Source: Alphaproteobacteria bacterium
GTDB lineage: Bacteria > Pseudomonadota > Alphaproteobacteria > Micropepsales > Micropepsaceae
Assembly: GCA_028865545.1 (NCBI GenBank)
Contig: JAGWJY010000012.1
Location: 1 to 64,000 of the forward strand
Reading direction: 5' to 3'
Length of the DNA: 64,000 nucleotides
Part shown: positions 1-64,000 of the stretch, one piece after another
Layout of the letters: each line of letters opens with the position of its first letter
Position numbering within the stretch: the first letter of the stretch is position 1
Translations under genes and position numbers: made by a program
Notes under the pieces: model-generated
Databases searched by the model: none
The model's input: the letters and a program-made list of their open reading frames with translations, nothing else
Told to the model about the DNA's origin: nothing

Positions 1-115
1 ATATTCTGCTCATATTATGAGGAGAATAGAGAGCTTAATCTGCTCATAGACAGCAAAATCAGTGCCTTACATGCACGCTGGTACACCCGGAAGTGCAGCC
101 CCAGGCGAATGACGA

Positions 116-313
116 TCAGCCATGTCCGCCGTCGCCCGGGCTTTCCCGCAGCAGTTCCCTGATCGCCAGCATAATGTCGAGCCAATCGGCCATGCCCTCG
201 TCGTCGCCTGCCTTCTGCATCGCCACCACCTTGCCGGCGGCGACCTCGGCGGCCTTCTCGCCATAACTCTTGATGAGCTGGCTGGCGGATCGCTGGATGC
301 CGGTTTCGTCCAT
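116..313 (-). CDS. small hypothetical protein, 65 aa
   Basis: A 65-residue acidic, probably cytoplasmic protein. I do not recognise a named family. It begins MDETGIQRSA and is predicted largely helical, with no signal peptide or membrane segment; the sequence reads like a small stand-alone helical protein (SQLIKSYGEKAAEVAAG, then a DEGMADWLDIMLAIRELL helix). The ATG at 313 was chosen because the amphipathic, low-complexity-free sequence starts there; the longer open frame upstream is Pro/Ala/Arg-rich and looks non-coding. It diverges from the lipoprotein at 442, so the 130 bases between must hold both promoters. Real gene likely, function unknown. Confidence 0.6.
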   Translation of the reverse strand: MDETGIQRSASQLIKSYGEKAAEVAAGKVVAMQKAGDDEGMADWLDIMLAIRELLRESPGDGGHG

Positions 314-441
314 GGCGGCGGTATAGCACAGGACGGCGGCACCACGGTGCCTGGCGGCTGCCGCGCATGCAGCATTCCGTGGCACGCCCGCCCCTGCCGT
401 GTCAGACTGGGGCCGGGCGAGCATCCAGAGGGGCTGAGCAG

Positions 442-1371
442 ATGCGGAAGCCAATTCTTGCGCTGTTGGCGGCGCTGACGCTGGCGGGTTGCGGCGGACC
501 GGTGCTGGGCACGACGGATCTGTCGAAGTCGGCACCCGGCAAATTTTCTACGCCGCTGACCTACGGCCTGCCCGTCGCCTATTTCCCGATCACCATCAAA
601 CGCGACGCCAGCTGCAACCTGACCGCTTCGCTCGACAAGCCCGTGTTCGCGCGCGATCCCAACTGGAATCTGCGCCTCGATTATTTCCACCACGGTTACA
701 CCAACGACACGCTCACCTTCCAGACCGACGATGTCGGCCTGCTGACGGCGATCAACACCACCAGCGAGAACCAGACGCTGGCCGCCATCGACCAGGCGTT
801 CGCCGTCGCCGCGCAGGCTGGCAAACTCTTCGCGCTCGCCGCCCCGAAAACCGGCAAGAGCTGCACGGCGTTCAACATCACCTATGTGTTCAATCCGCTG
901 GAGGCGTCACAGCGCGCGGCGCTGAATGCGCTGCTCGATGCCAATGACGGCGACGACAAGGTGGCGGTCGGCGACGTCACTCTGGCGGGAACGGCGGAGA
1001 ATTATGCGGGCGACGCCTGCGCGGCCGGCGGCTGCACGCTGCCGCTGCCCGATTACTGTCTGGCCGCGGACAAGACGACGAACCAATGCGTCTATTTCCG
1101 CCGCATGCGCAGCTTCGTGCTGCCGGTGCTCGACAAGGACAGCAACACGCATGTCGATCTGACCTTCCAGGCGCCCGACGCCGCCATCTATGCGATCCCC
1201 ATGCGCCGCGCCGACTTCGTCAAATTCGACGTCAAGCTGACCTTCGATCACGGCGTGCTGACGGGCTACACTTCCAGCGATCCGAGCCAGGTGCTGGCGG
1301 TGCTGCAGATTCCGAGCGATTTGATCAAAGACATCGTCGGACTGAACAGCTCATCGAGCGCCACCAAATAA
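442..1371 (+). CDS. lipoprotein of unknown function
   Basis: A 309-residue predicted lipoprotein. The N-terminus MRKPILALLAALTLAGCGG is a short lipoprotein signal with the lipobox LAGC and Cys17 as the acylated residue. The mature part has several Cys pairs (for example a CAAGGC cluster near residues 193-198), compatible with a periplasmic fold with disulfides, and no membrane helix. I recognise no domain. The start at 442 is preferred over the in-frame start at 367 because the signal peptide begins there and a purine-rich GAGGGG lies 8-14 bases upstream. It stands alone between divergent and co-directional unknowns; the 3' flank to 1652 shows no gene. Confidence 0.75.
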   Translation: MRKPILALLAALTLAGCGGPVLGTTDLSKSAPGKFSTPLTYGLPVAYFPITIKRDASCNLTASLDKPVFARDPNWNLRLDYFHHGYTNDTLTFQTDDVGLLTAINTTSENQTLAAIDQAFAVAAQAGKLFALAAPKTGKSCTAFNITYVFNPLEASQRAALNALLDANDGDDKVAVGDVTLAGTAENYAGDACAAGGCTLPLPDYCLAADKTTNQCVYFRRMRSFVLPVLDKDSNTHVDLTFQAPDAAIYAIPMRRADFVKFDVKLTFDHGVLTGYTSSDPSQVLAVLQIPSDLIKDIVGLNSSSSATK

Positions 1372-1652
1372 GCGGCTTGCAGCACGCGCGCACTCCGATC
1401 ATGCCCTAACGGAAGGATGGCGGTCTGCGTGTGACAGATCGCCCCAAACAATCGCGCCTCTCGGACAAATGTCGCGACGAACCGCGCCGCAAACGCGACA
1501 TCTTCCGCGTGCCGTTGGAGCTTGTGTCATCGTGTCATCTGGGGATCGCCGGATGAAACTGATCAAGATCGGAGCAGAGCGCGCTGCTTTGATATTCCGC
1601 ACTGCCAGAGTGTTCGATCGATTCAGACATTGACCTGAAAATGGAGAGAACG

Positions 1653-2117
1653 ATGAATAAGATGGCAGTGATCGCCGTGAGCGCCGCCGCTCTGTTCTGT
1701 TCCGCCGCCGCCGGCAGCGCCCAGGAAGTCAAAGGCGGATTCTGCAAGGTCGAGGGAACGCGCGTCAGCAATGCGGGCGACGGCATCTTCAAAGCGAAGC
1801 TCTGGGAATACACAGAGGCCAAACTGCCGGAGGTTCCGCTGCTGGGTTGGGTCGATGTCGCCTGCGCCGACCGCGGAACGCCCAGAAGCATTCTGCAGGA
1901 TTTCGGCAAACGCATCTATTTCAACGTCGCCGGCCCCGAGGGCGGCGCCCCGCATGACGGCGTGCTCAGCGTCAGCGATCCGAATCTCAATACCGGCGTC
2001 GAAGGCGAGACCGGCATCGCCGTAAAGAATCTCGCGATCTACGGCATCGTCACGCCGAGGCACGTTTGCGCCTACGAGGTCTGGGTCTGGGCGGAGAACT
2101 GCCAGTCCGGCCATTGA
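1653..2117 (+). CDS. secreted hypothetical protein
   Basis: A 154-residue exported protein of unknown function. It starts MNKMAVIAVSAAALFC and has a Sec signal peptide ending near AAAGSAQ-E, so it is probably periplasmic. The mature domain is about 130 residues with four Cys residues (GFCKVEG, VDVACADRG, HVCAYEV, AENCQSG) that could form two disulfides. An in-frame ATG lies 12 bases upstream at 1641, but GGAGAG at 1643-1648 is correctly spaced for the ATG at 1653, so I chose the latter. It converges on the thiolase gene, separated by a short GC-rich palindrome. Confidence 0.75.
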   Translation: MNKMAVIAVSAAALFCSAAAGSAQEVKGGFCKVEGTRVSNAGDGIFKAKLWEYTEAKLPEVPLLGWVDVACADRGTPRSILQDFGKRIYFNVAGPEGGAPHDGVLSVSDPNLNTGVEGETGIAVKNLAIYGIVTPRHVCAYEVWVWAENCQSGH

Positions 2118-2164
2118 TCCCGTACGACCGCGGTCGGAATCCGGTGCAATAGAGACTCGTCGCG

Positions 2165-3403
<1,239 letters not shown>

Positions 3404-3547
3404 TCATGAATCACGAAGCTTTGCCAATAGGTTAGGTGACAAGTTTTGCGCCACGCCCTGCTGCACCTGCGCAAAAAGGCTGGACACGGTAGACTTTGTC
3501 ATGTTGGCTTGCCGCAGGGGAGAGCCGGCTCGGACCGGTATCATTTC

Positions 3548-4156
3548 ATGGTAGGGCGCGTGACAGAAGAAACAAAAAAAACCGAAGCTCCGGTGGTCAT
3601 CAAGAAGTATGCGAACCGGCGGCTCTACAACACCGAGACCTCGAGCTATGTGACGCTCGACCATCTCTGCGAGATGGTCAAAGAGGGCAAGGAATTCGAG
3701 GTGCGCGACGCGCGCACCGGCGAGGACATCACCCGCTCGGTGCTGACCCAGATCATCTTCGAAGAGGAAACCAAGGGGCAAAGCCTGCTGCCGATCCGCT
3801 TCCTGCGCCAGATCATCCGCCTCTATGGCGACAGCATGCAGTCCTTCGTGCCAGGTTATCTGGATCTCTCCATGGAGAGCTTCACCAAGAACCAGGAAGC
3901 CATGCGCACGCGCATCGCCGAGGCTTTCGGCGGCAGCAGCCAGACGCTGGAGAACCTGACGCGGCAGAACTTCGCCATGTTCGAGCGCGCCATGCAGATG
4001 TTCTCGCCCTTCACGCCGGCACGCACGACGCGCGGCGAGGAGACCAAACCCAACGGCGCCACGGAGGCGAAGCCTTCGGAAGAGATCAGCGAGCTGAAGA
4101 GCGAGATCGAGGCGATGCGCAAGCAACTCGCCGAACTCAGCGAGCGCGGCAAGTAG
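3548..4156 (+). CDS. phaR: polyhydroxyalkanoate synthesis repressor PhaR
   Basis: DNA-binding regulator that senses PHB granules and represses phasin and PHA genes. The 202-residue protein has the highly conserved PHB/PHA accumulation DNA-binding domain near residues 18-75 (IKKYANRRLYNTETSSYVTL), a second conserved PHB-binding-type segment around residues 75-130 (LLPIRFLRQIIRLYGDSMQ) and a coiled-coil C-terminus (ISELKSEIEAMRKQLAEL). Start choice is uncertain: the ATG at 3548 has little Shine-Dalgarno sequence, and a GTG at 3560 directly follows TAGGG. It is divergent from the thiolase and its stop abuts the stop of the convergent EAL gene. Confidence 0.92.
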   Translation: MVGRVTEETKKTEAPVVIKKYANRRLYNTETSSYVTLDHLCEMVKEGKEFEVRDARTGEDITRSVLTQIIFEEETKGQSLLPIRFLRQIIRLYGDSMQSFVPGYLDLSMESFTKNQEAMRTRIAEAFGGSSQTLENLTRQNFAMFERAMQMFSPFTPARTTRGEETKPNGATEAKPSEEISELKSEIEAMRKQLAELSERGK

Positions 4157-5947
4157 CTATTTCAGCCAATCGGGATCGAGCACGGGCTTTCCGAAATGGA
4201 AGCCCTGGAAATGGTCGACGCCGAAGCTTTCGAGCAGGCGGGCGTCCTCTTCCGAGCCCACCCACTCCGCCGTGGTCTTCAGGTTGAAGCTCTTGGCGAG
4301 GTCGACCAAGGTGCGCACGAAGGTCTGGTTCTCCGGCGAATTCGTCAGGCCGACGACATAGGCGCCGTCGATCTTGACCATGTCGACGCGCAGCATCTGC
4401 AGATTGCGGAACGAGGTGTAGCCGGCGCCGAAATCGTCGATGGCGACGCGGCAGCCCATCTCGCGCAGCTGCGAGACGAACTGCGCGTTCTCCTCGAAAT
4501 GATTGAGCGCGGCGGTCTCGGTGAGTTCCACGATCAGACGGTCGGCGATGGCGGCATTGGCGCCGACATAATCGACGAAGGATTGCAGCCAGGCACCGTC
4601 ACAGGAGGTCGTGCCCGAGACGTTGACGCTGAGCGTGACGTCCTTGTGGGCGTGCAGCTGGGCGACGGTCATCTCCAGCGCATGGCGGTCGACCAGACGG
4701 ACCAGGCCGAGTTGCTCGGCCGCGGGAATGAACTGGCTCGCCACCGCGATGGAGCCGTCCTCGCGGACCATGCGCAGCAGGCACTCATAAGCCTCGGTCT
4801 TGCGGCTGCGCGCGCCGATGATCGGCTGATAGGCGAAGACCAGACGCTTCTCCTTCAGCGCCGCCAGCACCTCGTCGGCGACCGCCATCAGGCGCAGGCG
4901 CGCGCCTTCGCGCTGGGGCGAGCCCTGGTACATATGAAAGCTGTCGCGGCCGTGGCTGCGGGCGCGTTCCAGCGCCTCTTCCGCACGCAGCATCGCTTCC
5001 TGGCTGGTGGCGGCGCCCGAGGGTAGACACACCGCGCCGACCGACGAGGTGGCCGTGACCTTGCCCGCCCGCGTGTCGATCAGCTTGTCGCGCACCGCGG
5101 CGCGCAACCGGTCGGCGACGACGGTGATCTCGCGGTCCGAGCAGGACTTCAGGATGACGCCGAACTTGTTGCCCGCCGTGCGGCCGATGACGTCGGTAGA
5201 GCGCAGCGTGCGCGACAGTCTTTCCCCGACCGCGACGATCACCTCGTCCGCCGCGTCGAAGCCGTAGGAATCGTTGATCATGGCGAGGCGGTCGATCGAG
5301 GCCACCAGAAAGGCGCAGTTGCGGTCCTCGTGCTTGGCGGATTCGATGGCTTCCGACAGCTCGGCGCGCAGCGAATTGCGGTTGAGATGGCCGGTCAGCT
5401 CGTCGCGCGTGGCGAGATAGGTAAGACGCTGGTTCTCGCGCTTGCGTTCGGTGATCTCGCGCATCACCCCGGCGAGGCGCTCCGTGGCGCCGTCGGCGTC
5501 GGCGATGCGCACGCCCAGCATGACGAACCACACCGAACCGAGCGCGGTGGCCAGTTCGACGTCGATATCGAAGGAGATGTTCTCGCGGGCGCGGCTTTCC
5601 AGAATGGCGGAGAGCTTGTTGCGTCCTTCCAGGCTCATCAGGCTGAGCAGGGCGCGGCCGTAATGCGTCTTGCCGGCGACCACTTGATGCGGAAGGATTT
5701 CGCAGGCGCCATCCCAGACAATCTCGTCACCGGCGAGCGTCCAGTTGAAGCCGACGATGCCTGCGCCGGTCAGTGCCAGCTGCACGTGCTCAACGTCACG
5801 CGCGTTGCGCAACGCGTCAACGTGTTCCACTGGCTTCTTCTGAAGCGTCGGGTTCAACACTGTCCACCACCACACGCCGGTTTCCGGCCTTTGGAGCGAT
5901 GATGACGGCCTTCGTCTTAAAAAACTCGTAACTGTTGGGGCAACCAT
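4157..5947 (-). CDS. PAS-GGDEF-EAL protein, probable c-di-GMP phosphodiesterase
   Basis: A 596-residue soluble signalling protein. A PAS-like sensor occupies about residues 50-170 (ending MREITERKRENQRL, the usual PAC-to-GGDEF linker), followed by a GGDEF domain (about 175-335) and an EAL domain (about 350-590). The cyclase signature is AGNKF at residues 258-262 instead of GGDEF, so synthesis of c-di-GMP is very unlikely. The EAL domain keeps most catalytic residues: the signature Glu in YECLLR (388-390 read ECL), NVSG, VELTET, IDDFGAGY, VKIDG and the Gln of FQGFHF. A degradative role, perhaps GTP-regulated through the dead cyclase, is inferred. The true start may be downstream, because the first 40 residues are weakly convincing. 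A CtrA-like box lies at 5979-5993. Confidence 0.88.
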   Translation of the reverse strand: MVAPTVTSFLRRRPSSSLQRPETGVWWWTVLNPTLQKKPVEHVDALRNARDVEHVQLALTGAGIVGFNWTLAGDEIVWDGACEILPHQVVAGKTHYGRALLSLMSLEGRNKLSAILESRARENISFDIDVELATALGSVWFVMLGVRIADADGATERLAGVMREITERKRENQRLTYLATRDELTGHLNRNSLRAELSEAIESAKHEDRNCAFLVASIDRLAMINDSYGFDAADEVIVAVGERLSRTLRSTDVIGRTAGNKFGVILKSCSDREITVVADRLRAAVRDKLIDTRAGKVTATSSVGAVCLPSGAATSQEAMLRAEEALERARSHGRDSFHMYQGSPQREGARLRLMAVADEVLAALKEKRLVFAYQPIIGARSRKTEAYECLLRMVREDGSIAVASQFIPAAEQLGLVRLVDRHALEMTVAQLHAHKDVTLSVNVSGTTSCDGAWLQSFVDYVGANAAIADRLIVELTETAALNHFEENAQFVSQLREMGCRVAIDDFGAGYTSFRNLQMLRVDMVKIDGAYVVGLTNSPENQTFVRTLVDLAKSFNLKTTAEWVGSEEDARLLESFGVDHFQGFHFGKPVLDPDWLK

Positions 5948-6276
5948 TCCGCATACGCATCACGGCCCGCACTTTGCCTTAAGAACGGGTTATGACGACG
6001 ATCGCAATCACAACAGTTCTTACCAGCGCCGCCTTCCGGCACGGCGCGGAACGTGTGCGCGGCGTCGAAAAATCCGCGACGCATCGGCAATTCGATGGTG
6101 AATGCGAAACGCCGCGCGAGACGCAGATCGCCGCCGCCGTGGCGCCCGCACCACGCGCATCGTGCCAAACCGGTACAGGCAAATCTGCTTCATTTTGGAA
6201 CGGGCCCCGGATCAGGCCCGCTTTCGCGGCGCAGGTGATCGCACAGGCAACGGCGAAGCCCGCAACGCGACCGGTT
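5948..6276. other. intergenic region with no supported gene
   Basis: A 329-base gap between the EAL gene start and the end of the membrane-protein gene. Open frames cross it on both strands, but they read as Arg-, Pro- and Ala-rich low-complexity products and none has a ribosome binding site. The only signal I see is TTAA-N7-TTAT at 5979-5993 (see findings). A GGGCC...GGCCC inverted repeat near 6203-6222 could be a weak hairpin downstream of the minus-strand membrane protein. Confidence 0.5.
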
Positions 6277-6867
6277 TCAGCGTATACGGCGTACCGCCAA
6301 GGCGCCGTCGGCGTCGCGTTGCTCGTCGACCGGAATCTCTGAACTCCTCGCCAGCGCCAGTACGACGCCGAGCAATCCCGCCGCCGAGAACAGCAGCAGC
6401 GCGATGAAGGCGCGCGGATCCGGCGCCAGTAGCGAACAGGATGCCGCCAGCAACGCCGCCGCACCGCTTACCAGATGAACGCCGGGCCGGCGCATCAGTC
6501 CGCGCCGCGCGATCGTCAGCACGGCAACCAGACAGATCGCCTGCGGAATGACCGCCAAAGGAACGACACCGATGGCAGCCGACCAGATGCCCACAGCGCA
6601 GGCGCCGGCGAGCAACATCGCCGCAAAGGCGGGTTTGGGCGTGCGCCGCAAACTTGCGAACACCGACAGCGCCAGCAGCGCGACGGCGAGCGTGGTGACC
6701 ATCACCGCCACGGCGTCCGGCGCGATGTGCGACAGCGCACTCACGGCGAGCGCCGCATAGAGCACGCAGGCGAAGCGCAGATACAGACGGATGACCGGAC
6801 GCGCGGATTTCGTCGCGATCCAGGACGCCGCAGCGGCGAGTGCGAGGACCACGGCGAAGGGACTCAT
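6277..6867 (-). CDS. integral membrane protein of unknown function
   Basis: A 196-residue polytopic inner-membrane protein with about six hydrophobic segments, starting MSPFAVVLALAAAASW, and a charged cytoplasmic tail (SSEIPVDEQRDADGALAVRR). I do not recognise the family. Its ATG at 6867 overlaps the TGA of the upstream helix-turn-helix gene in an ATGA junction, so the two are translationally coupled. That pairing suggests the regulator and membrane protein act together, for example with the membrane protein controlling or being controlled by the regulator; this is inference from context only. Confidence 0.72.
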   Translation of the reverse strand: MSPFAVVLALAAAASWIATKSARPVIRLYLRFACVLYAALAVSALSHIAPDAVAVMVTTLAVALLALSVFASLRRTPKPAFAAMLLAGACAVGIWSAAIGVVPLAVIPQAICLVAVLTIARRGLMRRPGVHLVSGAAALLAASCSLLAPDPRAFIALLLFSAAGLLGVVLALARSSEIPVDEQRDADGALAVRRIR

Positions 6868-7184
6868 TTGCGCCTCGTCAGATCGGCGAGTTGTGCCTTG
6901 AGCGTTTCAAGCTCGCATTCGACGCGCGCCAGGCGGACTTCGACATCGGTCGGCGCTTTCGGCACCGGCGTCGAGACGCCGGCATGCGCAGCCACGGTCT
7001 CGGGCGCGGCGCCGAGTAATCCGGCGATCACGCGCACGTCCCGTTCGGACAGCTCGCGCTGATCCTTCCACAGCAGTGCGAGATCGTCCGCTGTCATGCC
7101 GAGGGCGGACGCCAACGCCGCACGCGACAGGCCCACGGCCTTGAGACGCACGTCGAACCATTCTGCGTCGAAGAACAACGCCAT
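6864..7184 (-). CDS. helix-turn-helix (XRE-like) regulator
   Basis: A 106-residue protein with an XRE/Cro-type helix-turn-helix in the N-terminal 60 residues (LKAVGLSRAALASALGMTADDLALLWKDQR, followed by ELSERDVRVIAGLLG), matching the pattern helix-turn-recognition helix-wing. A short variable linker follows (residues 65-80), and the C-terminal 25 residues (VRLARVECELETLKAQLADL) form a predicted coiled coil, probably for dimerisation. It is the first gene of a two-gene unit with the membrane protein, overlapping by four bases. Ligand and targets are unknown. Confidence 0.7.
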   Translation of the reverse strand: MALFFDAEWFDVRLKAVGLSRAALASALGMTADDLALLWKDQRELSERDVRVIAGLLGAAPETVAAHAGVSTPVPKAPTDVEVRLARVECELETLKAQLADLTRRK

Positions 7185-7196
7185 GGGGTTAGTGCC

Positions 7197-7478
7197 CTAA
7201 TTTAATTTTGCTTCGGTCACCCACCATGCCCTAACAGTCGCGTCGAACCATTTGCACAGTTCATAGAGGGGTACGATGGCGAAGCCGAATGCGGACACCA
7301 TTGTGAATATCATCAGGCCAAAGGATAGATCACTGGGACGAAGCTCCAGCACCCTTTTTAAGCCACTGATGCCATGCCTCGAGTACATGAAGTAGACGCA
7401 GGAGAGAAAGCTCAAAAACACCAGGCCAATGCCGGAGGCAATGCCACGGATAATGGTCCGCTTGATCCAAGCGCGCAT
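7197..7478 (-). CDS. small membrane protein
   Basis: A 93-residue hypothetical membrane protein with two hydrophobic helices (GIASGIGLVFLSFLSCVYFMY at 12-32 and SFGLMIFTMVSAFGFAIVPL around 52-71). The N-terminus MRAWIKRTIIRG is positively charged, consistent with an inside start. Base composition is clearly poorer in GC than neighbouring genes, as is the DNA up to the Fic gene. I recognise no family. It ends only 12 bases upstream of the regulator gene on the same strand, but the composition difference argues that it has a separate, possibly acquired, origin. Confidence 0.5.
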   Translation of the reverse strand: MRAWIKRTIIRGIASGIGLVFLSFLSCVYFMYSRHGISGLKRVLELRPSDLSFGLMIFTMVSAFGFAIVPLYELCKWFDATVRAWWVTEAKLN

Positions 7479-7585
7479 CGCTTCGACGGAGCCTTCACCA
7501 ATTCCTCAAACGTCCACAGCCTACCAGGAATGCTGGCACAGAAACGCGAGGCCGCATAACGGCTGTCCCAACGCCAAAGCACTTA

Positions 7586-7650
7586 ATTGGGTGGAATTGG
7601 GTGTACTATTGGCGTTGTTAAACGGGTGAAATTGGGTGTATTATTGGGTG
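7586..7650 (+). promoter_or_regulatory. operator-like repeats upstream of fic: four ATTGGGTG copies
   Basis: Four perfect ATTGGGTG octamers lie at 7586-7593, 7596-7603, 7631-7638 and 7643-7650, ending two bases before the Fic ATG at 7653. They are arranged as two close pairs (offsets 10 and 12), and a 25-base unit at 7589-7613 recurs at 7624-7648 with three mismatches. Helix-turn spacing and position suggest binding by a regulator, plausibly the winged-helix tail of the Fic protein itself. The repeats also occupy the place of the ribosome binding site. Confidence 0.55.
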
Positions 7651-7652
7651 TC

Positions 7653-8702
7653 ATGGTCCGATCCGACACCCTCAAGATCACGCCGGAAATCCTCGCCCTT
7701 GTCGCCGAGATCGATGAATTCAAGGGCGCGTGGCGCGCTCTCGGCACACTCGCTCCCGAGCGTCTTTTGACGCTACGGCATGTTGCCACCATCGAAAGCA
7801 TCGGCTCATCGACCCGCATCGAAGGCAGCAAATTGTCCGACCGCGAGGTCGAAAGGCTGCTTGCGAATCTGGAGATCAAGTCATTCGCCACCCGCGACGA
7901 GCAAGAGGTTGCGGGCTATGCCGAGGTGATGGAGACCGTTTTCCGCGCGTGGCAGGATATTCCCGTCACCGAAAACCACATCAAACAGCTTCACCGCGAT
8001 CTGCTTGTCCATAGCGAAAAGGACGCCTGGCACCGTGGCAGCTACAAGACGTCGCCGAACAGCGTCGCCGCCTTCGGTGAAGACGGAAAGCAGATCGGTA
8101 TCGTGTTCGAGACGGCAACGCCGTTCGACACGCCGCGTCTGATGGGCGAACTCGCGGCATGGTTCGACACGGTGCATAACGAGCGCAAGCTTCACTCGCT
8201 TCTTGCCATCGGCATTTTCGTCGCAATGTTTTTGGCGATCCATCCGTTTCAGGACGGGAACGGCCGGCTCTCGCGTATTCTCACGACGCTGCTTTTGCTG
8301 CGGGCGGGCTATGCCTATGTGCCTTACAGCTCCCTGGAAAGCGTGATCGAGCAGAACAAGGAAGCTTACTACCTAGCACTGCGCCAAACGCAGAGAACCA
8401 TCAACAAGGAAAAACCGACCTGGCAGCCTTGGTTCTTGTTCTTCCTGCGCGCGCTCCAGCAGCAGACACAACGGCTCGCCAGAAAAGTCGAGCGTGAGAA
8501 ATTGCTTCTTTCCAGCTTGCCCGCATTGTCCGTTCGGATTCTCGATCAGGTGCGCGAGCACGGCCGCGTCAGCATCGGCGACATGATCAAGATTACAGGT
8601 GCCAGCCGCAATACGCTGAAGGAGCATTTTCGGCTTCTTGCCGAGAAAGGCCATCTTGCCCTGCATGGCAAAGGCCGTGGCGCCTGGTACAGCCTGCGGT
8701 GA
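7653..8702 (+). CDS. Fic family protein with C-terminal winged helix
   Basis: A 349-residue Fic enzyme, predicted to transfer AMP (or another nucleotide moiety) to protein hydroxyl groups. The catalytic motif HPFQDGNGRLSR is at residues 197-208, with the active His197. An N-terminal inhibitory helix carries STRIEG at 53-58, matching the [S/T]xxxE[G/N] class II autoinhibition motif, so activity is probably held off by Glu57. Residues about 290-349 form a winged helix-turn-helix (RVSIGDMIKITGASRNTLKEH) that likely binds DNA. The ATG at 7653 was chosen because the domain begins there; an in-frame TTG at 7587 would translate the operator repeats. It is solitary, in lower-GC DNA, with no separate antitoxin gene, as expected for self-inhibited Fic proteins. 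Confidence 0.9.
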   Translation: MVRSDTLKITPEILALVAEIDEFKGAWRALGTLAPERLLTLRHVATIESIGSSTRIEGSKLSDREVERLLANLEIKSFATRDEQEVAGYAEVMETVFRAWQDIPVTENHIKQLHRDLLVHSEKDAWHRGSYKTSPNSVAAFGEDGKQIGIVFETATPFDTPRLMGELAAWFDTVHNERKLHSLLAIGIFVAMFLAIHPFQDGNGRLSRILTTLLLLRAGYAYVPYSSLESVIEQNKEAYYLALRQTQRTINKEKPTWQPWFLFFLRALQQQTQRLARKVEREKLLLSSLPALSVRILDQVREHGRVSIGDMIKITGASRNTLKEHFRLLAEKGHLALHGKGRGAWYSLR

Positions 8703-8713
8703 CCGGATGTTTG

Positions 8714-9502
8714 CTACTGGTCGTAATAGTCGGCGTGGCCGAGATAGGCGGCGCCGATGACGCGGCCGTAACCGCCCTGCTGCACCACGACGACCACGGC
8801 GTCATGCGGCGGCACCTTCGGCCCCGCATGCGGCAGATCGAGCGAGATCGCGCGGCCGTTCCAATGACCGACATCCTGGATGTCGTTGACGACGTTGCGG
8901 TAGGTCATCGTGCGGCCCTTGTTCTCACCGGCACCGATGTGAACGGTGGCGCTGGAGCGCAGGCGGAAGATCCAGATCGTCGCCTGGGATTTTCCCTTTG
9001 CCGCGGCAGGAGCCCCGGTGATGGCGACGTGAAGCTTCTGCGGCGTGCGCGACAGATCGATGCCGACGGACCAAACAGCATTCTTCGCCGAAGCGCCGTC
9101 GCCGTCCTTCTGCGCACGCTCGGCGGCCTTGATCGCCGCTTCGACCTTGTCGACACGGCTGCCGACCACATCGGTCACGCCGTCGACGATGATCTGGGGG
9201 GTGTAGACACCGCCGCGCCCCATAGCCGCCGCATAGGCCTTCTGGCGCTTGGTATTCGCATCGCTGGCGAGGGTGTCCTTCCAGCCCAGCATGTCCCAAT
9301 AGGTGATGGGCAGGCTCATGGCGATCAGGTCTTTGCGCTGCGTCAACGCTGCGAGCAGCGCATCGGCAGGCGGACAGGAACTACAGCCCTGGCTCGTATA
9401 AAGCTCGACGAGAACAGGTCTCGCCTCGCCTGCGACAGCGCTTGTCGCAATCCCGGCGATCATGGCCAGGGCAAAAAGCGCCGCGGTCGAAGCCTGTTTC
9501 AT
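8714..9502 (-). CDS. DUF1223 thioredoxin-like periplasmic protein
   Basis: A 262-residue exported protein of the DUF1223 family found mainly in alphaproteobacteria. The signal peptide ends near ATSAVAGEA (about residue 25). The mature protein starts with a thioredoxin-like strand and the motif LYTSQGCSSCPPAD, giving CSSC at residues 40-43, followed by GRGGVYTPQIIVDG, a cis-Pro-type segment typical of the fold. Substrates of the family are not established; a periplasmic redox role is inference. It converges with the Fic gene and is preceded by its own short upstream region towards aconitase. Confidence 0.85.
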   Translation of the reverse strand: MKQASTAALFALAMIAGIATSAVAGEARPVLVELYTSQGCSSCPPADALLAALTQRKDLIAMSLPITYWDMLGWKDTLASDANTKRQKAYAAAMGRGGVYTPQIIVDGVTDVVGSRVDKVEAAIKAAERAQKDGDGASAKNAVWSVGIDLSRTPQKLHVAITGAPAAAKGKSQATIWIFRLRSSATVHIGAGENKGRTMTYRNVVNDIQDVGHWNGRAISLDLPHAGPKVPPHDAVVVVVQQGGYGRVIGAAYLGHADYYDQ

Positions 9503-9603
9503 GATTCGACCATACGGCGCATGCCGTCCGCTCTCCAGTCACTTCGGCTTGAGAATCATCACGCCGCCGTGACGAGATCACGACCACGCGGTGACGGCAG
9601 GTC

Positions 9604-12306
<2,703 letters not shown>

Positions 12307-12587
12307 GAAAGCGCCCTTGCGATGAAGTTGGAGGAAGCTTGATTTAGTAAGTTTCCCGGCCAATGCCAATGCCTTTCCCCGCCTTATTCCACCGGCTTGC
12401 GACCTGCGGCCGTGACAATTTGCGCCGCAACGGCGCCGGGACGGGGCAAACCGGCCGCAGCGGGCTCACGATCCTTAACCTTTGAGGGCATAAATTCGCC
12501 CGATTTTCTGTGTTACCTATGCCGTCACGGGGAAGCGCGCGGGCACAGTGCCGAGTGCGTGTCGGCAGAACGAGAAAACGACAAAAA

Positions 12588-13349
12588 ATGCCCAATCGCG
12601 GGATCGCAATTCTTTTTTGCGCGCTGATTTCCTGCACGCTGGCAATGCCCGCCGGCGCCGAGATGAACGACCGGTTGTCGGAACAGCATTTCGGCTGGAT
12701 CACCACCGGCGATTACCAGGCCGGCGACAGCCTGCATTTTTCCCTCGACCGCTACCGCAACGAATATCTGATGCGCTTCGACGGTCAGCCGGAAGTTTAT
12801 GTGCTGTATGCCGATTACGGCTCGCTCGGCGGGCGTGTGCTGCGCTACGATTCGGGCTCGATCGCCATCCAGGTGGCCGGCTGGGGTTCGATGACGATCT
12901 ACACCGACAACCAGCCGGAAGGGCTTCCCGCGGTGCGCACGGGCGACTCGACCACCCCCAGCCTGCCGGCCGTGACATTGAGCCAGATGCAGAGCGCCGC
13001 CGACGACGAGACCGCGCATCTCTCCTATGTGCGCGGCACGCATGTGACCTTCACCGCCGACTGGAATGCGCTGTCGGGAGACGCCGGACTGCGCGCGCTG
13101 GCCTTCGACACGATGGAGAACGCGGCGCGCGGCATCGACCGCTTCACCGCCAACCCCGCGGCGCACGCGCTCTTCGGGCAGAAGGTGAACGCCGTGCGCA
13201 TTCAGACCAGCGACAAACCGATCATCCAAATCATCAACAAGACGCTGATCGTCACCTTCAATCCCAGCCAGGGCTATATGGGGCGCGCTTCCTCGCGCGC
13301 CATCGCCTTCGCGCTGGGCAAGCTGTTCGGCGTGCCGATACCGAATTAG
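12588..13349 (+). CDS. exported DUF4908-like protein
   Basis: A 253-residue secreted protein. The signal peptide is MPNRGIAILFCALISCTLAMPAGA. The mature part begins with a conserved-looking NDRLSEQHFG segment and ends with IVTFNPSQGYMGRASSRAI, which I recall from DUF4908 proteins of Caulobacter and relatives; the assignment is from memory of the pattern and is not certain. No enzymatic motif is visible. The ATG at 12588 precedes the signal peptide directly; longer in-frame starts would add an Arg-rich tail. Its stop overlaps the stop of the convergent cupin gene by two bases. Confidence 0.72.
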   Translation: MPNRGIAILFCALISCTLAMPAGAEMNDRLSEQHFGWITTGDYQAGDSLHFSLDRYRNEYLMRFDGQPEVYVLYADYGSLGGRVLRYDSGSIAIQVAGWGSMTIYTDNQPEGLPAVRTGDSTTPSLPAVTLSQMQSAADDETAHLSYVRGTHVTFTADWNALSGDAGLRALAFDTMENAARGIDRFTANPAAHALFGQKVNAVRIQTSDKPIIQIINKTLIVTFNPSQGYMGRASSRAIAFALGKLFGVPIPN

Positions 13350-13756
13350 CGCTTGAGTTCGAAGGTCGAAAACAAAAAGCCCGGCGCCACGGTGCAGCCC
13401 ACCAGCGTATAATCGCCCAGCGAACGCGCGCCCTGCCAGGCGCCGGCCGGTACGACGATCTGCGGATGCGTACCGCGCTCCACATCGGGGCCGAGGATAT
13501 GCCGCACAGCCTCCTGGCCGGGCTCCTCGATCGTCAGCTCCAGCGGCGCACCGCGATAGAAGTGCCAGACTTCCACCGCATCGATACGGTGCGGGGCGGA
13601 GACCTCGCCGGCGCGCAGCAGATAATAGATCGCCGTCGAATGGGCGCGGCCGCCCGTGCCCTGCGGATCGCGGAAGTGCTCGCGGTAATGGCCGCCTTCG
13701 GGATGCGGGATCATGCCGAGCGCCGCGATGATGCGATCGGCTTCGGCGCCGTTCAT
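13346..13756 (-). CDS. cupin-fold DUF985 family protein
   Basis: A 136-residue single-domain cupin of the DUF985 group. Diagnostic segments are IPHPEGGHYREHFRD near the N-terminus, STAIYYLLRAGEVSAPHRIDAVEVWHFYRG in the first cupin motif (His residues that could bind metal), and PQIVVPAGAWQGARS in the second. Members are cytoplasmic and of unproven function; a sugar- or metabolite-binding role is usually suggested. Its start overlaps the stop of the upstream exonuclease gene in an ATGA junction, so both form one transcription unit. Confidence 0.87.
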   Translation of the reverse strand: MNGAEADRIIAALGMIPHPEGGHYREHFRDPQGTGGRAHSTAIYYLLRAGEVSAPHRIDAVEVWHFYRGAPLELTIEEPGQEAVRHILGPDVERGTHPQIVVPAGAWQGARSLGDYTLVGCTVAPGFLFSTFELKR

Positions 13757-14346
13757 GCGGCGAGCGGCGCGCGTGCGCCGCGGGCGATCAGGGCGGCGGC
13801 GCCGGCAGCCACCGAGAGCGCGTCGTCGAGACCGTTGTGCTTATGCCCGCTGAAGGGCACGCCAACCGACGGACCGACATCGCAGGCGTGCAGCCCGCGC
13901 GTGTCGATGCCGTGCTCCTTCATCCAGAACCGGATGTCGTAATAGGACGGCAGCGGCGGCGCGTCGTTCATGCCGTAGAGCCGAAGATTGTCGAGGAACA
14001 CCTTGTCGTCGCGGCCGAAGGCAATGATCGGAAGATCGCCGGCGAAAGCCAGAAAGGCCCGATAGGCTTCGGCGAAGTCCATGCCGCGGTCACGCAGTTC
14101 TTCATTGGTGATGCCGGTCAGCCCCACCAGATAGGGCGAGAGTTCCGGATTGATCCGCGGGCGGACAAGCACGTCGAAGGTCTCGCCGGGGCTGAAACCG
14201 GCGTCCACCTTGACGGCGCCGATCTGGACGATCTCCTGGAATTCCCCCGGCCGCAGCCAGTGATTCGCCATGGACCCCTCCCAGGCGGTGAATTCGAGGT
14301 CGAACACCACCGCCGCCGGCAAAGGAATCTGTGGAGAAGAAGTCAT
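13753..14346 (-). CDS. DEDD-type 3'-5' exonuclease
   Basis: A 197-residue exonuclease-fold protein. The ExoI motif is VVFDLEFTAWEG (Asp and Glu ligands), the ExoII region holds PIIAFGRDDKVFLDNLR, and ExoIII is HKHNGLDDALSVA with the His and final Asp of a DEDDh enzyme. Such short stand-alone members trim RNA or DNA 3' ends; the substrate cannot be told from sequence. The ATG at 14346 was chosen because the exonuclease fold starts 10 residues later; a longer in-frame start at 14460 would overlap the divergent gene and its regulatory box. It is first gene of a pair with the cupin. Confidence 0.83.
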   Translation of the reverse strand: MTSSPQIPLPAAVVFDLEFTAWEGSMANHWLRPGEFQEIVQIGAVKVDAGFSPGETFDVLVRPRINPELSPYLVGLTGITNEELRDRGMDFAEAYRAFLAFAGDLPIIAFGRDDKVFLDNLRLYGMNDAPPLPSYYDIRFWMKEHGIDTRGLHACDVGPSVGVPFSGHKHNGLDDALSVAAGAAALIARGARAPLAA

Positions 14347-14378
14347 GATCACGGTCCGAATCAGCTGATACCGGCTAA

Positions 14379-14393
14379 TTAAGACATTCTTAA
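14379..14393. promoter_or_regulatory. CtrA-type box TTAA-N7-TTAA
   Basis: TTAAGACATTCTTAA is a perfect match to the alphaproteobacterial CtrA consensus TTAA-N7-TTAA. It lies in the 96-base divergent gap, 33 bases upstream of the exonuclease ATG and 50 bases upstream of the membrane-protein ATG, where a bound regulator could control either gene. Binding is inferred from the motif alone. Confidence 0.55.
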
Positions 14394-14442
14394 TGGTCCG
14401 GACCGAGGCTGCAGCTAAATATTTCCACGGACGGAGAGCCAC

Positions 14443-15117
14443 ATGGCCGCACGCGCTCATGCATCTGCACCGCTTGAGATCGTCGAAAGCATCTCCAGCG
14501 AAATCGAGCCCTCAGTCGCCATCACCAAGCTGGCGCATCTGCGCGCCGAAGCCGAGGAAACGGCGCGGCTCGCCAATCTGCTCGGCCGCAGTCTTTATGT
14601 GGCGATCGTCCTGCCTGTTCTGGGGGTGCTGACCGTCGGCCTCGCCGAGGGCATGAATCTGTCGAGCCAGCTGGTCTGGGGCGGTTTTGTCGCCCTGTCG
14701 TCAATCGCCATGCTGCGCAGCTACACGCACACCATCGGCCAGCCCTTCGAGCGCGAGGCCTTGAAATCCTTCGCCAAGGATCTCAGCGCCATCCTCCTTT
14801 ATACCGGTTTCGCCTGGGGCGCCGGCGCCTTCCTGGCGCTGCCGGCCGCGACCGGGATGACGGGCGCGATTCTGTTTGCCATCGCTCCGGCCATCGTCAT
14901 CGCCCTTTTGTTGCGCGAGCGCGAAGCAGTGTTTCTCTTTCTTGCACCGGTGGCGATGCTTGCCTCTTTCGCGAGCGTGCTGCGGCCGTTTGCAGACGGC
15001 ACGCTGGATGCCGGCCTGATCCTCGTCGCCTGCGCTGCGGTCGCCGGTTTGACGGTGCTGATCGACCGCCGGGCCACCGGCGATTTCGTCAGGCCTGCCA
15101 TGTTGCCCTTGACGTAA
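14443..15117 (+). CDS. integral membrane protein of unknown function
   Basis: A 224-residue membrane protein. The N-terminal 48 residues are soluble and helical with a likely short coiled coil (ITKLAHLRAEAEETARLANLL), followed by about six transmembrane segments in three hairpins (for example LYVAIVLPVLGVLTVGLAEG and ILFAIAPAIVIALLL). The layout of a soluble helix and then 5TM/6TM resembles membrane domains attached to sensor kinases or cyclases, but no output domain follows. GGAGAGCCAC upstream gives a good ribosome binding site. The perfect CtrA-type box at 14379 is its most notable context. Confidence 0.75.
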   Translation: MAARAHASAPLEIVESISSEIEPSVAITKLAHLRAEAEETARLANLLGRSLYVAIVLPVLGVLTVGLAEGMNLSSQLVWGGFVALSSIAMLRSYTHTIGQPFEREALKSFAKDLSAILLYTGFAWGAGAFLALPAATGMTGAILFAIAPAIVIALLLREREAVFLFLAPVAMLASFASVLRPFADGTLDAGLILVACAAVAGLTVLIDRRATGDFVRPAMLPLT

Positions 15118-15206
15118 GGCCACTTCCGTAAAGGGTTTTCTGCGTCATCGGGGAAGTTTAATCTGTTGCGGGTAGGCTGCCCTCCCACCTCGCATCAGGC
15201 TCCCCG

Positions 15207-18200
15207 ATGGTTCTCGCCGTAACGCCCGACCGCACCTCCAAAGCACAAGAATTGTTGGCGCAGAGCGCGCGAGAAACGAACGGCGATCCGGCGCTGCTCG
15301 CATTCTTCGAAGCGCTTTACCGCAACGCCACCTCCGAAGACGTGACGCGCTACACGCCGCAGGAACTTACGGCTCTGGCGCGCCTGGTGTTCGCGCGCGT
15401 CGTTGCACACAAGCCGGACACCACGGTGGTCGCGCTGTTCGATCCGGCGGCGGAAGCTCCCATCTATACGCGCGACGAAACCGTTCTGGTCGCCGTCAAC
15501 GACGACATGCCGTTCCTGTTCGACTCACTGATGGGCGAAGCCAGAGCTCAGGGCGCGCGTTTGCGCGCCGTCTTCCATCCCATCATCACGATGGGCGGAA
15601 AGGCCACCAGCGTGATCGTTGCGGTGCTGGACCCGATCGTCGGCGACGAGCGCCGCGAAGCGCTCAAGCGCGGCGCCGAGGCCGTCTTCAATCAGGTGCA
15701 TGAGGCCGTGCGCGACTGGCGGCCGATGCAGGACAAGCTCAAGCAGGCCATTGCGGAGCTCAAAGCGCATCCGCCGCGCGTGCCCGCCGAGGAACTCGCC
15801 GAAAGCGTCGCCTTTCTCGAATGGCTGGGCGACAACCATTTCACCTTTTTGGGCTGTCGCGACTACACTTTTTCGAACGAAGGCGACGGCCGTCTCGATC
15901 CGGTGCTCGCCAGCGGTGTCGGCGTGCTCGCCGATCAGGAAGCGCGCGTGTTGCACAAGCGGCCCGACCGCGCGCGGTTGACGCCGCAGGTGCGCGCCTT
16001 CCTGCTGCAGCCCACGCCGTTGATCATCGCCAAGTCGAACCGCCAGAGCCTGGTTCATCGTCGCGTCAGCATGGACTACATCGGCGTCAAGACCTTCGAC
16101 AAGGACGGCGCGTTGACAGGCGAGCGGCGCTTTATCGGCCTGTTCACCTCCGGCGCCTATAGTCGCAGACCGGCCGACATCCCGCTGCTGCGTCTGCGCG
16201 TGAACACGGTGATGGCGCGCGCGGGGCTGCCGCCCGCGAGCCACGACGCCAAGACGCTGGCGCACATCCTCGACACCTTCCCGCGCGACGAACTGTTCCA
16301 GACCTCCGACGACGAGCTTTACACGATCGCGATGGCCATCCTGCGGCTGAACGAGCGCCCAAAGACGCGCGTGCTGGTCCGCTTCGACCGCTTCGACCGC
16401 TTCGTCTCCGCCCTCGTCTTCGTGCCGCGCGAACGTTACAACGAAGACGTCGGCGCGAAGATCCATGCGATCCTGGCGCGCGCTTTCAACGGCCGCATGA
16501 CGGCAGCGACACCGGCGCTGGACGAATCCGGGCTGACGCACATCCACTACATCGTCGGACGCAACGAAGGCCCGCGGCCTGCCGTCGACATCGCGGTGCT
16601 GGAAGACGAAATCCGCGCCGCCATCCGCACCTGGGACGACGGCTTCTCGGAGGCGCTACGCGCCCGCCACGGCGAACTCGAGGGACGGCGGCTGTTCCAG
16701 GATTGCGCGGCAGGTTTCCATGCGCGGTATCGCGATGCCTTCTCGCCGCACGAAGCGGTGGAGGATCTCTCCGAACTGACGGCGCTGGCGCAAGCCGGAC
16801 GTTCGCCGGCGTTGGAAGCGCGTGTGCTGCGCAAGCCGCATGACGCGCACAGCACGCTTCGCATCAAGCTCTACGGTCTCGGCCCGGCCTTACCGCTGTC
16901 GATCTCGCTGCCGATCTTCGAGAATTTCGGCCTCAAGGTGATCGCCGAAGACGCCTATCCCGTCGAACTCAAGAGCGGCGAAGGTTGGACGCGCGAAGCC
17001 TTCGTCCTCGATTTTCTGATGGAGCGCGCCGACCAGGGCGCCGCCGATCTCGACGACATCAAGCAGCCGCTCGAACGCGCCTTTCACGCTGTCGTTGCCG
17101 GAGAAGCCGAAAGCGACGGCTTCAACCGGCTGGTGATCGGCGCCGGCCTCGACTGGCGCGACGTGACGATCCTGCGCGCCTCCGCCAAATATCTGCGTCA
17201 GGCCGGCATCCAGTTCAGCCAAGACTACATGGAGCAGGCTCTGGCACGGAATCCCGACATCGCCGTGCTGCTGGTCGCCATGTTCCATGCGCGCTGCGCG
17301 CCGGACATGGCGAGCGCCGAAGGCGCCGACAAGCTCTACAAGAAAATCGAAACGGCGCTGACCGACGTCCAAAGCCTGGACGACGACCGCATCATTCGCC
17401 GCCTGCGCAACGTCATCGTTAATGTGCTGCGCACGAATTTCTATCAGACGGACGGAAACGGACGCCCGAAGACCTGCACGTCCTTCAAACTGGATTCCCA
17501 GAAGCTGGACGAACTGCCGGCACCGCGCCCGCATGTCGAAATCTTCGTCTACTCGCCGGAGGTGGAAGCCGTGCATCTGCGCTTCGGCAAAGTGGCACGC
17601 GGCGGCATCCGCTGGTCGGACCGGCGCGAAGATTTCCGTACCGAAGTGCTCGGCCTGGTCAAGGCGCAGCAGGTGAAGAACGCCGTCATCGTGCCGGTCG
17701 GCGCCAAGGGCGGCTTCTATCCCAAGCAGATGCCCTCCAACGCCACCCGCGAAGAGGTGCAGGCCGTGGGCGTCGCCGCCTACAAGACGTTTATCAATGC
17801 GCTGCTCGACGTCACCGACAATCTGCATCACGACGGCTCCGTCGTACCGCCGGAGCTGGTCGTGCGTCACGACGAGGACGATCCCTATTTCGTGGTCGCC
17901 GCCGACAAGGGCACGGCGACCTTCTCCGACACCGCCAATGCCATCGCCGAAGAGCGCGGTTTCTGGCTGGGCGATGCCTTCGCCTCCGGCGGCAGCCACG
18001 GCTACGACCACAAGAAGATGGGCATCACGGCGAAGGGCGCCTGGGAGGCGGTGAAACGCCATTTCCGCGAACTCGGACGCGATATCCAGAACGAAGCCTT
18101 CACCTGTATCGGCGTCGGCGACATGTCGGGCGACGTCTTCGGCAACGGCATGTTGCTGTCTCAGCAGACGCGGCTGGTGGCGGCCTTCGATCACCGCCAC

Positions 18201-20015
18201 ATCTTCGTCGATCCAGATCCCGATCCGGCGGTGAGTTGGGCGGAACGCAAGCGGTTGTTCGACCTGCCGCGCTCCTCCTGGGCGGATTACGACAACACGA
18301 AGATTTCCAAGGGCGGCGGCGTCTTCGCGCGCACCCTGAAGCAGATTCCGCTGTCGGCGGAGATGCAGGCGCTCACCGGTCTCGCTGCCGACAAGACGAC
18401 GCCGAACGATTTCATCAAGGCGCTGCTGAAAGCCGAGGTCGATCTGCTATTCTTCGGCGGCATCGGCACCTTCATCAAGGCGGCGTCGCAGAACAATCTC
18501 GACGCCGGCGACCGCGCCAACGACGCGGTGCGGATCAACGGCGGCGAAGTGCGCGCCAAGGTGATCGGCGAAGGCGCCAATCTGGGCCTCACACAGTTCG
18601 GCCGCGTCGAATATGCCATGGCCGGCGGACGCCTCAATACCGATGCCATCGACAATTCGGCGGGCGTCGACACTTCGGATCATGAAGTGAACCTCAAGAT
18701 TCTGATGGGAGGACCGCTGCGCCGCGGCGACATCTCCCCGACCGAGCGCGATGCGTTGCTGGCTGAAATGACCGACGACGTCGCCGCGCATGTGCTGAAA
18801 GACAATTACGATCAGACGTTGACGCTATCGGCGGCACTGTCGCGCGCCGCCGCGGATCTCGACGCCCATGGCCGCTTCATGCGCGACCTCGAAGCACGCG
18901 GACGGCTCGACCGCGCGGTGGAGTTCCTGCCTGACGACGGCGAGCTGCGCCGCCGTGCCCAGAACGCCAAAGGCCTGACGCGGCCGGAACTTTCGGTGCT
19001 GCTGGCCTATGCCAAGCTCGATCTCAAAGCCGAGCTGATCGCCGGCGATCTGCCCGACGATCCGTATTTCCTGCCGGAACTCACCGGCTATTTTCCGCAG
19101 ACCGCCGCCAAGAAGTTCCGCGACGAACTCGAACGTCACCGCCTGAAGCGCGAGATCGTCACCGACGTCATCGCCAACCGCGTGGTCAACCTCGCCGGTC
19201 CGGTGTTCGTCGCGCGCATGAAGGAGATGTCCGGGGCGACCGCCGCCCGTGTCATCCGCGCCTTTGCCGTCGCCGAAGGCGCCTTCGGTCTCGGCCGGTT
19301 GAAGGCGCGCATCGACGCGCTCGACGGCCGCATGGAAACCAGCGCACAGATCGGCATGTATGCCGACATCGCGGAGCTGTTGCGCCGCCTCGGTCTATGG
19401 TTCATCACCAATGTTCCCGCCGGCGCCGATCTCAGCAACACGGTCGCGCTCTATCGCGGCGGCGTGGAGAATCTCCGCGGCACCTTCTCGACGCTGATCT
19501 CGCCTTACGAGGCACACGATACAGAAGCGCGCATCGCGGCGCTGCAGGCGGCGGGCGCACCCGTCGATGTGGCGGAAGATGTCGGCGTGCTGCCGCTGAT
19601 GGCGGCGGCGCCCGAAATCGCGCTGCTGGCGCACAGCCAGTCGCTGAACCTCGACCTTGTGGTCGGGGCTTATTTCGCCATGGGCGCGGAGGTCGGCATC
19701 GACCGGCTACGCGGCCTGGCACAGCGCATCGCCGGCGGTGAGCATTGGGATCGCCTTGCCATCCGGCGCATCAGCGACGATCTGTTCGCCGGCCAGCGTG
19801 CGCTGACGGCGGCGGCTCTGGCGATGCTGCCGTCCGCCAAGACCAAGGGTGGCCGCGCCGAAGGTGCCGAAGCGGTGAAGCTGTGGGCCGCCAGCAAAGC
19901 GGACGCGCTCGAGCGCGCCAAGTCGTTCCTGGCGGCACTGGAGCGCACCGGCGAATTGTCGGTGGCGAAACTAACACTCGCCAACAGCCAGATCCACGAA
20001 CTGGCGGGACACTAA
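15207..20015 (+). CDS. NAD-dependent glutamate dehydrogenase, large 180-kDa type
   Basis: Oxidatively deaminates glutamate to 2-oxoglutarate with NAD+, feeding the TCA cycle; called gdhZ in Caulobacter and gdhB in Pseudomonas. The 1602 residues fit this very large class (about 1600). The N-terminal half contains ACT-like regulatory segments; the catalytic dehydrogenase core spans roughly residues 760-1220 and shows GGIRWSDRREDFRTE, the substrate-site PVGAKGGFYPKQ near residue 830, GVGDMSGDVFGNGML and GEGANLGLTQFGR (nucleotide-binding region). The rest is the helical C-terminal domain of the family. The ATG at 15207 gives MVLAVTPDRTSKAQELL. It is monocistronic and converges on the SDR gene with stops overlapping. 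An allosteric regulation by amino acids is known for the class. Confidence 0.96.
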   Translation: MVLAVTPDRTSKAQELLAQSARETNGDPALLAFFEALYRNATSEDVTRYTPQELTALARLVFARVVAHKPDTTVVALFDPAAEAPIYTRDETVLVAVNDDMPFLFDSLMGEARAQGARLRAVFHPIITMGGKATSVIVAVLDPIVGDERREALKRGAEAVFNQVHEAVRDWRPMQDKLKQAIAELKAHPPRVPAEELAESVAFLEWLGDNHFTFLGCRDYTFSNEGDGRLDPVLASGVGVLADQEARVLHKRPDRARLTPQVRAFLLQPTPLIIAKSNRQSLVHRRVSMDYIGVKTFDKDGALTGERRFIGLFTSGAYSRRPADIPLLRLRVNTVMARAGLPPASHDAKTLAHILDTFPRDELFQTSDDELYTIAMAILRLNERPKTRVLVRFDRFDRFVSALVFVPRERYNEDVGAKIHAILARAFNGRMTAATPALDESGLTHIHYIVGRNEGPRPAVDIAVLEDEIRAAIRTWDDGFSEALRARHGELEGRRLFQDCAAGFHARYRDAFSPHEAVEDLSELTALAQAGRSPALEARVLRKPHDAHSTLRIKLYGLGPALPLSISLPIFENFGLKVIAEDAYPVELKSGEGWTREAFVLDFLMERADQGAADLDDIKQPLERAFHAVVAGEAESDGFNRLVIGAGLDWRDVTILRASAKYLRQAGIQFSQDYMEQALARNPDIAVLLVAMFHARCAPDMASAEGADKLYKKIETALTDVQSLDDDRIIRRLRNVIVNVLRTNFYQTDGNGRPKTCTSFKLDSQKLDELPAPRPHVEIFVYSPEVEAVHLRFGKVARGGIRWSDRREDFRTEVLGLVKAQQVKNAVIVPVGAKGGFYPKQMPSNATREEVQAVGVAAYKTFINALLDVTDNLHHDGSVVPPELVVRHDEDDPYFVVAADKGTATFSDTANAIAEERGFWLGDAFASGGSHGYDHKKMGITAKGAWEAVKRHFRELGRDIQNEAFTCIGVGDMSGDVFGNGMLLSQQTRLVAAFDHRHIFVDPDPDPAVSWAERKRLFDLPRSSWADYDNTKISKGGGVFARTLKQIPLSAEMQALTGLAADKTTPNDFIKALLKAEVDLLFFGGIGTFIKAASQNNLDAGDRANDAVRINGGEVRAKVIGEGANLGLTQFGRVEYAMAGGRLNTDAIDNSAGVDTSDHEVNLKILMGGPLRRGDISPTERDALLAEMTDDVAAHVLKDNYDQTLTLSAALSRAAADLDAHGRFMRDLEARGRLDRAVEFLPDDGELRRRAQNAKGLTRPELSVLLAYAKLDLKAELIAGDLPDDPYFLPELTGYFPQTAAKKFRDELERHRLKREIVTDVIANRVVNLAGPVFVARMKEMSGATAARVIRAFAVAEGAFGLGRLKARIDALDGRMETSAQIGMYADIAELLRRLGLWFITNVPAGADLSNTVALYRGGVENLRGTFSTLISPYEAHDTEARIAALQAAGAPVDVAEDVGVLPLMAAAPEIALLAHSQSLNLDLVVGAYFAMGAEVGIDRLRGLAQRIAGGEHWDRLAIRRISDDLFAGQRALTAAALAMLPSAKTKGGRAEGAEAVKLWAASKADALERAKSFLAALERTGELSVAKLTLANSQIHELAGH

Positions 20016-20794
20016 CGCGGCGCCATGCGGATCGCGCCGTCGAGGCGTACGCATTCGCCGTTCATGTAGCCGTTCTCGAGCATCATCAGCGCCAGCGCCG
20101 CGAATTCCGGCGGATTGCCGAGACGCGGCGGAAACGGCACCTGCGCGCCGAGCGCCTGCTTCACATGATCGGGCGCGGCGGCCAGCAGCGGCGTGTCGAA
20201 GATGCCCGGCAGAATCGTATTCACGCGGATACCTTCCTGCGAAAGATCGCGCGCAACGGTCAGCGTCATACCGGCGACGCCCGCCTTCGACGCCGAATAG
20301 GCCGCCTGGCCGACCTGTCCGTCCTGTGCCGCGACCGACGCCGTGTTGACGATGGCGCCGCGTTCGCCGCCGGCCAAAGGCTCCAGCGTCAGCATGCCCG
20401 CGGCACTGAGCGCGATGCAGCGAAACGTGCCCACCAGATTGATCTGGACGACGCGGTTGAATTCCTCCGCCGGGAAATGGCGGATCTCGCCGGTCTTCTT
20501 GTCGCGGCCCGCGGTCTTCATGGCGTTGGCGACGCCGGCGCAATTGACCAGGATGCGTTCCTGGCCATGCATGGCGCGCGCCTTGCGGAATCCTTCGGCG
20601 ACGCTGTCGTCCTGCGTGACGTTCACCTCGCAGAAGACGCCGCCGATCTCCGCGGCGACTTTCTCGCCCCTGTCCTTGCGCATGTCGAAGAGCGCGACCT
20701 TGACGCCGCGCGCCGCCAGCGCCCGCGCCGTGGCCTCGCCAAGCCCAGAAGCACCGCCGGTCACCACCGCACTGACCCCGGATCGAAGTTCCAT
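20012..20794 (-). CDS. SDR, 3-hydroxyacyl-CoA dehydrogenase (HSD10) type
   Basis: A 260-residue classical short-chain dehydrogenase. The cofactor motif is VTGGASGLGEATA (TGxxxGxG), followed by NCAG, the catalytic Ser region NTASVAAQDG and the active site YSASK. The pattern with the inserted segment AMKTAGRDKKTGEIRHFPAEEF matches the type II 3-hydroxyacyl-CoA dehydrogenase (HSD17B10-like) subgroup, which oxidises 3-hydroxyacyl-CoA with NAD+ in short-chain acyl degradation; exact substrate is inferred. The ATG at 20794 is preceded by GGAAGGAAAA; a longer in-frame form starting 20890 is unlikely. It is monocistronic and divergent from the DUF1232 gene. Confidence 0.88.
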   Translation of the reverse strand: MELRSGVSAVVTGGASGLGEATARALAARGVKVALFDMRKDRGEKVAAEIGGVFCEVNVTQDDSVAEGFRKARAMHGQERILVNCAGVANAMKTAGRDKKTGEIRHFPAEEFNRVVQINLVGTFRCIALSAAGMLTLEPLAGGERGAIVNTASVAAQDGQVGQAAYSASKAGVAGMTLTVARDLSQEGIRVNTILPGIFDTPLLAAAPDHVKQALGAQVPFPPRLGNPPEFAALALMMLENGYMNGECVRLDGAIRMAPR

Positions 20795-20910
20795 CGGATT
20801 TTCCTTCCCGTTTTCCCGCCGATATTTAGACCCCTCGGGATCGCGCGGCAAAGCTGACCGGCGGTCAACTAGGCCTTTGCATTGCCCCAATCGGGCGCGA
20901 TGATGGGGCC

Positions 20911-21285
20911 ATGGACTTGCCCGATCCGAAAGCCGTCCAGCTTCCCGCCGTCATCGCGCGCAACCAGCGCACGGTCGAGCGCAGCTTCTGGAAGAAACTG
21001 CTCAAGGTGGCCGGCCGCATACCCTTCGCCGAGGATCTGGCGGCTGCCTATTTCTGCGCCGTCGACCCGCTGACGCCGGGACGTGTCAGAGGCGTGCTGT
21101 TCGCGGCACTGGCCTATTTCGTGATTCCGACCGACGTCATTCCCGATTTCATCGCCGGCTTCGGCTTCACCGACGACGCCGCGGTGCTGGCGACCGCGAT
21201 CGGTCTGGTGTCGGGCCATATCAAGCCGCACCATCGCCAACGCGCCCGTGCGGCGCTCAACATCCCCGAGCCGCCGCCAGAGTGA
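20911..21285 (+). CDS. YkvA/DUF1232 family protein
   Basis: A 124-residue protein of the DUF1232 (YkvA) family. The conserved core is RGVLFAALAYFVIPTDVIPDFIAGFGFTDDAAVLATAIGLV at residues 60-100, with the invariant PxDxIPD turn (here PTDVIPD) between two hydrophobic helices that may lie in or on the membrane. Function of the family is not established. Its TGA overlaps the ATG of the following MmcQ-type gene (TGATG), so the two are co-transcribed and translationally coupled. Confidence 0.82.
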   Translation: MDLPDPKAVQLPAVIARNQRTVERSFWKKLLKVAGRIPFAEDLAAAYFCAVDPLTPGRVRGVLFAALAYFVIPTDVIPDFIAGFGFTDDAAVLATAIGLVSGHIKPHHRQRARAALNIPEPPPE

Positions 21286-21653
21286 TGCGCCACGCCGATG
21301 TCGAGAAATTGTGTCTGTCGCTGCCGGGCGCCACGCTTTCGGTGCAATGGGGCGAAGAGCGCGTCTACAAGGTCGGCGGCAAGATGTTCGCCATGATGGG
21401 CCCGAAGAGCGACAAGCCCCACCACTTGTATTTTAAGGCCGGCGAAACCAGCTTCCACATCCTCACCCACCTGCGCCACATCATCCCAGCGCCTTATCTG
21501 GCGCGGGCGTACTGGGTGTATCTGGAAAGACTGGATGCGCTCGGCTCGAAGGAACTCAAAGCCTATCTCGAACGCGCACACGCGCAAGTGGCGATGGGGC
21601 TTTCGAAGAAGAAGCGAACGGCGTTGGGAATCGGCGAACGACGCGACGCGTGA
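21285..21653 (+). CDS. MmcQ/YjbR family protein
   Basis: A 122-residue single-domain protein of the MmcQ/YjbR family, a small double wing-like fold first described in Pfam DUF419. Conserved features are the N-terminal LSLPGATLSVQWGEERVYKVGGKMFAMM and the central SFHILTHLRHIIPAPYLARAYWVYLERLDALG. A DNA-binding role has been proposed from fold but not shown. A GTG directly precedes the ATG, so the start may be 21282; I chose the ATG overlapping the previous stop. Co-transcribed with the DUF1232 gene. Confidence 0.83.
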   Translation: MRHADVEKLCLSLPGATLSVQWGEERVYKVGGKMFAMMGPKSDKPHHLYFKAGETSFHILTHLRHIIPAPYLARAYWVYLERLDALGSKELKAYLERAHAQVAMGLSKKKRTALGIGERRDA

Positions 21654-21658
21654 AACGT

Positions 21659-22294
21659 TCAGCGTATGAGCGACAGCTTGGCGCGCAGACGGTCGGTGTT
21701 GCCGTTGGCACCGCCGACGAATTCGATGCCGATGCCATGCTCGTGATGGCGGGCGATGCGGCCGGCCATCTGGCCGATCAGGACGAATTCGCCGATTGGC
21801 GGGCGCAGATCGGTCCGCACCGATATGCCGCTCATGGACAGATCGAGCACTTCGCACGGCACCAGCTGGCCGTCGGCGCGTGTGAAGCGCGTCAGCCCCT
21901 TGGTCGGCGTGCGATCGTCGCGACGCAACTCGGATTCGCTGACCAGCGAGCGGTTCATGAAGAGCGTAAGCTGTTCGGCGATCCGCTCGCGCTTGAGAGC
22001 GGTGCAAATGAAGCGTACGCCGGCGCCATAGCCGTCGCGGCGCACCACCGTACCTTCGAAGCGGCCGAAGCCGTTGATGTAGAGGACGACCTGCGTATCC
22101 GGCTCGAGCACCAATTCGCACTCGACCTGGGCCCCGCCGGGGGACAGATCGACGATCTTGCATTCGCCTTCCTGGCCATTGCCGGGCACGAACAGCTTGC
22201 CGGGCAGGTCGACGCGCACCCGCTTGAAGCGGCGCCGTTCAGCACGCGCTTTGCTGATGACTGGATCGACGTTCTTCATCGCCAGCGCCTGCAC
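21659..22294 (-). CDS. tandem PilZ-domain protein
   Basis: A 211-residue soluble protein with two PilZ-like domains. The first has RRRFKRVRVDLPGKLFV (an RxxxR element) then DLSPGGAQVECE (D/NxSxxG) around residues 20-60; the second has RFTRADGQLVPCEVLDLSMSGISVRTD around 130-160. PilZ domains bind c-di-GMP through these two elements; the first domain keeps both, the second keeps only the DxSxxG. The GTG at 22294 has a strong AGGAGG five bases upstream, better than the ATG at 22318 used in a longer form. A role in c-di-GMP output (motility, surface polymer) is inferred. Confidence 0.85.
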   Translation of the reverse strand: MQALAMKNVDPVISKARAERRRFKRVRVDLPGKLFVPGNGQEGECKIVDLSPGGAQVECELVLEPDTQVVLYINGFGRFEGTVVRRDGYGAGVRFICTALKRERIAEQLTLFMNRSLVSESELRRDDRTPTKGLTRFTRADGQLVPCEVLDLSMSGISVRTDLRPPIGEFVLIGQMAGRIARHHEHGIGIEFVGGANGNTDRLRAKLSLIR

Positions 22295-22387
22295 GCGCTC
22301 CTCCTGAATTCGCGACATAGGTGTGAGTGTGCGATAAAGACCCTCAACGGAAGGTTTACGGTTGCACCTCTCGCTTATAATTTCTGC

Positions 22388-22405
22388 GGTTAAGGGCACT
22401 TAACC
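22388..22405. promoter_or_regulatory. palindrome GGTTAAG-N4-CTTAACC
   Basis: A perfect 7-base inverted repeat around GGCA sits in the divergent gap between the PilZ gene (start 22294) and the lipoprotein gene (start 22472). TTAA-N6-TTAA is inside it, one base shorter than the CtrA spacing, so it may be a poor CtrA site or the operator of another dimeric regulator. Confidence 0.35.
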
Positions 22406-22471
22406 TTGCGCTCACAAAGGGTTATAGGGATGGCGCAAACGCCGCCCAGCCGGCATCCGCGGAGGCCTTTC

Positions 22472-23104
22472 ATGGCAAAGAAGACAGCATCGCGAGCATT
22501 TTCAACTCTCGCGATGGCGGCAGCCAGCCTGGTGATGGCCGGTTGCGTCAATTGGAGCCCCGTGGACGACCTGAAAGCGGCCACGCCGACCGGCAGTCCG
22601 TTCAGCGTGGCGCTGTTCGAGGATTATGCCTTTCTGGCACGCTCCTTCGGCCAGGTCGGCGCCGCGGGATACACGACGTTCGACCAGCAGGGCTCGATTT
22701 CGCTGGCCTCGATGGACAACGACGTCGCGAACCTCGCCAACGAATACGCCTCGAAGGCGCTGGCGCTGTCGCGCGGCGAAGCGGTCGATCCCGAGCCGAG
22801 CTTGGATCTGGCATCGCACGGACTGCGCGACCGGCTGGTACGGGCGCTGACCCCGGGCCGCGACACCTATCCCAGAGACGCCGCCCGCGCCCAAGCCGAC
22901 TATGATTGCTGGATGTTGGACAAGACGGTGGGCTCACTGGCCGCAGCGGCGCAACAATGCCGCCGCTCGCTCGATGTCAGCCTGTCGAGACTGGAAAGCG
23001 AAGTGCGTGCAACGCAGGACCAAACGGCAGCTTCCGCGGCCGCGCCTGCAGGCGCCTCAAACGCCGGCTCGACGCAGAGTTCAGACGACTCGACCCAGCA
23101 GTAA
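22472..23104 (+). CDS. lipoprotein resembling N-terminal half of OmpA-family proteins
   Basis: A 210-residue lipoprotein. MAKKTASRAFSTLAMAAASLVMAGC ends in a lipobox with Cys25. The mature part resembles the N-terminal region of alphaproteobacterial OmpA-family lipoproteins: start TPTGSPFSVALFEDYAFLA, middle YASKALALSRGEAVDPE, and the ARAQADYDCWMLD segment. In that family an OmpA peptidoglycan-binding domain usually follows; here the protein ends in a Ser/Ala/Thr-rich tail (ATQDQTAASAAAPAGAS) instead. GGAGG at 22461 fixes the start. Whether this is a truncated relative or a separate short family cannot be decided from one genome. The recognition is from memory. Confidence 0.75.
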   Translation: MAKKTASRAFSTLAMAAASLVMAGCVNWSPVDDLKAATPTGSPFSVALFEDYAFLARSFGQVGAAGYTTFDQQGSISLASMDNDVANLANEYASKALALSRGEAVDPEPSLDLASHGLRDRLVRALTPGRDTYPRDAARAQADYDCWMLDKTVGSLAAAAQQCRRSLDVSLSRLESEVRATQDQTAASAAAPAGASNAGSTQSSDDSTQQ

Positions 23105-23182
23105 CGCGACGGCAGCTTCGCGCGCGCGACAGAACCGCCGCGATTGTCTATCCTGGCGAGGGGAAACGGTCGGGACGCGATC

Positions 23183-24829
23183 ATGCAAGCTTATGATTAC
23201 ATCATCATTGGCGCAGGTAGTGCAGGTTGCGTGCTCGCCAATCGCCTCAGCGCCGATCCGACGATCAATGTGCTGCTGATCGAAGCGGGCGGACGCGACC
23301 GTTCGCCGATGATCCACATGCCCGCAGGCATTCCTGCGTTGCTCGGCAAGCCCAATCCGTTCAACTGGTATTACGAGACCGAAGGTCAGCTGCATCTCAA
23401 CAACCGCCGCCTCTATTGGCCGCGCGGCAAGGGCTGGGGCGGTTCGTCTTCGATCAACGGCATGATCTACATCCGCGGCCATGCGCGCGACTACGACAAA
23501 TGGCGGCAGATGGGTTGTGAAGGCTGGTCGTTCGCCGACGTGCTGCCCTACTTCAAGCGCTCCGAGTGCAACGAGCACGGCGGCGACTCCTTCCACGGCG
23601 GCGGCGGCCCGCTGCATGTGTCGAGCGGAAAATCCACCAATCCGCTGTTCCGCAGTTTTATCGAGGCCGGCGCCGAAGCGGGCTTCGCCAAGACTGACGA
23701 TTTCAACGGCTTCTCGCAGGAAGGCTTCGGTCCCTACCAACTCACCATTCACAACGGCAAACGCTGGAGCGCCGCGAGCGCCTATCTCAGACCGGTACTG
23801 GAACGCGCCAATCTGACGATCGAATCCCACGCCCATGTGGCGCGCATCCTGTTCGAAGGCGCACACGCCATCGGCGTCGAATTCATTCAAAAGCGTCAAT
23901 GCGTGACCGCGCGCGCCGCCCGCGAGGTGATCCTGTCCGGCGGCGCGGTGAACACACCGCAGGTGCTGCTGCTCTCGGGCGTCGGCGATCCGGCGATCCT
24001 GAAACGCTTTGATATCCCCGTCGTGGCGGACCTCAAGGGTGTCGGGCGCAATCTGCAGGATCATCTGGACTGCTCGATCCAGTACGAATGCACCCAACCG
24101 ATCACGCTTTACAGCCAGTCCAAGCCGCTCACAGCCGCAAAGACCGGCCTGCAATATCTGCTGTTCGGCACCGGCATCGCCACCGGACAAGGCCTCGAAT
24201 CCGGCGCCTTCCTGAAGAGCCGCCCCGATCTGGAAACGCCCGATCTGCAATATCACTTCATCGCCGGTTTGATGTTCGACCACACGCGACGCAAGGCAGA
24301 CCGCCACGGCTACATGGCGCATGTCTGCCAGCTGAGGCCGCAGAGCCGCGGCTTCATCTCGCTGAAATCCACCGATCCGCTGGCCGCGCCGCTCATCCAA
24401 CCCAATTACCTGGAGGCGGAGGAGGATCTGCGCGCGCTGCGCGAGGGCGTGAAGATCGCCCGGGATGTCTTCGCGCAGGGCTCCTTCGACCCCTATCGCG
24501 GGCCTGAGCTGATGCCCGGCGCACATGTCCGCAACGGCGACGAGATCGATGCCTTTATCAGAAAAACTGCCGAAACGATTTACCATCCGATCGGCACGGC
24601 CAAGATGGGCACGGACGCCGACAGCGTCGTCGATCCGCAGCTTCGGGTACGCGGCGTGGAGGGTTTGCGCGTCATCGACGCCTCGGTGATGCCGACGCTG
24701 GTCTCCGGAAACACCAATGCGCCGACCATCATGATTGCGGAGCGAGCGTCGGACCTGATCCTGGGCCGCGCAGTGTTGCCACCGGAAACCGTTAAAGTGG
24801 CCGAGGATGGCGTGTTGGCCGCCGAATAG
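23183..24829 (+). CDS. GMC family oxidoreductase (choline/alcohol dehydrogenase-like)
   Basis: A 548-residue FAD-dependent oxidoreductase. The N-terminal dinucleotide motif is YDYIIIGAGSAGCVLANRLS with the acidic LLIEAGG strand; GMC signature 1 is WPRGKGWGGSSSINGMIYIRG (about residues 75-95) and signature 2 SGGAVNTPQVLLLSGVG (about 253-270). The C-terminal catalytic region includes YHPIGTAKMG (active His) and NTNAPTIMIAERASD. Family substrates are primary alcohols or choline; BetA is a relative, but no betaine genes are nearby, so substrate is open. The ATG at 23183 was chosen because it places the FAD motif at the N-terminus. Monocistronic. Confidence 0.92.
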   Translation: MQAYDYIIIGAGSAGCVLANRLSADPTINVLLIEAGGRDRSPMIHMPAGIPALLGKPNPFNWYYETEGQLHLNNRRLYWPRGKGWGGSSSINGMIYIRGHARDYDKWRQMGCEGWSFADVLPYFKRSECNEHGGDSFHGGGGPLHVSSGKSTNPLFRSFIEAGAEAGFAKTDDFNGFSQEGFGPYQLTIHNGKRWSAASAYLRPVLERANLTIESHAHVARILFEGAHAIGVEFIQKRQCVTARAAREVILSGGAVNTPQVLLLSGVGDPAILKRFDIPVVADLKGVGRNLQDHLDCSIQYECTQPITLYSQSKPLTAAKTGLQYLLFGTGIATGQGLESGAFLKSRPDLETPDLQYHFIAGLMFDHTRRKADRHGYMAHVCQLRPQSRGFISLKSTDPLAAPLIQPNYLEAEEDLRALREGVKIARDVFAQGSFDPYRGPELMPGAHVRNGDEIDAFIRKTAETIYHPIGTAKMGTDADSVVDPQLRVRGVEGLRVIDASVMPTLVSGNTNAPTIMIAERASDLILGRAVLPPETVKVAEDGVLAAE

Positions 24830-24888
24830 CCGGTAAGTTTAATCGGATCGCGCTTTCACCGGTTTCGCTTCAGGCGTATGCTGGCGTC

Positions 24889-25227
24889 ATGACACGGTTG
24901 AGTTGCGCGCTTTTCTGTGCCGCTCTGTATGTTGCGGCGATGCCGGTGCATGCCCAGACGCGCTACAAAGTCATGACCATGGATTTCGACATCTGGTGCA
25001 CGGAAGAACAGCATCTGCCGTATCAGCGCTGCGAAAAGCGACTCCCGGACGACGTAAAAACGTTCGAAGCCTACCGCGACACGGTGGAGCGTTACGAGAT
25101 TCCCTATCTGCAGGAAAAGGACGACCGGCTGCGTTTTGATCGAGACATCATGCACAATGATCCGATCGACAATCCGCCGCAGCCGAATGTGCCCAAGCCG
25201 AACGCACCAGCCGGCGGATCGCCCTAG
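24889..25227 (+). CDS. small exported protein of unknown function
   Basis: A 112-residue protein with a signal peptide (MTRLSCALFCAALYVAAMPVHAQ) and a short acidic/basic mature part rich in charged residues (CTEEQHLPYQRCEKRLPDD holds the only two mature Cys residues, which may pair). The last 20 residues are Pro- and Asn-rich. I recognise no domain. It lies 60 bases after the GMC gene on the same strand and converges on the PAS_5 gene. Its codon use and clean signal sequence support a real gene. Confidence 0.65.
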   Translation: MTRLSCALFCAALYVAAMPVHAQTRYKVMTMDFDIWCTEEQHLPYQRCEKRLPDDVKTFEAYRDTVERYEIPYLQEKDDRLRFDRDIMHNDPIDNPPQPNVPKPNAPAGGSP

Positions 25228-25233
25228 ATTTTC

Positions 25234-25917
25234 CTAGCTCGCAAATGTTCCCGGACTGAAGACCTCGAAGATCCTCTCCATGATCTCCTCGCCGTCAAAC
25301 CGCATCACAGCAGGCCTATCCTGAGACACCACCAGACGCAGATGCGGCGCCTTGGGATGGCTGCGTAGCATCGGTCCGGGCGGCGGCGGCGGGGGTGGAA
25401 GCGTGCTATAAGCGGCCATCGGCTCGTCCTCGCGGATCAGCTGCGAAGCGGCCAGTCGCTGGAAGGCAATGGGGCGACCGCCGAGCTGCGTGGCGTCGCT
25501 CATGATCTGGATCATGCCGAGAAAGCGCGTCGGCTTGCCTGGCCCGAAGCTCACCGGGGCCAGCACGGTTTCAAGTTCGACCATACCGCAATCGGCGCTG
25601 GCGCCGATCGAGGTCAGGCAGATGGGTTGCTTGAGGTCGAGGGCCTGCTTCAACAACGAGGCCAGAGCGGCACCCGACTGCGCTTCCCAATGTGCCAGGA
25701 ACCCGGTGCCCTTGAGCTCGAAGCCGAAACGCTCACAGAGCGAGGTGCCGGCCAACCGGTATACCGGCCGTTTGGGATCCTCGACGTCGAGGATAAAGAC
25801 ATAAGACAGCATGCGCTTGATGGCGCGCGGATCGATGTCGGTTTGATCGGGAACATCGCGGCCCCTGCGGATCCTGCTCCAGTAACCCACCAGCAAATGA
25901 CTGTTCTTGTGTTTCAT
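25234..25917 (-). CDS. PAS_5 family protein (DUF1271 class)
   Basis: A 227-residue protein with a PAS domain of the alphaproteobacterial PF07310 class, the group containing Caulobacter MopJ. The PAS segment spans about residues 8-150 (LLVGYWSRIRRGRDVPDQTDIDPRAIKRML, then VYRLAGTSLCERFGFELKGT). Residues ~168-180 are a poly-proline run, and a C-terminal IMERIFEVFSPG helix closes it. The start is uncertain: an ATG at 25917 is preferred over an in-frame GTG at 25941. No output domain is seen; a signalling or scaffold role in cell-cycle control is inference. Confidence 0.8.
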   Translation of the reverse strand: MKHKNSHLLVGYWSRIRRGRDVPDQTDIDPRAIKRMLSYVFILDVEDPKRPVYRLAGTSLCERFGFELKGTGFLAHWEAQSGAALASLLKQALDLKQPICLTSIGASADCGMVELETVLAPVSFGPGKPTRFLGMIQIMSDATQLGGRPIAFQRLAASQLIREDEPMAAYSTLPPPPPPPGPMLRSHPKAPHLRLVVSQDRPAVMRFDGEEIMERIFEVFSPGTFAS

Positions 25918-26019
25918 GGCCCGCTTATCCCGTTGCTCCACCGGGCGGCTGTCTCGTCTTGATCCAGATCGAAACGATGTCGCCCTGTTGGCGGGACGGG
26001 TCAGCGAAACCCGTGCCAG

Positions 26020-26727
26020 TCAGTCCCAGGGGCCGCGCAGGCGCCGCGGTCCGAAGAAGGGAATGTTCGAGGATTTGAGGAACGGGGTGAGCAGCAAACC
26101 GGCCGCAAAACCGCCGACATGCGCCCACCATGCAACACCTGGACTGTCGGGATTGCTGACGGCCGCGCTGAAAAGCTGCATGGCGAACCAGATGCCCACC
26201 ACCCACACTGCGCGGATGCGGAACGGATAGAAAATGATGCCTAACGGCACAATCACGGTTACCAACGCCCTGGGGTAAAGCAGCATATAGGCGCCGAGGA
26301 CACCCGAGATCGCCCCCGAAGCGCCGATCATCGGCGTTGTGGAGGATGGATCCATGAACGCCATGGTTAGCGCCGCCGCAATACCGCTGAGGAAATAGAA
26401 CAGCAGGTAGCGGGAGTGGCCCATCGCGTCTTCGATATTGTTCCCGAAAATCCAGAGATAAAGCATGTTTCCGGCGAGATGCAGGATGCCGCCGTGCAGG
26501 AACATTGAGGTGAATATGTTGATCAGCGCCGACCAGCCGGTCTCGTCGGCGGGCGAAAGCGGCGGCGACATCAACCATTTGGGCGTGAAGCCGTACTGGG
26601 CGTAGACGGCGCCGATGTCGGCCCCCTGCCGCACCTCCCAGACATAAACGGCGATGCAGGCCAGAATGAGCGCCCAATTGACGATCGGCGTCAGTCGCGC
26701 CGGATTGTCGTCCGAGATCGGGATCAT
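26020..26727 (-). CDS. rhomboid family intramembrane serine protease
   Basis: A 235-residue inner-membrane protease with about six transmembrane helices. Catalytic landmarks are complete: the HLAGNMLYLW region (His83 and Asn87, the oxyanion side) in the second helix, Ser137 in GASGAISG, and His203 in WWAHVGGFAAG. The extracellular loop between helices 1 and 2 is extended in the usual way. Cleaves transmembrane segments of unknown partners. It is divergent from the repeat-protein gene, with about 175 bases between the two starts. The product ends soon after the last helix (GPRRLRGPWD). Confidence 0.93.
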   Translation of the reverse strand: MIPISDDNPARLTPIVNWALILACIAVYVWEVRQGADIGAVYAQYGFTPKWLMSPPLSPADETGWSALINIFTSMFLHGGILHLAGNMLYLWIFGNNIEDAMGHSRYLLFYFLSGIAAALTMAFMDPSSTTPMIGASGAISGVLGAYMLLYPRALVTVIVPLGIIFYPFRIRAVWVVGIWFAMQLFSAAVSNPDSPGVAWWAHVGGFAAGLLLTPFLKSSNIPFFGPRRLRGPWD

Positions 26728-26902
26728 GCCATTTCCCCTGCCCCGCCCAAGCGCGGAACTGTGCCAATTCGAACCAATGAAAACGGCATTCGCAAGGCAC
26801 CGGTTGGCATATTTCGTGAAGCGAGGCGTGCGGTCATTCAGGCTTGTTCCCGGCGTACTCCGGCTGGACGGCCGAAAACGACCGGAGCGAAGGAGCTATA
26901 GC

Positions 26903-27958
26903 ATGTCGCCGAGGCCATTTTCCGTCATTGTCGCAGCGTTGACGACCGCCGCGCTGGTGACCACACCATTTGATGCGGCTTTGGCTTGGGGCAACAACTC
27001 CGGCGGCGGCTATCATGGCCCGACGCCAGGCTGCAACGGCGGCGGCGGCGTGGTCATCAACAAGCCGATGACCATCAACAAGAATATCAACGTCTACAAG
27101 CCGATGACGTACAACAACAACGTCAACATCTATAAGCCTGTGACGATCAATAAGAACATCAACGTCTACAAGCCGACGACGATCAACAAGAACATCAACA
27201 TCTACAAGCCGGTGACGATCAACAAAGACATCACCATCACGAAGAACATCGACGCCTCGAAAAACATCAACATCAACAAGAACATCAACATCAACAAGTC
27301 GATTGTGATCAACAAAGGCGGCAGCGCCTCGGCGGAGGCCTCGGCCTTTGCCTCAGCGATGGCAAGCGCCAGCGCCAATGCGAGCGCCAGCAGCAACGTC
27401 ACGGTCTATGGCGGCGGCTATTACGAATACGTCACCGTCAACAATCACAGCAGCGACATCTCCGGCATCCACACCTCACAAGTCTGCCACATGCAGGAAG
27501 CCAATGTGGTGAAGTCGATCCACGCGGTCTGCATTTCGCCGGACGGTAACGAATTCCCGGCCTCCCATATGACCGGCGAGACCTGGCTCGATTCCTCCTA
27601 TGAGGGTGAAGTGATGCGCTGCATCCCCGGCGCCCACCTGAAGGTCATCATCGGCGACGTGATACAAAGCGACCAGGGCATGGCCGGATCCTATTCGGGC
27701 GGCCAGGTGCTGGAGTGTGCCGAGAACGAAGCGCTGCGCCATTACAAGGACGGCATGCTGAAATGCGTCCCCAAGGTGCCGGTGCCGGACTGCACCGAGC
27801 GGACCAATCTGCGCCGCTGGGGCACGGGCGACATGTTCTTCAGCTACCGCGCGTCGGTATGTGTCAGCGGTGAACAGACAAGCTCTCGCGAAACCCGAGA
27901 CCTCGACGTCACCGGCATGTCGCTGGATGGCGGCGTCGGCGACGACAGCGGAAATTAA
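26903..27958 (+). CDS. exported protein with Asn-rich 12-residue repeats
   Basis: A 351-residue secreted protein. The signal peptide is MSPRPFSVIVAALTTAALVT...ALA (about 28 residues). After a Gly-rich linker, residues 58-120 contain tandem 12-residue units of the type INKNIN[VI]YKP[MVT]T, followed by shorter NINKNI units; the alternation of hydrophobic and Asn/Lys residues would suit a beta-solenoid or a surface fibre. Then comes a SerAla-rich segment (SASAEASAFASAMASASANASASSN) and a C-terminal domain with eight spread Cys residues (QVCHMQE, HAVCISP, MRCIPG, LECAEN, LKCVPK, PDCTER, ASVCVSG). AAGGAG before the ATG fixes the start. I recognise no family; an exported, disulfide-bonded surface or coat protein is inference. 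Confidence 0.7.
   Translation: MSPRPFSVIVAALTTAALVTTPFDAALAWGNNSGGGYHGPTPGCNGGGGVVINKPMTINKNINVYKPMTYNNNVNIYKPVTINKNINVYKPTTINKNINIYKPVTINKDITITKNIDASKNININKNININKSIVINKGGSASAEASAFASAMASASANASASSNVTVYGGGYYEYVTVNNHSSDISGIHTSQVCHMQEANVVKSIHAVCISPDGNEFPASHMTGETWLDSSYEGEVMRCIPGAHLKVIIGDVIQSDQGMAGSYSGGQVLECAENEALRHYKDGMLKCVPKVPVPDCTERTNLRRWGTGDMFFSYRASVCVSGEQTSSRETRDLDVTGMSLDGGVGDDSGN
27074..27253 (+). repeat. five 36-base tandem coding repeats
   Basis: Five consecutive 36-base units encode INKNINVYKPMT, YNNNVNIYKPVT, INKNINVYKPTT, INKNINIYKPVT and INKDITITKNID; similar but shorter units continue to about 27306. Units are conserved in protein and largely in DNA, so copy number may vary between strains. 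Confidence 0.85.
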
Positions 27959-28036
27959 GGACGTTCGCCATCTGCGGCTTTGAGATTCGTTAACGCCAAA
28001 CGGTTATGCAGGAGCCTGGCATACCGAACCCAGGCC

Positions 28037-28981
28037 ATGGCTCCTCGTCTGCAATACATCCTGCTTTCCATCGTCGCGGCCGTTCTGTCGGTCGACGTGA
28101 TCTGGGCGAGCCTTGTCCATTTCGACATCGATACCAATGCCTATCTCGCCATAGCCGCGCTGTCGGCAACGTTGGCCGGCGGCGGCATGTTCTACGATCG
28201 CGTGCGCAAGGATGTGCGGCTGAGCGCGATGCTGCTGGGGACAAGTTTCCTGGTGGCTTTTTCCGCCAGCTTCAGCGTCTTGAATTACTTTCTGCTGACC
28301 GTCGCCGGCACGCGCATCGACGCTTTCCTCGCACAGGCGGACAGGGCGATGGGCTTCGATTGGCCGTCGATGATGGCGTTCATGTCCCGTCACCCCGGAC
28401 CTGATCTGGTGCTGAAGTACGCCTACGAATCGGTACTACCGCAGATCGCCCTTTTGATCGCGCTGCTCGGCTGGAAATCGCGCTGCCAGGACATCTCCGG
28501 ACTGTGTCTGGCAATTGCCATCGGCGCTGTGGCAACAGTGATTTTCTGGGCCGCCTTTCCTTCATTTGGCGCCATCACCGTTTACAGGCTCGATGCGTCG
28601 GTCGCCAGCCATCTGAACGTCGCGCTCGACGGCCGTTACGCAAATGACCTTCTCAACCTGCTGGCAACGGGTCCCGGACGCATCTCGCCGCATGAGGTGA
28701 AGGGCCTGGTGGGGTTTCCTTCGTTCCATGCCGCCTTAGCGGTGATGGTGGCATGGTATGCCCGCCGCCTCGCATACCTCCGCTGGCCGATAGGCGCGCT
28801 CGACCTCCTTGTTGTGGTCTCGACCCCGATTCAAGGCGGCCACCACGTCGTTGATGTCGCAGGCGGCCTCGCCGTTGCGGCGCTGGCTGTCGCGCTGTCA
28901 CATCGCATCGTTGCCGCTGCGCGAGTGCACCGGCCTCAAGCGGAAAGCGTTGTCCAAGAGGCGTCGCGCGCGGCCGCCTGA
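28037..28981 (+). CDS. PAP2 superfamily membrane phosphatase
   Basis: A 314-residue inner-membrane protein of the PAP2 / inositol-phosphorylceramide-synthase-like type, with about six helices. The phosphatase signature is degenerate but recognisable: GFPSFHAALAVMV (SxH) and TPIQGGHHVVDVAGG (HxxxD). Such enzymes release phosphate from lipid phosphates or transfer phosphoalcohol heads. The ATG at 28037 is used; an upstream in-frame TTG at 27980 would add 19 charged residues and lacks support. It sits just before sucC on the same strand but ends ~108 bases upstream, with a candidate promoter in between, so it is probably not part of the suc operon. Confidence 0.82.
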   Translation: MAPRLQYILLSIVAAVLSVDVIWASLVHFDIDTNAYLAIAALSATLAGGGMFYDRVRKDVRLSAMLLGTSFLVAFSASFSVLNYFLLTVAGTRIDAFLAQADRAMGFDWPSMMAFMSRHPGPDLVLKYAYESVLPQIALLIALLGWKSRCQDISGLCLAIAIGAVATVIFWAAFPSFGAITVYRLDASVASHLNVALDGRYANDLLNLLATGPGRISPHEVKGLVGFPSFHAALAVMVAWYARRLAYLRWPIGALDLLVVVSTPIQGGHHVVDVAGGLAVAALAVALSHRIVAAARVHRPQAESVVQEASRAAA

Positions 28982-29006
28982 GCCACCAATTCCCCGGCAA
29001 AGCCGC

Positions 29007-29034
29007 TTGCACGACAAGGGTCCGCTGCTATTGT
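29007..29034 (+). promoter_or_regulatory. candidate sigma-70 promoter of sucCD
   Basis: TTGCAC at 29007-29012 and TATTGT at 29029-29034, separated by 16 bases, each match four of six consensus positions. They lie 55 bases upstream of the sucC ATG, in the gap after the PAP2 gene. The match is weak and unverified. Confidence 0.35.
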
Positions 29035-29088
29035 GCGGCCTGCCCCAGGCAACTCCGCGTTTTCCTGAATTCCCAGTAAGGAATTTCC

Positions 29089-30258
29089 ATGAACATTCAC
29101 GAATACCAAGCCAAAGAGATTCTGCGTTCGTTCGGCACCCCGGTACCGCGCGGCAAGCCGGCTTTCACCGTCGAAGAAGCCGTTGCGGCGGCAAAGGAAT
29201 TGGGCGGGCCTGTGTGGGTCGTCAAGGCACAGATCCATGCCGGCGGACGCGGCAAAGGCGGCGGCGTCAAGGTCGTGAAATCCATCGAGGACGTCGAGAA
29301 GGAAGCCAAGCGCATGCTGGGCATGACGCTGGTCACGCATCAGACCGGCCCGCACGGACGCGTGGTCAAGCGGCTTTACATCGAAGACGGTTCGGCGATC
29401 GCGCGCGAACTGTATCTCTCCGCCCTGGTCGACCGCGCCACCTCGCGCATCGCCTTCATCGCCTCGACCGAAGGTGGCATGGACATCGAAGAAGTCGCGC
29501 ACAAGACGCCGGAGAAGATCGAAACCTTCCAGGTCGATCCGGCGTCGGGCTATTCCGGCTTCGTCGGCAACCGCATCGCGACTGCCTTGGGGCTTAAGGG
29601 CGACGAGATCAAGCAGTGCGGCGCGCTGGTGAAGAGCATCTACGATGCCTTCGTCGCCAAGGACATGAGCCTGCTCGAGATCAATCCGCTGGTCGTGACG
29701 AAGGACGGCAAGGTCATCTGCCTCGATGCCAAAATCAATTTCGACGACAACTCGCTTTACCGCCACAAGGACGTGCAGGCGCTGCGTGACCTTGCGGAAG
29801 AAGATCCTACTGAAGTGGAAGCTTCGAAGTACGACCTCTCCTATATCAAGCTCGACGGTTCGATCGGCTGCATGGTCAACGGCGCGGGTCTTGCCATGGC
29901 GACAATGGACATCATCAAGCTTTATGGCGGCGAGCCCGCCAACTTCCTCGACGTCGGCGGGGGCGCAACCAAGGAGAAGGTGACGGCCGCGTTCAAACTG
30001 ATCCTTTCCGACAAGAACGTCGAAGGCATCCTGGTCAACATCTTCGGCGGCATCATGAAATGCGACATCATCGCCGAGGGCATCATCGCCGCAGCGAAGG
30101 AAGTGAATCTCAGCGTACCGCTCGTGGTACGCCTCGAAGGCACGAATGTGGAAAAGGGTAAAGAGATCCTGGCCAAGTCCGGCTTGCCCATCGTCTCCGG
30201 CAACGACCTCGCCGACGGTGCGCAGAAGATCGTTAAAGCGGTGAAGGAAGCAGCATAA
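29089..30258 (+). CDS. sucC: succinate-CoA ligase (ADP-forming) subunit beta
   Basis: Beta subunit of succinyl-CoA synthetase, which makes ATP (or GTP) and succinate from succinyl-CoA in the TCA cycle. The 389-residue protein starts [22 protein letters not shown], has an ATP-grasp domain ([18 protein letters not shown] around residues 43-60) and a CoA-ligase half with [13 protein letters not shown] and [16 protein letters not shown] before the ATG is a good ribosome binding site. sucD follows with the ATG directly after the stop, so the two subunits are made in equal amounts. Confidence 0.98.
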
Positions 30259-31137
30259 ATGTCCATTCTCGTCGACAAGAACACCAAGGTCATCTGCCAG
30301 GGCTTCACCGGCAACCAGGGCACCTTCCATTCCGAACAGGCCATCGCTTACGGCACCAAAATGGTCGGCGGCACCTCGCCGGGCAAAGGCGGCTCGACGC
30401 ATCTCGGCCTGCCCGTCTTTGACACTGTGCGCCAGGCCAAGGAAGCCACGGGCTGCGACGCCACCGTGATCTATGTGCCGCCGCCGTTCGCGGCCGACGC
30501 CATTCTCGAAGCCATCGACGCGGAGATTCCGCTAATCGTCTGCATCACGGAAGGCATCCCGGTGCTCGACATGGTGAAGGTGAAGCGCGTGCTCGCCGGC
30601 TCCAAGTCGCGGTTGATCGGACCCAACTGCCCTGGCGTGATCACGCCGGGTGAGTGCAAAATCGGCATCATGCCCGGCCACATCCATCGCCGCGGCACGG
30701 TGGGCATCGTCTCGCGCTCCGGCACGCTGACCTATGAAGCGGTGGCACAGACCACGGCGGTAGGCCTCGGCCAGACATCCTGCGTCGGCATCGGTGGTGA
30801 TCCGGTGAAGGGCACCGAGCACATCGACGTGCTGGAGATGTTCCTCAAGGATCCCGAGACCGAAAGCATCGTCATGATCGGCGAGATCGGTGGCACGGCG
30901 GAAGAAGACGCGGCCGACTTCATCAAGCACGCCAAGGTGAAGAAGCCGATGGTCGGGTTCATCGCGGGCGTGACTGCGCCTCCGGGCCGCCGCATGGGCC
31001 ATGCCGGCGCCATCATCTCGGGCGGCAAGGGTGACGCGGCGTCGAAGATCGAAGCCATGCGCTCGGCCGGTATCCGCGTCTCGCCGAACCCGGCGGCGCT
31101 GGGCACCACGATGGTGAATCTGTTGAAGGGAAACTAG
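30259..31137 (+). CDS. sucD: succinate-CoA ligase subunit alpha
   Basis: Alpha subunit of succinyl-CoA synthetase; carries the phospho-histidine. The 292-residue protein starts [38 protein letters not shown] (CoA-binding domain) and shows the active region [10 protein letters not shown] with the phosphorylated His, as well as [12 protein letters not shown]. It begins with no gap after sucC. Its stop overlaps by four bases the stop of the convergent metallopeptidase gene, which therefore shares no transcription unit with it. Confidence 0.98.
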
Positions 31138-32081
31138 CCCTTCATTGCCGCGCGGACCGCGTCAATCATCTTGCTCTCGGGAATGCGGGCGAGCTGCGGG
31201 AACGTCTTGCCCGAGGCCAGCATCTTGCCTATCGCAAACCAGCCCGCGCAGTACAGCTCACGATCCATGCCGGTCGTACCCTTGCCGAAGGTGAATTTGG
31301 TGGCGACATCCGGCCCGGCCTTGTCGAGATAGGGCAGGATACCCTTGATCACCGCCGTTTTGTGCGCCGTGCAGCGCGCAAGCCACCCCGGCTCGTTGTT
31401 CAGCTCGGTATAGGCGGTGTCGGGCAAACCGGGCACCAAGGCCTTGTTGGCGTGCATCGCCAGGCCTTCGAGAAAGACCGTCTCGCCGATCGGTGCGCCG
31501 AAGCTGTTCTTCACACCGGCGAGTTGGAAATGCACCGAGTGCGACATCTCGTGCGCCAGCTGCACGGCGAGCATCGGGTTCTCGACCGGCATGACAACCG
31601 TCGGCGGCTGGCCGTTCATGGCCGGCACGGTGAACTCGTTGCCGTCGAACTGACCGACGAAGAACACCACGCGGGTATGAATCGGCACACCGGCCGTCGC
31701 ATAGAGCGTATTGACGCCCGCGAAGAGTTTGTGCGCGGTTGCCTCGGCATTTTTCTCGAGTGCGGGAAGCTGCGGCATCAACGCGGCGTAGCGGGGCCAG
31801 GCCGCGTCCAGCTGTTTGCGTGCCAGCGCTTCCCCTTCCGGTGTCGGCGGTACCGCGGCAATACCGTATTCCTTTTTCCACAACGACCAGCGCGCCGCTT
31901 CATCGAGGGCTTTGGCGTCTGTGTAGAATTTCTCGAACTTGCTCACGCGGTTGGCGATGTCGAGCGTGTGTGCATCAGGCGCAGCGGTGGAGCCGGCGAT
32001 AATACCCGCACCAATCACCACCCCGATCACCGTCGAGGCAATGCGATGGGACGATGTCCGGATCGGCTGCAGATGGCGCAT
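31134..32081 (-). CDS. exported gluzincin-type metallopeptidase
   Basis: A 315-residue secreted protein. A 30-residue N-terminal hydrophobic segment ([18 protein letters not shown]) serves as a signal peptide or anchor. The zinc motif HEMSH is at residues 177-181, with Glu178 as catalytic base, and a third ligand Glu205 in [13 protein letters not shown] (gluzincin arrangement, similar to DUF2268-type peptidases). The rest contains a propeptide-like helical region (residues 40-120). Substrate unknown. It runs against and between the two suc transcription units, converging on sucD and diverging from sucA. Confidence 0.8.
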
Positions 32082-32423
32082 AAGGTCATGCCTTTTCTTG
32101 AACGTAGAACGGTATGGCGATCAGAAGCCGGGCACGACAAGCCGTTGCTGCCCAATTTGGCGCCAATCGTGCGCCGCATGGCGCGAACCGTGCTGTCGGG
32201 CACCAATGCGGCGGCACGACAGCGATGAAATTGCCGAAAGGAAATTGATCGGTACGTCGCAATCTAGTCTCATTGAACCCATATTAACGCAGATGGCTGT
32301 TTCATAATGTGTTCGGGCATGGCCTTTGACGCCCGGATGCGGTAAACGCGGTGCCTTTTTCGCATTGTTAAAGTCTCTGGATGGGTCTGCCACCCGACGA
32401 AACCCGAGCCCCAACGCCCTGAA
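32082..32423. other. divergent promoter region between metallopeptidase gene and sucA
   Basis: A 342-base gap. It contains AT-rich stretches (32240-32310 and 32360-32380) compared with flanking genes and must hold the promoters of both divergent genes. Possible sequences such as TTGAAC at 32273 and CATAAT at 32312 are spaced too far apart to call. I found no convincing small gene, hairpin or riboswitch. Confidence 0.5.
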
Positions 32424-35357
32424 ATGACAAAACAATCTTCTGCAGAACGCCTTAACCGGGCCTCTAACGAGATCCTCGAAACGACCTCCTTCCTCTATGG
32501 ATCGAACGCCGCCTATATCGAGGCGCTGTACGCCCAGTACCTGGAAAATCCCGATTCGGTGGACCCTACCTGGGCGAGCTACTTTGCCGAGCTGGGCCAA
32601 GCGGGGCTGACGCCCGCCCAAACCGGCCGCGGACCGGCCTGGGCGCGAGACGCCAAATCAGAGCTTCCCGGTGGTGAACTGATCGGGGCCCTGACCGGGC
32701 AGGTGGCCGCCCCCAAGCAGGCCGCCGCCGGTGGACAGGAACTGCGCGCCGCCGCGCAGGAGTCCATTCGCGCCATCCAGCTGGTGCGCGCCTATCGCGT
32801 CATTGGTCATCTGGAAGCAGACCTCGACCCCCTCAAGCTGTCGCCGAAGACGCCGCATCCACAGCTTGATCCGGCCTTCTATGGCTTCCACAGCGCCGAC
32901 CTCGACCGGCCCGTATTCATCGACGGCGTGATGGGCATGGAAAGCGCCACGCCGCGGCGCATGGTCGAGATCCTCAAGCGCACCTATTGCGGGAGGATCG
33001 GTTATGAGTTCATGCACATCAACGATGCCGAACAGAAGGACTGGCTGCAGCGGCGCATCGAAGGGCCGGACAAAGAAATCCAATTCACGCCCACCGGCAA
33101 GAAGGCGATCCTCTACAAGCTGATCGAGGCGGAAGGCTTCGAGAAATTCGCCGCGCTGCGCTTCCTGGGCACCAAGCGCTTCGGCCTCGACGGCGGTGAA
33201 TCCATGATCCCGGCGCTGGAACAGATCATCAAGCGTGGCGGGCAGCTGGGCGTGCAGGAAATCGTGTTCGGCATGGCCCATCGCGGCCGCCTCAACGTGC
33301 TGGCCAATCTGCTCTCCAAGCCCTATCGCCAGATCTTCCACGAATTCCAGGGCGGCAGCGTCAACCCCAGTGAAGTGCAAGGCTCGGGCGATGTGAAATA
33401 CCATCTGGGCGCCTCGTCGGACCGCGAATTCGACGGCAACCACGTACATCTGTCGCTGACGCCGAACCCTTCGCACCTCGAAGCCGCCGATCCGGTGGTC
33501 CTGGGTAAGTCGCGCGCCAAGCAGGCGCAGCTGGGCGACAGGATCACCCGCGCCAGCGTGCTGCCGCTGCTGCTGCACGGCGATGCGGCGTTCGCCGGTC
33601 AGGGCGTGGTCGCCGAATGCTTTGCGATGTCCGGCACCAAGGGTTTTCGCACCGGCGGCACCATCCATTTCGTCATCAACAACCAGATCGGCTTCACGAC
33701 GGCGCCGATGCATTCGCGCTCGTCGCCTTATTGCACCGATATCGCCCTGATGGTGCAGGCGCCGATCCTGCACGTGAACGGCGATGATCCGGAAGCGGTC
33801 GTGCATTGCGCGCGTATTGCCACCGAGTTCCGCCAGTTGTTCCATAAAGACGTGGTGATCGACATGTTCTGCTACCGCAGATTCGGTCATAACGAGACCG
33901 ACGAACCTTCGTTCACGCAGCCTTTGATGTACCGTGCCATCAAAGACCATCCGACCGTGCTGGAGCTCTATGCGGCCAAACTGGTCTCCGAAGGCACGCT
34001 GACTGAGGCCGACGTCAAGGAGATGATCGGCGAGTTCAACAGGCGACTCGACGAGGAATACGAAGCTTCGAAAACGCACCGTCCCAAGCGCGCTGACTGG
34101 CTCGACGGGCGCTGGTCCGGCATGTCGATCGCGCCGCAGGGCGATCGCCGCGGCGACACCGCCGTCGCCAAAGACATTCTGCTGGACGTCGGCAAGGCGC
34201 TGACCACCATTCCCGAAGGCTTCAACGCCCACAAGACCGTCGTGCGGCAGATGCAGCACAAGGCGAAGATGTTCGAAACCGGAGAAGGTCTCGATTGGGC
34301 CACGGCCGAAGCGCTGGCCTTCGGCACGCTGCTCAAGGAAGGCGTGTCGGTGCGCCTGTCGGGACAGGATTCCGCGCGCGGCACTTTCTCGCAGCGCCAC
34401 TCGGTGCTGATCGAGCAGGATAGTGAAGAGCGCTATGTGCCGCTCAATAATGTCGCCAAAGATCAACCCGAATTCGAAGTCATCGACTCGCTGCTCTCCG
34501 AAGCGGCGGTGCTCGGCTTCGAATACGGTTATGCGACGGCGGAACCGAAGGCTCTGGTGTTGTGGGAGGCGCAGTTCGGCGATTTCGCAAACGGTGCGCA
34601 GGTCATTATCGACCAGTTCATCTCCTCCGGCGAAATGAAGTGGTTGCGCATGTGCGGCCTGGTGTTACTGCTGCCGCATGGCTACGAGGGCCAGGGCCCG
34701 GAACACTCCTCGGCACGTCTTGAGCGTTATCTGCAACTTTGCGCCCAGGACAACATGCAAGTCGTCAACCCGACCACGCCGGCGAACTACTTCCATGTGC
34801 TGCGGCGGCAGATGCACCGTTCATTCCGCAAGCCGCTGATCGTGATGACGCCGAAATCGCTGCTGCGCCACAAGCGCTGCATCTCCTTCCTCGCAGATTT
34901 GGAGCCAGGAACGACGTTCCATCGCGTCTTCCGTGATCAGGCCGAATGCGTGCCGGGTGCGTCCACCGTCAAGCTGGTGCCCGATGATCAGATCAAGCGC
35001 GTCGTGCTGTGCAGCGGCAAGGTCTATTTCGATCTAATGGAAGAGCGCGAGAAGAAGAACGAAGGCCGCGTGCAGATGCTGCGGCTGGAACAGCTATATC
35101 CCTTCCCAGAGACTACGTTGGGCGCGGAACTGAAGCGTTTCCCGCAGGCGGATATCGTCTGGTGCCAGGAAGAGCCCAAGAACCAGGGCGCCTGGGCCTT
35201 CGTGCGCCCGCGCATTGAGGATCTACTCGACCAACTGGGCAACAGCCATCGCCCGCACTATGTCGGGCGGCCGGAATACGCCTCCACCGCCGCGGGCCTG
35301 ATGAGTCAGCACAATGCCGAACTTCATGCCTTCCTCGACGAGGCGCTGACGCTGTAA
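32424..35357 (+). CDS. sucA: 2-oxoglutarate dehydrogenase E1 component
   Basis: E1 subunit of the 2-oxoglutarate dehydrogenase complex; decarboxylates 2-oxoglutarate with thiamine diphosphate and passes the succinyl group to the E2 lipoyl arm. The 977 residues match the family. The N-terminus has the ASNEILETTSFLYGSNAAYIEALYAQYLENP segment that binds E2; the substrate-binding MAHRGRLNVL is at about residue 285, and the ThDP motif HGDAAFAGQGVVAE...NNQIGFTT spans about 380-425. The C-terminal half carries GYEGQGPEHSSARLERYLQ. The gene precedes sucB with a 102-base repeat-bearing spacer and both are on one unit; lpd is not in the window. Confidence 0.98.
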   Translation: MTKQSSAERLNRASNEILETTSFLYGSNAAYIEALYAQYLENPDSVDPTWASYFAELGQAGLTPAQTGRGPAWARDAKSELPGGELIGALTGQVAAPKQAAAGGQELRAAAQESIRAIQLVRAYRVIGHLEADLDPLKLSPKTPHPQLDPAFYGFHSADLDRPVFIDGVMGMESATPRRMVEILKRTYCGRIGYEFMHINDAEQKDWLQRRIEGPDKEIQFTPTGKKAILYKLIEAEGFEKFAALRFLGTKRFGLDGGESMIPALEQIIKRGGQLGVQEIVFGMAHRGRLNVLANLLSKPYRQIFHEFQGGSVNPSEVQGSGDVKYHLGASSDREFDGNHVHLSLTPNPSHLEAADPVVLGKSRAKQAQLGDRITRASVLPLLLHGDAAFAGQGVVAECFAMSGTKGFRTGGTIHFVINNQIGFTTAPMHSRSSPYCTDIALMVQAPILHVNGDDPEAVVHCARIATEFRQLFHKDVVIDMFCYRRFGHNETDEPSFTQPLMYRAIKDHPTVLELYAAKLVSEGTLTEADVKEMIGEFNRRLDEEYEASKTHRPKRADWLDGRWSGMSIAPQGDRRGDTAVAKDILLDVGKALTTIPEGFNAHKTVVRQMQHKAKMFETGEGLDWATAEALAFGTLLKEGVSVRLSGQDSARGTFSQRHSVLIEQDSEERYVPLNNVAKDQPEFEVIDSLLSEAAVLGFEYGYATAEPKALVLWEAQFGDFANGAQVIIDQFISSGEMKWLRMCGLVLLLPHGYEGQGPEHSSARLERYLQLCAQDNMQVVNPTTPANYFHVLRRQMHRSFRKPLIVMTPKSLLRHKRCISFLADLEPGTTFHRVFRDQAECVPGASTVKLVPDDQIKRVVLCSGKVYFDLMEEREKKNEGRVQMLRLEQLYPFPETTLGAELKRFPQADIVWCQEEPKNQGAWAFVRPRIEDLLDQLGNSHRPHYVGRPEYASTAAGLMSQHNAELHAFLDEALTL

Positions 35358-35373
35358 ATTCAAATCTTGCTCT

Positions 35374-35443
35374 CCCCCTTCGACAAGCTCAGGGTGAGGG
35401 CGTTCCTGCATTTTCCTCATGCTGAGCCGATCGAAGCATGAGG
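35374..35443. repeat. inverted REP-like pair between sucA and sucB
   Basis: CTTCGACAAGCTCAGGGTGA at 35379-35398 is an arm that, on the reverse strand, matches CCTCATGCTGAGCCGATCGAAG at 35415-35436 in 17 of 22 positions, so the two form an imperfect head-to-head palindrome. The second arm itself folds by a perfect 9-base stem, CCTCATGCT (35415-35423) with AGCATGAGG (35435-35443). The arm sequence resembles a repeat I have seen in intergenic DNA of several alphaproteobacteria. It lies within the sucA-sucB transcript, so it may modulate the mRNA. Confidence 0.6.
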
Positions 35444-35459
35444 GCCGAAAGAGGCCTAG

Positions 35460-36722
35460 ATGAGCATCGAGATCAAAGTTCCGGCGATGGGCGAGTCCGT
35501 CACCGAAGCGACTGTCGCCCGCTGGTTCAAAAAGGAAGGCGACGCAGTCGCCCGCGACGAGCCGTTGCTGGAGCTGGAAACCGATAAGGTCACGGTAGAG
35601 GTGCCTTCACCAGCCGACGGTGCGATCGAGACCATCTCGGTGAAGGCTGGCGATACGGTCGAAGTCGGCAGCATCCTGGGCGCCATCGCCGAGGGCAAGG
35701 CCGGCAAGGCGACGCCAGTGATGTCGCGCAATCCCGATGCCGTCGCACCCAAGACACCGGCGGCTGAACCCCCCAGGCCCGTGGCGGTCCCTGCGCCCGC
35801 CGCGGCCAAGCTCGCGGCGGCGGCCCACGCCGCCATCGGCACAGCGCCGTCGGTGCGCCGTATTGCCGAAGAGACCGGGCTCGATCCCGCGCGCGTCGGC
35901 GGCACCGGCAAGGACGGCCGCATCACCAAGGGCGACATGCTCGCCGCGCTGCAAGGCAGTGCCCAGCCGGCTGCATCGCGCCCCGCATTGGCGGCGGTTC
36001 CCTCCGGCCCACGTGTCAACGCGGCGCGCGAAGAACGCGTCACCATGAGCCGGCTGCGCAAGACCGTCGCGCTGCGTCTCAAGGAATCCCAGAACACCGC
36101 CGCCCAGCTCACGACCTTCAACGAAGTCGACATGAGCCATGTGATGGCGCTGCGCAGCACGTACAAGGAAAGCTTCGAGAAGAAGCACGGCGTGCGGCTC
36201 GGCTTCATGGGCTTCTTCGTCAAGGCATGCATTGCGGCGCTGAAAGAGCTGCCCAACGTCAACGCCGAGATCGAAGGCGACGATATCGTCTACAAGAACT
36301 ACTACGACATCGGCGTAGCGGTCTCGACCGACCGGGGCTTGGTGGTTCCGGTGGTACGTGACGCCGACACGCTGTCACTGGCCGGCATCGAAAGCGCGAT
36401 CGGCGACTTCGGTCACCGCGCCCGCGACAACAAGTTGAAGCTCGAGGAACTGCAAGGTGGTACCTTCTCCATCACCAATGGCGGGGTGTTCGGTTCGCTG
36501 ATGTCGACGCCGATCCTCAACGCGCCCCAATCCGGCATCCTCGGCATGCACAAGATCCAGAACCGCCCGATGGCGGAAGGCGACAAGGTCGTCATCAAGC
36601 CGATGATGTATCTGGCACTGTCCTACGACCACCGCCTGGTCGACGGGCGCGAGGCCGTCACGTTCCTGGTGCGCGTGAAGGAAAACCTGGAAGACCCGCA
36701 GCGCATGCTGTTGGAGATCTGA
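35460..36722 (+). CDS. sucB: dihydrolipoyl succinyltransferase (2-oxoglutarate dehydrogenase E2)
   Basis: E2 core of the 2-oxoglutarate dehydrogenase complex. The 420-residue protein has one lipoyl domain (lipoylated Lys43 in ETDKVTVE), a Pro/Ala linker, the E3-binding peripheral domain [24 protein letters not shown] around residues 135-165, and the catalytic domain with [17 protein letters not shown] and the active-site SYDHRLVDG near residue 395. It follows sucA in one operon after a repeat-bearing spacer. The start ATG at 35460 immediately gives [14 protein letters not shown], the lipoyl N-terminus. The E3 gene is not nearby. Confidence 0.98.
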
Positions 36723-36843
36723 TCTCCAATTTTTCGCCGTTGCGACAGCAAGTGCGGCTGATTGTCAGCAACACGCCGCGATCTGCGTGCGGCGAAAAGC
36801 GCGCCAGCTAGGGAATGACCGCGATCGGTGATATCGTGTCGGC

Positions 36844-39411
36844 ATGTCTGACGACCCTGCATCGGTTGTAGCGATCCGCGGCCTCAGTGAGGCAGATGCC
36901 CAGGCCAGACTGAAAGCTGAAGGTTTCAACGAACTACCGAGGCCGGACCGGCGTACCCCGCTGCGCATTGTCCTCGAGGTGCTGCACGAACCCATGCTGG
37001 CGTTGTTGCTGGGTGGCGGCGTGATTTATCTGCTGCTCGGCGACCTGAAGGAAGCGCTGATCCTGCTGGTCTTCGCGACGATGTCCGTGGTGATCACCGT
37101 CGTCCAAGAGACCCGCACCGAACACGTCCTGGAAGCCCTGCGCGATCTCACCAGTCCGCGCGCCCTGGTCATACGCGATGGCGCACGCCAGCGGATCGCC
37201 GGCCGGGAGGTGGTGCGCGGTGATTTCATCGTGCTTGCCGAGGGCGACCGGGTCCCAGCCGACGCCGTGCTTGTGCAATGCCGCGATCTGCAGACCGATG
37301 AATCGCTACTGACAGGGGAATCCGTGCCGGTTCGCAAGATTGCGGGCGACAACAGCGTTCCGGCCAAAAGCCGCCGGCCGGGCGGCGACGGCCTGCCCTA
37401 TGTCTTCTCCGGTTCGATGATCGTGCGCGGAACTGCGATCGGCGAAGTGACCGCGACCGGCGCGTTGAGCGAAATCGGCAAGATCGGCCAGTCGCTCAGC
37501 ACGCTGGAGACGGAGCCACCGCGCCTGCAGGCGCAGACCAGGAGACTGGTCCGGGTATTTGCCGTGGTCGGGGGAACGGTGAGCATACTGGCGGTGCTGT
37601 TGTACGGCACTTTACGCGGTGGATGGCTCGACGCAATCCTCGCCGGCATCGCGCTCGGCATGTCGATGCTGCCAGAGGAATTCCCGGTTGTCCTCACCGT
37701 CTTCATGGCGATGGGCGCCTGGCGGATTTCGCGGGCGCGTGTGCTGACGCGGCGCGCCGCGACCATCGAAACCCTCGGATCCGCAACGGTACTGTGTACA
37801 GATAAAACCGGCACGCTGACCGAGAACCGGATGTCCGTCGCGGAGTTGCGCCTCAAGAACGGCGAGATTTTCCTGCCCAGCAGGACGCCGGACGCGCGCA
37901 TACCGGAGAGCCACCATGATCTGATCGAGTTCGGCATTCTCGCCAGCGCACGCGACCCGTTCGATCCGATGGAAAAAGCGTTCCAGGAGCTCGGCCGCGC
38001 GCAGTTGAGCGGGACGGAACATCTCCATGGTCCAGAATGGAAGCTGGTGCACAGCTATGGAATTCGCCCAGACCTCCTCGCCATGTCGCGCGTCTGGCAG
38101 TCCGCCAACGGCGGGCAGGAATTCGTCGTCGCGGCCAAGGGTGCGCCGGAAGCCATCGCCGGTCTCTGCCATCTCGACGCCGCGGACCGCGCCGCGCTGA
38201 CGCAGCCTCTGGATGCCATGGCCGCCAAGGGCCTGCGCGTCCTGGGCGTGGCCCGCGCCTCGTTCGCGGGGCCGGCATGGCCCGGGTCGCAACGCGATTT
38301 TGCCTTCGAGTTCCTGGGTCTTGTCGGTCTTGCCGATCCGCTGCGGCCCAGCGTGCCCGGAGCCGTCGCCGATTGCCGCTCGGCCGGCATCAAGGTCGTC
38401 ATGATCACGGGCGATTATCCGGCGACCGCCAGGGCTATCGCCCGCCAGGCGGGGCTCGACGCTCAAGACCTTGCGACGGGCGACGAACTCGAGCGGCTGA
38501 GTGACGCGGAGCTGGCGCGGCGCGTACGCACCGCAACCGTATTCGCGCGGATCATGCCGGAACAAAAACTCCGCATCGTCAATGCGCTCAAGGCGAACGG
38601 CGAAATCGTCGCCATGACCGGAGACGGCGTCAACGATGCGCCCTCGCTCAAGGCCGCGCATATCGGCATCGCCATGGGCGGACGCGGAACCGATGTGGCG
38701 CGCGAGGCTTCGTCGATCGTACTGCTCGACGACGATTTTGGCTCCGTCGTTAAAGCGGTACGGCTTGGCCGTCGAATCTACGACAACCTCCGCAAGGCGA
38801 TGGGCTTCATCTTCGCGGTTCACGTCCCGATCGCAGGGTTGGCCCTGCTGCCGCTGTTGTTCGGCCTGCCGATCATTTTCTGGCCCATGCACATCGCCTT
38901 CCTGGAGATGGTGATCGATCCCGTGTGCTCGCTCGTCTTCGAAGCCGAGACGGAAGAGGAAGACGTGATGCGCCGACCGCCGCGTTCGCCCGACGAACCG
39001 CTGTTCTCGGCGGCCCTGATCTGGTGGAGCGTCCTGCAGGGAGCCCTGGCGTTTGCGCTCGTGGCCGTCATCTTCATCGTCGCACTCGGCCAGGGAATGC
39101 CGGAAGCGAGCCTACGCGCACTGACCTTCTTTTCGCTGATCATGGCGATCATCAGCCTGATCTTCATCGACCGCTCGTTCAGCACATCGCTGGTCACAGC
39201 ACTGCGCCGGCCCAATCGGGCGCTTGCCGCGGTGTTGATCGCCGTGGTCGCGACGCTGGGCTTGACGCTGCTTTGGCCCCTCGCGATGGGCCTGTTCCGC
39301 TTCGGCCCCCTGCATTTGGACGATCTCGCCCTGGCGCTTGGTGCGGGCGCGTCCGTGCTCGCTTCCCTGGAATTCCTGAAACCTTTGTGGCGCGAACGCC
39401 TGCGGTCCTGA
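36844..39411 (+). CDS. cation-translocating P-type ATPase (P2-type)
   Basis: An 855-residue P-type pump with ten predicted membrane helices. Landmarks: the A-domain DESLLTGESVPV, the membrane motif MLPEEFPVVLTVFM in helix 4, the phosphorylated Asp320 in LCTDKTGTLTENR, MTGDGVNDAPSLK in the hinge, and the helix 6 segment EMVIDPVCSLVFE. PEEFP in place of the PEGLP of calcium pumps is typical of a widespread bacterial P2 subgroup whose ion is not settled; calcium or another divalent cation is a guess. It starts 121 bases after sucB on the same strand and may be read from the suc transcript or its own promoter. Confidence 0.88.
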   Translation: MSDDPASVVAIRGLSEADAQARLKAEGFNELPRPDRRTPLRIVLEVLHEPMLALLLGGGVIYLLLGDLKEALILLVFATMSVVITVVQETRTEHVLEALRDLTSPRALVIRDGARQRIAGREVVRGDFIVLAEGDRVPADAVLVQCRDLQTDESLLTGESVPVRKIAGDNSVPAKSRRPGGDGLPYVFSGSMIVRGTAIGEVTATGALSEIGKIGQSLSTLETEPPRLQAQTRRLVRVFAVVGGTVSILAVLLYGTLRGGWLDAILAGIALGMSMLPEEFPVVLTVFMAMGAWRISRARVLTRRAATIETLGSATVLCTDKTGTLTENRMSVAELRLKNGEIFLPSRTPDARIPESHHDLIEFGILASARDPFDPMEKAFQELGRAQLSGTEHLHGPEWKLVHSYGIRPDLLAMSRVWQSANGGQEFVVAAKGAPEAIAGLCHLDAADRAALTQPLDAMAAKGLRVLGVARASFAGPAWPGSQRDFAFEFLGLVGLADPLRPSVPGAVADCRSAGIKVVMITGDYPATARAIARQAGLDAQDLATGDELERLSDAELARRVRTATVFARIMPEQKLRIVNALKANGEIVAMTGDGVNDAPSLKAAHIGIAMGGRGTDVAREASSIVLLDDDFGSVVKAVRLGRRIYDNLRKAMGFIFAVHVPIAGLALLPLLFGLPIIFWPMHIAFLEMVIDPVCSLVFEAETEEEDVMRRPPRSPDEPLFSAALIWWSVLQGALAFALVAVIFIVALGQGMPEASLRALTFFSLIMAIISLIFIDRSFSTSLVTALRRPNRALAAVLIAVVATLGLTLLWPLAMGLFRFGPLHLDDLALALGAGASVLASLEFLKPLWRERLRS

Positions 39412-39418
39412 GGAAGGA

Positions 39419-39847
39419 CTATGCCACCCGCTGGTCCAGCATCTCGAGCTTGGCCAGCTCGACGTGAGCGCGCAGCTCGATCTCGTCAAGCACGCTCTGC
39501 AGTTTCGGATCGGCGAAACTTTCGTGGCGGCGCGTAACCGCATTGGCCAGCCGATTGAGCGTGGCGCGCGGAATGCCGCCAGCCAGCAGACCGTCGCGCA
39601 CCTGATCAAGCATGTCGAGCAGCTGTTCGCCGTGCTTGAGGCCCTTCGAACGGCCGTCGGTGGAGTCGTCGAGACCTTGCAGTGTCAGGATGGAATCGAG
39701 GGCGGCGATGGGGCCTGGGCCGGCGACGACTTGCGCGCGCGGTTCGGGTGACGAAGAAACCGAAAACACGCCATCCGTCGCGGACGCACTTTTGGCGGCG
39801 CGGCGTACGACAGCCGAATCGACCTTGCTAGTGCTTTTGATCTCCAT
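39419..39847 (-). CDS. fliX: flagellar assembly regulator FliX
   Basis: FliX is an alphaproteobacterial trans-acting regulator that couples early flagellar assembly to later gene expression (in Caulobacter through FlbD). The 142-residue protein shows the family pattern: a variable N-terminus, then IAALDSILTLQGLDD, GEQLLDMLDQVRDGLLAGGIPRATLNRLA, and the C-terminal LDEIELRAHVELAKLEM. The ATG at 39847 is used; an in-frame GTG at 39865 is a weaker alternative. Flagellar partners (flgI and others) that normally flank it are absent here, so it is an isolated gene. A near-consensus CtrA box lies at 39894-39908, 47 bases upstream. Confidence 0.88.
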   Translation of the reverse strand: MEIKSTSKVDSAVVRRAAKSASATDGVFSVSSSPEPRAQVVAGPGPIAALDSILTLQGLDDSTDGRSKGLKHGEQLLDMLDQVRDGLLAGGIPRATLNRLANAVTRRHESFADPKLQSVLDEIELRAHVELAKLEMLDQRVA

Positions 39848-39893
39848 GGACGTGTTCCGTCCCACTGCGACGCATCAGCATCCCGCAATGTGG

Positions 39894-39908
39894 TTAAGGA
39901 GTGGTTGA
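39894..39908. promoter_or_regulatory. CtrA-type box upstream of fliX
   Basis: TTAAGGAGTGGTTGA (TTAA-N7-TTGA) differs from the CtrA consensus TTAA-N7-TTAA at one position. Read towards fliX it appears as the direct repeat CAACCAC and AACCAC with 11-base period, ending 47 bases upstream of the ATG at 39847. In Caulobacter, fliX belongs to the early flagellar class under CtrA control, which supports this reading. Confidence 0.5.
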
Positions 39909-39944
39909 GAGCGACAACCTGAAATTCACCTGTCTGCCGCGGAC

Positions 39945-40427
39945 TTACGCGCGATGGTAGGGATGCCCGGCCAGAATAGTGAGAGCACGATAAATCTGCT
40001 CAGCGAGCATCGCGCGCACCATCAGGTGCGGCCAGGTTTGCGGCCCGAAAGCGAGGCTGCGCCCGGCCCTTTTGCCCGGCAACGACGCCAACCCGTCCGG
40101 TCCGCCGATAACAAAACAGAGGTCCTTGGTGCCGGCATCGCGCAGCGCGCCCAGCATCTCGGCGAAATCCTCGCTGGTCATGCCCTTGCCCTTGGCATCC
40201 AGCAGAATGATATGCGCCCCGGCCGGTATACGTGCGGCAAGCTTCTCCGCCTCGTCGGCCATCCGCGTCTTGGCGTCACGCGCCTTAGAGATGGCGACCT
40301 CTTCCGCCACAATGGACGGAAAGCCCATGTTGCGCCCCATCTGCACGGCGCGATGGATAAATTCGTCGACCAGCGTGCCTTCCGCCGTGCCGCGGGCATG
40401 GCCTGCGGCCATAACGGTCAACCGCAT
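39945..40427 (-). CDS. rlmH: 23S rRNA (pseudouridine1915-N3)-methyltransferase RlmH
   Basis: SPOUT methyltransferase that methylates pseudouridine 1915 in helix 69 of 23S rRNA, on assembled 70S ribosomes. The 160-residue product has the characteristic IILLDAKGKGMTSEDFAEML, the SAM-binding knot FVIGGPDGLAS and the C-terminal MVRAMLAEQIYRALTILAGHPYHR. The ATG at 40427 overlaps the stop of rsfS (ATGA), so the two are translationally coupled, as in many alphaproteobacteria. It is the last gene of the obgE-proBA-nadD-rsfS-rlmH unit. Confidence 0.95.
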   Translation of the reverse strand: MRLTVMAAGHARGTAEGTLVDEFIHRAVQMGRNMGFPSIVAEEVAISKARDAKTRMADEAEKLAARIPAGAHIILLDAKGKGMTSEDFAEMLGALRDAGTKDLCFVIGGPDGLASLPGKRAGRSLAFGPQTWPHLMVRAMLAEQIYRALTILAGHPYHRA

Positions 40428-40783
40428 CAGCGCGCCGCGTGGGCGCGCGCCGGTTCGTCCACCGACCACATGCCTTCGAGATCGTAATAGGCCCGCACTT
40501 CGGGACGAAAGACGTGGACGATCACGTCGCCGGCATCGACCAGCACCCAGTCGCCCTGCGCCAGCCCGTCGACCGGCCGCGTACCGTAGCCGGCTTCCTT
40601 CAGCCGCCGCGCCAGATGATCGGCGATGGAGGCAACATGGCGCGACGACCGCCCATTGGCGATTACGATCACGTCGCACAGCGAGGAACGGCCTTCGAGA
40701 TCGATGGTCACGATGTCCTCGGCCTTGTCGTCATCCAGCGACTTCAGGATGCGGCCGAGAACCTCGGGCGGAGGCGCGAGCAC
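40427..40783 (-). CDS. rsfS: ribosome silencing factor RsfS
   Basis: Binds L14 on the 50S subunit and blocks subunit joining in starvation. The conserved core of 118 residues is complete: LGRILKSLDDDKAEDIVTIDLEGRSSLCDVIVIANGRSSRHVASIADHLARRL, then GDWVLVDAGDVIVHVFRPEVRAYYDLEGMW. The shortest supported start is GTG at 40783, but this gives little ribosome binding site, and the frame stays open upstream through a 47-residue Lys/Ala/Pro-rich stretch to a CTG at 40924 with a good GGAGAA (see the next entry). Both ends are coupled: rlmH follows with ATGA overlap. Confidence 0.94.
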   Translation of the reverse strand: MLAPPPEVLGRILKSLDDDKAEDIVTIDLEGRSSLCDVIVIANGRSSRHVASIADHLARRLKEAGYGTRPVDGLAQGDWVLVDAGDVIVHVFRPEVRAYYDLEGMWSVDEPARAHAAR

Positions 40784-40924
40784 CTTCTTTGGCGCCGGTG
40801 CCTTGTGCGGCGCGGGCGCCTTCTTCCGTGCGACCGTTTTCTTCTTCGGAGCTGGCTTCTTGGCGGGAGCGGCTTTTCGGGCGGCGGGCTTTGAGGCCGG
40901 CTTGCGCGTCGTCTTGCGGGTCAG
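40784..40924 (-). other. in-frame Lys/Ala/Pro-rich extension of rsfS, possible CTG start
   Basis: In the rsfS frame, 47 codons upstream of the GTG at 40783 encode a basic, repetitive segment (KKAPAPHKAPAPKK, preceded by PAKKPAPKKKTVARKK). It has no ATG, GTG or TTG; the only near-cognate start in a good position is CTG at 40922-40924, five bases after GGAGAA at 40930-40935. The nearest in-frame stop lies about 60 bases further upstream. The tail resembles histone H1-like basic tails. Confidence 0.5.
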
Positions 40925-41009
40925 ATTGGTTCTCCGTTCGCGATCAATAGGCGAAAGGCGGACGGGTCTCTGCTTCTTTCAGCCGCTCGCTCCCTCGCAA
41001 ATACAGGCG

Positions 41010-41609
41010 TCATTCTAGCATGCCAGCTTCGCGCGCACCAAGGGCACGGATAGCCGTAGCGCTAGCCTCGTTGCGCCGACCATCCAGCACGACCAGCGCG
41101 GGCGCCCGGTTAAGCATCCGCCCGCGGTGGCGGGCGAAACGCTGCATGGCATTGGCGCGCAGGGGCGCCAGGATACTACCCGGCCGCTCGACCACGGCGA
41201 TAGGAACCAGCGCGGCGATCTCCGTCCAGCGCCGCCAGCGGTGGAACTGTTCCAGATTGTCGCTGCCCATCAGCCACACAAAGCGCACCTCAGGGAAGCG
41301 CCGATGAAGCGCCTTCAATGTGTCGATCGTGTAACGGGTACCGAGCGTGGATTCGACATCGGTAACGATCATGCGCGGATGGCGGTCGACCACCGCGCGG
41401 GCTGCCGCCAGGCGTTTTGCCAATGACGCCGGATCGGACTTCAGCGGATTCTGCGGCGAAACCAACCACCAGACATAGGAGAGGCCCAGCTGCTTCAGCG
41501 CGATCTCGGCAACATAACGATGCCCTTCATGGGCCGGATTGAACGATCCGCCGAACAAGCCGATGCGCAAGCCTTTTGCCACCGGTCCAGGCGGCCGAAG
41601 CCAAGTCAT
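41010..41609 (-). CDS. nadD: nicotinate-nucleotide adenylyltransferase
   Basis: Joins nicotinate mononucleotide with ATP to form deamido-NAD, the common step of NAD synthesis. The 199-residue protein has the nucleotidyltransferase motif [22 protein letters not shown] with the HxGH-type His residues, [25 protein letters not shown] and the C-terminal SATAIRALG (ISSTxIR-type). The ATG at 41609 overlaps the proA stop. It lies between proA and rsfS in one operon, which is the usual alphaproteobacterial order. Confidence 0.95.
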
Positions 41610-42879
41610 GGACGCGTCTGCCCGTTGCCGCACACGATGTATTTGAAGGTGGTCAATTGCTCGACGCCGACCGGGCCGCGCGCGTGCAGCTTGCCTGTGC
41701 CGATGCCGATCTCCGCGCCCATGCCGAACTCGCCGCCATCGGCGAACTGCGTGGAGGCATTCCACATGACGATCGCAGAATCGAGCGCCCAGAGGAAACG
41801 CTCGGCGGCAGAGGTGTCTTCGGTGACGATGGATTCGGTGTGATGCGAACCGTAGGTCTCGATGTGGCGGATCGCGTCCTCAAGACCGTTCACGGCCTTC
41901 ACCGAGATGATGGCGTCGAGATATTCCGTGCGCCAATCCTGCTCGCTCGCCGGAATTGCCCCAGCAAAGACGGCGCAGGCATCCTTATCGCCGCGGATTT
42001 CACAGCCGGCGGCATGCAGGTCTTCGAGAATCTGCACGCCGAGCGACTTCAGCACCGAACGGTCAATCAGCAGCGTTTCCGCCGCACCACAGATGCCGGT
42101 GCGGCGCATTTTGGCGTTGAGCACGATGGCACGCGCCTTTTCGGGATCGGCCTGTTCGTGAACATAGACGTGGCAGATACCTTCGAGATGGGCCAGCACC
42201 GGCACCCGCGCTTCGCTCTGTACACGCGCCACCAGCCCCTTGCCGCCGCGCGGAATGATGAGATCGATCGTGCCTTCGAGGCCGGACAACATCATGCCGA
42301 CGACTGCGCGATCCGTCGTCGGCACCATCTGCACAGCATCGGCGGGAAGATGTGCGGCGGCCAGGCCCTCGCGTAACGCCTCAAGAATCGCAGCGGAAGA
42401 GCGTGCAGACTCCGAACCGCCACGCAGGATCACGGCATTGCCCGACTTCAAGCAGAGCGCCGCAGCGTCCGCCGTGACGTTCGGACGGCTCTCATAGATG
42501 ATGCCGATGACGCCAATAGGCGTCGCCAGCCGCGCGATCTCCAGCCCGTTGGGGCGCGTCCAGCGCGCCAGTTCGCGGCCCACCGGATCGGGCAGCGTCG
42601 CCACTTCTTCTACGCCTCTTGCCATTGCCTCGACGCGGTCTGCGTCGAGCGCCAAACGGTCGAGCAACGCGCCGCTCAAACCCGACATTTTCGCCAGAGA
42701 CACATCCTGTGCATTGGCCGCCAGAATATCGTCCACATGCACTCGAATGGCGGCGGCGGCCGCCAGCAGCGCTGCGTTCTTGGCGTCTGCCGTGGTCTCG
42801 CGCAACGCGCGCGCGGCGTCGCGCGCGGCAATGCCGAGCACGCACATCTCGGCAGCAAGCGGCTCGTGTTCGTGCAGGC

Positions 42880-42883
<4 letters not shown>
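41606..42883 (-). CDS. proA: gamma-glutamyl phosphate reductase
   Basis: Second step of proline synthesis: reduces gamma-glutamyl phosphate with NADPH to glutamate semialdehyde. A 425-residue aldehyde-dehydrogenase-fold protein with the active-site region [19 protein letters not shown] (the catalytic Cys) and substrate segments [29 protein letters not shown] and IPRGGKGLV. It lies between proB and nadD with four-base overlaps on both sides, so translation is coupled to proB. The direction and order match other alphaproteobacteria. Confidence 0.97.
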
Positions 42884-45056
<2,173 letters not shown>

Positions 45057-45599
45057 TCAAGCTGCCTTTTTTCGCCCGAATTCCTCGCGCGTCAACGCCA
45101 TCAGATGGCAATAGACTTCGTGTCCGCGGGCCATGCTGTTGCGCGGCGCTGCACCGTCATGCCGGCAGCCCAACTTTTGCAGCACGCGGCCCGAAGCCGG
45201 ATTATCGTGGAACCAGCCCGCCCAGATGCTCACCGCCTTCAAGTCGTGAAAGGCGAAGGAAATCACCTTTTTCGCAGCCTCCGTGGCATAGCCCTGGCGC
45301 CAGAACGGCTTGCCCAGCCAATAGCCGAGTTCGAATTTTCCGTCCTTCAGATTCAATCCGCAATTGCCCATGAAAACGCCGTCCTGTTTGCGCGTCACCG
45401 AAAAACAGTAACCCTCGCCCTTGGCGAACTTTTCAGTCGCCAAGGCCACGAATTCATGCGCGTCGACCTCGCGATAAGGATGCGGCACGCTGGCAAGATT
45501 CTTCGCGACGTCCCAGTCGCCGATCCAGGTGGTGATCGCCGGCACGTCGCGAAATTCCGGCGGGCGCAAGAGCAGTCTCTCCGTTTCCAGTCTAGGCAT
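45057..45599 (-). CDS. GNAT family N-acetyltransferase (RimJ/RimL-like)
   Basis: A 180-residue acetyltransferase of the GNAT_3 (RimJ/RimL) type. Landmarks: LETERLLLRPPEFRDVPAI at the N-terminus, NCGLNLKDGKFELGYWLGKPFWRQGYATEAAKKVISFAF (acetyl-CoA-binding motif A with Q/R-x-x-G-x-A), and SGRVLQKLGCRHDGA. Targets of this type are protein N-termini or small metabolites; the substrate is unknown. The start ATG at 45599 has GGAGGG upstream. It ends 12 bases before obgE and lies after the rplU-rpmA terminators, a position where many alphaproteobacteria keep a GNAT gene. Confidence 0.9.
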   Translation of the reverse strand: MPRLETERLLLRPPEFRDVPAITTWIGDWDVAKNLASVPHPYREVDAHEFVALATEKFAKGEGYCFSVTRKQDGVFMGNCGLNLKDGKFELGYWLGKPFWRQGYATEAAKKVISFAFHDLKAVSIWAGWFHDNPASGRVLQKLGCRHDGAAPRNSMARGHEVYCHLMALTREEFGRKKAA

Positions 45600-45626
45600 G
45601 GCATTCCCTCCAATCAGCGAGGGAAC

Positions 45627-45654
45627 AAAAAAGGGAGATGGCGGACCATCTCCC
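45627..45654 (-). terminator. rho-independent terminator after rpmA
   Basis: A perfect 9-base stem (GGGAGATGG at 45633-45641 with CCATCTCCC at 45646-45654, loop CGGA) is followed on the minus strand by six T residues (A6 at 45627-45632). A second hairpin, GGCCGCCA at 45666-45673 with TGGCGGCC at 45680-45687, lies closer to rpmA without a T run. Confidence 0.85.
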
Positions 45655-45702
45655 TCGCACAAACGGGCCGCCAATTTCGTGGCGGCCTATGTCTTCAGCC
45701 GC

Positions 45703-45987
45703 CTATTCTGCCGCGGTCTTCGCCGCCGGAGCCGTCGCCGCAATCACGGATACAAACGTGCGGCGCTTGAAGCCCTTTCGGAACGCGACTTGACCGTCGG
45801 TAAGCGCGAACAGCGTATGGTCCTTGCCCATGCCGACGTTCTCGCCCGGATGGAATTGGGTGCCGCGTTGGCGCACGATCACGTTGCCCGCGACGATTTC
45901 CTGGCCGCCAAACAGCTTCACGCCGAGCCTCTGGCCCGCCGAGTCGCGACCGTTACGCGAAGAACCGCCTGCTTTCTTGTGTGCCAT
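45703..45987 (-). CDS. rpmA: 50S ribosomal protein L27
   Basis: Ribosomal protein L27 of the large subunit, near the peptidyl-transferase centre. The 94-residue product starts [22 protein letters not shown] and includes the conserved [24 protein letters not shown]. It follows rplU after 12 bases in the same operon and is followed by two hairpins that end the transcript before the GNAT gene. Alphaproteobacterial L27 commonly has the Ala-rich C-terminus seen here ([12 protein letters not shown]). Confidence 0.98.
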
Positions 45988-45999
45988 GTCCGGGGTTCC

Positions 46000-46308
46000 T
46001 TACGCCGAAATTCCGGTGATCTTGATCTTGGTGAAGGGCTGGCGATGGCCGCGCTTGCGGTGCGTGTTCTTGCGGCGCTTTTTCTTGAACGCGATGACCT
46101 TTTCGCCCTTGCCCTGCGCGACGATTTCCGCGGTCACGGAAGCACCATCGACCAGCGGTGCGCCGGCCTTGGGCTTGTCGCCGCCGAGCAGCAGGACTTC
46201 GCCGAGTTTCAGTTCGCCGCCGACCTCGCCTGCGACCTTTTCGATGGTCAGGACGTCGTCCTTGACCACCTTGTACTGCTTGCCGCCCGTGCGGATCACC
46301 GCGAACAT
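46000..46308 (-). CDS. rplU: 50S ribosomal protein L21
   Basis: Ribosomal protein L21 of the large subunit. The 102-residue product starts MFAVIRTGGKQYKVVKDD and ends with VIAFKKKRRKNTHRKRGHRQPFTKIKI, the family signature. It is the promoter-proximal gene of the rplU-rpmA unit. A clear sigma-70-type promoter is at 46369-46396. A short leader of about 60 bases precedes the ATG. Confidence 0.98.
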   Translation of the reverse strand: MFAVIRTGGKQYKVVKDDVLTIEKVAGEVGGELKLGEVLLLGGDKPKAGAPLVDGASVTAEIVAQGKGEKVIAFKKKRRKNTHRKRGHRQPFTKIKITGISA

Positions 46309-46368
46309 GATTTAAGTCCTTGAATATAAAAGTTTTCTCCTGGAGACGCTGCCCCCAGAGAGCCGCGC

Positions 46369-46396
46369 AATATACTGACGGGGAAGGCCCGGTCAA
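46369..46396 (-). promoter_or_regulatory. sigma-70 promoter of rplU-rpmA
   Basis: On the minus strand, TTGACC (plus coordinates 46391-46396) and TATATT (46369-46374) are separated by 16 bases. Both match five of six consensus positions, and the predicted start lies about 55 bases upstream of the rplU ATG. Confidence 0.7.
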
Positions 46397-46450
46397 GCGG
46401 AACATCCCTGGCGCAGCTCAAACGGCAAGACTTGCCTGACGGAAGCTACT

Positions 46451-47002
46451 TTACCCCCTACGCGCATCTTTTTCTCTCGGTCTCACGAGCAGGCCCAGGA
46501 TAGCCAAAATCGTCAGAGCCAAGCCGACATAGAATCCGATGAATTTCGCCGTCGTCGCCTCGGCCGCCAGCATCACCAGCAGATCACTGGGGCCACGCAG
46601 CACCATCGTCAACTGCAGGCCATTCTCGCAGGCGTCGAACAGCGCTGCAGCGATGGGCGCTGCGGCCAGGATATCCATGGCGCGCCGCATCAAACCGGGC
46701 CTGGGTGCAAAGCGCTCGCGTGCTTCGACAGCGCCGTAATAGAGCGCGGCCGCGTAGAGCGGCATGAACAGGTAATCAGCGCCCAGACCGAAACCGGCCA
46801 AGGCCGCATCAGGCGGGCTTGTCCAGCGATCCAGGATCACGCGGATGCCCCAGCCGGTCTTCACCCCTTGCAGGTCAGCGACGCCGTAGCCGGTTTTCGC
46901 CCGCAGATAGCTGTCGGCGACGTTCAGCACCAGAAACGCCGCCACGGCAGCAGCACCGGTCCAGGCCCAGCGGGCATTGAGCGTTTTCCGGCTTAGTTGC
47001 AT
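46451..47002 (-). CDS. integral membrane protein of unknown function
   Basis: A 183-residue membrane protein with about four hydrophobic segments (AWTGAAAVAAFLVLNVADSY; YLFMPLYAAALYYGAV; a short one at IAAALFDACENGLQL; and FIGFYVGLALTILAILGLLV). A stretch between helices 1 and 2 is soluble (RAKTGYGVADLQGVKTGWG). I do not recognise the family. It runs on the minus strand upstream of rplU and is divergent from the phosphatase gene, with the ATG overlapping the promoter region of that gene. The stop lies 55 bases upstream of the rplU promoter. Confidence 0.68.
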   Translation of the reverse strand: MQLSRKTLNARWAWTGAAAVAAFLVLNVADSYLRAKTGYGVADLQGVKTGWGIRVILDRWTSPPDAALAGFGLGADYLFMPLYAAALYYGAVEARERFAPRPGLMRRAMDILAAAPIAAALFDACENGLQLTMVLRGPSDLLVMLAAEATTAKFIGFYVGLALTILAILGLLVRPREKDARRG

Positions 47003-47035
47003 CTTGTCCCCTCATCCCTTGGACGCGTCCGCTTC

Positions 47036-47641
47036 ATGCGCCCCTTGCTCGACATATTCTACAATTTCCGCTGGGTGCGCGAAGGCGAAGCTGCCCGATC
47101 GTCGCAGGCCCATTTCGGCGGCCTGCAGCGGCTGATGATGCGGCACGGCCTGCGCGCCGTTATCAACCTGCGCGGCGAGAACAGCGATCTATCGTGGTGG
47201 CGCTATGAAAAGCGCGTCTGCGCCGCGCTTGGCGCCGGTCATTTCGACACAATGCTAGATTCACGCAAGCTGCCGACCCGGCCGATGCTCGTGTGTCTGA
47301 TGGATGCTTTCGATGCCGCACCCAAGCCGTTCCTGTTGAAATGCTCCGGCGGGAACGATCGCACTGGGCTGGCGGCGGCGCTCTATCTGATTCATCGCGA
47401 CGGCTGGCAGGCGCGCGAGGGTGCCCAGACGCAATTCGCCGGCATCGCCAAGAAGCACCAACGCTGGCTAAAATTGTTCACCGCCTTCGCGCAGGAGGAG
47501 GCGCGCGGCCGCGCAATCGGCGACTGGCTCCGGACCGACTACACGCCCGAACACTTCGCGGAGTGGTTGAATATGTACGGCCATGGCGACAGTTTCGAGC
47601 GTATCTTCGTGGCGCCGACGCGCAGCCCGTTTCAATGGTGA
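47036..47641 (+). CDS. tyrosine/dual-specificity phosphatase family protein
   Basis: A 201-residue protein with a protein-phosphatase P-loop CSGGNDR at residues 103-109 (C-X5-R), followed by TGLAAALYL, the pattern of atypical dual-specificity phosphatases. The residue before the nucleophilic Cys is Lys (LKCSGG) where His is usual, so activity or specificity may differ. Upstream elements are INLRGENSDLSWWRYEKR (near the general acid region). The start ATG at 47036 is assumed; a TTG at 46997 would overlap the divergent gene. The stop abuts the 3' end of the minus-strand RNA candidate. Confidence 0.75.
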   Translation: MRPLLDIFYNFRWVREGEAARSSQAHFGGLQRLMMRHGLRAVINLRGENSDLSWWRYEKRVCAALGAGHFDTMLDSRKLPTRPMLVCLMDAFDAAPKPFLLKCSGGNDRTGLAAALYLIHRDGWQAREGAQTQFAGIAKKHQRWLKLFTAFAQEEARGRAIGDWLRTDYTPEHFAEWLNMYGHGDSFERIFVAPTRSPFQW

Positions 47642-47676
47642 AAGAAAAACGCCCGGTCGGGGGTGCCGACCGGGCG
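47641..47676 (-). terminator. rho-independent terminator of the small RNA candidate
   Basis: A perfect 11-base stem (CGCCCGGTCGG at 47650-47660 with CCGACCGGGCG at 47666-47676, five-base loop) is followed on the minus strand by TTTTTCTTT. On the plus strand no T run follows, so it works mainly for minus-strand transcripts, although it may also protect the end of the phosphatase mRNA. Confidence 0.85.
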
Positions 47677-47791
47677 TCGCTTGCGCCGTTACGCGCGAAG
47701 TGCCGGGAGGGGATGACCGACACCGCTGACGAAGGGCCCTATCCGGCTTGCGAGCGGGGGGGCAGTGCCTGCCGGAACCAACGCCCTTCGT
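47642..47791 (-). ncRNA. candidate small RNA with terminator (unrecognised)
   Basis: About 150 bases on the minus strand. Predicted transcription begins at an outer stem, ACGAAGGGC (47791-47783), which pairs perfectly with GCCCTTCGT (47737-47729); inside it, CCGGC (47775-47771) pairs with GCCGG (47747-47743), enclosing a C7-containing loop. A second C-rich single-stranded stretch (ATCCCCTCCCGG, around 47702-47713) follows, complementary in type to Shine-Dalgarno sequences. The RNA ends at an 11-base-pair hairpin with TTTTTCTTT. I do not recognise it as tmRNA, RNase P, SRP or 6S RNA. C-rich loops and terminator resemble trans-acting sRNAs; this is inference. Confidence 0.55.
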
Positions 47792-47798
47792 AAGGAAG

Positions 47799-47827
47799 AA
47801 CATATGCAAATTCGCCACAGTTTTCAA
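47799..47827 (-). promoter_or_regulatory. sigma-70 promoter of the small RNA candidate
   Basis: On the minus strand TTGAAA (47827-47822) and TATGTT (47804-47799) are separated by exactly 17 bases. The predicted start falls at about 47791, precisely at the first base of the outer stem. The surrounding 47800-47895 is much richer in A+T than the flanking genes. Confidence 0.5.
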
Positions 47828-47896
47828 CTATTTTTTCGAGATTCGGCTTGCTTAAGATTTTTTTAATGACAGTGCTAAAATTACAACGATTTGAAA

Positions 47897-48562
47897 TCAG
47901 CCTTGGAAAGTCGCGATTTTTTTGTTGATCGCATGCCGCCACGCTTCGGAGAGGCCCGGCGCATCGTGAATTCGACGCAATGCGTCGCTGTTTGGTGCTT
48001 TGGCGAATAGCGCGAGGAAGCTTTCACGCACTGTTGGACTGCGGCGTGTCGTCATGCGCAGCAGCGTTGCCTGACGTGCCGGAACGACGCCGCCGGCGAT
48101 GACGCGCAGATACCAGCCGCAACGCGCCGACAGCGTCATTGCCTGCGGCACATCCGGCCGGCCGGTGTGAATGGCGAGCTTGAAACATGGCGCACGCGGC
48201 TGGCTGACTTCGAGAAGCGCATCGCCCCACTCGAACCGATCGCCGATGCAGACGTCGTTTTCGTCTGCTCCGGCAAGCGTCAAGTTCTCACCGAAGGTAT
48301 TCGGTGCACAAAGGAGTTTCTTTTCCACCTCCCACCATCGCCAATGATCGGACGGATAGGCATAGACGGCCTTGTCTACTCCGCCATGAGCTTCAAGATC
48401 GGCCTGTCCATCACCGGCGATGCCAAGCGTGCGCAGCAAGATGCTGTCCACGGCCACAGCCTGCTTGGCTATTCCCGACAGCACCTCTTCGCCATTCGCC
48501 GTGCCGATGATCGCCGGCACGCCGACGTTGACTGAAAGGATGGAGATGGACTCGGGGCTCAT
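47897..48562 (-). CDS. MOSC domain protein (YiiM-like)
   Basis: A 221-residue stand-alone MOSC-domain protein of the YiiM type. The conserved core is GIAGDGQADLEAHGGVDKAVYAYPSDHWRWWE (residues 46-77), APNTFGENLTLAG and VCIGDRFEWGDALLEVSQPRAPCFKLA with the conserved Cys of the motif. The C-terminal helical part (FLALFAKAPNSDALRRIHDAPGLSEAWRH) matches the YiiM extension. MOSC enzymes handle sulfur from the molybdenum cofactor; reduction of N-hydroxylated bases is known for YiiM. It is monocistronic or at the end of the GST operon (12-base gap). Confidence 0.88.
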   Translation of the reverse strand: MSPESISILSVNVGVPAIIGTANGEEVLSGIAKQAVAVDSILLRTLGIAGDGQADLEAHGGVDKAVYAYPSDHWRWWEVEKKLLCAPNTFGENLTLAGADENDVCIGDRFEWGDALLEVSQPRAPCFKLAIHTGRPDVPQAMTLSARCGWYLRVIAGGVVPARQATLLRMTTRRSPTVRESFLALFAKAPNSDALRRIHDAPGLSEAWRHAINKKIATFQG

Positions 48563-48574
48563 ACCGCAACGGTA

Positions 48575-49237
48575 TCAAGCGCCGAGAGAGAAATCACGCG
48601 GCGGCGCGGCGAGGTTCCGCTCCGAAGTTTCCTTCCAGGCCGGCAGCGCGGACATGTCGGTGTACCAGCGCCGGATCGCCGCATAGGGCGCCAGCGGGAT
48701 TTTCGCCGGCTCCGCATAGTAGAGCGGCGACGCCAGGGAGAAATCGGCCACTGTCGGTTTGTCGCCGCAGACGAACTTATGCATCTTGAGCTGTATTTCC
48801 AGCACGGGCGCAAACTGATGGAAACGCTGCTCGCCCTTCGCGATCTCGGCGGCGTCCGGCGCACCCGTCTTCAGGAACCCCTTCACGACGTGCTCGAAAA
48901 TGAAGATCGCGCATATCGGATCCCAATGCGACGCATCCCAAAACATCCAGCGGGTGACGTCTGCGCGGCCGCGTGCGCTCATCGGCAACATGCCGGCCTC
49001 GGGCTTCTTGTCGGCCAGGTACTGAAGGATGGCGTTGGATTCCCACAACACGAAGGCGTCGTCTTCCAGGACCGGCATCCGGCCATTCGGATTGAGCGCC
49101 AGGAATTCCGGGCGCTTCTGATCGCCCTTGCCCAGATCGACAAAGCGGAATTCGTAGTCCAACCCAAGATGGTTGGCAGCCGCCAGCACTTTGAAACCGC
49201 GCGGGCTGTGAGGGAAGGCGTGGAGCGTCAGGCTCAT
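48575..49237 (-). CDS. glutathione S-transferase family protein
   Basis: A 220-residue soluble GST. The thioredoxin-like N-terminal domain has LHAFPHSPRGFKVLAAANHLGLDYEF and the glutathione-binding NPNGRMPVLEDDAFVLWESNAILQYLADK (cis-Pro, then E-S). The C-terminal helical domain is complete (FVCGDKPTVADFSLASPLYY). Catalytic residue near the N-terminus could be Ser11 (HSPRG). Substrate unknown. Its ATG overlaps the stop of the membrane-protein gene, so it is the last gene of the ArsR-SRPBCC-small protein-membrane protein-GST unit. Confidence 0.92.
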   Translation of the reverse strand: MSLTLHAFPHSPRGFKVLAAANHLGLDYEFRFVDLGKGDQKRPEFLALNPNGRMPVLEDDAFVLWESNAILQYLADKKPEAGMLPMSARGRADVTRWMFWDASHWDPICAIFIFEHVVKGFLKTGAPDAAEIAKGEQRFHQFAPVLEIQLKMHKFVCGDKPTVADFSLASPLYYAEPAKIPLAPYAAIRRWYTDMSALPAWKETSERNLAAPPRDFSLGA

Positions 49238-49641
49238 GATGGCTCTCCAACGATGGGTTCATGTCCAAAGACGGGAAACTGCAGGCCGGCGGCGAAGGTC
49301 AGGACCGCGGCGGCCAACAACATGTGTGCGGCAAAGAAAGCGCCGAAGAATGCGTAGAGAAGTACGGCAGTGCTCGCGGGCAAAAACGCCAGAAGCACGA
49401 CGACGGACTTCGCGGCCGCCCGGGGACGGACCGCGATCCAACCGTAAATCGCAGCAAGCAGGATCATCGTCGCGGAATCGCCAAGCCAAAAGGCCTTGAG
49501 CGCACTGCCGAAAAATACCGGCAGATTAGACTCTGTAATGGCTGCCACCGCCTTGCCGTAAGCGGCAGCGTGCATGACGCCGCCAACCGCCAGTATCAGC
49601 GACGATAACGTGAGCAGAAACCTCGGAAACCAACCGGCCAT
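49234..49641 (-). CDS. small membrane protein of unknown function
   Basis: A 135-residue protein with four predicted transmembrane helices (FLLTLSSLILAVGGVMHAAAYG, then AFWLGDSATMILLAAIYGWIAV, VVVLLAFLPASTAVLLYAFFGAFF and HMLLAAAVLTFAAGLQ). I recognise no named domain, though the four-helix form recalls DoxX-like proteins. The ATG at 49641 has GGAGGA six bases upstream and is chosen over an in-frame start at 49668. It overlaps the GST start and follows the 51-residue gene. A role in the same stress response as its neighbours is inference. Confidence 0.75.
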   Translation of the reverse strand: MAGWFPRFLLTLSSLILAVGGVMHAAAYGKAVAAITESNLPVFFGSALKAFWLGDSATMILLAAIYGWIAVRPRAAAKSVVVLLAFLPASTAVLLYAFFGAFFAAHMLLAAAVLTFAAGLQFPVFGHEPIVGEPS

Positions 49642-49667
49642 CGCATGTCCTCCGTCGCCGCGGCGCA

Positions 49668-49823
49668 TTACGCCGACAACACCTGATGAATCTGGGCGAC
49701 CAGCGTCCGGTCATGCGCAGTCTGAGGCTTCCAGTCCATTCCCGCGGTCGCCTGCCCCAGGATCAGCAGGAGCGCAAACGCACCACCAGCAAGCACATTC
49801 TTGAGATCGAAACCCCGCATCAT
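49668..49823 (-). CDS. small exported protein, 51 aa, in arsR-SRPBCC operon
   Basis: A 51-residue protein, MMRGFDLKNVLAGGAFALLLI..., with a hydrophobic signal/anchor segment (LAGGAFALLLILGQATA) followed by a short hydrophilic tail (WKPQTAHDRTLVAQIHQVLSA). The ATG overlaps the TGA of the SRPBCC gene (ATGA), so it is translationally coupled, and its stop lies 26 bases before the next gene's ATG. No family recognised. The tight coupling and coding-like sequence argue that it is real, but a short gene can arise by chance. Confidence 0.55.
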   Translation of the reverse strand: MMRGFDLKNVLAGGAFALLLILGQATAGMDWKPQTAHDRTLVAQIHQVLSA

Positions 49824-50287
49824 TTCTGTGCGACCTCCGCATAGAGGGCGAGCAGGCCGCCCCAGCCTTGTGGCGAGTCCACACCGGCGCGGATGGCCTC
49901 GGCGTCGGTCGACGTGATGCGGTGCTCCAGTTCTACGCGAGTAGCATTCGCCCCGTCGGCGATGAAACGGACCTCAACTTCGCTTTCGATGGTTTCATCA
50001 ATCTGAAACTTGCTGTTGAGGCGCCAGGAAAGAACGACCTTCGATGGCGGCTCCCAGACCAGAACCTCTCCCCATTGGCATTCCGATCCGTCGATGCCTT
50101 TTTCGTACCAACGTCCGCCCCGGCGCGGTTCTATGACGGCCTCTTTCATTTCGACGGCCGCGATATGATGGCCTTTCGGCCACCAGCTTCCGAACCGCGC
50201 TGTGAACACCTCAAAAGCACGCGCCTGCGGCGCATTCACATGTATGGTTTTGCGTACGGGCGCGGCCGTGATCCGTTGCTGGCTCAT
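49820..50287 (-). CDS. SRPBCC (AHSA1-like) family protein
   Basis: A 155-residue protein with the START-like helix-grip fold. It begins MSQQRITAAPVRKTIHVNAPQARAFEVFTARFGSWWPKGHH and shows the AHSA1 pattern GGRWYEKGIDGSECQWGEVLVWEPPSKVVLSWRLNS and a C-terminal GWGGLLALYAEVA helix. Genes of this kind next to an ArsR repressor are common and lack a proven substrate; a hydrophobic ligand or toxin-linked role is a guess. Its start overlaps the arsR stop by four bases, and its stop is overlapped by the 51-residue gene. Confidence 0.93.
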   Translation of the reverse strand: MSQQRITAAPVRKTIHVNAPQARAFEVFTARFGSWWPKGHHIAAVEMKEAVIEPRRGGRWYEKGIDGSECQWGEVLVWEPPSKVVLSWRLNSKFQIDETIESEVEVRFIADGANATRVELEHRITSTDAEAIRAGVDSPQGWGGLLALYAEVAQK

Positions 50288-50595
50288 TTTTTCTCCTGAT
50301 CTTTTTCCGCTTCGGCGCGAAACGCTTCAAGTGCTTCGTCCCAAAATTGATCGAGCCAACGCCGGATATCGGCCAGCCCGTTGGGATCGATGTAATAGAC
50401 GCGACGCGTGCCCTCTGCCCGGTCGTCCACCAAGCCGGCCTCCTTCAGCACTTTTAAGTGCTGCGACACAGCCGGGCGGCTGACCGGAAGGCCCTTGGCG
50501 ATCACGCCGACCGGCTTGGCGCCATGGCGCAAGCGCTCGAAGATTTTGCGACGCGTAGGATCAGCCAAGGCCGGTAATGCATCTCTGTAAGTCAT
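50284..50595 (-). CDS. ArsR family transcriptional regulator
   Basis: A 103-residue winged helix-turn-helix repressor. The DNA-binding helix region is LADPTRRKIFERLRHGAKPVGVIAKGLPVSRPAVSQHLKVLKEAGLVDD and the wing is EGTRRVYYIDPNG. No metal-binding Cys pair (the CxC of classic ArsR) is present, so the inducer is probably not a thiophilic metal ion. It is the first gene of a five-gene unit with the SRPBCC gene, and its own start lies inside a cluster of GTAAGTT half-sites, so autoregulation is likely. Confidence 0.93.
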   Translation of the reverse strand: MTYRDALPALADPTRRKIFERLRHGAKPVGVIAKGLPVSRPAVSQHLKVLKEAGLVDDRAEGTRRVYYIDPNGLADIRRWLDQFWDEALEAFRAEAEKDQEKK

Positions 50596-50620
50596 AACTT
50601 ACCGTAAGTTATAACTTACC
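50587..50620. promoter_or_regulatory. ArsR operator overlapping the arsR start codon
   Basis: The 19-base palindrome ATAACTTACCGTAAGTTAT at 50594-50612 has perfect 9-base arms. GTAAGT (50587-50592) and AACTTACC (50613-50620) add flanking half-sites on both sides. The arsR ATG (50593-50595) lies within this cluster. Binding would block both transcription start and translation initiation region; binding is inferred from position. Confidence 0.65.
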
Positions 50621-50675
50621 TATGAGTCAAGCTCCTTTCGGAGTCCTGCATAAGCGCTTCACTGCCAGATAAGGC

Positions 50676-52286
50676 TTAGGACCAAGTTTCGCGCACGCCC
50701 TTGCGCTTGGCTGGACGGGGACTTTCGTCTTGGCCGCCGGAGCCCGGCGGAATCTTCTGCGCCGGCTTGCCCAGAGCGTAGCCCTGACCAAGCTTGAACC
50801 CCAGCTGTTTGGCCTGGGCGATCTCTTCCTCGGTCTCCAGACATTCCGCGATAGTCGTGATGTTCAATTCGTTGCTCAGTTTCAGCAGGCCGGCGAACAA
50901 CATGTCGTCGCGTTTGGATTTGCCGATCCGCTTCACCAATGCGCCATCGAACTTCAGAAAGTCCAACTGCATGCCATGAAGGTAATTCAGAGATGCAGCG
51001 CCGGCACCGAAATCGTCGAGGCCGACGCGATAGCCCAGTGCGCGCAAGGCCGTCACCGCTTTAGCAGCACTTTCCAAATCAACGATCTGTGCGGTCTCGG
51101 TGATTTCTATCAGGATGCGCGGCGCCAGCTTGCGCTTGCGGGCGAGGAAACCCGCCAGCAGTGCAAAGCTTGCCGGCGACTCGACCGTGTGCCCAGAAAC
51201 GTTGAAGGCAATACTGGCCGTGTGCGACGTATCGCTCTCCAGCGCATTCATCACTTTCAGCGCGACGGCGAGGTCGAACGCGTCGGCGATGCCGAGCGCT
51301 TCGGCGAACTGCACCGTCTCCGCCGTTTGACCGGGTTTGAAGCGCGCCAGCGCCTCGAAATGCGACAACTCGCGTGTCTCCAAATTTCTGATCGGCTGGA
51401 ACGCAAATGCGAACGAACCGTCGGCCACAGCATCGGTGAGGGCCCGAACGCGCGTCTGGGTCTCGTCGATCATGTTGTCGAAGATTTCGCTCAAGTCGCC
51501 GACGCTGCCGGGCGTCTGCTGGCCGGCGGAAAATCGTTCTACGACATAGCGCACAGCCATCATCCGCTGCTGAGGGGCAAGATTACGGCCCTTTAGCGAC
51601 ACCAAAGTCTCCTGGATCATCGCCTGCGGCATACCGCCGTCAGCGAGCGCCGCACGGACGCGGCTGGCAAGATCTGTGGGGCCGCGCACGGCATCGGCGA
51701 TGAGACCGAAGCCCGTCTCCGAAAGCCTGCCGGCCAACTTGGCGCCAGCGCCTTTGATAGTCGCGCCGATCGAGGCAAGCAGCCTGTCGGCCTGTTCGGG
51801 CGGCAGCTTTCCGCAAAGTCCGGGTAACGCCGGAACGTCAAGCAGTGTTAACGCATCGGATTCGCCCGCGATATTCTCCGCTGCTGCCAGGAAGGCGTCG
51901 CGCGTCGGCAGTCCCGTTTTGCTGTCCTTGGCGTGGGTCGGCAATGGCCCTCGCGGACCCGGCTTCGCAAGCGTACAGGAAATCTTGTCGTCATTATCCG
52001 GCAGGCGAAACATCGCAACATTGGCTTCGTTTCCGCCCACCAGCTTCAAGCGAAAGGGGCCGATCCGGCCGCCTTGCGGAAGCGAGCGCGTGAAGTTCGC
52101 GAACTTGGTTCCCTCGGCGGGTTGGAACAATTTCCCAGACGGTTCGCCGATCAGACTTTCGGCGTCGGTTTGGGCAAAGTCGCGGGCCGCACCAGTCGCG
52201 AAAAGAATCGTGCCAGATGTATCGATCTCAAAGAGAAAATCGGCGTTGGCAAAGGCAAAACCGAGGAGGCGGGCGGCATCCGGCAT
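50676..52286 (-). CDS. EAL domain protein with degenerate GGDEF
   Basis: A 536-residue probable c-di-GMP phosphodiesterase. An N-terminal PAS-like sensor (residues about 1-110, FAFANADFLFEIDTSGTILFATGAARDF) is followed by a GGDEF-like region in which the signature reads LSETGFG (about residue 195), lacking the GGDEF residues. The C-terminal EAL domain has FEALARF, FNVSGHTV, IEITETA, LDDFGAGAAS, LKFDGALV and AECLETEEE. A C-terminal Pro/Lys-rich tail ends the protein. The ATG at 52286 is assumed; an upstream in-frame GTG at 52319 is possible. A degenerate GGDEF like that of the other EAL protein in this window suggests allosteric GTP control. Confidence 0.88.
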   Translation of the reverse strand: MPDAARLLGFAFANADFLFEIDTSGTILFATGAARDFAQTDAESLIGEPSGKLFQPAEGTKFANFTRSLPQGGRIGPFRLKLVGGNEANVAMFRLPDNDDKISCTLAKPGPRGPLPTHAKDSKTGLPTRDAFLAAAENIAGESDALTLLDVPALPGLCGKLPPEQADRLLASIGATIKGAGAKLAGRLSETGFGLIADAVRGPTDLASRVRAALADGGMPQAMIQETLVSLKGRNLAPQQRMMAVRYVVERFSAGQQTPGSVGDLSEIFDNMIDETQTRVRALTDAVADGSFAFAFQPIRNLETRELSHFEALARFKPGQTAETVQFAEALGIADAFDLAVALKVMNALESDTSHTASIAFNVSGHTVESPASFALLAGFLARKRKLAPRILIEITETAQIVDLESAAKAVTALRALGYRVGLDDFGAGAASLNYLHGMQLDFLKFDGALVKRIGKSKRDDMLFAGLLKLSNELNITTIAECLETEEEIAQAKQLGFKLGQGYALGKPAQKIPPGSGGQDESPRPAKRKGVRETWS

Positions 52287-52366
52287 CAGGGCGTGTCCTA
52301 GACTTCCGCCAAGATGCACGCGATGCGTTAGGGGAGCGTAAAGTTTCTAGATATTGCGACTAGCTC

Positions 52367-53107
52367 TTATTTGCGCAATGCCGCGCCGTAGGCGGCAAAG
52401 ATTGCACGCGAGACCTCATTCTCGGACCAGCGCCACTCCGGATGCCATTGCAAGCCCAGCACGAAGCCCTTGGCTCCGGGCATGGAGACGGCCTCAATTT
52501 GCCCGTCCGGCGCTACGGCATCCGCAAACAGAGCCGGTGCAAGCCGGTCAACGCCCTGACCATGCAATGAGTTTACGTCGAACCTGCGGGCCGTCGTAAG
52601 ACGCGACAACAAGCCCCCTTCCGTCACTGACACCGGGTGGACGGGCGCATATTGCTCGTCGAGCGAAGCAACGTCCTTTTCGCGATGGTCGATGCGACCA
52701 GGAACCTCGTGGACCTTTTGATGCAGCGTACCGCCAAAAGCCACATTCAACTCCTGGCAGCCGCGGCAGATGCAGATCACGGGCTTACCGGCTTCCACCA
52801 CGGCGCGCAGCAGAGGAAGTGCGGTTTCGTCCCGGCGTTCGTCTTCGAGTTGGCCGTCGGGCGGCTTCCGTCCGCCGTAATGGCGTGGCGAGACGTTCGA
52901 CGGCGAACCCGTGAACAGCAGACCGTCGACGGTTGCCAGCAGGTCCGCGATCGCCAACGGTGGCTCAAGCGCCGGTATAAGCAACGGCAGCGTGCCGGTG
53001 CCGTCACGCAAAGCGGTAATATACTTCTCGCCGACCATGTGGAAGGGATGCTTGCCCACCATGCGGTGATCGCAGACCAGCCCAACGATGGGACGCGAAG
53101 ACGTCAT
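52367..53107 (-). CDS. C26-family peptidase (gamma-glutamyl-GABA hydrolase like)
   Basis: A 246-residue class I glutamine-amidotransferase-fold hydrolase of the peptidase C26 (PuuD) type. The nucleophile Cys114 lies in ICICRGCQELN, the catalytic His in LQWHPEWR, and the N-terminal region has GLVCDHRMVGKHPFHMVGEKYITAL. PuuD removes glutamate from gamma-glutamyl-GABA in putrescine use; no other putrescine genes are here, so the substrate is not certain. The ATG at 53107 starts the fold. It lies six bases after lolA and is co-transcribed with it. Confidence 0.87.
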   Translation of the reverse strand: MTSSRPIVGLVCDHRMVGKHPFHMVGEKYITALRDGTGTLPLLIPALEPPLAIADLLATVDGLLFTGSPSNVSPRHYGGRKPPDGQLEDERRDETALPLLRAVVEAGKPVICICRGCQELNVAFGGTLHQKVHEVPGRIDHREKDVASLDEQYAPVHPVSVTEGGLLSRLTTARRFDVNSLHGQGVDRLAPALFADAVAPDGQIEAVSMPGAKGFVLGLQWHPEWRWSENEVSRAIFAAYGAALRK

Positions 53108-53112
53108 CGGCT

Positions 53113-53760
53113 TCAATCCCGCGACTTGGTCCCGACAGCTTTGCGCGTGCCCTTGAGCACAAACATCTGACCGTCGATCGTTGCACCCTGATCCAGATCG
53201 CGAAGCGCCACGGTCGTCGTCTGTCCCTGGTCGTCGATCACCGTCCATTGCCGAAGCTCGAGCACGGGATCCGCGAAGACGAGGCTGATATTGGACTTGG
53301 TCCGGTTGGTGCTTGAACGTGCCTCTATGGTCAGCTCCCCGGGCTGACGTTTCACCGCCATGACTTCGTTGTCATGACTCAGATCGATGTCGTCGGAGAG
53401 GACGAGATCGAGTGGCGTCGCCGACAGCGGATAACGATCGATAGTATTGAGCTTGCGATTGACGACGGCGACGGTCGTCCCATCGGACACGATCAGGACT
53501 GGATTGGGTGGCTTATATTCGAAGCGTACGCGTCCAGGCTTCTGTATATAGAAGCGGCCCTGGTCTATCTGACCGTCTGGATCGATCTGGATGAAATCAC
53601 CGGTCAGGGTATGAATGGAATTGAGATAGGCGCTGACGCGGTCCAGGTCGGCGCGATCGGCGGCAGTCAGCACGATGGGACGCTGGGGCGGGGGCTGACC
53701 CGCACCGCCGAGGCCCGTAGCCAAAATTCCGAGAAGAAAGAGGTTTGCAAGGCGACGCAT
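53113..53760 (-). CDS. lolA: outer-membrane lipoprotein carrier LolA
   Basis: Periplasmic chaperone that carries lipoproteins from LolCDE to the outer membrane. The 215-residue protein has a signal peptide (MRRLANLFLLGILATGLGGAGQ) and the LolA pattern: LDRVSAYLNSIHTLTGDFIQIDPDGQIDQGRFYIQKPGRVRFEY, then VAVVNRKLNTIDRYPLSATPLDLVL. The ATG at 53760 is used because the signal sequence starts there; an in-frame start 42 bases upstream is possible. It is followed closely by the C26 gene. The TetR gene lies upstream in the same direction, but 48 bases apart. Confidence 0.88.
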   Translation of the reverse strand: MRRLANLFLLGILATGLGGAGQPPPQRPIVLTAADRADLDRVSAYLNSIHTLTGDFIQIDPDGQIDQGRFYIQKPGRVRFEYKPPNPVLIVSDGTTVAVVNRKLNTIDRYPLSATPLDLVLSDDIDLSHDNEVMAVKRQPGELTIEARSSTNRTKSNISLVFADPVLELRQWTVIDDQGQTTTVALRDLDQGATIDGQMFVLKGTRKAVGTKSRD

Positions 53761-53807
53761 CGTTGGTTGTCTAAGATGTATTTGTGGCAGAAGGAAGAGC
53801 AAGCCTG

Positions 53808-54425
53808 TTATGCGGCCTGACCCGCGTTGTGATGCGCCTTCTGGGCGTACAGCCCGTCGATCAGGAGTTTCAGTACGCCATCGAGCTCGCGTTCGAGTTT
53901 GGGCAAAGTCAATTTGGACCAGAGCTGCGGATAGTGAAATTTCATGGTGGCGGACTGGAACATCTCCGCGGTGAACTGCTTGTCATGGGAACGAAATTCA
54001 CCGCGTCGTTCGGCATCCTCGAAAAGCTCGACGAGGAGCTCTCGCTCATTGGCGAGCATCCAATTGGAGTACTGCGGGCGTTCGCTGGCGATCACGCTGG
54101 CCATTTCGTGGATCCGTGGGTTCTTTTCCAGCATGTGATAGGTGTGACGCAATTCTTCGAAGAAAAAGTCGCGCAAACGATCGCGGCCGCTCTTTGCCGG
54201 CGCTTGGATCAGCTTGCGGAGTTCCTTCAAATGCTCTTCATGCGCCGCGCTGGCGATGGCCTCGGCTATGTCGAGCTTGCCGGGGAAAAAACGGTAAAGA
54301 TTGCCCGGCGACATGCTGCAATCGGCGGCGACCTCGGCCATGGTGGTCTTGGCGTAGCCGAAATGCGAAAAGCGCTTCTTGGCGGCGTCGATGATTTGTT
54401 CGCGAACCGCGTCCTTTTCGGCCAT
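53808..54425 (-). CDS. TetR family transcriptional regulator
   Basis: A 205-residue repressor. The N-terminal TetR helix-turn-helix is intact (VREQIIDAAKKRFSHFGYAKTTMAEVAADCSMSPGNLYRFFPGKLDI, residues 6-52), and the C-terminal ligand-binding domain is helical. The recognition segment SPGNLYRFFPGK is canonical. The ATG at 54425 is used; a longer in-frame form would extend over the operator and gpsA. It is divergent from gpsA with a probable operator at 54498-54520, so autoregulation is likely. The inducing molecule is unknown. Confidence 0.92.
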   Translation of the reverse strand: MAEKDAVREQIIDAAKKRFSHFGYAKTTMAEVAADCSMSPGNLYRFFPGKLDIAEAIASAAHEEHLKELRKLIQAPAKSGRDRLRDFFFEELRHTYHMLEKNPRIHEMASVIASERPQYSNWMLANERELLVELFEDAERRGEFRSHDKQFTAEMFQSATMKFHYPQLWSKLTLPKLERELDGVLKLLIDGLYAQKAHHNAGQAA

Positions 54426-54497
54426 AGGCCATACCCCTTGCGCCGGTTCTCGCGGCCGGCATGCTCTTATTTTCCAGCTCAGGATAGTATTTATTTC

Positions 54498-54520
54498 TGA
54501 ACGTTCAACAAATCGTTCAA
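54498..54520. promoter_or_regulatory. probable TetR operator
   Basis: A perfect 10-base palindrome TGAACGTTCA at 54498-54507 is followed by a second CGTTCAA at 54514-54520, twelve bases after the first (54502-54508). It lies in the divergent gap between the TetR gene start (54425) and gpsA (54561), 73 and 40 bases away, where a repressor could affect both. Binding is inferred. Confidence 0.5.
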
Positions 54521-54560
54521 TCTTTCGCACCGCACCATGAGCCCAGTTCGGAACGCATAA

Positions 54561-55577
54561 ATGGCAGAAAAACCGGATGTAGCAAAACCTTATAACAAAA
54601 TCGGCGTTATCGGCGCCGGGGCCTGGGGAACGGCCCTGGCTTTGACGGCTGCCCGCGCCGGCCTGCAGGTCGACCTTTGGGCGCGCGAGTTGGAGGTCGT
54701 CGATTCGATCATCAGGTCGCAAGAGAACACCTCCTTTCTGCCGGGGATCACTCTTCCGGCCAGCATCACCGCCACCGGCGACATGGCGGCGGCAACGACG
54801 CATGCCGAGGCGCTACTCATCACGGCGCCGGCCCAGCACCTGCGTGCCAGCCTGACGTCGGTTGCCACGAGGGCGCCTGAGGGCATTCCATTGGTCGTCT
54901 GTGCCAAGGGTATCGAACAGGCGACCGGTAAGTTGGTCACCGAGATATTCCTCGAAACCGCCCCCGCCTTCCAACCGGCAATCCTGTCTGGACCGTCCTT
55001 CGCCCGCGATGCGGCCAGCGGCCTGCCTACGGCCGTCACCATCGCCGCCCGTTTCGACATCGCCCAACGCCTGCAAGCGAGTCTGGGCCACGCGACGTTT
55101 CGCCCGTATGCCAGCGACGACGTCCTGGGCGTGGCGCTGGGCGGCGCGGCGAAGAACGTCTACGCCATCGCTTGTGGCATCGTGGACGGTCTGGGGCTTG
55201 GCGAAAGCGCCCGTGCGGCGCTGTTGGCGCGCGGTTTTGCAGAGCTGCTGCGCCTGGGCACGGCGCTGGGCGCGCGCTCGGAGACGCTGATGGGGTTGTC
55301 AGGATTGGGCGATCTGGTACTCACCGCCACCAGTCCGAACTCGCGCAACTACCGTTTCGGCTGCGAGGTTGGGAAAGGACGCAATCTGGCCGAGTTGGCC
55401 GCGCCTGGCCAACCACTGGCGGAAGGCGTTGCGACAGCGCCGGCGCTTGTCATTCGCGCCCGCAAGGAGAAAATCGAATTGCCGGTGGCGGAAACCGTCG
55501 CCGCTGTGCTCGACGGCTCGCTGCCGGTCGACGCCGCGATTGCGCGGCTGATGAGCCGGCCGCTGAAATCGGAATAG
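54561..55577 (+). CDS. gpsA: NAD(P)H-dependent glycerol-3-phosphate dehydrogenase
   Basis: Makes sn-glycerol 3-phosphate from dihydroxyacetone phosphate for phospholipid synthesis. The 338-residue protein has the dinucleotide motif IGVIGAGAWGTALALTAARAG near residues 12-32, and family segments LPGITLPASITAT, SGPSFARDAASGLPTAV and the catalytic Lys in GAAKNVYAIACGIVDGLGLG, then SGLGDLVLTATS. The ATG at 54561 is directly supported. The first YciI gene follows after 11 bases, probably in one transcript. Confidence 0.96.
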   Translation: MAEKPDVAKPYNKIGVIGAGAWGTALALTAARAGLQVDLWARELEVVDSIIRSQENTSFLPGITLPASITATGDMAAATTHAEALLITAPAQHLRASLTSVATRAPEGIPLVVCAKGIEQATGKLVTEIFLETAPAFQPAILSGPSFARDAASGLPTAVTIAARFDIAQRLQASLGHATFRPYASDDVLGVALGGAAKNVYAIACGIVDGLGLGESARAALLARGFAELLRLGTALGARSETLMGLSGLGDLVLTATSPNSRNYRFGCEVGKGRNLAELAAPGQPLAEGVATAPALVIRARKEKIELPVAETVAAVLDGSLPVDAAIARLMSRPLKSE

Positions 55578-55588
55578 GAGAAACACCC

Positions 55589-55879
55589 ATGCTGTTCATG
55601 TTCATAGCCTTCGACCGGAAGGGCGGCGGTGCCGCCATTCGTGCAGCCACGCGGCCCAAGCACGTCGAGTACACAAAGACGAACGGCAGGGTGAAATTCG
55701 GCGGCCCCTTCGTCGGCCCGAACGACGACATGATCGGCAGCTTCTCCATCATCGAAGCCAAGGATTACGACGAGGCCATGGCCTACACGCACAACGATCC
55801 TTACGCCAAGGCCGGGTTGTTCGAGCGTACCGAGCTTCATCCCTGGAAGCTGACGATCAATACCTTCGAAAAAGTCTGA
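55589..55879 (+). CDS. YciI family protein
   Basis: A 96-residue protein of the YciI/DGPF family, a dimeric ferredoxin-like fold. It has MLFMFIAFDRKGGGAAIRAATRPKHVEYTKTNGRVKFGGPF and the family end PYAKAGLFERTELHPWKLTI. The catalytic-type His25 and Asp pattern (RPKHVEY; THNDPYAKAG) is the conserved set, but the reaction of such proteins is usually unknown. It follows gpsA by 11 bases with AGGAGAAA upstream and is a paralogue of the next gene. Confidence 0.9.
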   Translation: MLFMFIAFDRKGGGAAIRAATRPKHVEYTKTNGRVKFGGPFVGPNDDMIGSFSIIEAKDYDEAMAYTHNDPYAKAGLFERTELHPWKLTINTFEKV

Positions 55880-55944
55880 CGGGCACTTTGCCTTTTTGAG
55901 GCACGCATGTCCTAATATCCGCGCAACGACAACGCGGGTGAACA

Positions 55945-56238
55945 ATGCTTTTCGTCGTTATCGCCATCGACAAGGAAAACGGGCTGCCATTGCGCATGGC
56001 CACGCGCGAAGCCCATTTTGCCTATCTGCGCGACACACCCGGCGTGCTCCGGCTCGGTGGTCCGTTCTTCAACGCCAAGGGCGAGATGAACGGCAGTCTG
56101 ATGATCGTGGAAGCAGAGAGCCTCGAAGCGGCCAAGACTTGGCACGCCAGCGACCCCTATGTGAAAGCCGGCGTGTTCGCGTCTTCCGAAGTAAGGTCGT
56201 GGAAAGCCACCGCCAACCCGATCGAGGCGAAATTCTGA
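55945..56238 (+). CDS. YciI family protein, second copy
   Basis: A 97-residue second member of the YciI family: MLFVVIAIDKENGLPLRMATREAHFAYLRDTPGVLRLGGPFFNAKGEM, then WHASDPYVKAGVFASSEVRSWKAT. It shares with the preceding gene the (R/T)xxH-x-x-Y/F, LGGPF and DPYxKAG elements, so the pair looks like an old tandem duplication. The upstream gap to the first copy is 65 bases. Its TGA overlaps the ATG of the EVE gene (TGATG), so the two are translationally coupled. Confidence 0.9.
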   Translation: MLFVVIAIDKENGLPLRMATREAHFAYLRDTPGVLRLGGPFFNAKGEMNGSLMIVEAESLEAAKTWHASDPYVKAGVFASSEVRSWKATANPIEAKF

Positions 56239-56654
56239 TGGCGTATTGGCTGCTCAAAAGCGAACCGGAAGCCTGGTCCTGGGTTCAGCAGAAGAAAAAG
56301 GGCGGCAAGGGCGAACCCTGGAGCGGCGTACGCAACTATCAGGCGGCCAATAACATGAAGGCGATGGCTGTCGGCGACTACGGGTTTTTCTATCACTCCG
56401 GCGACGAGCGCAGCATTGTCGGCATCGTTGAGGTCATCGGCGAGTATCGCCCTGATCCCACGGACGAGAGCGGCCGTTTCGGCATGGTGCTGGTTAAGGC
56501 CGTGCGGGACCTGCCCAAGCCTGTGACGCTTGCCGAGATCAAAGCCACGCCCAAGCTCAAGGACATGACGCTGGTGCGCGCCTCACGGCTTTCCGTTCAG
56601 CCGGTGAAGCCGGACGAATGGAAACTCGTCTGCGCCATGGGCGAACTTAAATAG
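56238..56654 (+). CDS. EVE domain-containing protein
   Basis: A 138-residue EVE domain protein, related by fold to PUA and YTH domains and thought to read modified bases in RNA or DNA. It begins with the family signature AYWLLKSEPEAWSW (WxxKSEP) and has GVRNYQAANNMKAMAVGDYGFFYHSGDE, then VGIVEVIGEYRPDPTDESGRFGMVLVKAVRDLPKPVTLAEIK. It is coupled to the second YciI gene. Alphaproteobacterial EVE proteins of this size are common and their targets are not established. It converges on the next gene with 6 bases between stops. Confidence 0.93.
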   Translation: MAYWLLKSEPEAWSWVQQKKKGGKGEPWSGVRNYQAANNMKAMAVGDYGFFYHSGDERSIVGIVEVIGEYRPDPTDESGRFGMVLVKAVRDLPKPVTLAEIKATPKLKDMTLVRASRLSVQPVKPDEWKLVCAMGELK

Positions 56655-56660
56655 ACAATC

Positions 56661-57281
56661 TTACTGCTGCGGGTTGGGCTGCTGCGCGTTGGCGTCGCTG
56701 TTGGCCGGCTGCGCGGCACTGTTGCCGACCGCAGTTCCGCCGGTGACGGGTTGTACGTCGCTGTTGTCGATCGGGCTCTGCGCGGCACCATCTTGCGCTG
56801 TGGTCGGATTGCTCGGCGGCACAACCGCCGCCTCGTTTTCCTCGTCCGGCGGCACTTGGCGCACCTGATAGGTCGAAAGACCGTCCGCACGCTCGACGCT
56901 GTAGAGCTTGGTGCAGGTGCCCTTCTTCAGACCTTTCGAGTCCTTGCACGTCAAATCCACTGTCAGATTGTAGGTGTCGCCATCGGCCAGCGCCTGGCAA
57001 ACTCTGCGATCCTTTACGTCGGTTTTCTTGGCGTCCGTATTGGCCAGACTCGCGGAATAGGGGACGACACCAAAATTTCGGGCACTGTCGAGTGTGGCCG
57101 TGCAGATGAGCTTGCCACTCGGTCCGAAGAAGCCGCCAAAGACCAGGACCGCAGCCACGATGGCCGCCACCGTGACGCCGCCACCGCCAGCCCACCACCA
57201 TTTGTGCGTCTTCATCGACCCAAGGACCGCCGCAAAAATCTGTGAAACCGCGTCGAGCACCGGCTCTTCCTTTCGCTCCAT
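56661..57281 (-). CDS. membrane-anchored protein of unknown function
   Basis: A 206-residue protein with one transmembrane helix near residues 31-52 (GGGGVTVAAIVAAVLVFGGF), after a short cytoplasmic N-terminus (MERKEEPVLDAVSQIFAAVLGSMKTHKWWW). The periplasmic part to about residue 145 has five Cys residues (LICTATLD, RVCQALAD, LTCKDSKG, GTCTKLYS), perhaps two disulfides. The C-terminal 65 residues are Pro-, Asn-, Gln- and Ala-rich, with a disordered look. The ATG at 57281 is used; a longer in-frame form at 57401 has an Arg-rich lead. No family recognised. Confidence 0.68.
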   Translation of the reverse strand: MERKEEPVLDAVSQIFAAVLGSMKTHKWWWAGGGGVTVAAIVAAVLVFGGFFGPSGKLICTATLDSARNFGVVPYSASLANTDAKKTDVKDRRVCQALADGDTYNLTVDLTCKDSKGLKKGTCTKLYSVERADGLSTYQVRQVPPDEENEAAVVPPSNPTTAQDGAAQSPIDNSDVQPVTGGTAVGNSAAQPANSDANAQQPNPQQ

Positions 57282-57437
57282 GCCGTCGCCGCGGCGACGA
57301 GATCGAGATTGCTGCGCGCCAGCCCAGCGCGCCTTAACAATGTTTACGCGGGTGACTGCCCCCGCGCCGCGCCAATTCATATAGCCGAATGCCGAAAGCA
57401 TCCAGCCCTTCGGTAGGGGACAAACAGGCCGGCGGTT

Positions 57438-57920
57438 TCAAAGCCTTTTGCGCACTTCCAGGCTGTAAGGTCCGTAACCTGAACGCTCATAGGCTCCGAT
57501 GGCGCGGCTGTTGCCTGCCAGCACGCCGATCCGGACCGTGGTCAGGCCCAGCTGCCGCGCCCAATCCTCACATGCCGCGATCAGCAGGCGGCCGACACCC
57601 GCCCCGCGTGCGGCCTCGACGACGTAAAGCTCGGCAATGAAGCCATACCGGCGATCCTCCGCACGGATATATATCTCGCCTTCCTTTTCACAGACGGCGA
57701 CCCACCCCACGGCACGCGTTTCCGGATCCTCAGCGATGAAGATCTTTCCTCGGTGCGCCAGGAGTTCGGGGATGAGATTTGCGTAATGCTCCTCGGCAAA
57801 CTGCGCATCAAGGCGGCGGTTGGTTTCCAGCGCATGTTCGTATTGCTGCAGACCGACGATGAACCCCAGGATATCGGGTTTGTCGGCAGGCAGCCGTGCT
57901 TCGCGAACATGCACCTTCAT
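57438..57920 (-). CDS. GNAT family N-acetyltransferase
   Basis: A 160-residue single-domain acetyltransferase. The acetyl-CoA motif A is AELYVVEAARGAGVGRLLIAACEDWARQLG (residues ~101-130, with R-G-A-G-V-G/A), preceded by VAVCEKEGEIYIRAEDRRYGFIAELYV. The end, RIGVLAGNSRAIGAYERSGYG, is typical of the family. Substrate unknown. It is on the minus strand 43 bases downstream of the 4-TM protein gene, probably co-transcribed with it. Confidence 0.9.
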   Translation of the reverse strand: MKVHVREARLPADKPDILGFIVGLQQYEHALETNRRLDAQFAEEHYANLIPELLAHRGKIFIAEDPETRAVGWVAVCEKEGEIYIRAEDRRYGFIAELYVVEAARGAGVGRLLIAACEDWARQLGLTTVRIGVLAGNSRAIGAYERSGYGPYSLEVRKRL

Positions 57921-57963
57921 GTACCCTCGCCAGAGTCCAGCAGTGTCGTAACGAAAACGAGCC

Positions 57964-58374
57964 TTATCGATCTTCTCTGCGTTGTTGTGCGCTGCGTGTC
58001 ATCCGGTGTGCCAGGACCAATCCGATCGCAACGCCGAAGGAACAACCCGAGACCCACAAGAAAATATCCCCCATTCGTCCCGTGAAATCATGGGTCAATC
58101 CGTTGAACGCGATCCCTAGGATCACGAAGCCCGTGATCATGGACAAAATCGGAATCTTCTTTGCGTTCGTGCGTGCAACGAGGCACCCTGCGATGATCAA
58201 CAAAGCGCCCGCCGCAGAGGCCATATAGGCCACCTCCGGTACTGTGAGGCCTTCCACCTGCCATTTGTGGCCGGTTGCGTCCAAACCCACAATTAGGCCC
58301 ACGACGGCGCCGCCGATCGCGGCTACCAACAATACCGCCTGAAGAAACACCTTCGTCGGATTCCGGGCCGTCAT
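57964..58374 (-). CDS. small membrane protein, four helices
   Basis: A 136-residue membrane protein with four predicted helices (VFLQAVLLVAAIGGAVVGLIVG; VAYMASAAGALLIIAGCLV; ILSMITGFVILGIAFNGLT; and a last one at IFLWVSGCSFGVAIGLVLAH), and a basic C-terminus. I recognise no family. It follows the terminator hairpin of pntB on the same strand and precedes the GNAT gene, with which it may form an operon. The start ATG is the first of the frame. Confidence 0.7.
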   Translation of the reverse strand: MTARNPTKVFLQAVLLVAAIGGAVVGLIVGLDATGHKWQVEGLTVPEVAYMASAAGALLIIAGCLVARTNAKKIPILSMITGFVILGIAFNGLTHDFTGRMGDIFLWVSGCSFGVAIGLVLAHRMTRSAQQRREDR

Positions 58375-58393
58375 CGCTGCGCGCTCCGATACG

Positions 58394-58424
58394 AAAAACC
58401 CGCCGGCATTTTCAGGCCGGCGGG
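58394..58424 (-). terminator. rho-independent terminator after pntB
   Basis: A perfect 9-base stem (CCCGCCGGC at 58399-58407 with GCCGGCGGG at 58416-58424, 8-base loop) is followed on the minus strand by TTTTT (A residues at 58394-58398). It ends the pntA-pntB transcript before the 4-TM gene. Confidence 0.85.
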
Positions 58425-58448
58425 GTCTTCATTCAAGGTGCCTAGCGC

Positions 58449-59858
58449 TCATACCTTGAGCGCGGCAAGCACTTCGTCGAGCATCTTCTTGGCGTCGCCG
58501 AACAACATCCGGTTGTTCTCCTTGTAGAACAGCGGATTGTCGACGCCGGCATAGCCCGACGCCATGGAGCGCTTCATGACGATCGACGTCTTGGCCTTCC
58601 ACACCTCGAGCACCGGCATGCCGGCAATCGGGCTGGTGGGATCGTCCTCAGCCGACGGATTGACGATGTCGTTGGCACCGATGACCATCGCCACGTCGGT
58701 GTCCGGAAAATCGTCGTTGAGCTCGTCCATTTCCAGAACGATGTCGTAAGGCACCTTGGCCTCGGCGAGCAGCACATTCATGTGCCCCGGCATGCGCCCG
58801 GCCACCGGGTGGATGCCAAAGCGAACGTTGACACCCTTGTCGCGCAACACCTTTGTGATCTCGTACACGGAGTGCTGCGCCTGGGCGACTGCCATGCCGT
58901 AACCCGGCACGATGATGACGTTCTTGGATTCGCGCAGCAATTCGGCGGTTTCGGCGGCGCTGATCGGCGAGACTTCGCCTGCGGGCGCCGCGCCCGGCTT
59001 GGCCGCCTGGCCTTCGGCAGAACCGAAGCCGCCGGCGATGACGCTGAGGAAGTTGCGATTCATCGCCCGGCACATGATGTAGGAGAGGATCGCGCCCGAC
59101 GAACCGACCAGCGCACCAACCACGATTAGAAGATCGTTCGACAGCATGAAGCCCGTAGCCGCCGCCGCCCAACCCGAATAGCTGTTCAGCATCGAGATCA
59201 CCACCGGCATGTCGGCGCCACCGATCGCCATCACCATGTGGATACCGAAGAGCAACGCGATGACGGTCATCACGATCAGCGGCAGCATACCGGCCTCGAT
59301 GCTGCCCGCCGTGGCGAACACGTAACCGTAATAGATAACCACCAGAAGGCCGGCGAGGTTCAGCAGATGGCGCGCCGGAAGAAGCATTGGCTTGCCGCTG
59401 ATCTTGCCCGACAGCTTACCGAATGCGATCACCGAACCGGTGAAGGTCACAGCACCGATCAGCACGCCGATGTAAATCTCCATGATGTGAATCGTGTGCT
59501 CGGCGGCAGTGGGGAATACCGTCGATGTGTCGATGAAGCTGGCGAAGCCGATGGTGCAGGCGGCAAAGCCGACCAAGCTGTGCATGATCGCCACCAACTC
59601 GGGCATTTGGGTCATTCGTACGATGCGGGCAGCGTAAAGTCCGATGCTGCCGCCGACGACCATCGCCCCGACGATGAAGGCGTAGCCGCCCGGCGTGACC
59701 CGCGGGCCGAACACCGTGGCGAGCACAGCGATCGTCATGCCGATGATGCCGTACCAGTTGCCGCGTTTCGCGGTTTCCGGGTTGGACAAGCCGCCGAGGC
59801 TGAGGATGAAGAGAATGGTAGCTCCGAGGTAGGAGACCGTTTGCAGACCTTCAGACAT
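58449..59858 (-). CDS. pntB: NAD(P)+ transhydrogenase subunit beta
   Basis: Beta subunit of the proton-pumping transhydrogenase, which makes NADPH from NADH and NADP+. The 469-residue protein has an N-terminal membrane domain with about nine helices ([23 protein letters not shown] to [19 protein letters not shown]) and a C-terminal soluble NADP(H)-binding domain ([11 protein letters not shown], then [27 protein letters not shown] and [15 protein letters not shown]). The last part, [11 protein letters not shown], is the family end. It is 11 bases downstream of pntA and ends at a terminator. Confidence 0.97.
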
Positions 59859-59869
59859 TTCCGGTCCCC

Positions 59870-61438
59870 TTATTTATTGAACATCATCAGCATGCGCCGC
59901 GTCACCGCGAAGCCGCCGAACATGTTGATGGAGGTCAGCGCGATGCCGACAATGGCGATCCAGCGGATCAATTCGTCCGGCCGTGTCAGGCCTTCGGCAA
60001 GCGGCGGAGCGATCTGGATCAGTGCGCCGATGGTGATGATGCTGGAGATCGCGTTGGTGACGCTCATCAGCGGCGTATGCAGGGCCGGCGTGACGTTCCA
60101 CACCACCATGTAACCGACGAAGACGGCGAGCACAAAAACCGTGAAATGGCCCAAGAATGCCGTTGGAGCGTAAAGGCCGATCAGGGCGAACAGCGCCAGG
60201 GCGATGACGGGCATCGTCAATACCGAGATGACCTTCGCGAAAGCGCTCTTTTCCTTGACCGGCACGGGTGCCCCAACAGCCTTGGGAGCGGGCGGCGCGG
60301 GAAGTTTGAGCGGCGGGGCGGGCCAGGTGATCTTGCCATCCTTGATCACCGTGAAGCCGCGGATCGCATCGTCCTCCATGTTGACGACGATCTGGCCGTC
60401 CTTGGCCTTGCACAGTTCTTCGGTGAGGCGCAGCTGGTTTGTGGCATAGAGCGTCGAAGACTGCTTGGCGAGGCGCGAGGCCAGATCGGTGTAGCCGATG
60501 ATGGTCACGCCATGCTTGACGACGGCCTTGCCGGGCTCGGTGAGCTCGCAGTTGCCGCCTTGTTCGCCCGCCATATCGACGATGACGCTGCCAGGCTTCA
60601 TCGACTCGACCATTTCGGCCGTAATGAGCTTGGGCGCGGGCTTGCCGGGAATGAGGGCCGTGGTGATGATGATGTCGACGTCCTTGGCCTGCTTGGCGTA
60701 CATCTCGCGCTGGGCCTTCTGGAAGCCTTCGCTCATCACCTTGGCATAGCCGCCGCCTCCCGAACCTTCCTCCTCGTAGTCGACCTTGACGAACTCGGCG
60801 CCCATCGACTTGACCTGGTCGGCGACTTCCGCGCGCGTATCGTTGGCGCGAACGATGGCGCCGAGGCCGACAGAGGTTCCGATCGCCGCAAGACCGGCGA
60901 CACCGGCGCCGGCGACGAACACCTTGGCGGGCAGGATCTTGCCCGCCGCGGTAATCTGACCGTTGAAGTAGCGGCCAAAAGCGTTTGCCGCTTCGATGAC
61001 CGCGCGATAACCGCTGATGCTCGCCATCGAGGTCAGCGCGTCCATTTTTTGCGCGCGCGACAAGAGGCGTGGCACCGCATCCATGGCCAAGACCGTGACC
61101 TTCTTGTCCGCCAACGCCTTCATCAGGTCCGGATTCTGTGCCGGCCAGATGAAGCTGATGAGCGTCTGTCCCGCTTTCATCAGCGCGACTTCGCTCAAGT
61201 CGGGCGCACGCACCTTGAAGATAATGTCGGACGTCGACCAAACGTCGGCAGCACTGCCAACGACCTTGGCTCCGGACTTGGCGAAGGCATCGTCAAAGAA
61301 GCTCGCACCGTTGCCGGCGCCGCTTTCGACCGTCACCGCGAAGCCGAGCTTGATCAGCTTCTCGATGATGTCGGGCGCGGTAGCGACCCGCTTCTCGCCG
61401 GCAAAAGTCTCTCTGGGAATTCCAATTGTCTGGGGCAT
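59870..61438 (-). CDS. pntA: NAD(P)+ transhydrogenase subunit alpha
   Basis: Alpha subunit of the transhydrogenase. The 522-residue protein has the NAD(H)-binding soluble domain ([52 protein letters not shown] with the Rossmann GxGxx[25 protein letters not shown]) and a C-terminal membrane part with about four helices (from residue ~410). It is an undivided chain, as in E. coli; several alphaproteobacteria split this into pntAA and pntAB. The gene is first of the pair pntA-pntB. Confidence 0.97.
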
Positions 61439-61562
61439 GGTTTCACGCGTTTGGTTGGATTGTTCGATGACGACCCTTATCAGGGCGATGGCCGGTAAAG
61501 ATCAGCCGCGCTCGGCGGGCATGTCCAGGCGCGTTTCCGGTTCTGCGGTGCGGGATGGGAAA

Positions 61563-61718
61563 TCAGCCGTGGGTACGGAAGATCAGCAGGAACAACATGA
61601 TCAGGCCGATGCCGGACAACGAGTACTTGATGCCGCTGATGAACAGCTTCCAAGTCCGCTGGTGTTCGCTGATATCCATTGTGCCGGTTTGCTCACCGGC
61701 GTCTCCGTGAGAGGCCAT
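61563..61718 (-). CDS. aa3-type cytochrome c oxidase subunit IV
   Basis: A 51-residue accessory subunit of aa3-type cytochrome c oxidase (short bacterial subunit IV, alphaproteobacterial). The sequence HGDAGEQTGTMDISEHQRTWKLFISGIKYSLSG then one transmembrane helix IGLIMLFLLIFRTHG is the family pattern. The ATG at 61718 has GGAGGG just upstream; longer in-frame products extend into unlikely Ala-rich sequence. Other oxidase subunit genes are not in this window. It lies upstream of pntA on the same strand, 125 bases apart. Confidence 0.88.
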   Translation of the reverse strand: MASHGDAGEQTGTMDISEHQRTWKLFISGIKYSLSGIGLIMLFLLIFRTHG

Positions 61719-61910
61719 GTCTACCCTCCGAATTACGCGGCGGGAATATAGCAAACAGCCTTCCCGCGCAATGTTCACGGCTGCGGCATTGAGGGCCGCT
61801 CCCCCTGCAGCGGACCACATGCAAGCGGCCGCAATCCGCAGCGTTACGCCGCGGAATTTGCCTGGTTTTTGCAGAAGAAATGCACCGTTCCTGACGATCG
61901 CAAAACGGGC

Positions 61911-62903
61911 TCAGACCCGCCGTCGCGGCAGCGAATGTTCCCAATCCGCCAGCAGCGCGCGCAACGCTGCGACGAAGGCCAAAGGCTGGTCGAGCATGAC
62001 GTGATGCTGGGCCTGCGGAATCTCGACCACGGGCGCCGCCCGCCCCAAGAGGTTGAACATGTATTCCCCGATCTGGGGCGGCAGCAGGATCGAATGCTCA
62101 CCCCGAAAAACGGCGATTCGGCATTTGGTAGCCTTCAGCCGCGCTGCGATGTCGCCAATGGAAAAGTCGCGCCAGATCGCCGGATCGAACTTCCAGGAGA
62201 ATCCGCTCTCCGTCTCCTTCAGCGAGTGGCGCGCCACCCAGTCGAGCAGAAACAGGTTGTCGCAGGTCTGCGGCGGCAACAGCCGAAAGCGTGCCAGCGC
62301 CGTAGCCAGCGTGGGGTAGAGCTTGTGCGGCCGATTCGAATGCGGCGGCCTTCCGCCCGAACGGCCCGGAGGATTGACCGGTGAATCGACAATCACCGTG
62401 CCCGACAGCCGATCGCCATAGAGAGCGCCGGTGAGCAGCGTGACGAAACCGCCGAAACTGTGCGCCACGATGATCGGCGGCTCGGGCGACGCGAACATGC
62501 AAGCATGCTCGCACACCGCAAGTTCCTCGCGGGCGAACTGCTCCATCGTATAGCCGCCGCGGCGCCAGTCGCTGTCGCCCATGCCGGACAGGTCCATGGC
62601 GGCGACATTGTAATCGCGCGCCAGAAAGGGCGCGATAAAGCTCCACCAATAGGCATGCGCCGCGTTGCCGTGGACCAGCAGCAAGCCCGGTCGCGTCTTA
62701 TCGCCCCAACGCAGGTAATGGATATGCGCCCCATCGACCTCGACGAAACGGCTCTCCGGCTCTACCGCCACCGTCTCGGCGAACCAAGCGGGCGCCGGTG
62801 GCGGCGCTCCGGCCAAGGCGGCGAGCGGCGTCTCCAGATCCGGGAAGTCCACCTTTTTCACACCAGGCACGGGCGGCAGCGCGCGGGAGATGTCATCCGT
62901 CAT
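61911..62903 (-). CDS. alpha/beta hydrolase
   Basis: A 330-residue alpha/beta-hydrolase-fold protein. The fold starts around residue 55; the oxyanion side is LLLVHGNAAHAYWW, the nucleophile elbow is VAHSFGGFVTLLTG (Ser), and the C-terminal QHHVMLDQPLAFV carries the catalytic His. The N-terminal 50 residues include VPGVKKVDFPDLETPLAALAGAPPPAP and may form a lid. The substrate is unknown. It ends 193 bases upstream of the oxidase gene on the same strand, and its ATG directly follows the thioesterase stop, so the two are co-transcribed. Confidence 0.87.
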   Translation of the reverse strand: MTDDISRALPPVPGVKKVDFPDLETPLAALAGAPPPAPAWFAETVAVEPESRFVEVDGAHIHYLRWGDKTRPGLLLVHGNAAHAYWWSFIAPFLARDYNVAAMDLSGMGDSDWRRGGYTMEQFAREELAVCEHACMFASPEPPIIVAHSFGGFVTLLTGALYGDRLSGTVIVDSPVNPPGRSGGRPPHSNRPHKLYPTLATALARFRLLPPQTCDNLFLLDWVARHSLKETESGFSWKFDPAIWRDFSIGDIAARLKATKCRIAVFRGEHSILLPPQIGEYMFNLLGRAAPVVEIPQAQHHVMLDQPLAFVAALRALLADWEHSLPRRRV

Positions 62904-63353
62904 CTAACCGTGTGCCTTTCGCGGCATGGCAAATTTGAAAACACCTGTGCCGGTGAGGACTGTGCGGTCACCCACCCAGATGCGTCCGCGCGTGGTGTAG
63001 AGATCGTCGTGCTGGCCGACGATTTGGCTCGTGCCTTCCACCCAGTCGCCGAGCGCCGCCGGGGCGATAAAATCCGTTAGCAGTCGGATCGTTATCCAGT
63101 GATGATCCCTGCGCAACAGCGACACGGAATGGCCGAACACCATATCGGCAAACGCCATCAGCATACCGCCATGGCAGTTCTTCATGCCGTTGGTGTGACG
63201 CTCCTCGACGAGGAAGGCGCGCGTGAACCCGCCATCCGCTTCAGCGCGCTCATAGAGCGTGCCCATCACCTGGCCAAAACCGCGCCGCCAGTTCAAGGGC
63301 GTGAAGCCTGCGGGAACCGTGGAGGGTTCCGGATCCAAAACGTCATCGTTCAT
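62904..63353 (-). CDS. PaaI-type hotdog thioesterase
   Basis: A 149-residue hotdog-fold protein. Conserved segments are KNCHGGMLMAFADMVFGHSVSLL (the N/H-x-x-G-G-M-x-x-x-A-D active region), ITIRLLTDFIAPAALGDWVEGTSQIVGQHDDLYTTRGRIW and VLTGTGVFKF. These hydrolyse acyl- or aryl-CoA thioesters; the substrate is open. The ATG at 63353 is used; an in-frame upstream extension would run into the DUF2332 gene. Its TAG lies directly before the alpha/beta-hydrolase ATG, so the two form one unit. Confidence 0.88.
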   Translation of the reverse strand: MNDDVLDPEPSTVPAGFTPLNWRRGFGQVMGTLYERAEADGGFTRAFLVEERHTNGMKNCHGGMLMAFADMVFGHSVSLLRRDHHWITIRLLTDFIAPAALGDWVEGTSQIVGQHDDLYTTRGRIWVGDRTVLTGTGVFKFAMPRKAHG

Positions 63354-63372
63354 TGCGGAAAGGCTGGCACGC

Positions 63373-64000
63373 CTATGCCAACCACTCAAGCCACGTGCCG
63401 TGCGGATGGCAAAGGCCAAGCGTGCGCTTTTCCTTGTTTCCGCCGCGGTAGGAATAAAGCAACAGCGGATTGTCGCCGGATCGGGTTCCTTCCAGGCTGA
63501 TGCGCCACACCGGACGACGCAGGCTGGCCATGACCAATATCGCATCTAGCGCCTCGCGCATCTCCGCGGAGAACTGATAGACGACCATGGTGTGATAGAC
63601 GCACACCGGTTGATCACCGGGCGCAGACGCCAGGGCCTCCGGCAACAAGTCCAGCGCATTGCCGGCACGAATCTCTGGCTTCACGTGCTCGTGCAACCGC
63701 AGTGCCCTTTCCAATTTGGCGAAACGCCCAACCTGATCCGGCCACACCAGCGCCTTCAACCAGTCGCGTGCGTCGGGATCGGAAAGATCGACAGGGTCAC
63801 GCTCCAGGCCCATGCGGCTTGCCACCTTGGGCGCCGGACCGAGCGGCGGCAGTCCGTCGCCGCGCAATTCGCACTCGAGCGACAGTTCCGAGTCCGGTGC
63901 CCCAAGCGAAAAATATTCTCCACCCTTGGCGTAAAGCACGCCGTAGCGGTCCCACAGCAGATTCAACCCGGCGCTGGGACCAAGTTCGATCAGGTTGAGC
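63373..64000 (-). CDS. DUF2332 family protein (5' end outside window)
   Basis: The C-terminal 208 residues of a DUF2332-type protein are seen; the start lies beyond 64000. The window's last codons give LIELGPSAGLNLLWDRYG, the family's conserved SAM-fold-like glycine-rich start of its C-terminal half, followed by CVYHTMVVYQFSAEMREALDAIL and GTRSGDNPLLLYSYRG and the end GTWLEWLA. The family has no proven function. It is upstream of the thioesterase on the same strand (19 bases), so it is probably in one operon with it and the hydrolase. Confidence 0.85.
   Translation of the reverse strand, partial: LNLIELGPSAGLNLLWDRYGVLYAKGGEYFSLGAPDSELSLECELRGDGLPPLGPAPKVASRMGLERDPVDLSDPDARDWLKALVWPDQVGRFAKLERALRLHEHVKPEIRAGNALDLLPEALASAPGDQPVCVYHTMVVYQFSAEMREALDAILVMASLRRPVWRISLEGTRSGDNPLLLYSYRGGNKEKRTLGLCHPHGTWLEWLA

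Follow-up and report, generated by a model that had tools for sequence, protein, structure and literature searches.

The 64,000-nucleotide stretch of DNA analysed here (the window) carries a gene for a small RNA on its minus strand, with a MOSC-domain protein gene upstream and a convergent tyrosine-phosphatase-like gene downstream (Table 1). The gene has its own promoter and encodes an RNA of 150 nt with four hairpins, ending in a terminator. The TTGAAA and TATGTT elements with their 17-nt spacer, the perfect outer stem of nine bases formed by ACGAAGGGC with GCCCTTCGT, and the inner stem with its C7 loop, all proposed in a sequence-only reading of this DNA, are present by direct reading. The second C-rich stretch of that reading, CCCCTCCC, is present as well, but rather than being plain single strand it makes up the loop and closing arm of hairpin 2; the terminator is strong and is followed by a T run, as described, but its stem has 13 pairs and not 11; and hairpin 3, a short one, was overlooked. 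Nor is the island of 250 bases AT-rich throughout, as only the upstream part (47793-47896) is poor in GC (32%), against 70% in the RNA and 63% in the window. The predicted fold energy of the 150-nt RNA is -79.5 kcal/mol, compared with a mean of -61.85 for 200 dinucleotide shuffles, none of which is as low (z -4.6). A scan of 2.5 kb on both strands found three promoter-like sites where 0.7 were expected and six terminator-like sites where 2.9 were expected; such elements would therefore be weak evidence by themselves, and it is conservation that decides.

Table 1. Features of the small RNA gene and its surroundings (positions are those of the window)
Feature	Position	Strand	Basis or remark
Small RNA, RusT-like, ~150 nt	47643..47792	minus	covariance-model match and fold
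Hairpin 1 (outer and inner stem)	47729..47791	minus	fold; covariation, inner stem also in plain alignment
Outer stem, 9 bp, perfect	ACGAAGGGC 47791-47783 with GCCCTTCGT 47737-47729	minus	direct reading
Inner stem of hairpin 1, TCCGGC/GCCGGA		minus	direct reading
C7 loop inside nearly invariant GCACUGCCCCCCCGCUCGC	47756..47762	minus	proposed second pairing site; genus alignment
Hairpin 2 with C-rich loop	47699..47724	minus	fold, covariation
C-rich stretch CCCCTCCC	47712-47705	minus	loop and closing arm of hairpin 2
13-mer AUCCCCUCCCGGC	47702..47714	minus	overlaps the RusT seed as reported (PMC11005374)
Hairpin 3, GCGC-GUAACG-GCGC	47683..47696	minus	fold, covariation
Intrinsic terminator hairpin	47648..47678	minus	followed by T run 47649-47643; motif scan
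-35 element TTGAAA	47822..47827	minus	TTG kept across genus
-10 element TATGTT, within conserved TGCATAnnnT	47799..47804	minus	genus alignment
Upstream element CTGTCA, candidate regulator site	47867..47872	minus	32 of 43 distinct genus-type-loop sequences
MOSC-domain protein gene, upstream neighbour	47897..48562	minus	PF03473
Tyrosine-phosphatase-like gene, downstream, convergent	46997..47641	plus	PF13350; PF22784 just below cut-off

When the window genome and 60 relatives were searched at the DNA level, 26 of 36 relatives from the same genus had matches at E <= 1.1e-9, and 24 genomes from other families had none better than 4e-5. On alignment of 29 loci, the loop GCACTGCCCCCCCGCTCGC is nearly invariant, the GCGC hairpin, terminator and promoter are conserved, and the outer stem varies. 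All 28 full-length genus sequences have ATCCCCTCC unchanged (the 5' truncated L016 was left out of alignment A1 and L028 was dropped from one analysis), and the same hairpins could be recognised by eye in all 28 genus sequences folded one by one. For counts of promoter and upstream elements, genus-type denotes 43 distinct sequences with a CTGCCCCCC...GCTCGC loop, the 53 others including at least one genus member (L024); the promoter core TTG..TGT..C.....TGCATA occurs in 40 of these 43, and in all 43 by a looser pattern. RNAalifold, run on a plain MAFFT alignment, reported compensatory changes for 18 of the 33 pairs that it predicts and missed the outer stem, which is misaligned there. In an alignment of 53 diverse sequences that was fitted to the covariance model itself, 94.7% of cells are paired, compared with 32-44% in slid controls and 72% in shuffles (0/500 shuffles as high), and both-sided changes are seen in 40 of 44 pairs. 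Five of six helices covary among the relatives, which is the check that had been recommended for the stems; helix 3, which consists of two pairs (columns 32-34 with 68-69), has no both-sided change in the 53-sequence alignment. Judged by its conservation, the stretch is a genuine small RNA gene.

A covariance model built from 12 genus sequences (R1) detects the gene at E <= 0.01 as a single copy in 67 of 69 genus genomes, or in 55 of 57 without the 12 training sequences, and has no match in the genus genomes G077 (62% complete) and G001 (93% complete). The initial interpretation as a trans-acting sRNA fits this picture, in that the stems covary, the gene is single-copy in 67/69 genus genomes, and the neighbours vary while the RNA and its promoter persist. 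Over an even draw of 385 genomes of the class, R1 matched 41 at E <= 0.1, and beyond the genus it matched 26 of 380 class genomes, in 12 families, at E <= 1e-3. A pattern scan of GTDB contigs returned 97 stretches; of the 80 listed, the records that carry a genus name belong to Rhizomicrobium electricum, a Rhizomicrobium MAG, Marinicaulis flavus, other Marinicaulis and Parvularcula. Since L147, the copy in R. electricum, is identical in sequence to the copy L057 of genus genome G061, this species belongs to the window's genus. One pattern match (L158, DAHUZD010000406.1) comes from a MAG titled Acidobacteriaceae, outside the class, and this contig is probably misbinned or misnamed. Searches against Rfam 15, which had also been advised, found no family at gathering threshold either in the window or in nine homolog loci. 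The RNA is thus unrecognised, as had been claimed, as far as Rfam is concerned, but not overall, as a characterised relative, RusT, has been reported (PMC11005374).

RusT (CCNA_R0199) of Caulobacter crescentus is described as a 118-nt RNA encoded between lolA and xth, with four stem-loops deduced from probing, of which stem-loop 3 is bound by Hfq and stem-loop 2 contains the seed region (nt 45-57) (PMC11005374). It is reported to be induced by iron starvation (iron chelator) or zinc, with NtrX as a repressor, and to repress TonB-dependent receptors and OmpW; homologs at the lolA/xth locus are described in Caulobacteraceae (PMC11005374). For comparison, we picked likely Caulobacteraceae genomes by the identity of their MreB to PDB 4cze (94-96% in three genomes of family f63; up to 100%) and, from five genera, chose 18 loci by LolA similarity. 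The 13-mer AUCCCCUCCCGGC (ATCCCCTCCCGGC) is found in the RNA downstream of lolA in all 18 of these loci, and an xth start motif follows the RNA in 14 of them; the exact 13-mer is absent from two other Caulobacteraceae copies, L217 and L218. Model R2, whose training set has no f63 (MreB-marked Caulobacteraceae) genome and whose E-values on loci of that training set are by construction, places its best match directly downstream of lolA in 18/18 loci, with E-values of 1.5e-6 to 0.0014 over 75 kb. On L217 and L218, which R2 itself had found earlier, it gives 0.00075 and 0.002. In a 118-nt frame on one Caulobacter-like copy, nt 45-57 fall on the C-rich loop and overlap the 13-mer. Based on position, length and seed position, the lolA-downstream loci of Caulobacteraceae are likely rusT. 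Three loci of family f37 (L192-L194) have an RNA of 117-119 nt with a similar architecture upstream of xth. We rejected f37 as the family of Caulobacter, given that MreB points to f63 and that the gene preceding the RNA in L194 is peptidase C26-like and not lolA.

The neighbourhood of the RNA was compared over 154 of 185 loci that could be matched by a regular expression (31 remained unmatched, and many flanks extend over only 1.5 kb); since loci overlap, several genomes appear twice and flanks are short, these counts are not genome counts. In 87 of the 154 loci an ORF for an AlkB-like 2OG-Fe(II) oxygenase (PF13532, one member tested) or a phosphatase-like protein is among the three downstream ORFs, and it is this arrangement, not taxonomy, that defines genus-type in the neighbourhood count. 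LolA lies within three upstream ORFs in 10 of these 87, including R. electricum L147, and the lolA/xth position is therefore a marker and not a functional requirement. The other 67 loci have LolA upstream in 42, xth downstream in 34 and either in 50. By eye, 12 of 18 loci of other families have a LolA-like ORF immediately upstream, and of 20 weak-match loci 13 have lolA or xth within about 2.5 kb and seven have neither. No lolA or xth was seen by eye at five further weak matches (L219-L223), including R2's whole-genome match in the Caulobacteraceae genome G420, whose lolA-downstream RNA was recovered only by direct search of that site. The lolA/xth site looks like the ancestral location. In many genus loci (for example, L102, L007 and L014) the AlkB-like ORF is convergent with the RNA, and in the window the phosphatase-like gene stands in its place.

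The window RNA resembles RusT in having hairpin 1, a hairpin 2 with a C-rich loop and a terminator in the same order, and its homologs in many families hold the lolA/xth position. It differs in being 150 nt long as against 118 nt, in a longer hairpin 1 with an extra inner stem and a nearly invariant C7 loop, and in its location between MOSC and phosphatase-like genes instead of lolA and xth. In 17 of the 18 Caulobacteraceae copies the 70 nt preceding the 13-mer contain no stretch of five C, and in the remaining one (L242) the stretch is part of a stem arm. Hairpin 3 of the window RNA is a GCGC hairpin, whereas only two of five Caulobacteraceae copies folded have a separate third hairpin and the hairpin 3 pairs assigned to these copies by the model are partly non-standard. 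On the balance of these comparisons, we consider it probable that the window RNA is homologous to RusT of Caulobacter, in a longer variant and at a different locus. We found no published description of a wider RusT family outside Caulobacteraceae in a literature search, and the distribution described above suggests that RNA of this kind is present in many more alphaproteobacteria than has been described. The covariance model supplied here covers an RNA for which Rfam has none.

By its probable homology with RusT, the action of the window RNA is most likely anti-Shine-Dalgarno pairing on outer-membrane receptor mRNAs. The RNA would be transcribed from the TTGAAA/TATGTT promoter and bound by Hfq, and through the C-rich loop in its hairpin 2 (AUCCCCUCCC) it would pair with G-rich Shine-Dalgarno regions of these mRNAs and keep them from being translated, probably in response to iron or envelope stress. 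A second pairing site may be provided by the C7 loop of hairpin 1, which is not seen in Caulobacteraceae copies.

Receptor genes were taken as Plug-domain (PF07715) matches, 35 of which are present in the window genome (G000; L247-L276, L386-L390). For the target statistics, a simple score served to choose gene starts, and the controls come from crude ORF calling; two loci drop out of the receptor counts, L248 at a contig end and L383 because nothing was picked, and a first-ATG variant dropped 2/35 and 13/69. In G000 the 7-mer GGGAGGG, complementary to CCCUCCC, is found 3-25 nt before the start of 7 of 34 receptors and 1 of 262 control ORFs (p 1.1e-6), and no other 7-mer is more enriched before the receptor genes; with starts chosen without Shine-Dalgarno information, it precedes 5 of 33 receptors and 0 of 250 controls. 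AGGAGG was noted before 1/34 receptor genes of G000 and 10/262 controls. In a second species, G084, the exact GGGAGGG shows no enrichment (2/68 vs 3/215); the strings enriched before receptors there are AGGGGAG (10/68 vs 2/215) and GGGG (37/68 vs 40/215). Duplex energies are lower for receptors than for controls, and permuted C-rich seeds scored as low as the real ones in 23/100 cases for loop 2 and 21/100 for loop 1, and in 34 and 65 of 200 in another run. As permuted seeds do nearly as well, the target signal reflects how rich in G these sites are and does not prove a seed match. Complements of the form GGGAGGGGRT occur four times in the genome, one of them inside the RNA gene itself and none before an ORF of more than 60 aa. 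The unusually G-rich ribosome-binding sites of the receptors would thus be consistent with, and are not proof of, regulation by the window RNA.

An RNA with two or three C-rich loops could instead serve mainly as a sponge for G-rich RNAs or as a titrator of a C-rich-binding protein, and the Caulobacter RNA sponge CrfA is reported to pair with C-rich sibling RNAs (PMC12559287). We regard such a role as unlikely, since RusT is reported to repress receptor and ompW reporters by pairing, with compensatory mutations that worked in two of three reporters tested (PMC11005374).

That RusT and the window RNA are homologs has to be weighed against convergence on a conserved C-rich sRNA, as several other RNAs of alphaproteobacteria also contain C-rich motifs (PMC12559287, PMC5869019). 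SisA-D/alphaR8 (MmgR) share an anti-Shine-Dalgarno C-rich motif and a class-wide spread (PMC12559287), and a C-rich loop in the 5' part of GsrN is reported to pair with G tracts (PMC5869019). However, alphaR8 (SisA/MmgR) has its own single-stranded 10-mer, UUUCCUCCCU, in place of the AUCCCCUCCC of the window RNA, and in most species its neighbour is FGase, as opposed to MOSC and phosphatase-like genes. Sigma-T/EcfG activates GsrN, whose homologs are usually near the general stress locus with ecfG-nepR-phyR, unlike the window gene with its TTGAAA/TATGTT promoter and its immediate MOSC and phosphatase-like neighbours; the core conserved in 40/43 genus-type sequences does not correspond to the sigma-EcfG consensus. 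GsrN, alphaR8 and ChvR were rejected on promoter, motif and reported conservation. Two Rfam families, anti-hemB (RF02837) and Rhizobiales-2 (RF01723), share with the window RNA a strong terminator and a stretch of CCUCCC or CCUCCCC, and align with it below threshold. Anti-hemB, the best sub-threshold match, was rejected, as it scores 21.5 bits against a gathering threshold of 49.5, a score driven by the terminator and CCUCCC, and Rhizobiales-2 scores 21.4 against 40. Rhizobiales-2 was found in 0/289 class genomes, a search that is uninformative as its controls were silent too.

Likeness to RusT by convergence alone would agree with a window gene away from lolA/xth, with a hairpin 3 that differs from that of the Caulobacteraceae copies, and with doubtful weak matches, such as a second match of E 0.001 upstream of lolA in L232 and the 7/20 weak loci lacking lolA and xth. 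It leaves unexplained the lolA/xth position across many families, the order of hairpins, the 13-mer common to 18/18 LolA-chosen copies downstream of lolA, and the 10/87 genus-type loci, R. electricum L147 included, that retain lolA, and we accordingly give it little credence. Homology with RusT remains the preferred explanation, and, more speculatively, RusT could be the form to which an envelope regulator of long standing in the alphaproteobacteria was shortened in Caulobacter. The ancestor would have had two independent C-rich loops, that of hairpin 1 (GUUGCCCCCCCGCU or GCACUGCCCCCCCGCUCGC) and that of hairpin 2 (AUCCCCUCCC), serving two target sets or gripping one mRNA at two sites, and receptors would keep G-rich sites so as to stay controlled. 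We advance this scenario tentatively and consider it rather less likely than not. Few elements in the genus are as conserved as the C7 loop of hairpin 1, and work on Caulobacter could not have revealed this second, highly conserved loop. A class-wide family would link iron or envelope stress to receptor display in relatives of Rhizomicrobium and in Parvularculaceae, which is a testable proposition.

The RNA is on the same strand as the MOSC gene and its -35 element is about 70 nt past the MOSC stop codon, but a processed 3' untranslated region of that gene in place of a separate gene is very improbable, as the promoter core is kept in 40/43 sequences while the upstream gene changes (MOSC, lolA and, by eye, aminotransferase and peptidase C26). 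Further upstream, the genus-type sequences, with CTGTCA in 32 of 43, differ from the Caulobacteraceae copies (L225-L242, L217 and L218), 9 of 20 of which carry a palindrome, TTGTnAC-N2-5-TCACA, upstream of the promoter. This palindrome also occurs in 16 of the 53 others (mean of 0.0 in shuffles) and in 0/43 of the genus-type sequences. It is possibly the site of a conserved regulator, and if it is taken as a putative NtrX site, its absence from 43/43 genus-type sequences means that NtrX control may not carry over to the genus. In the window and its close relatives L002 and L003, a CtrA-like motif, TTAA-N7-TTAA, could be seen by eye upstream of the promoter (minus strand, 47852-47866).
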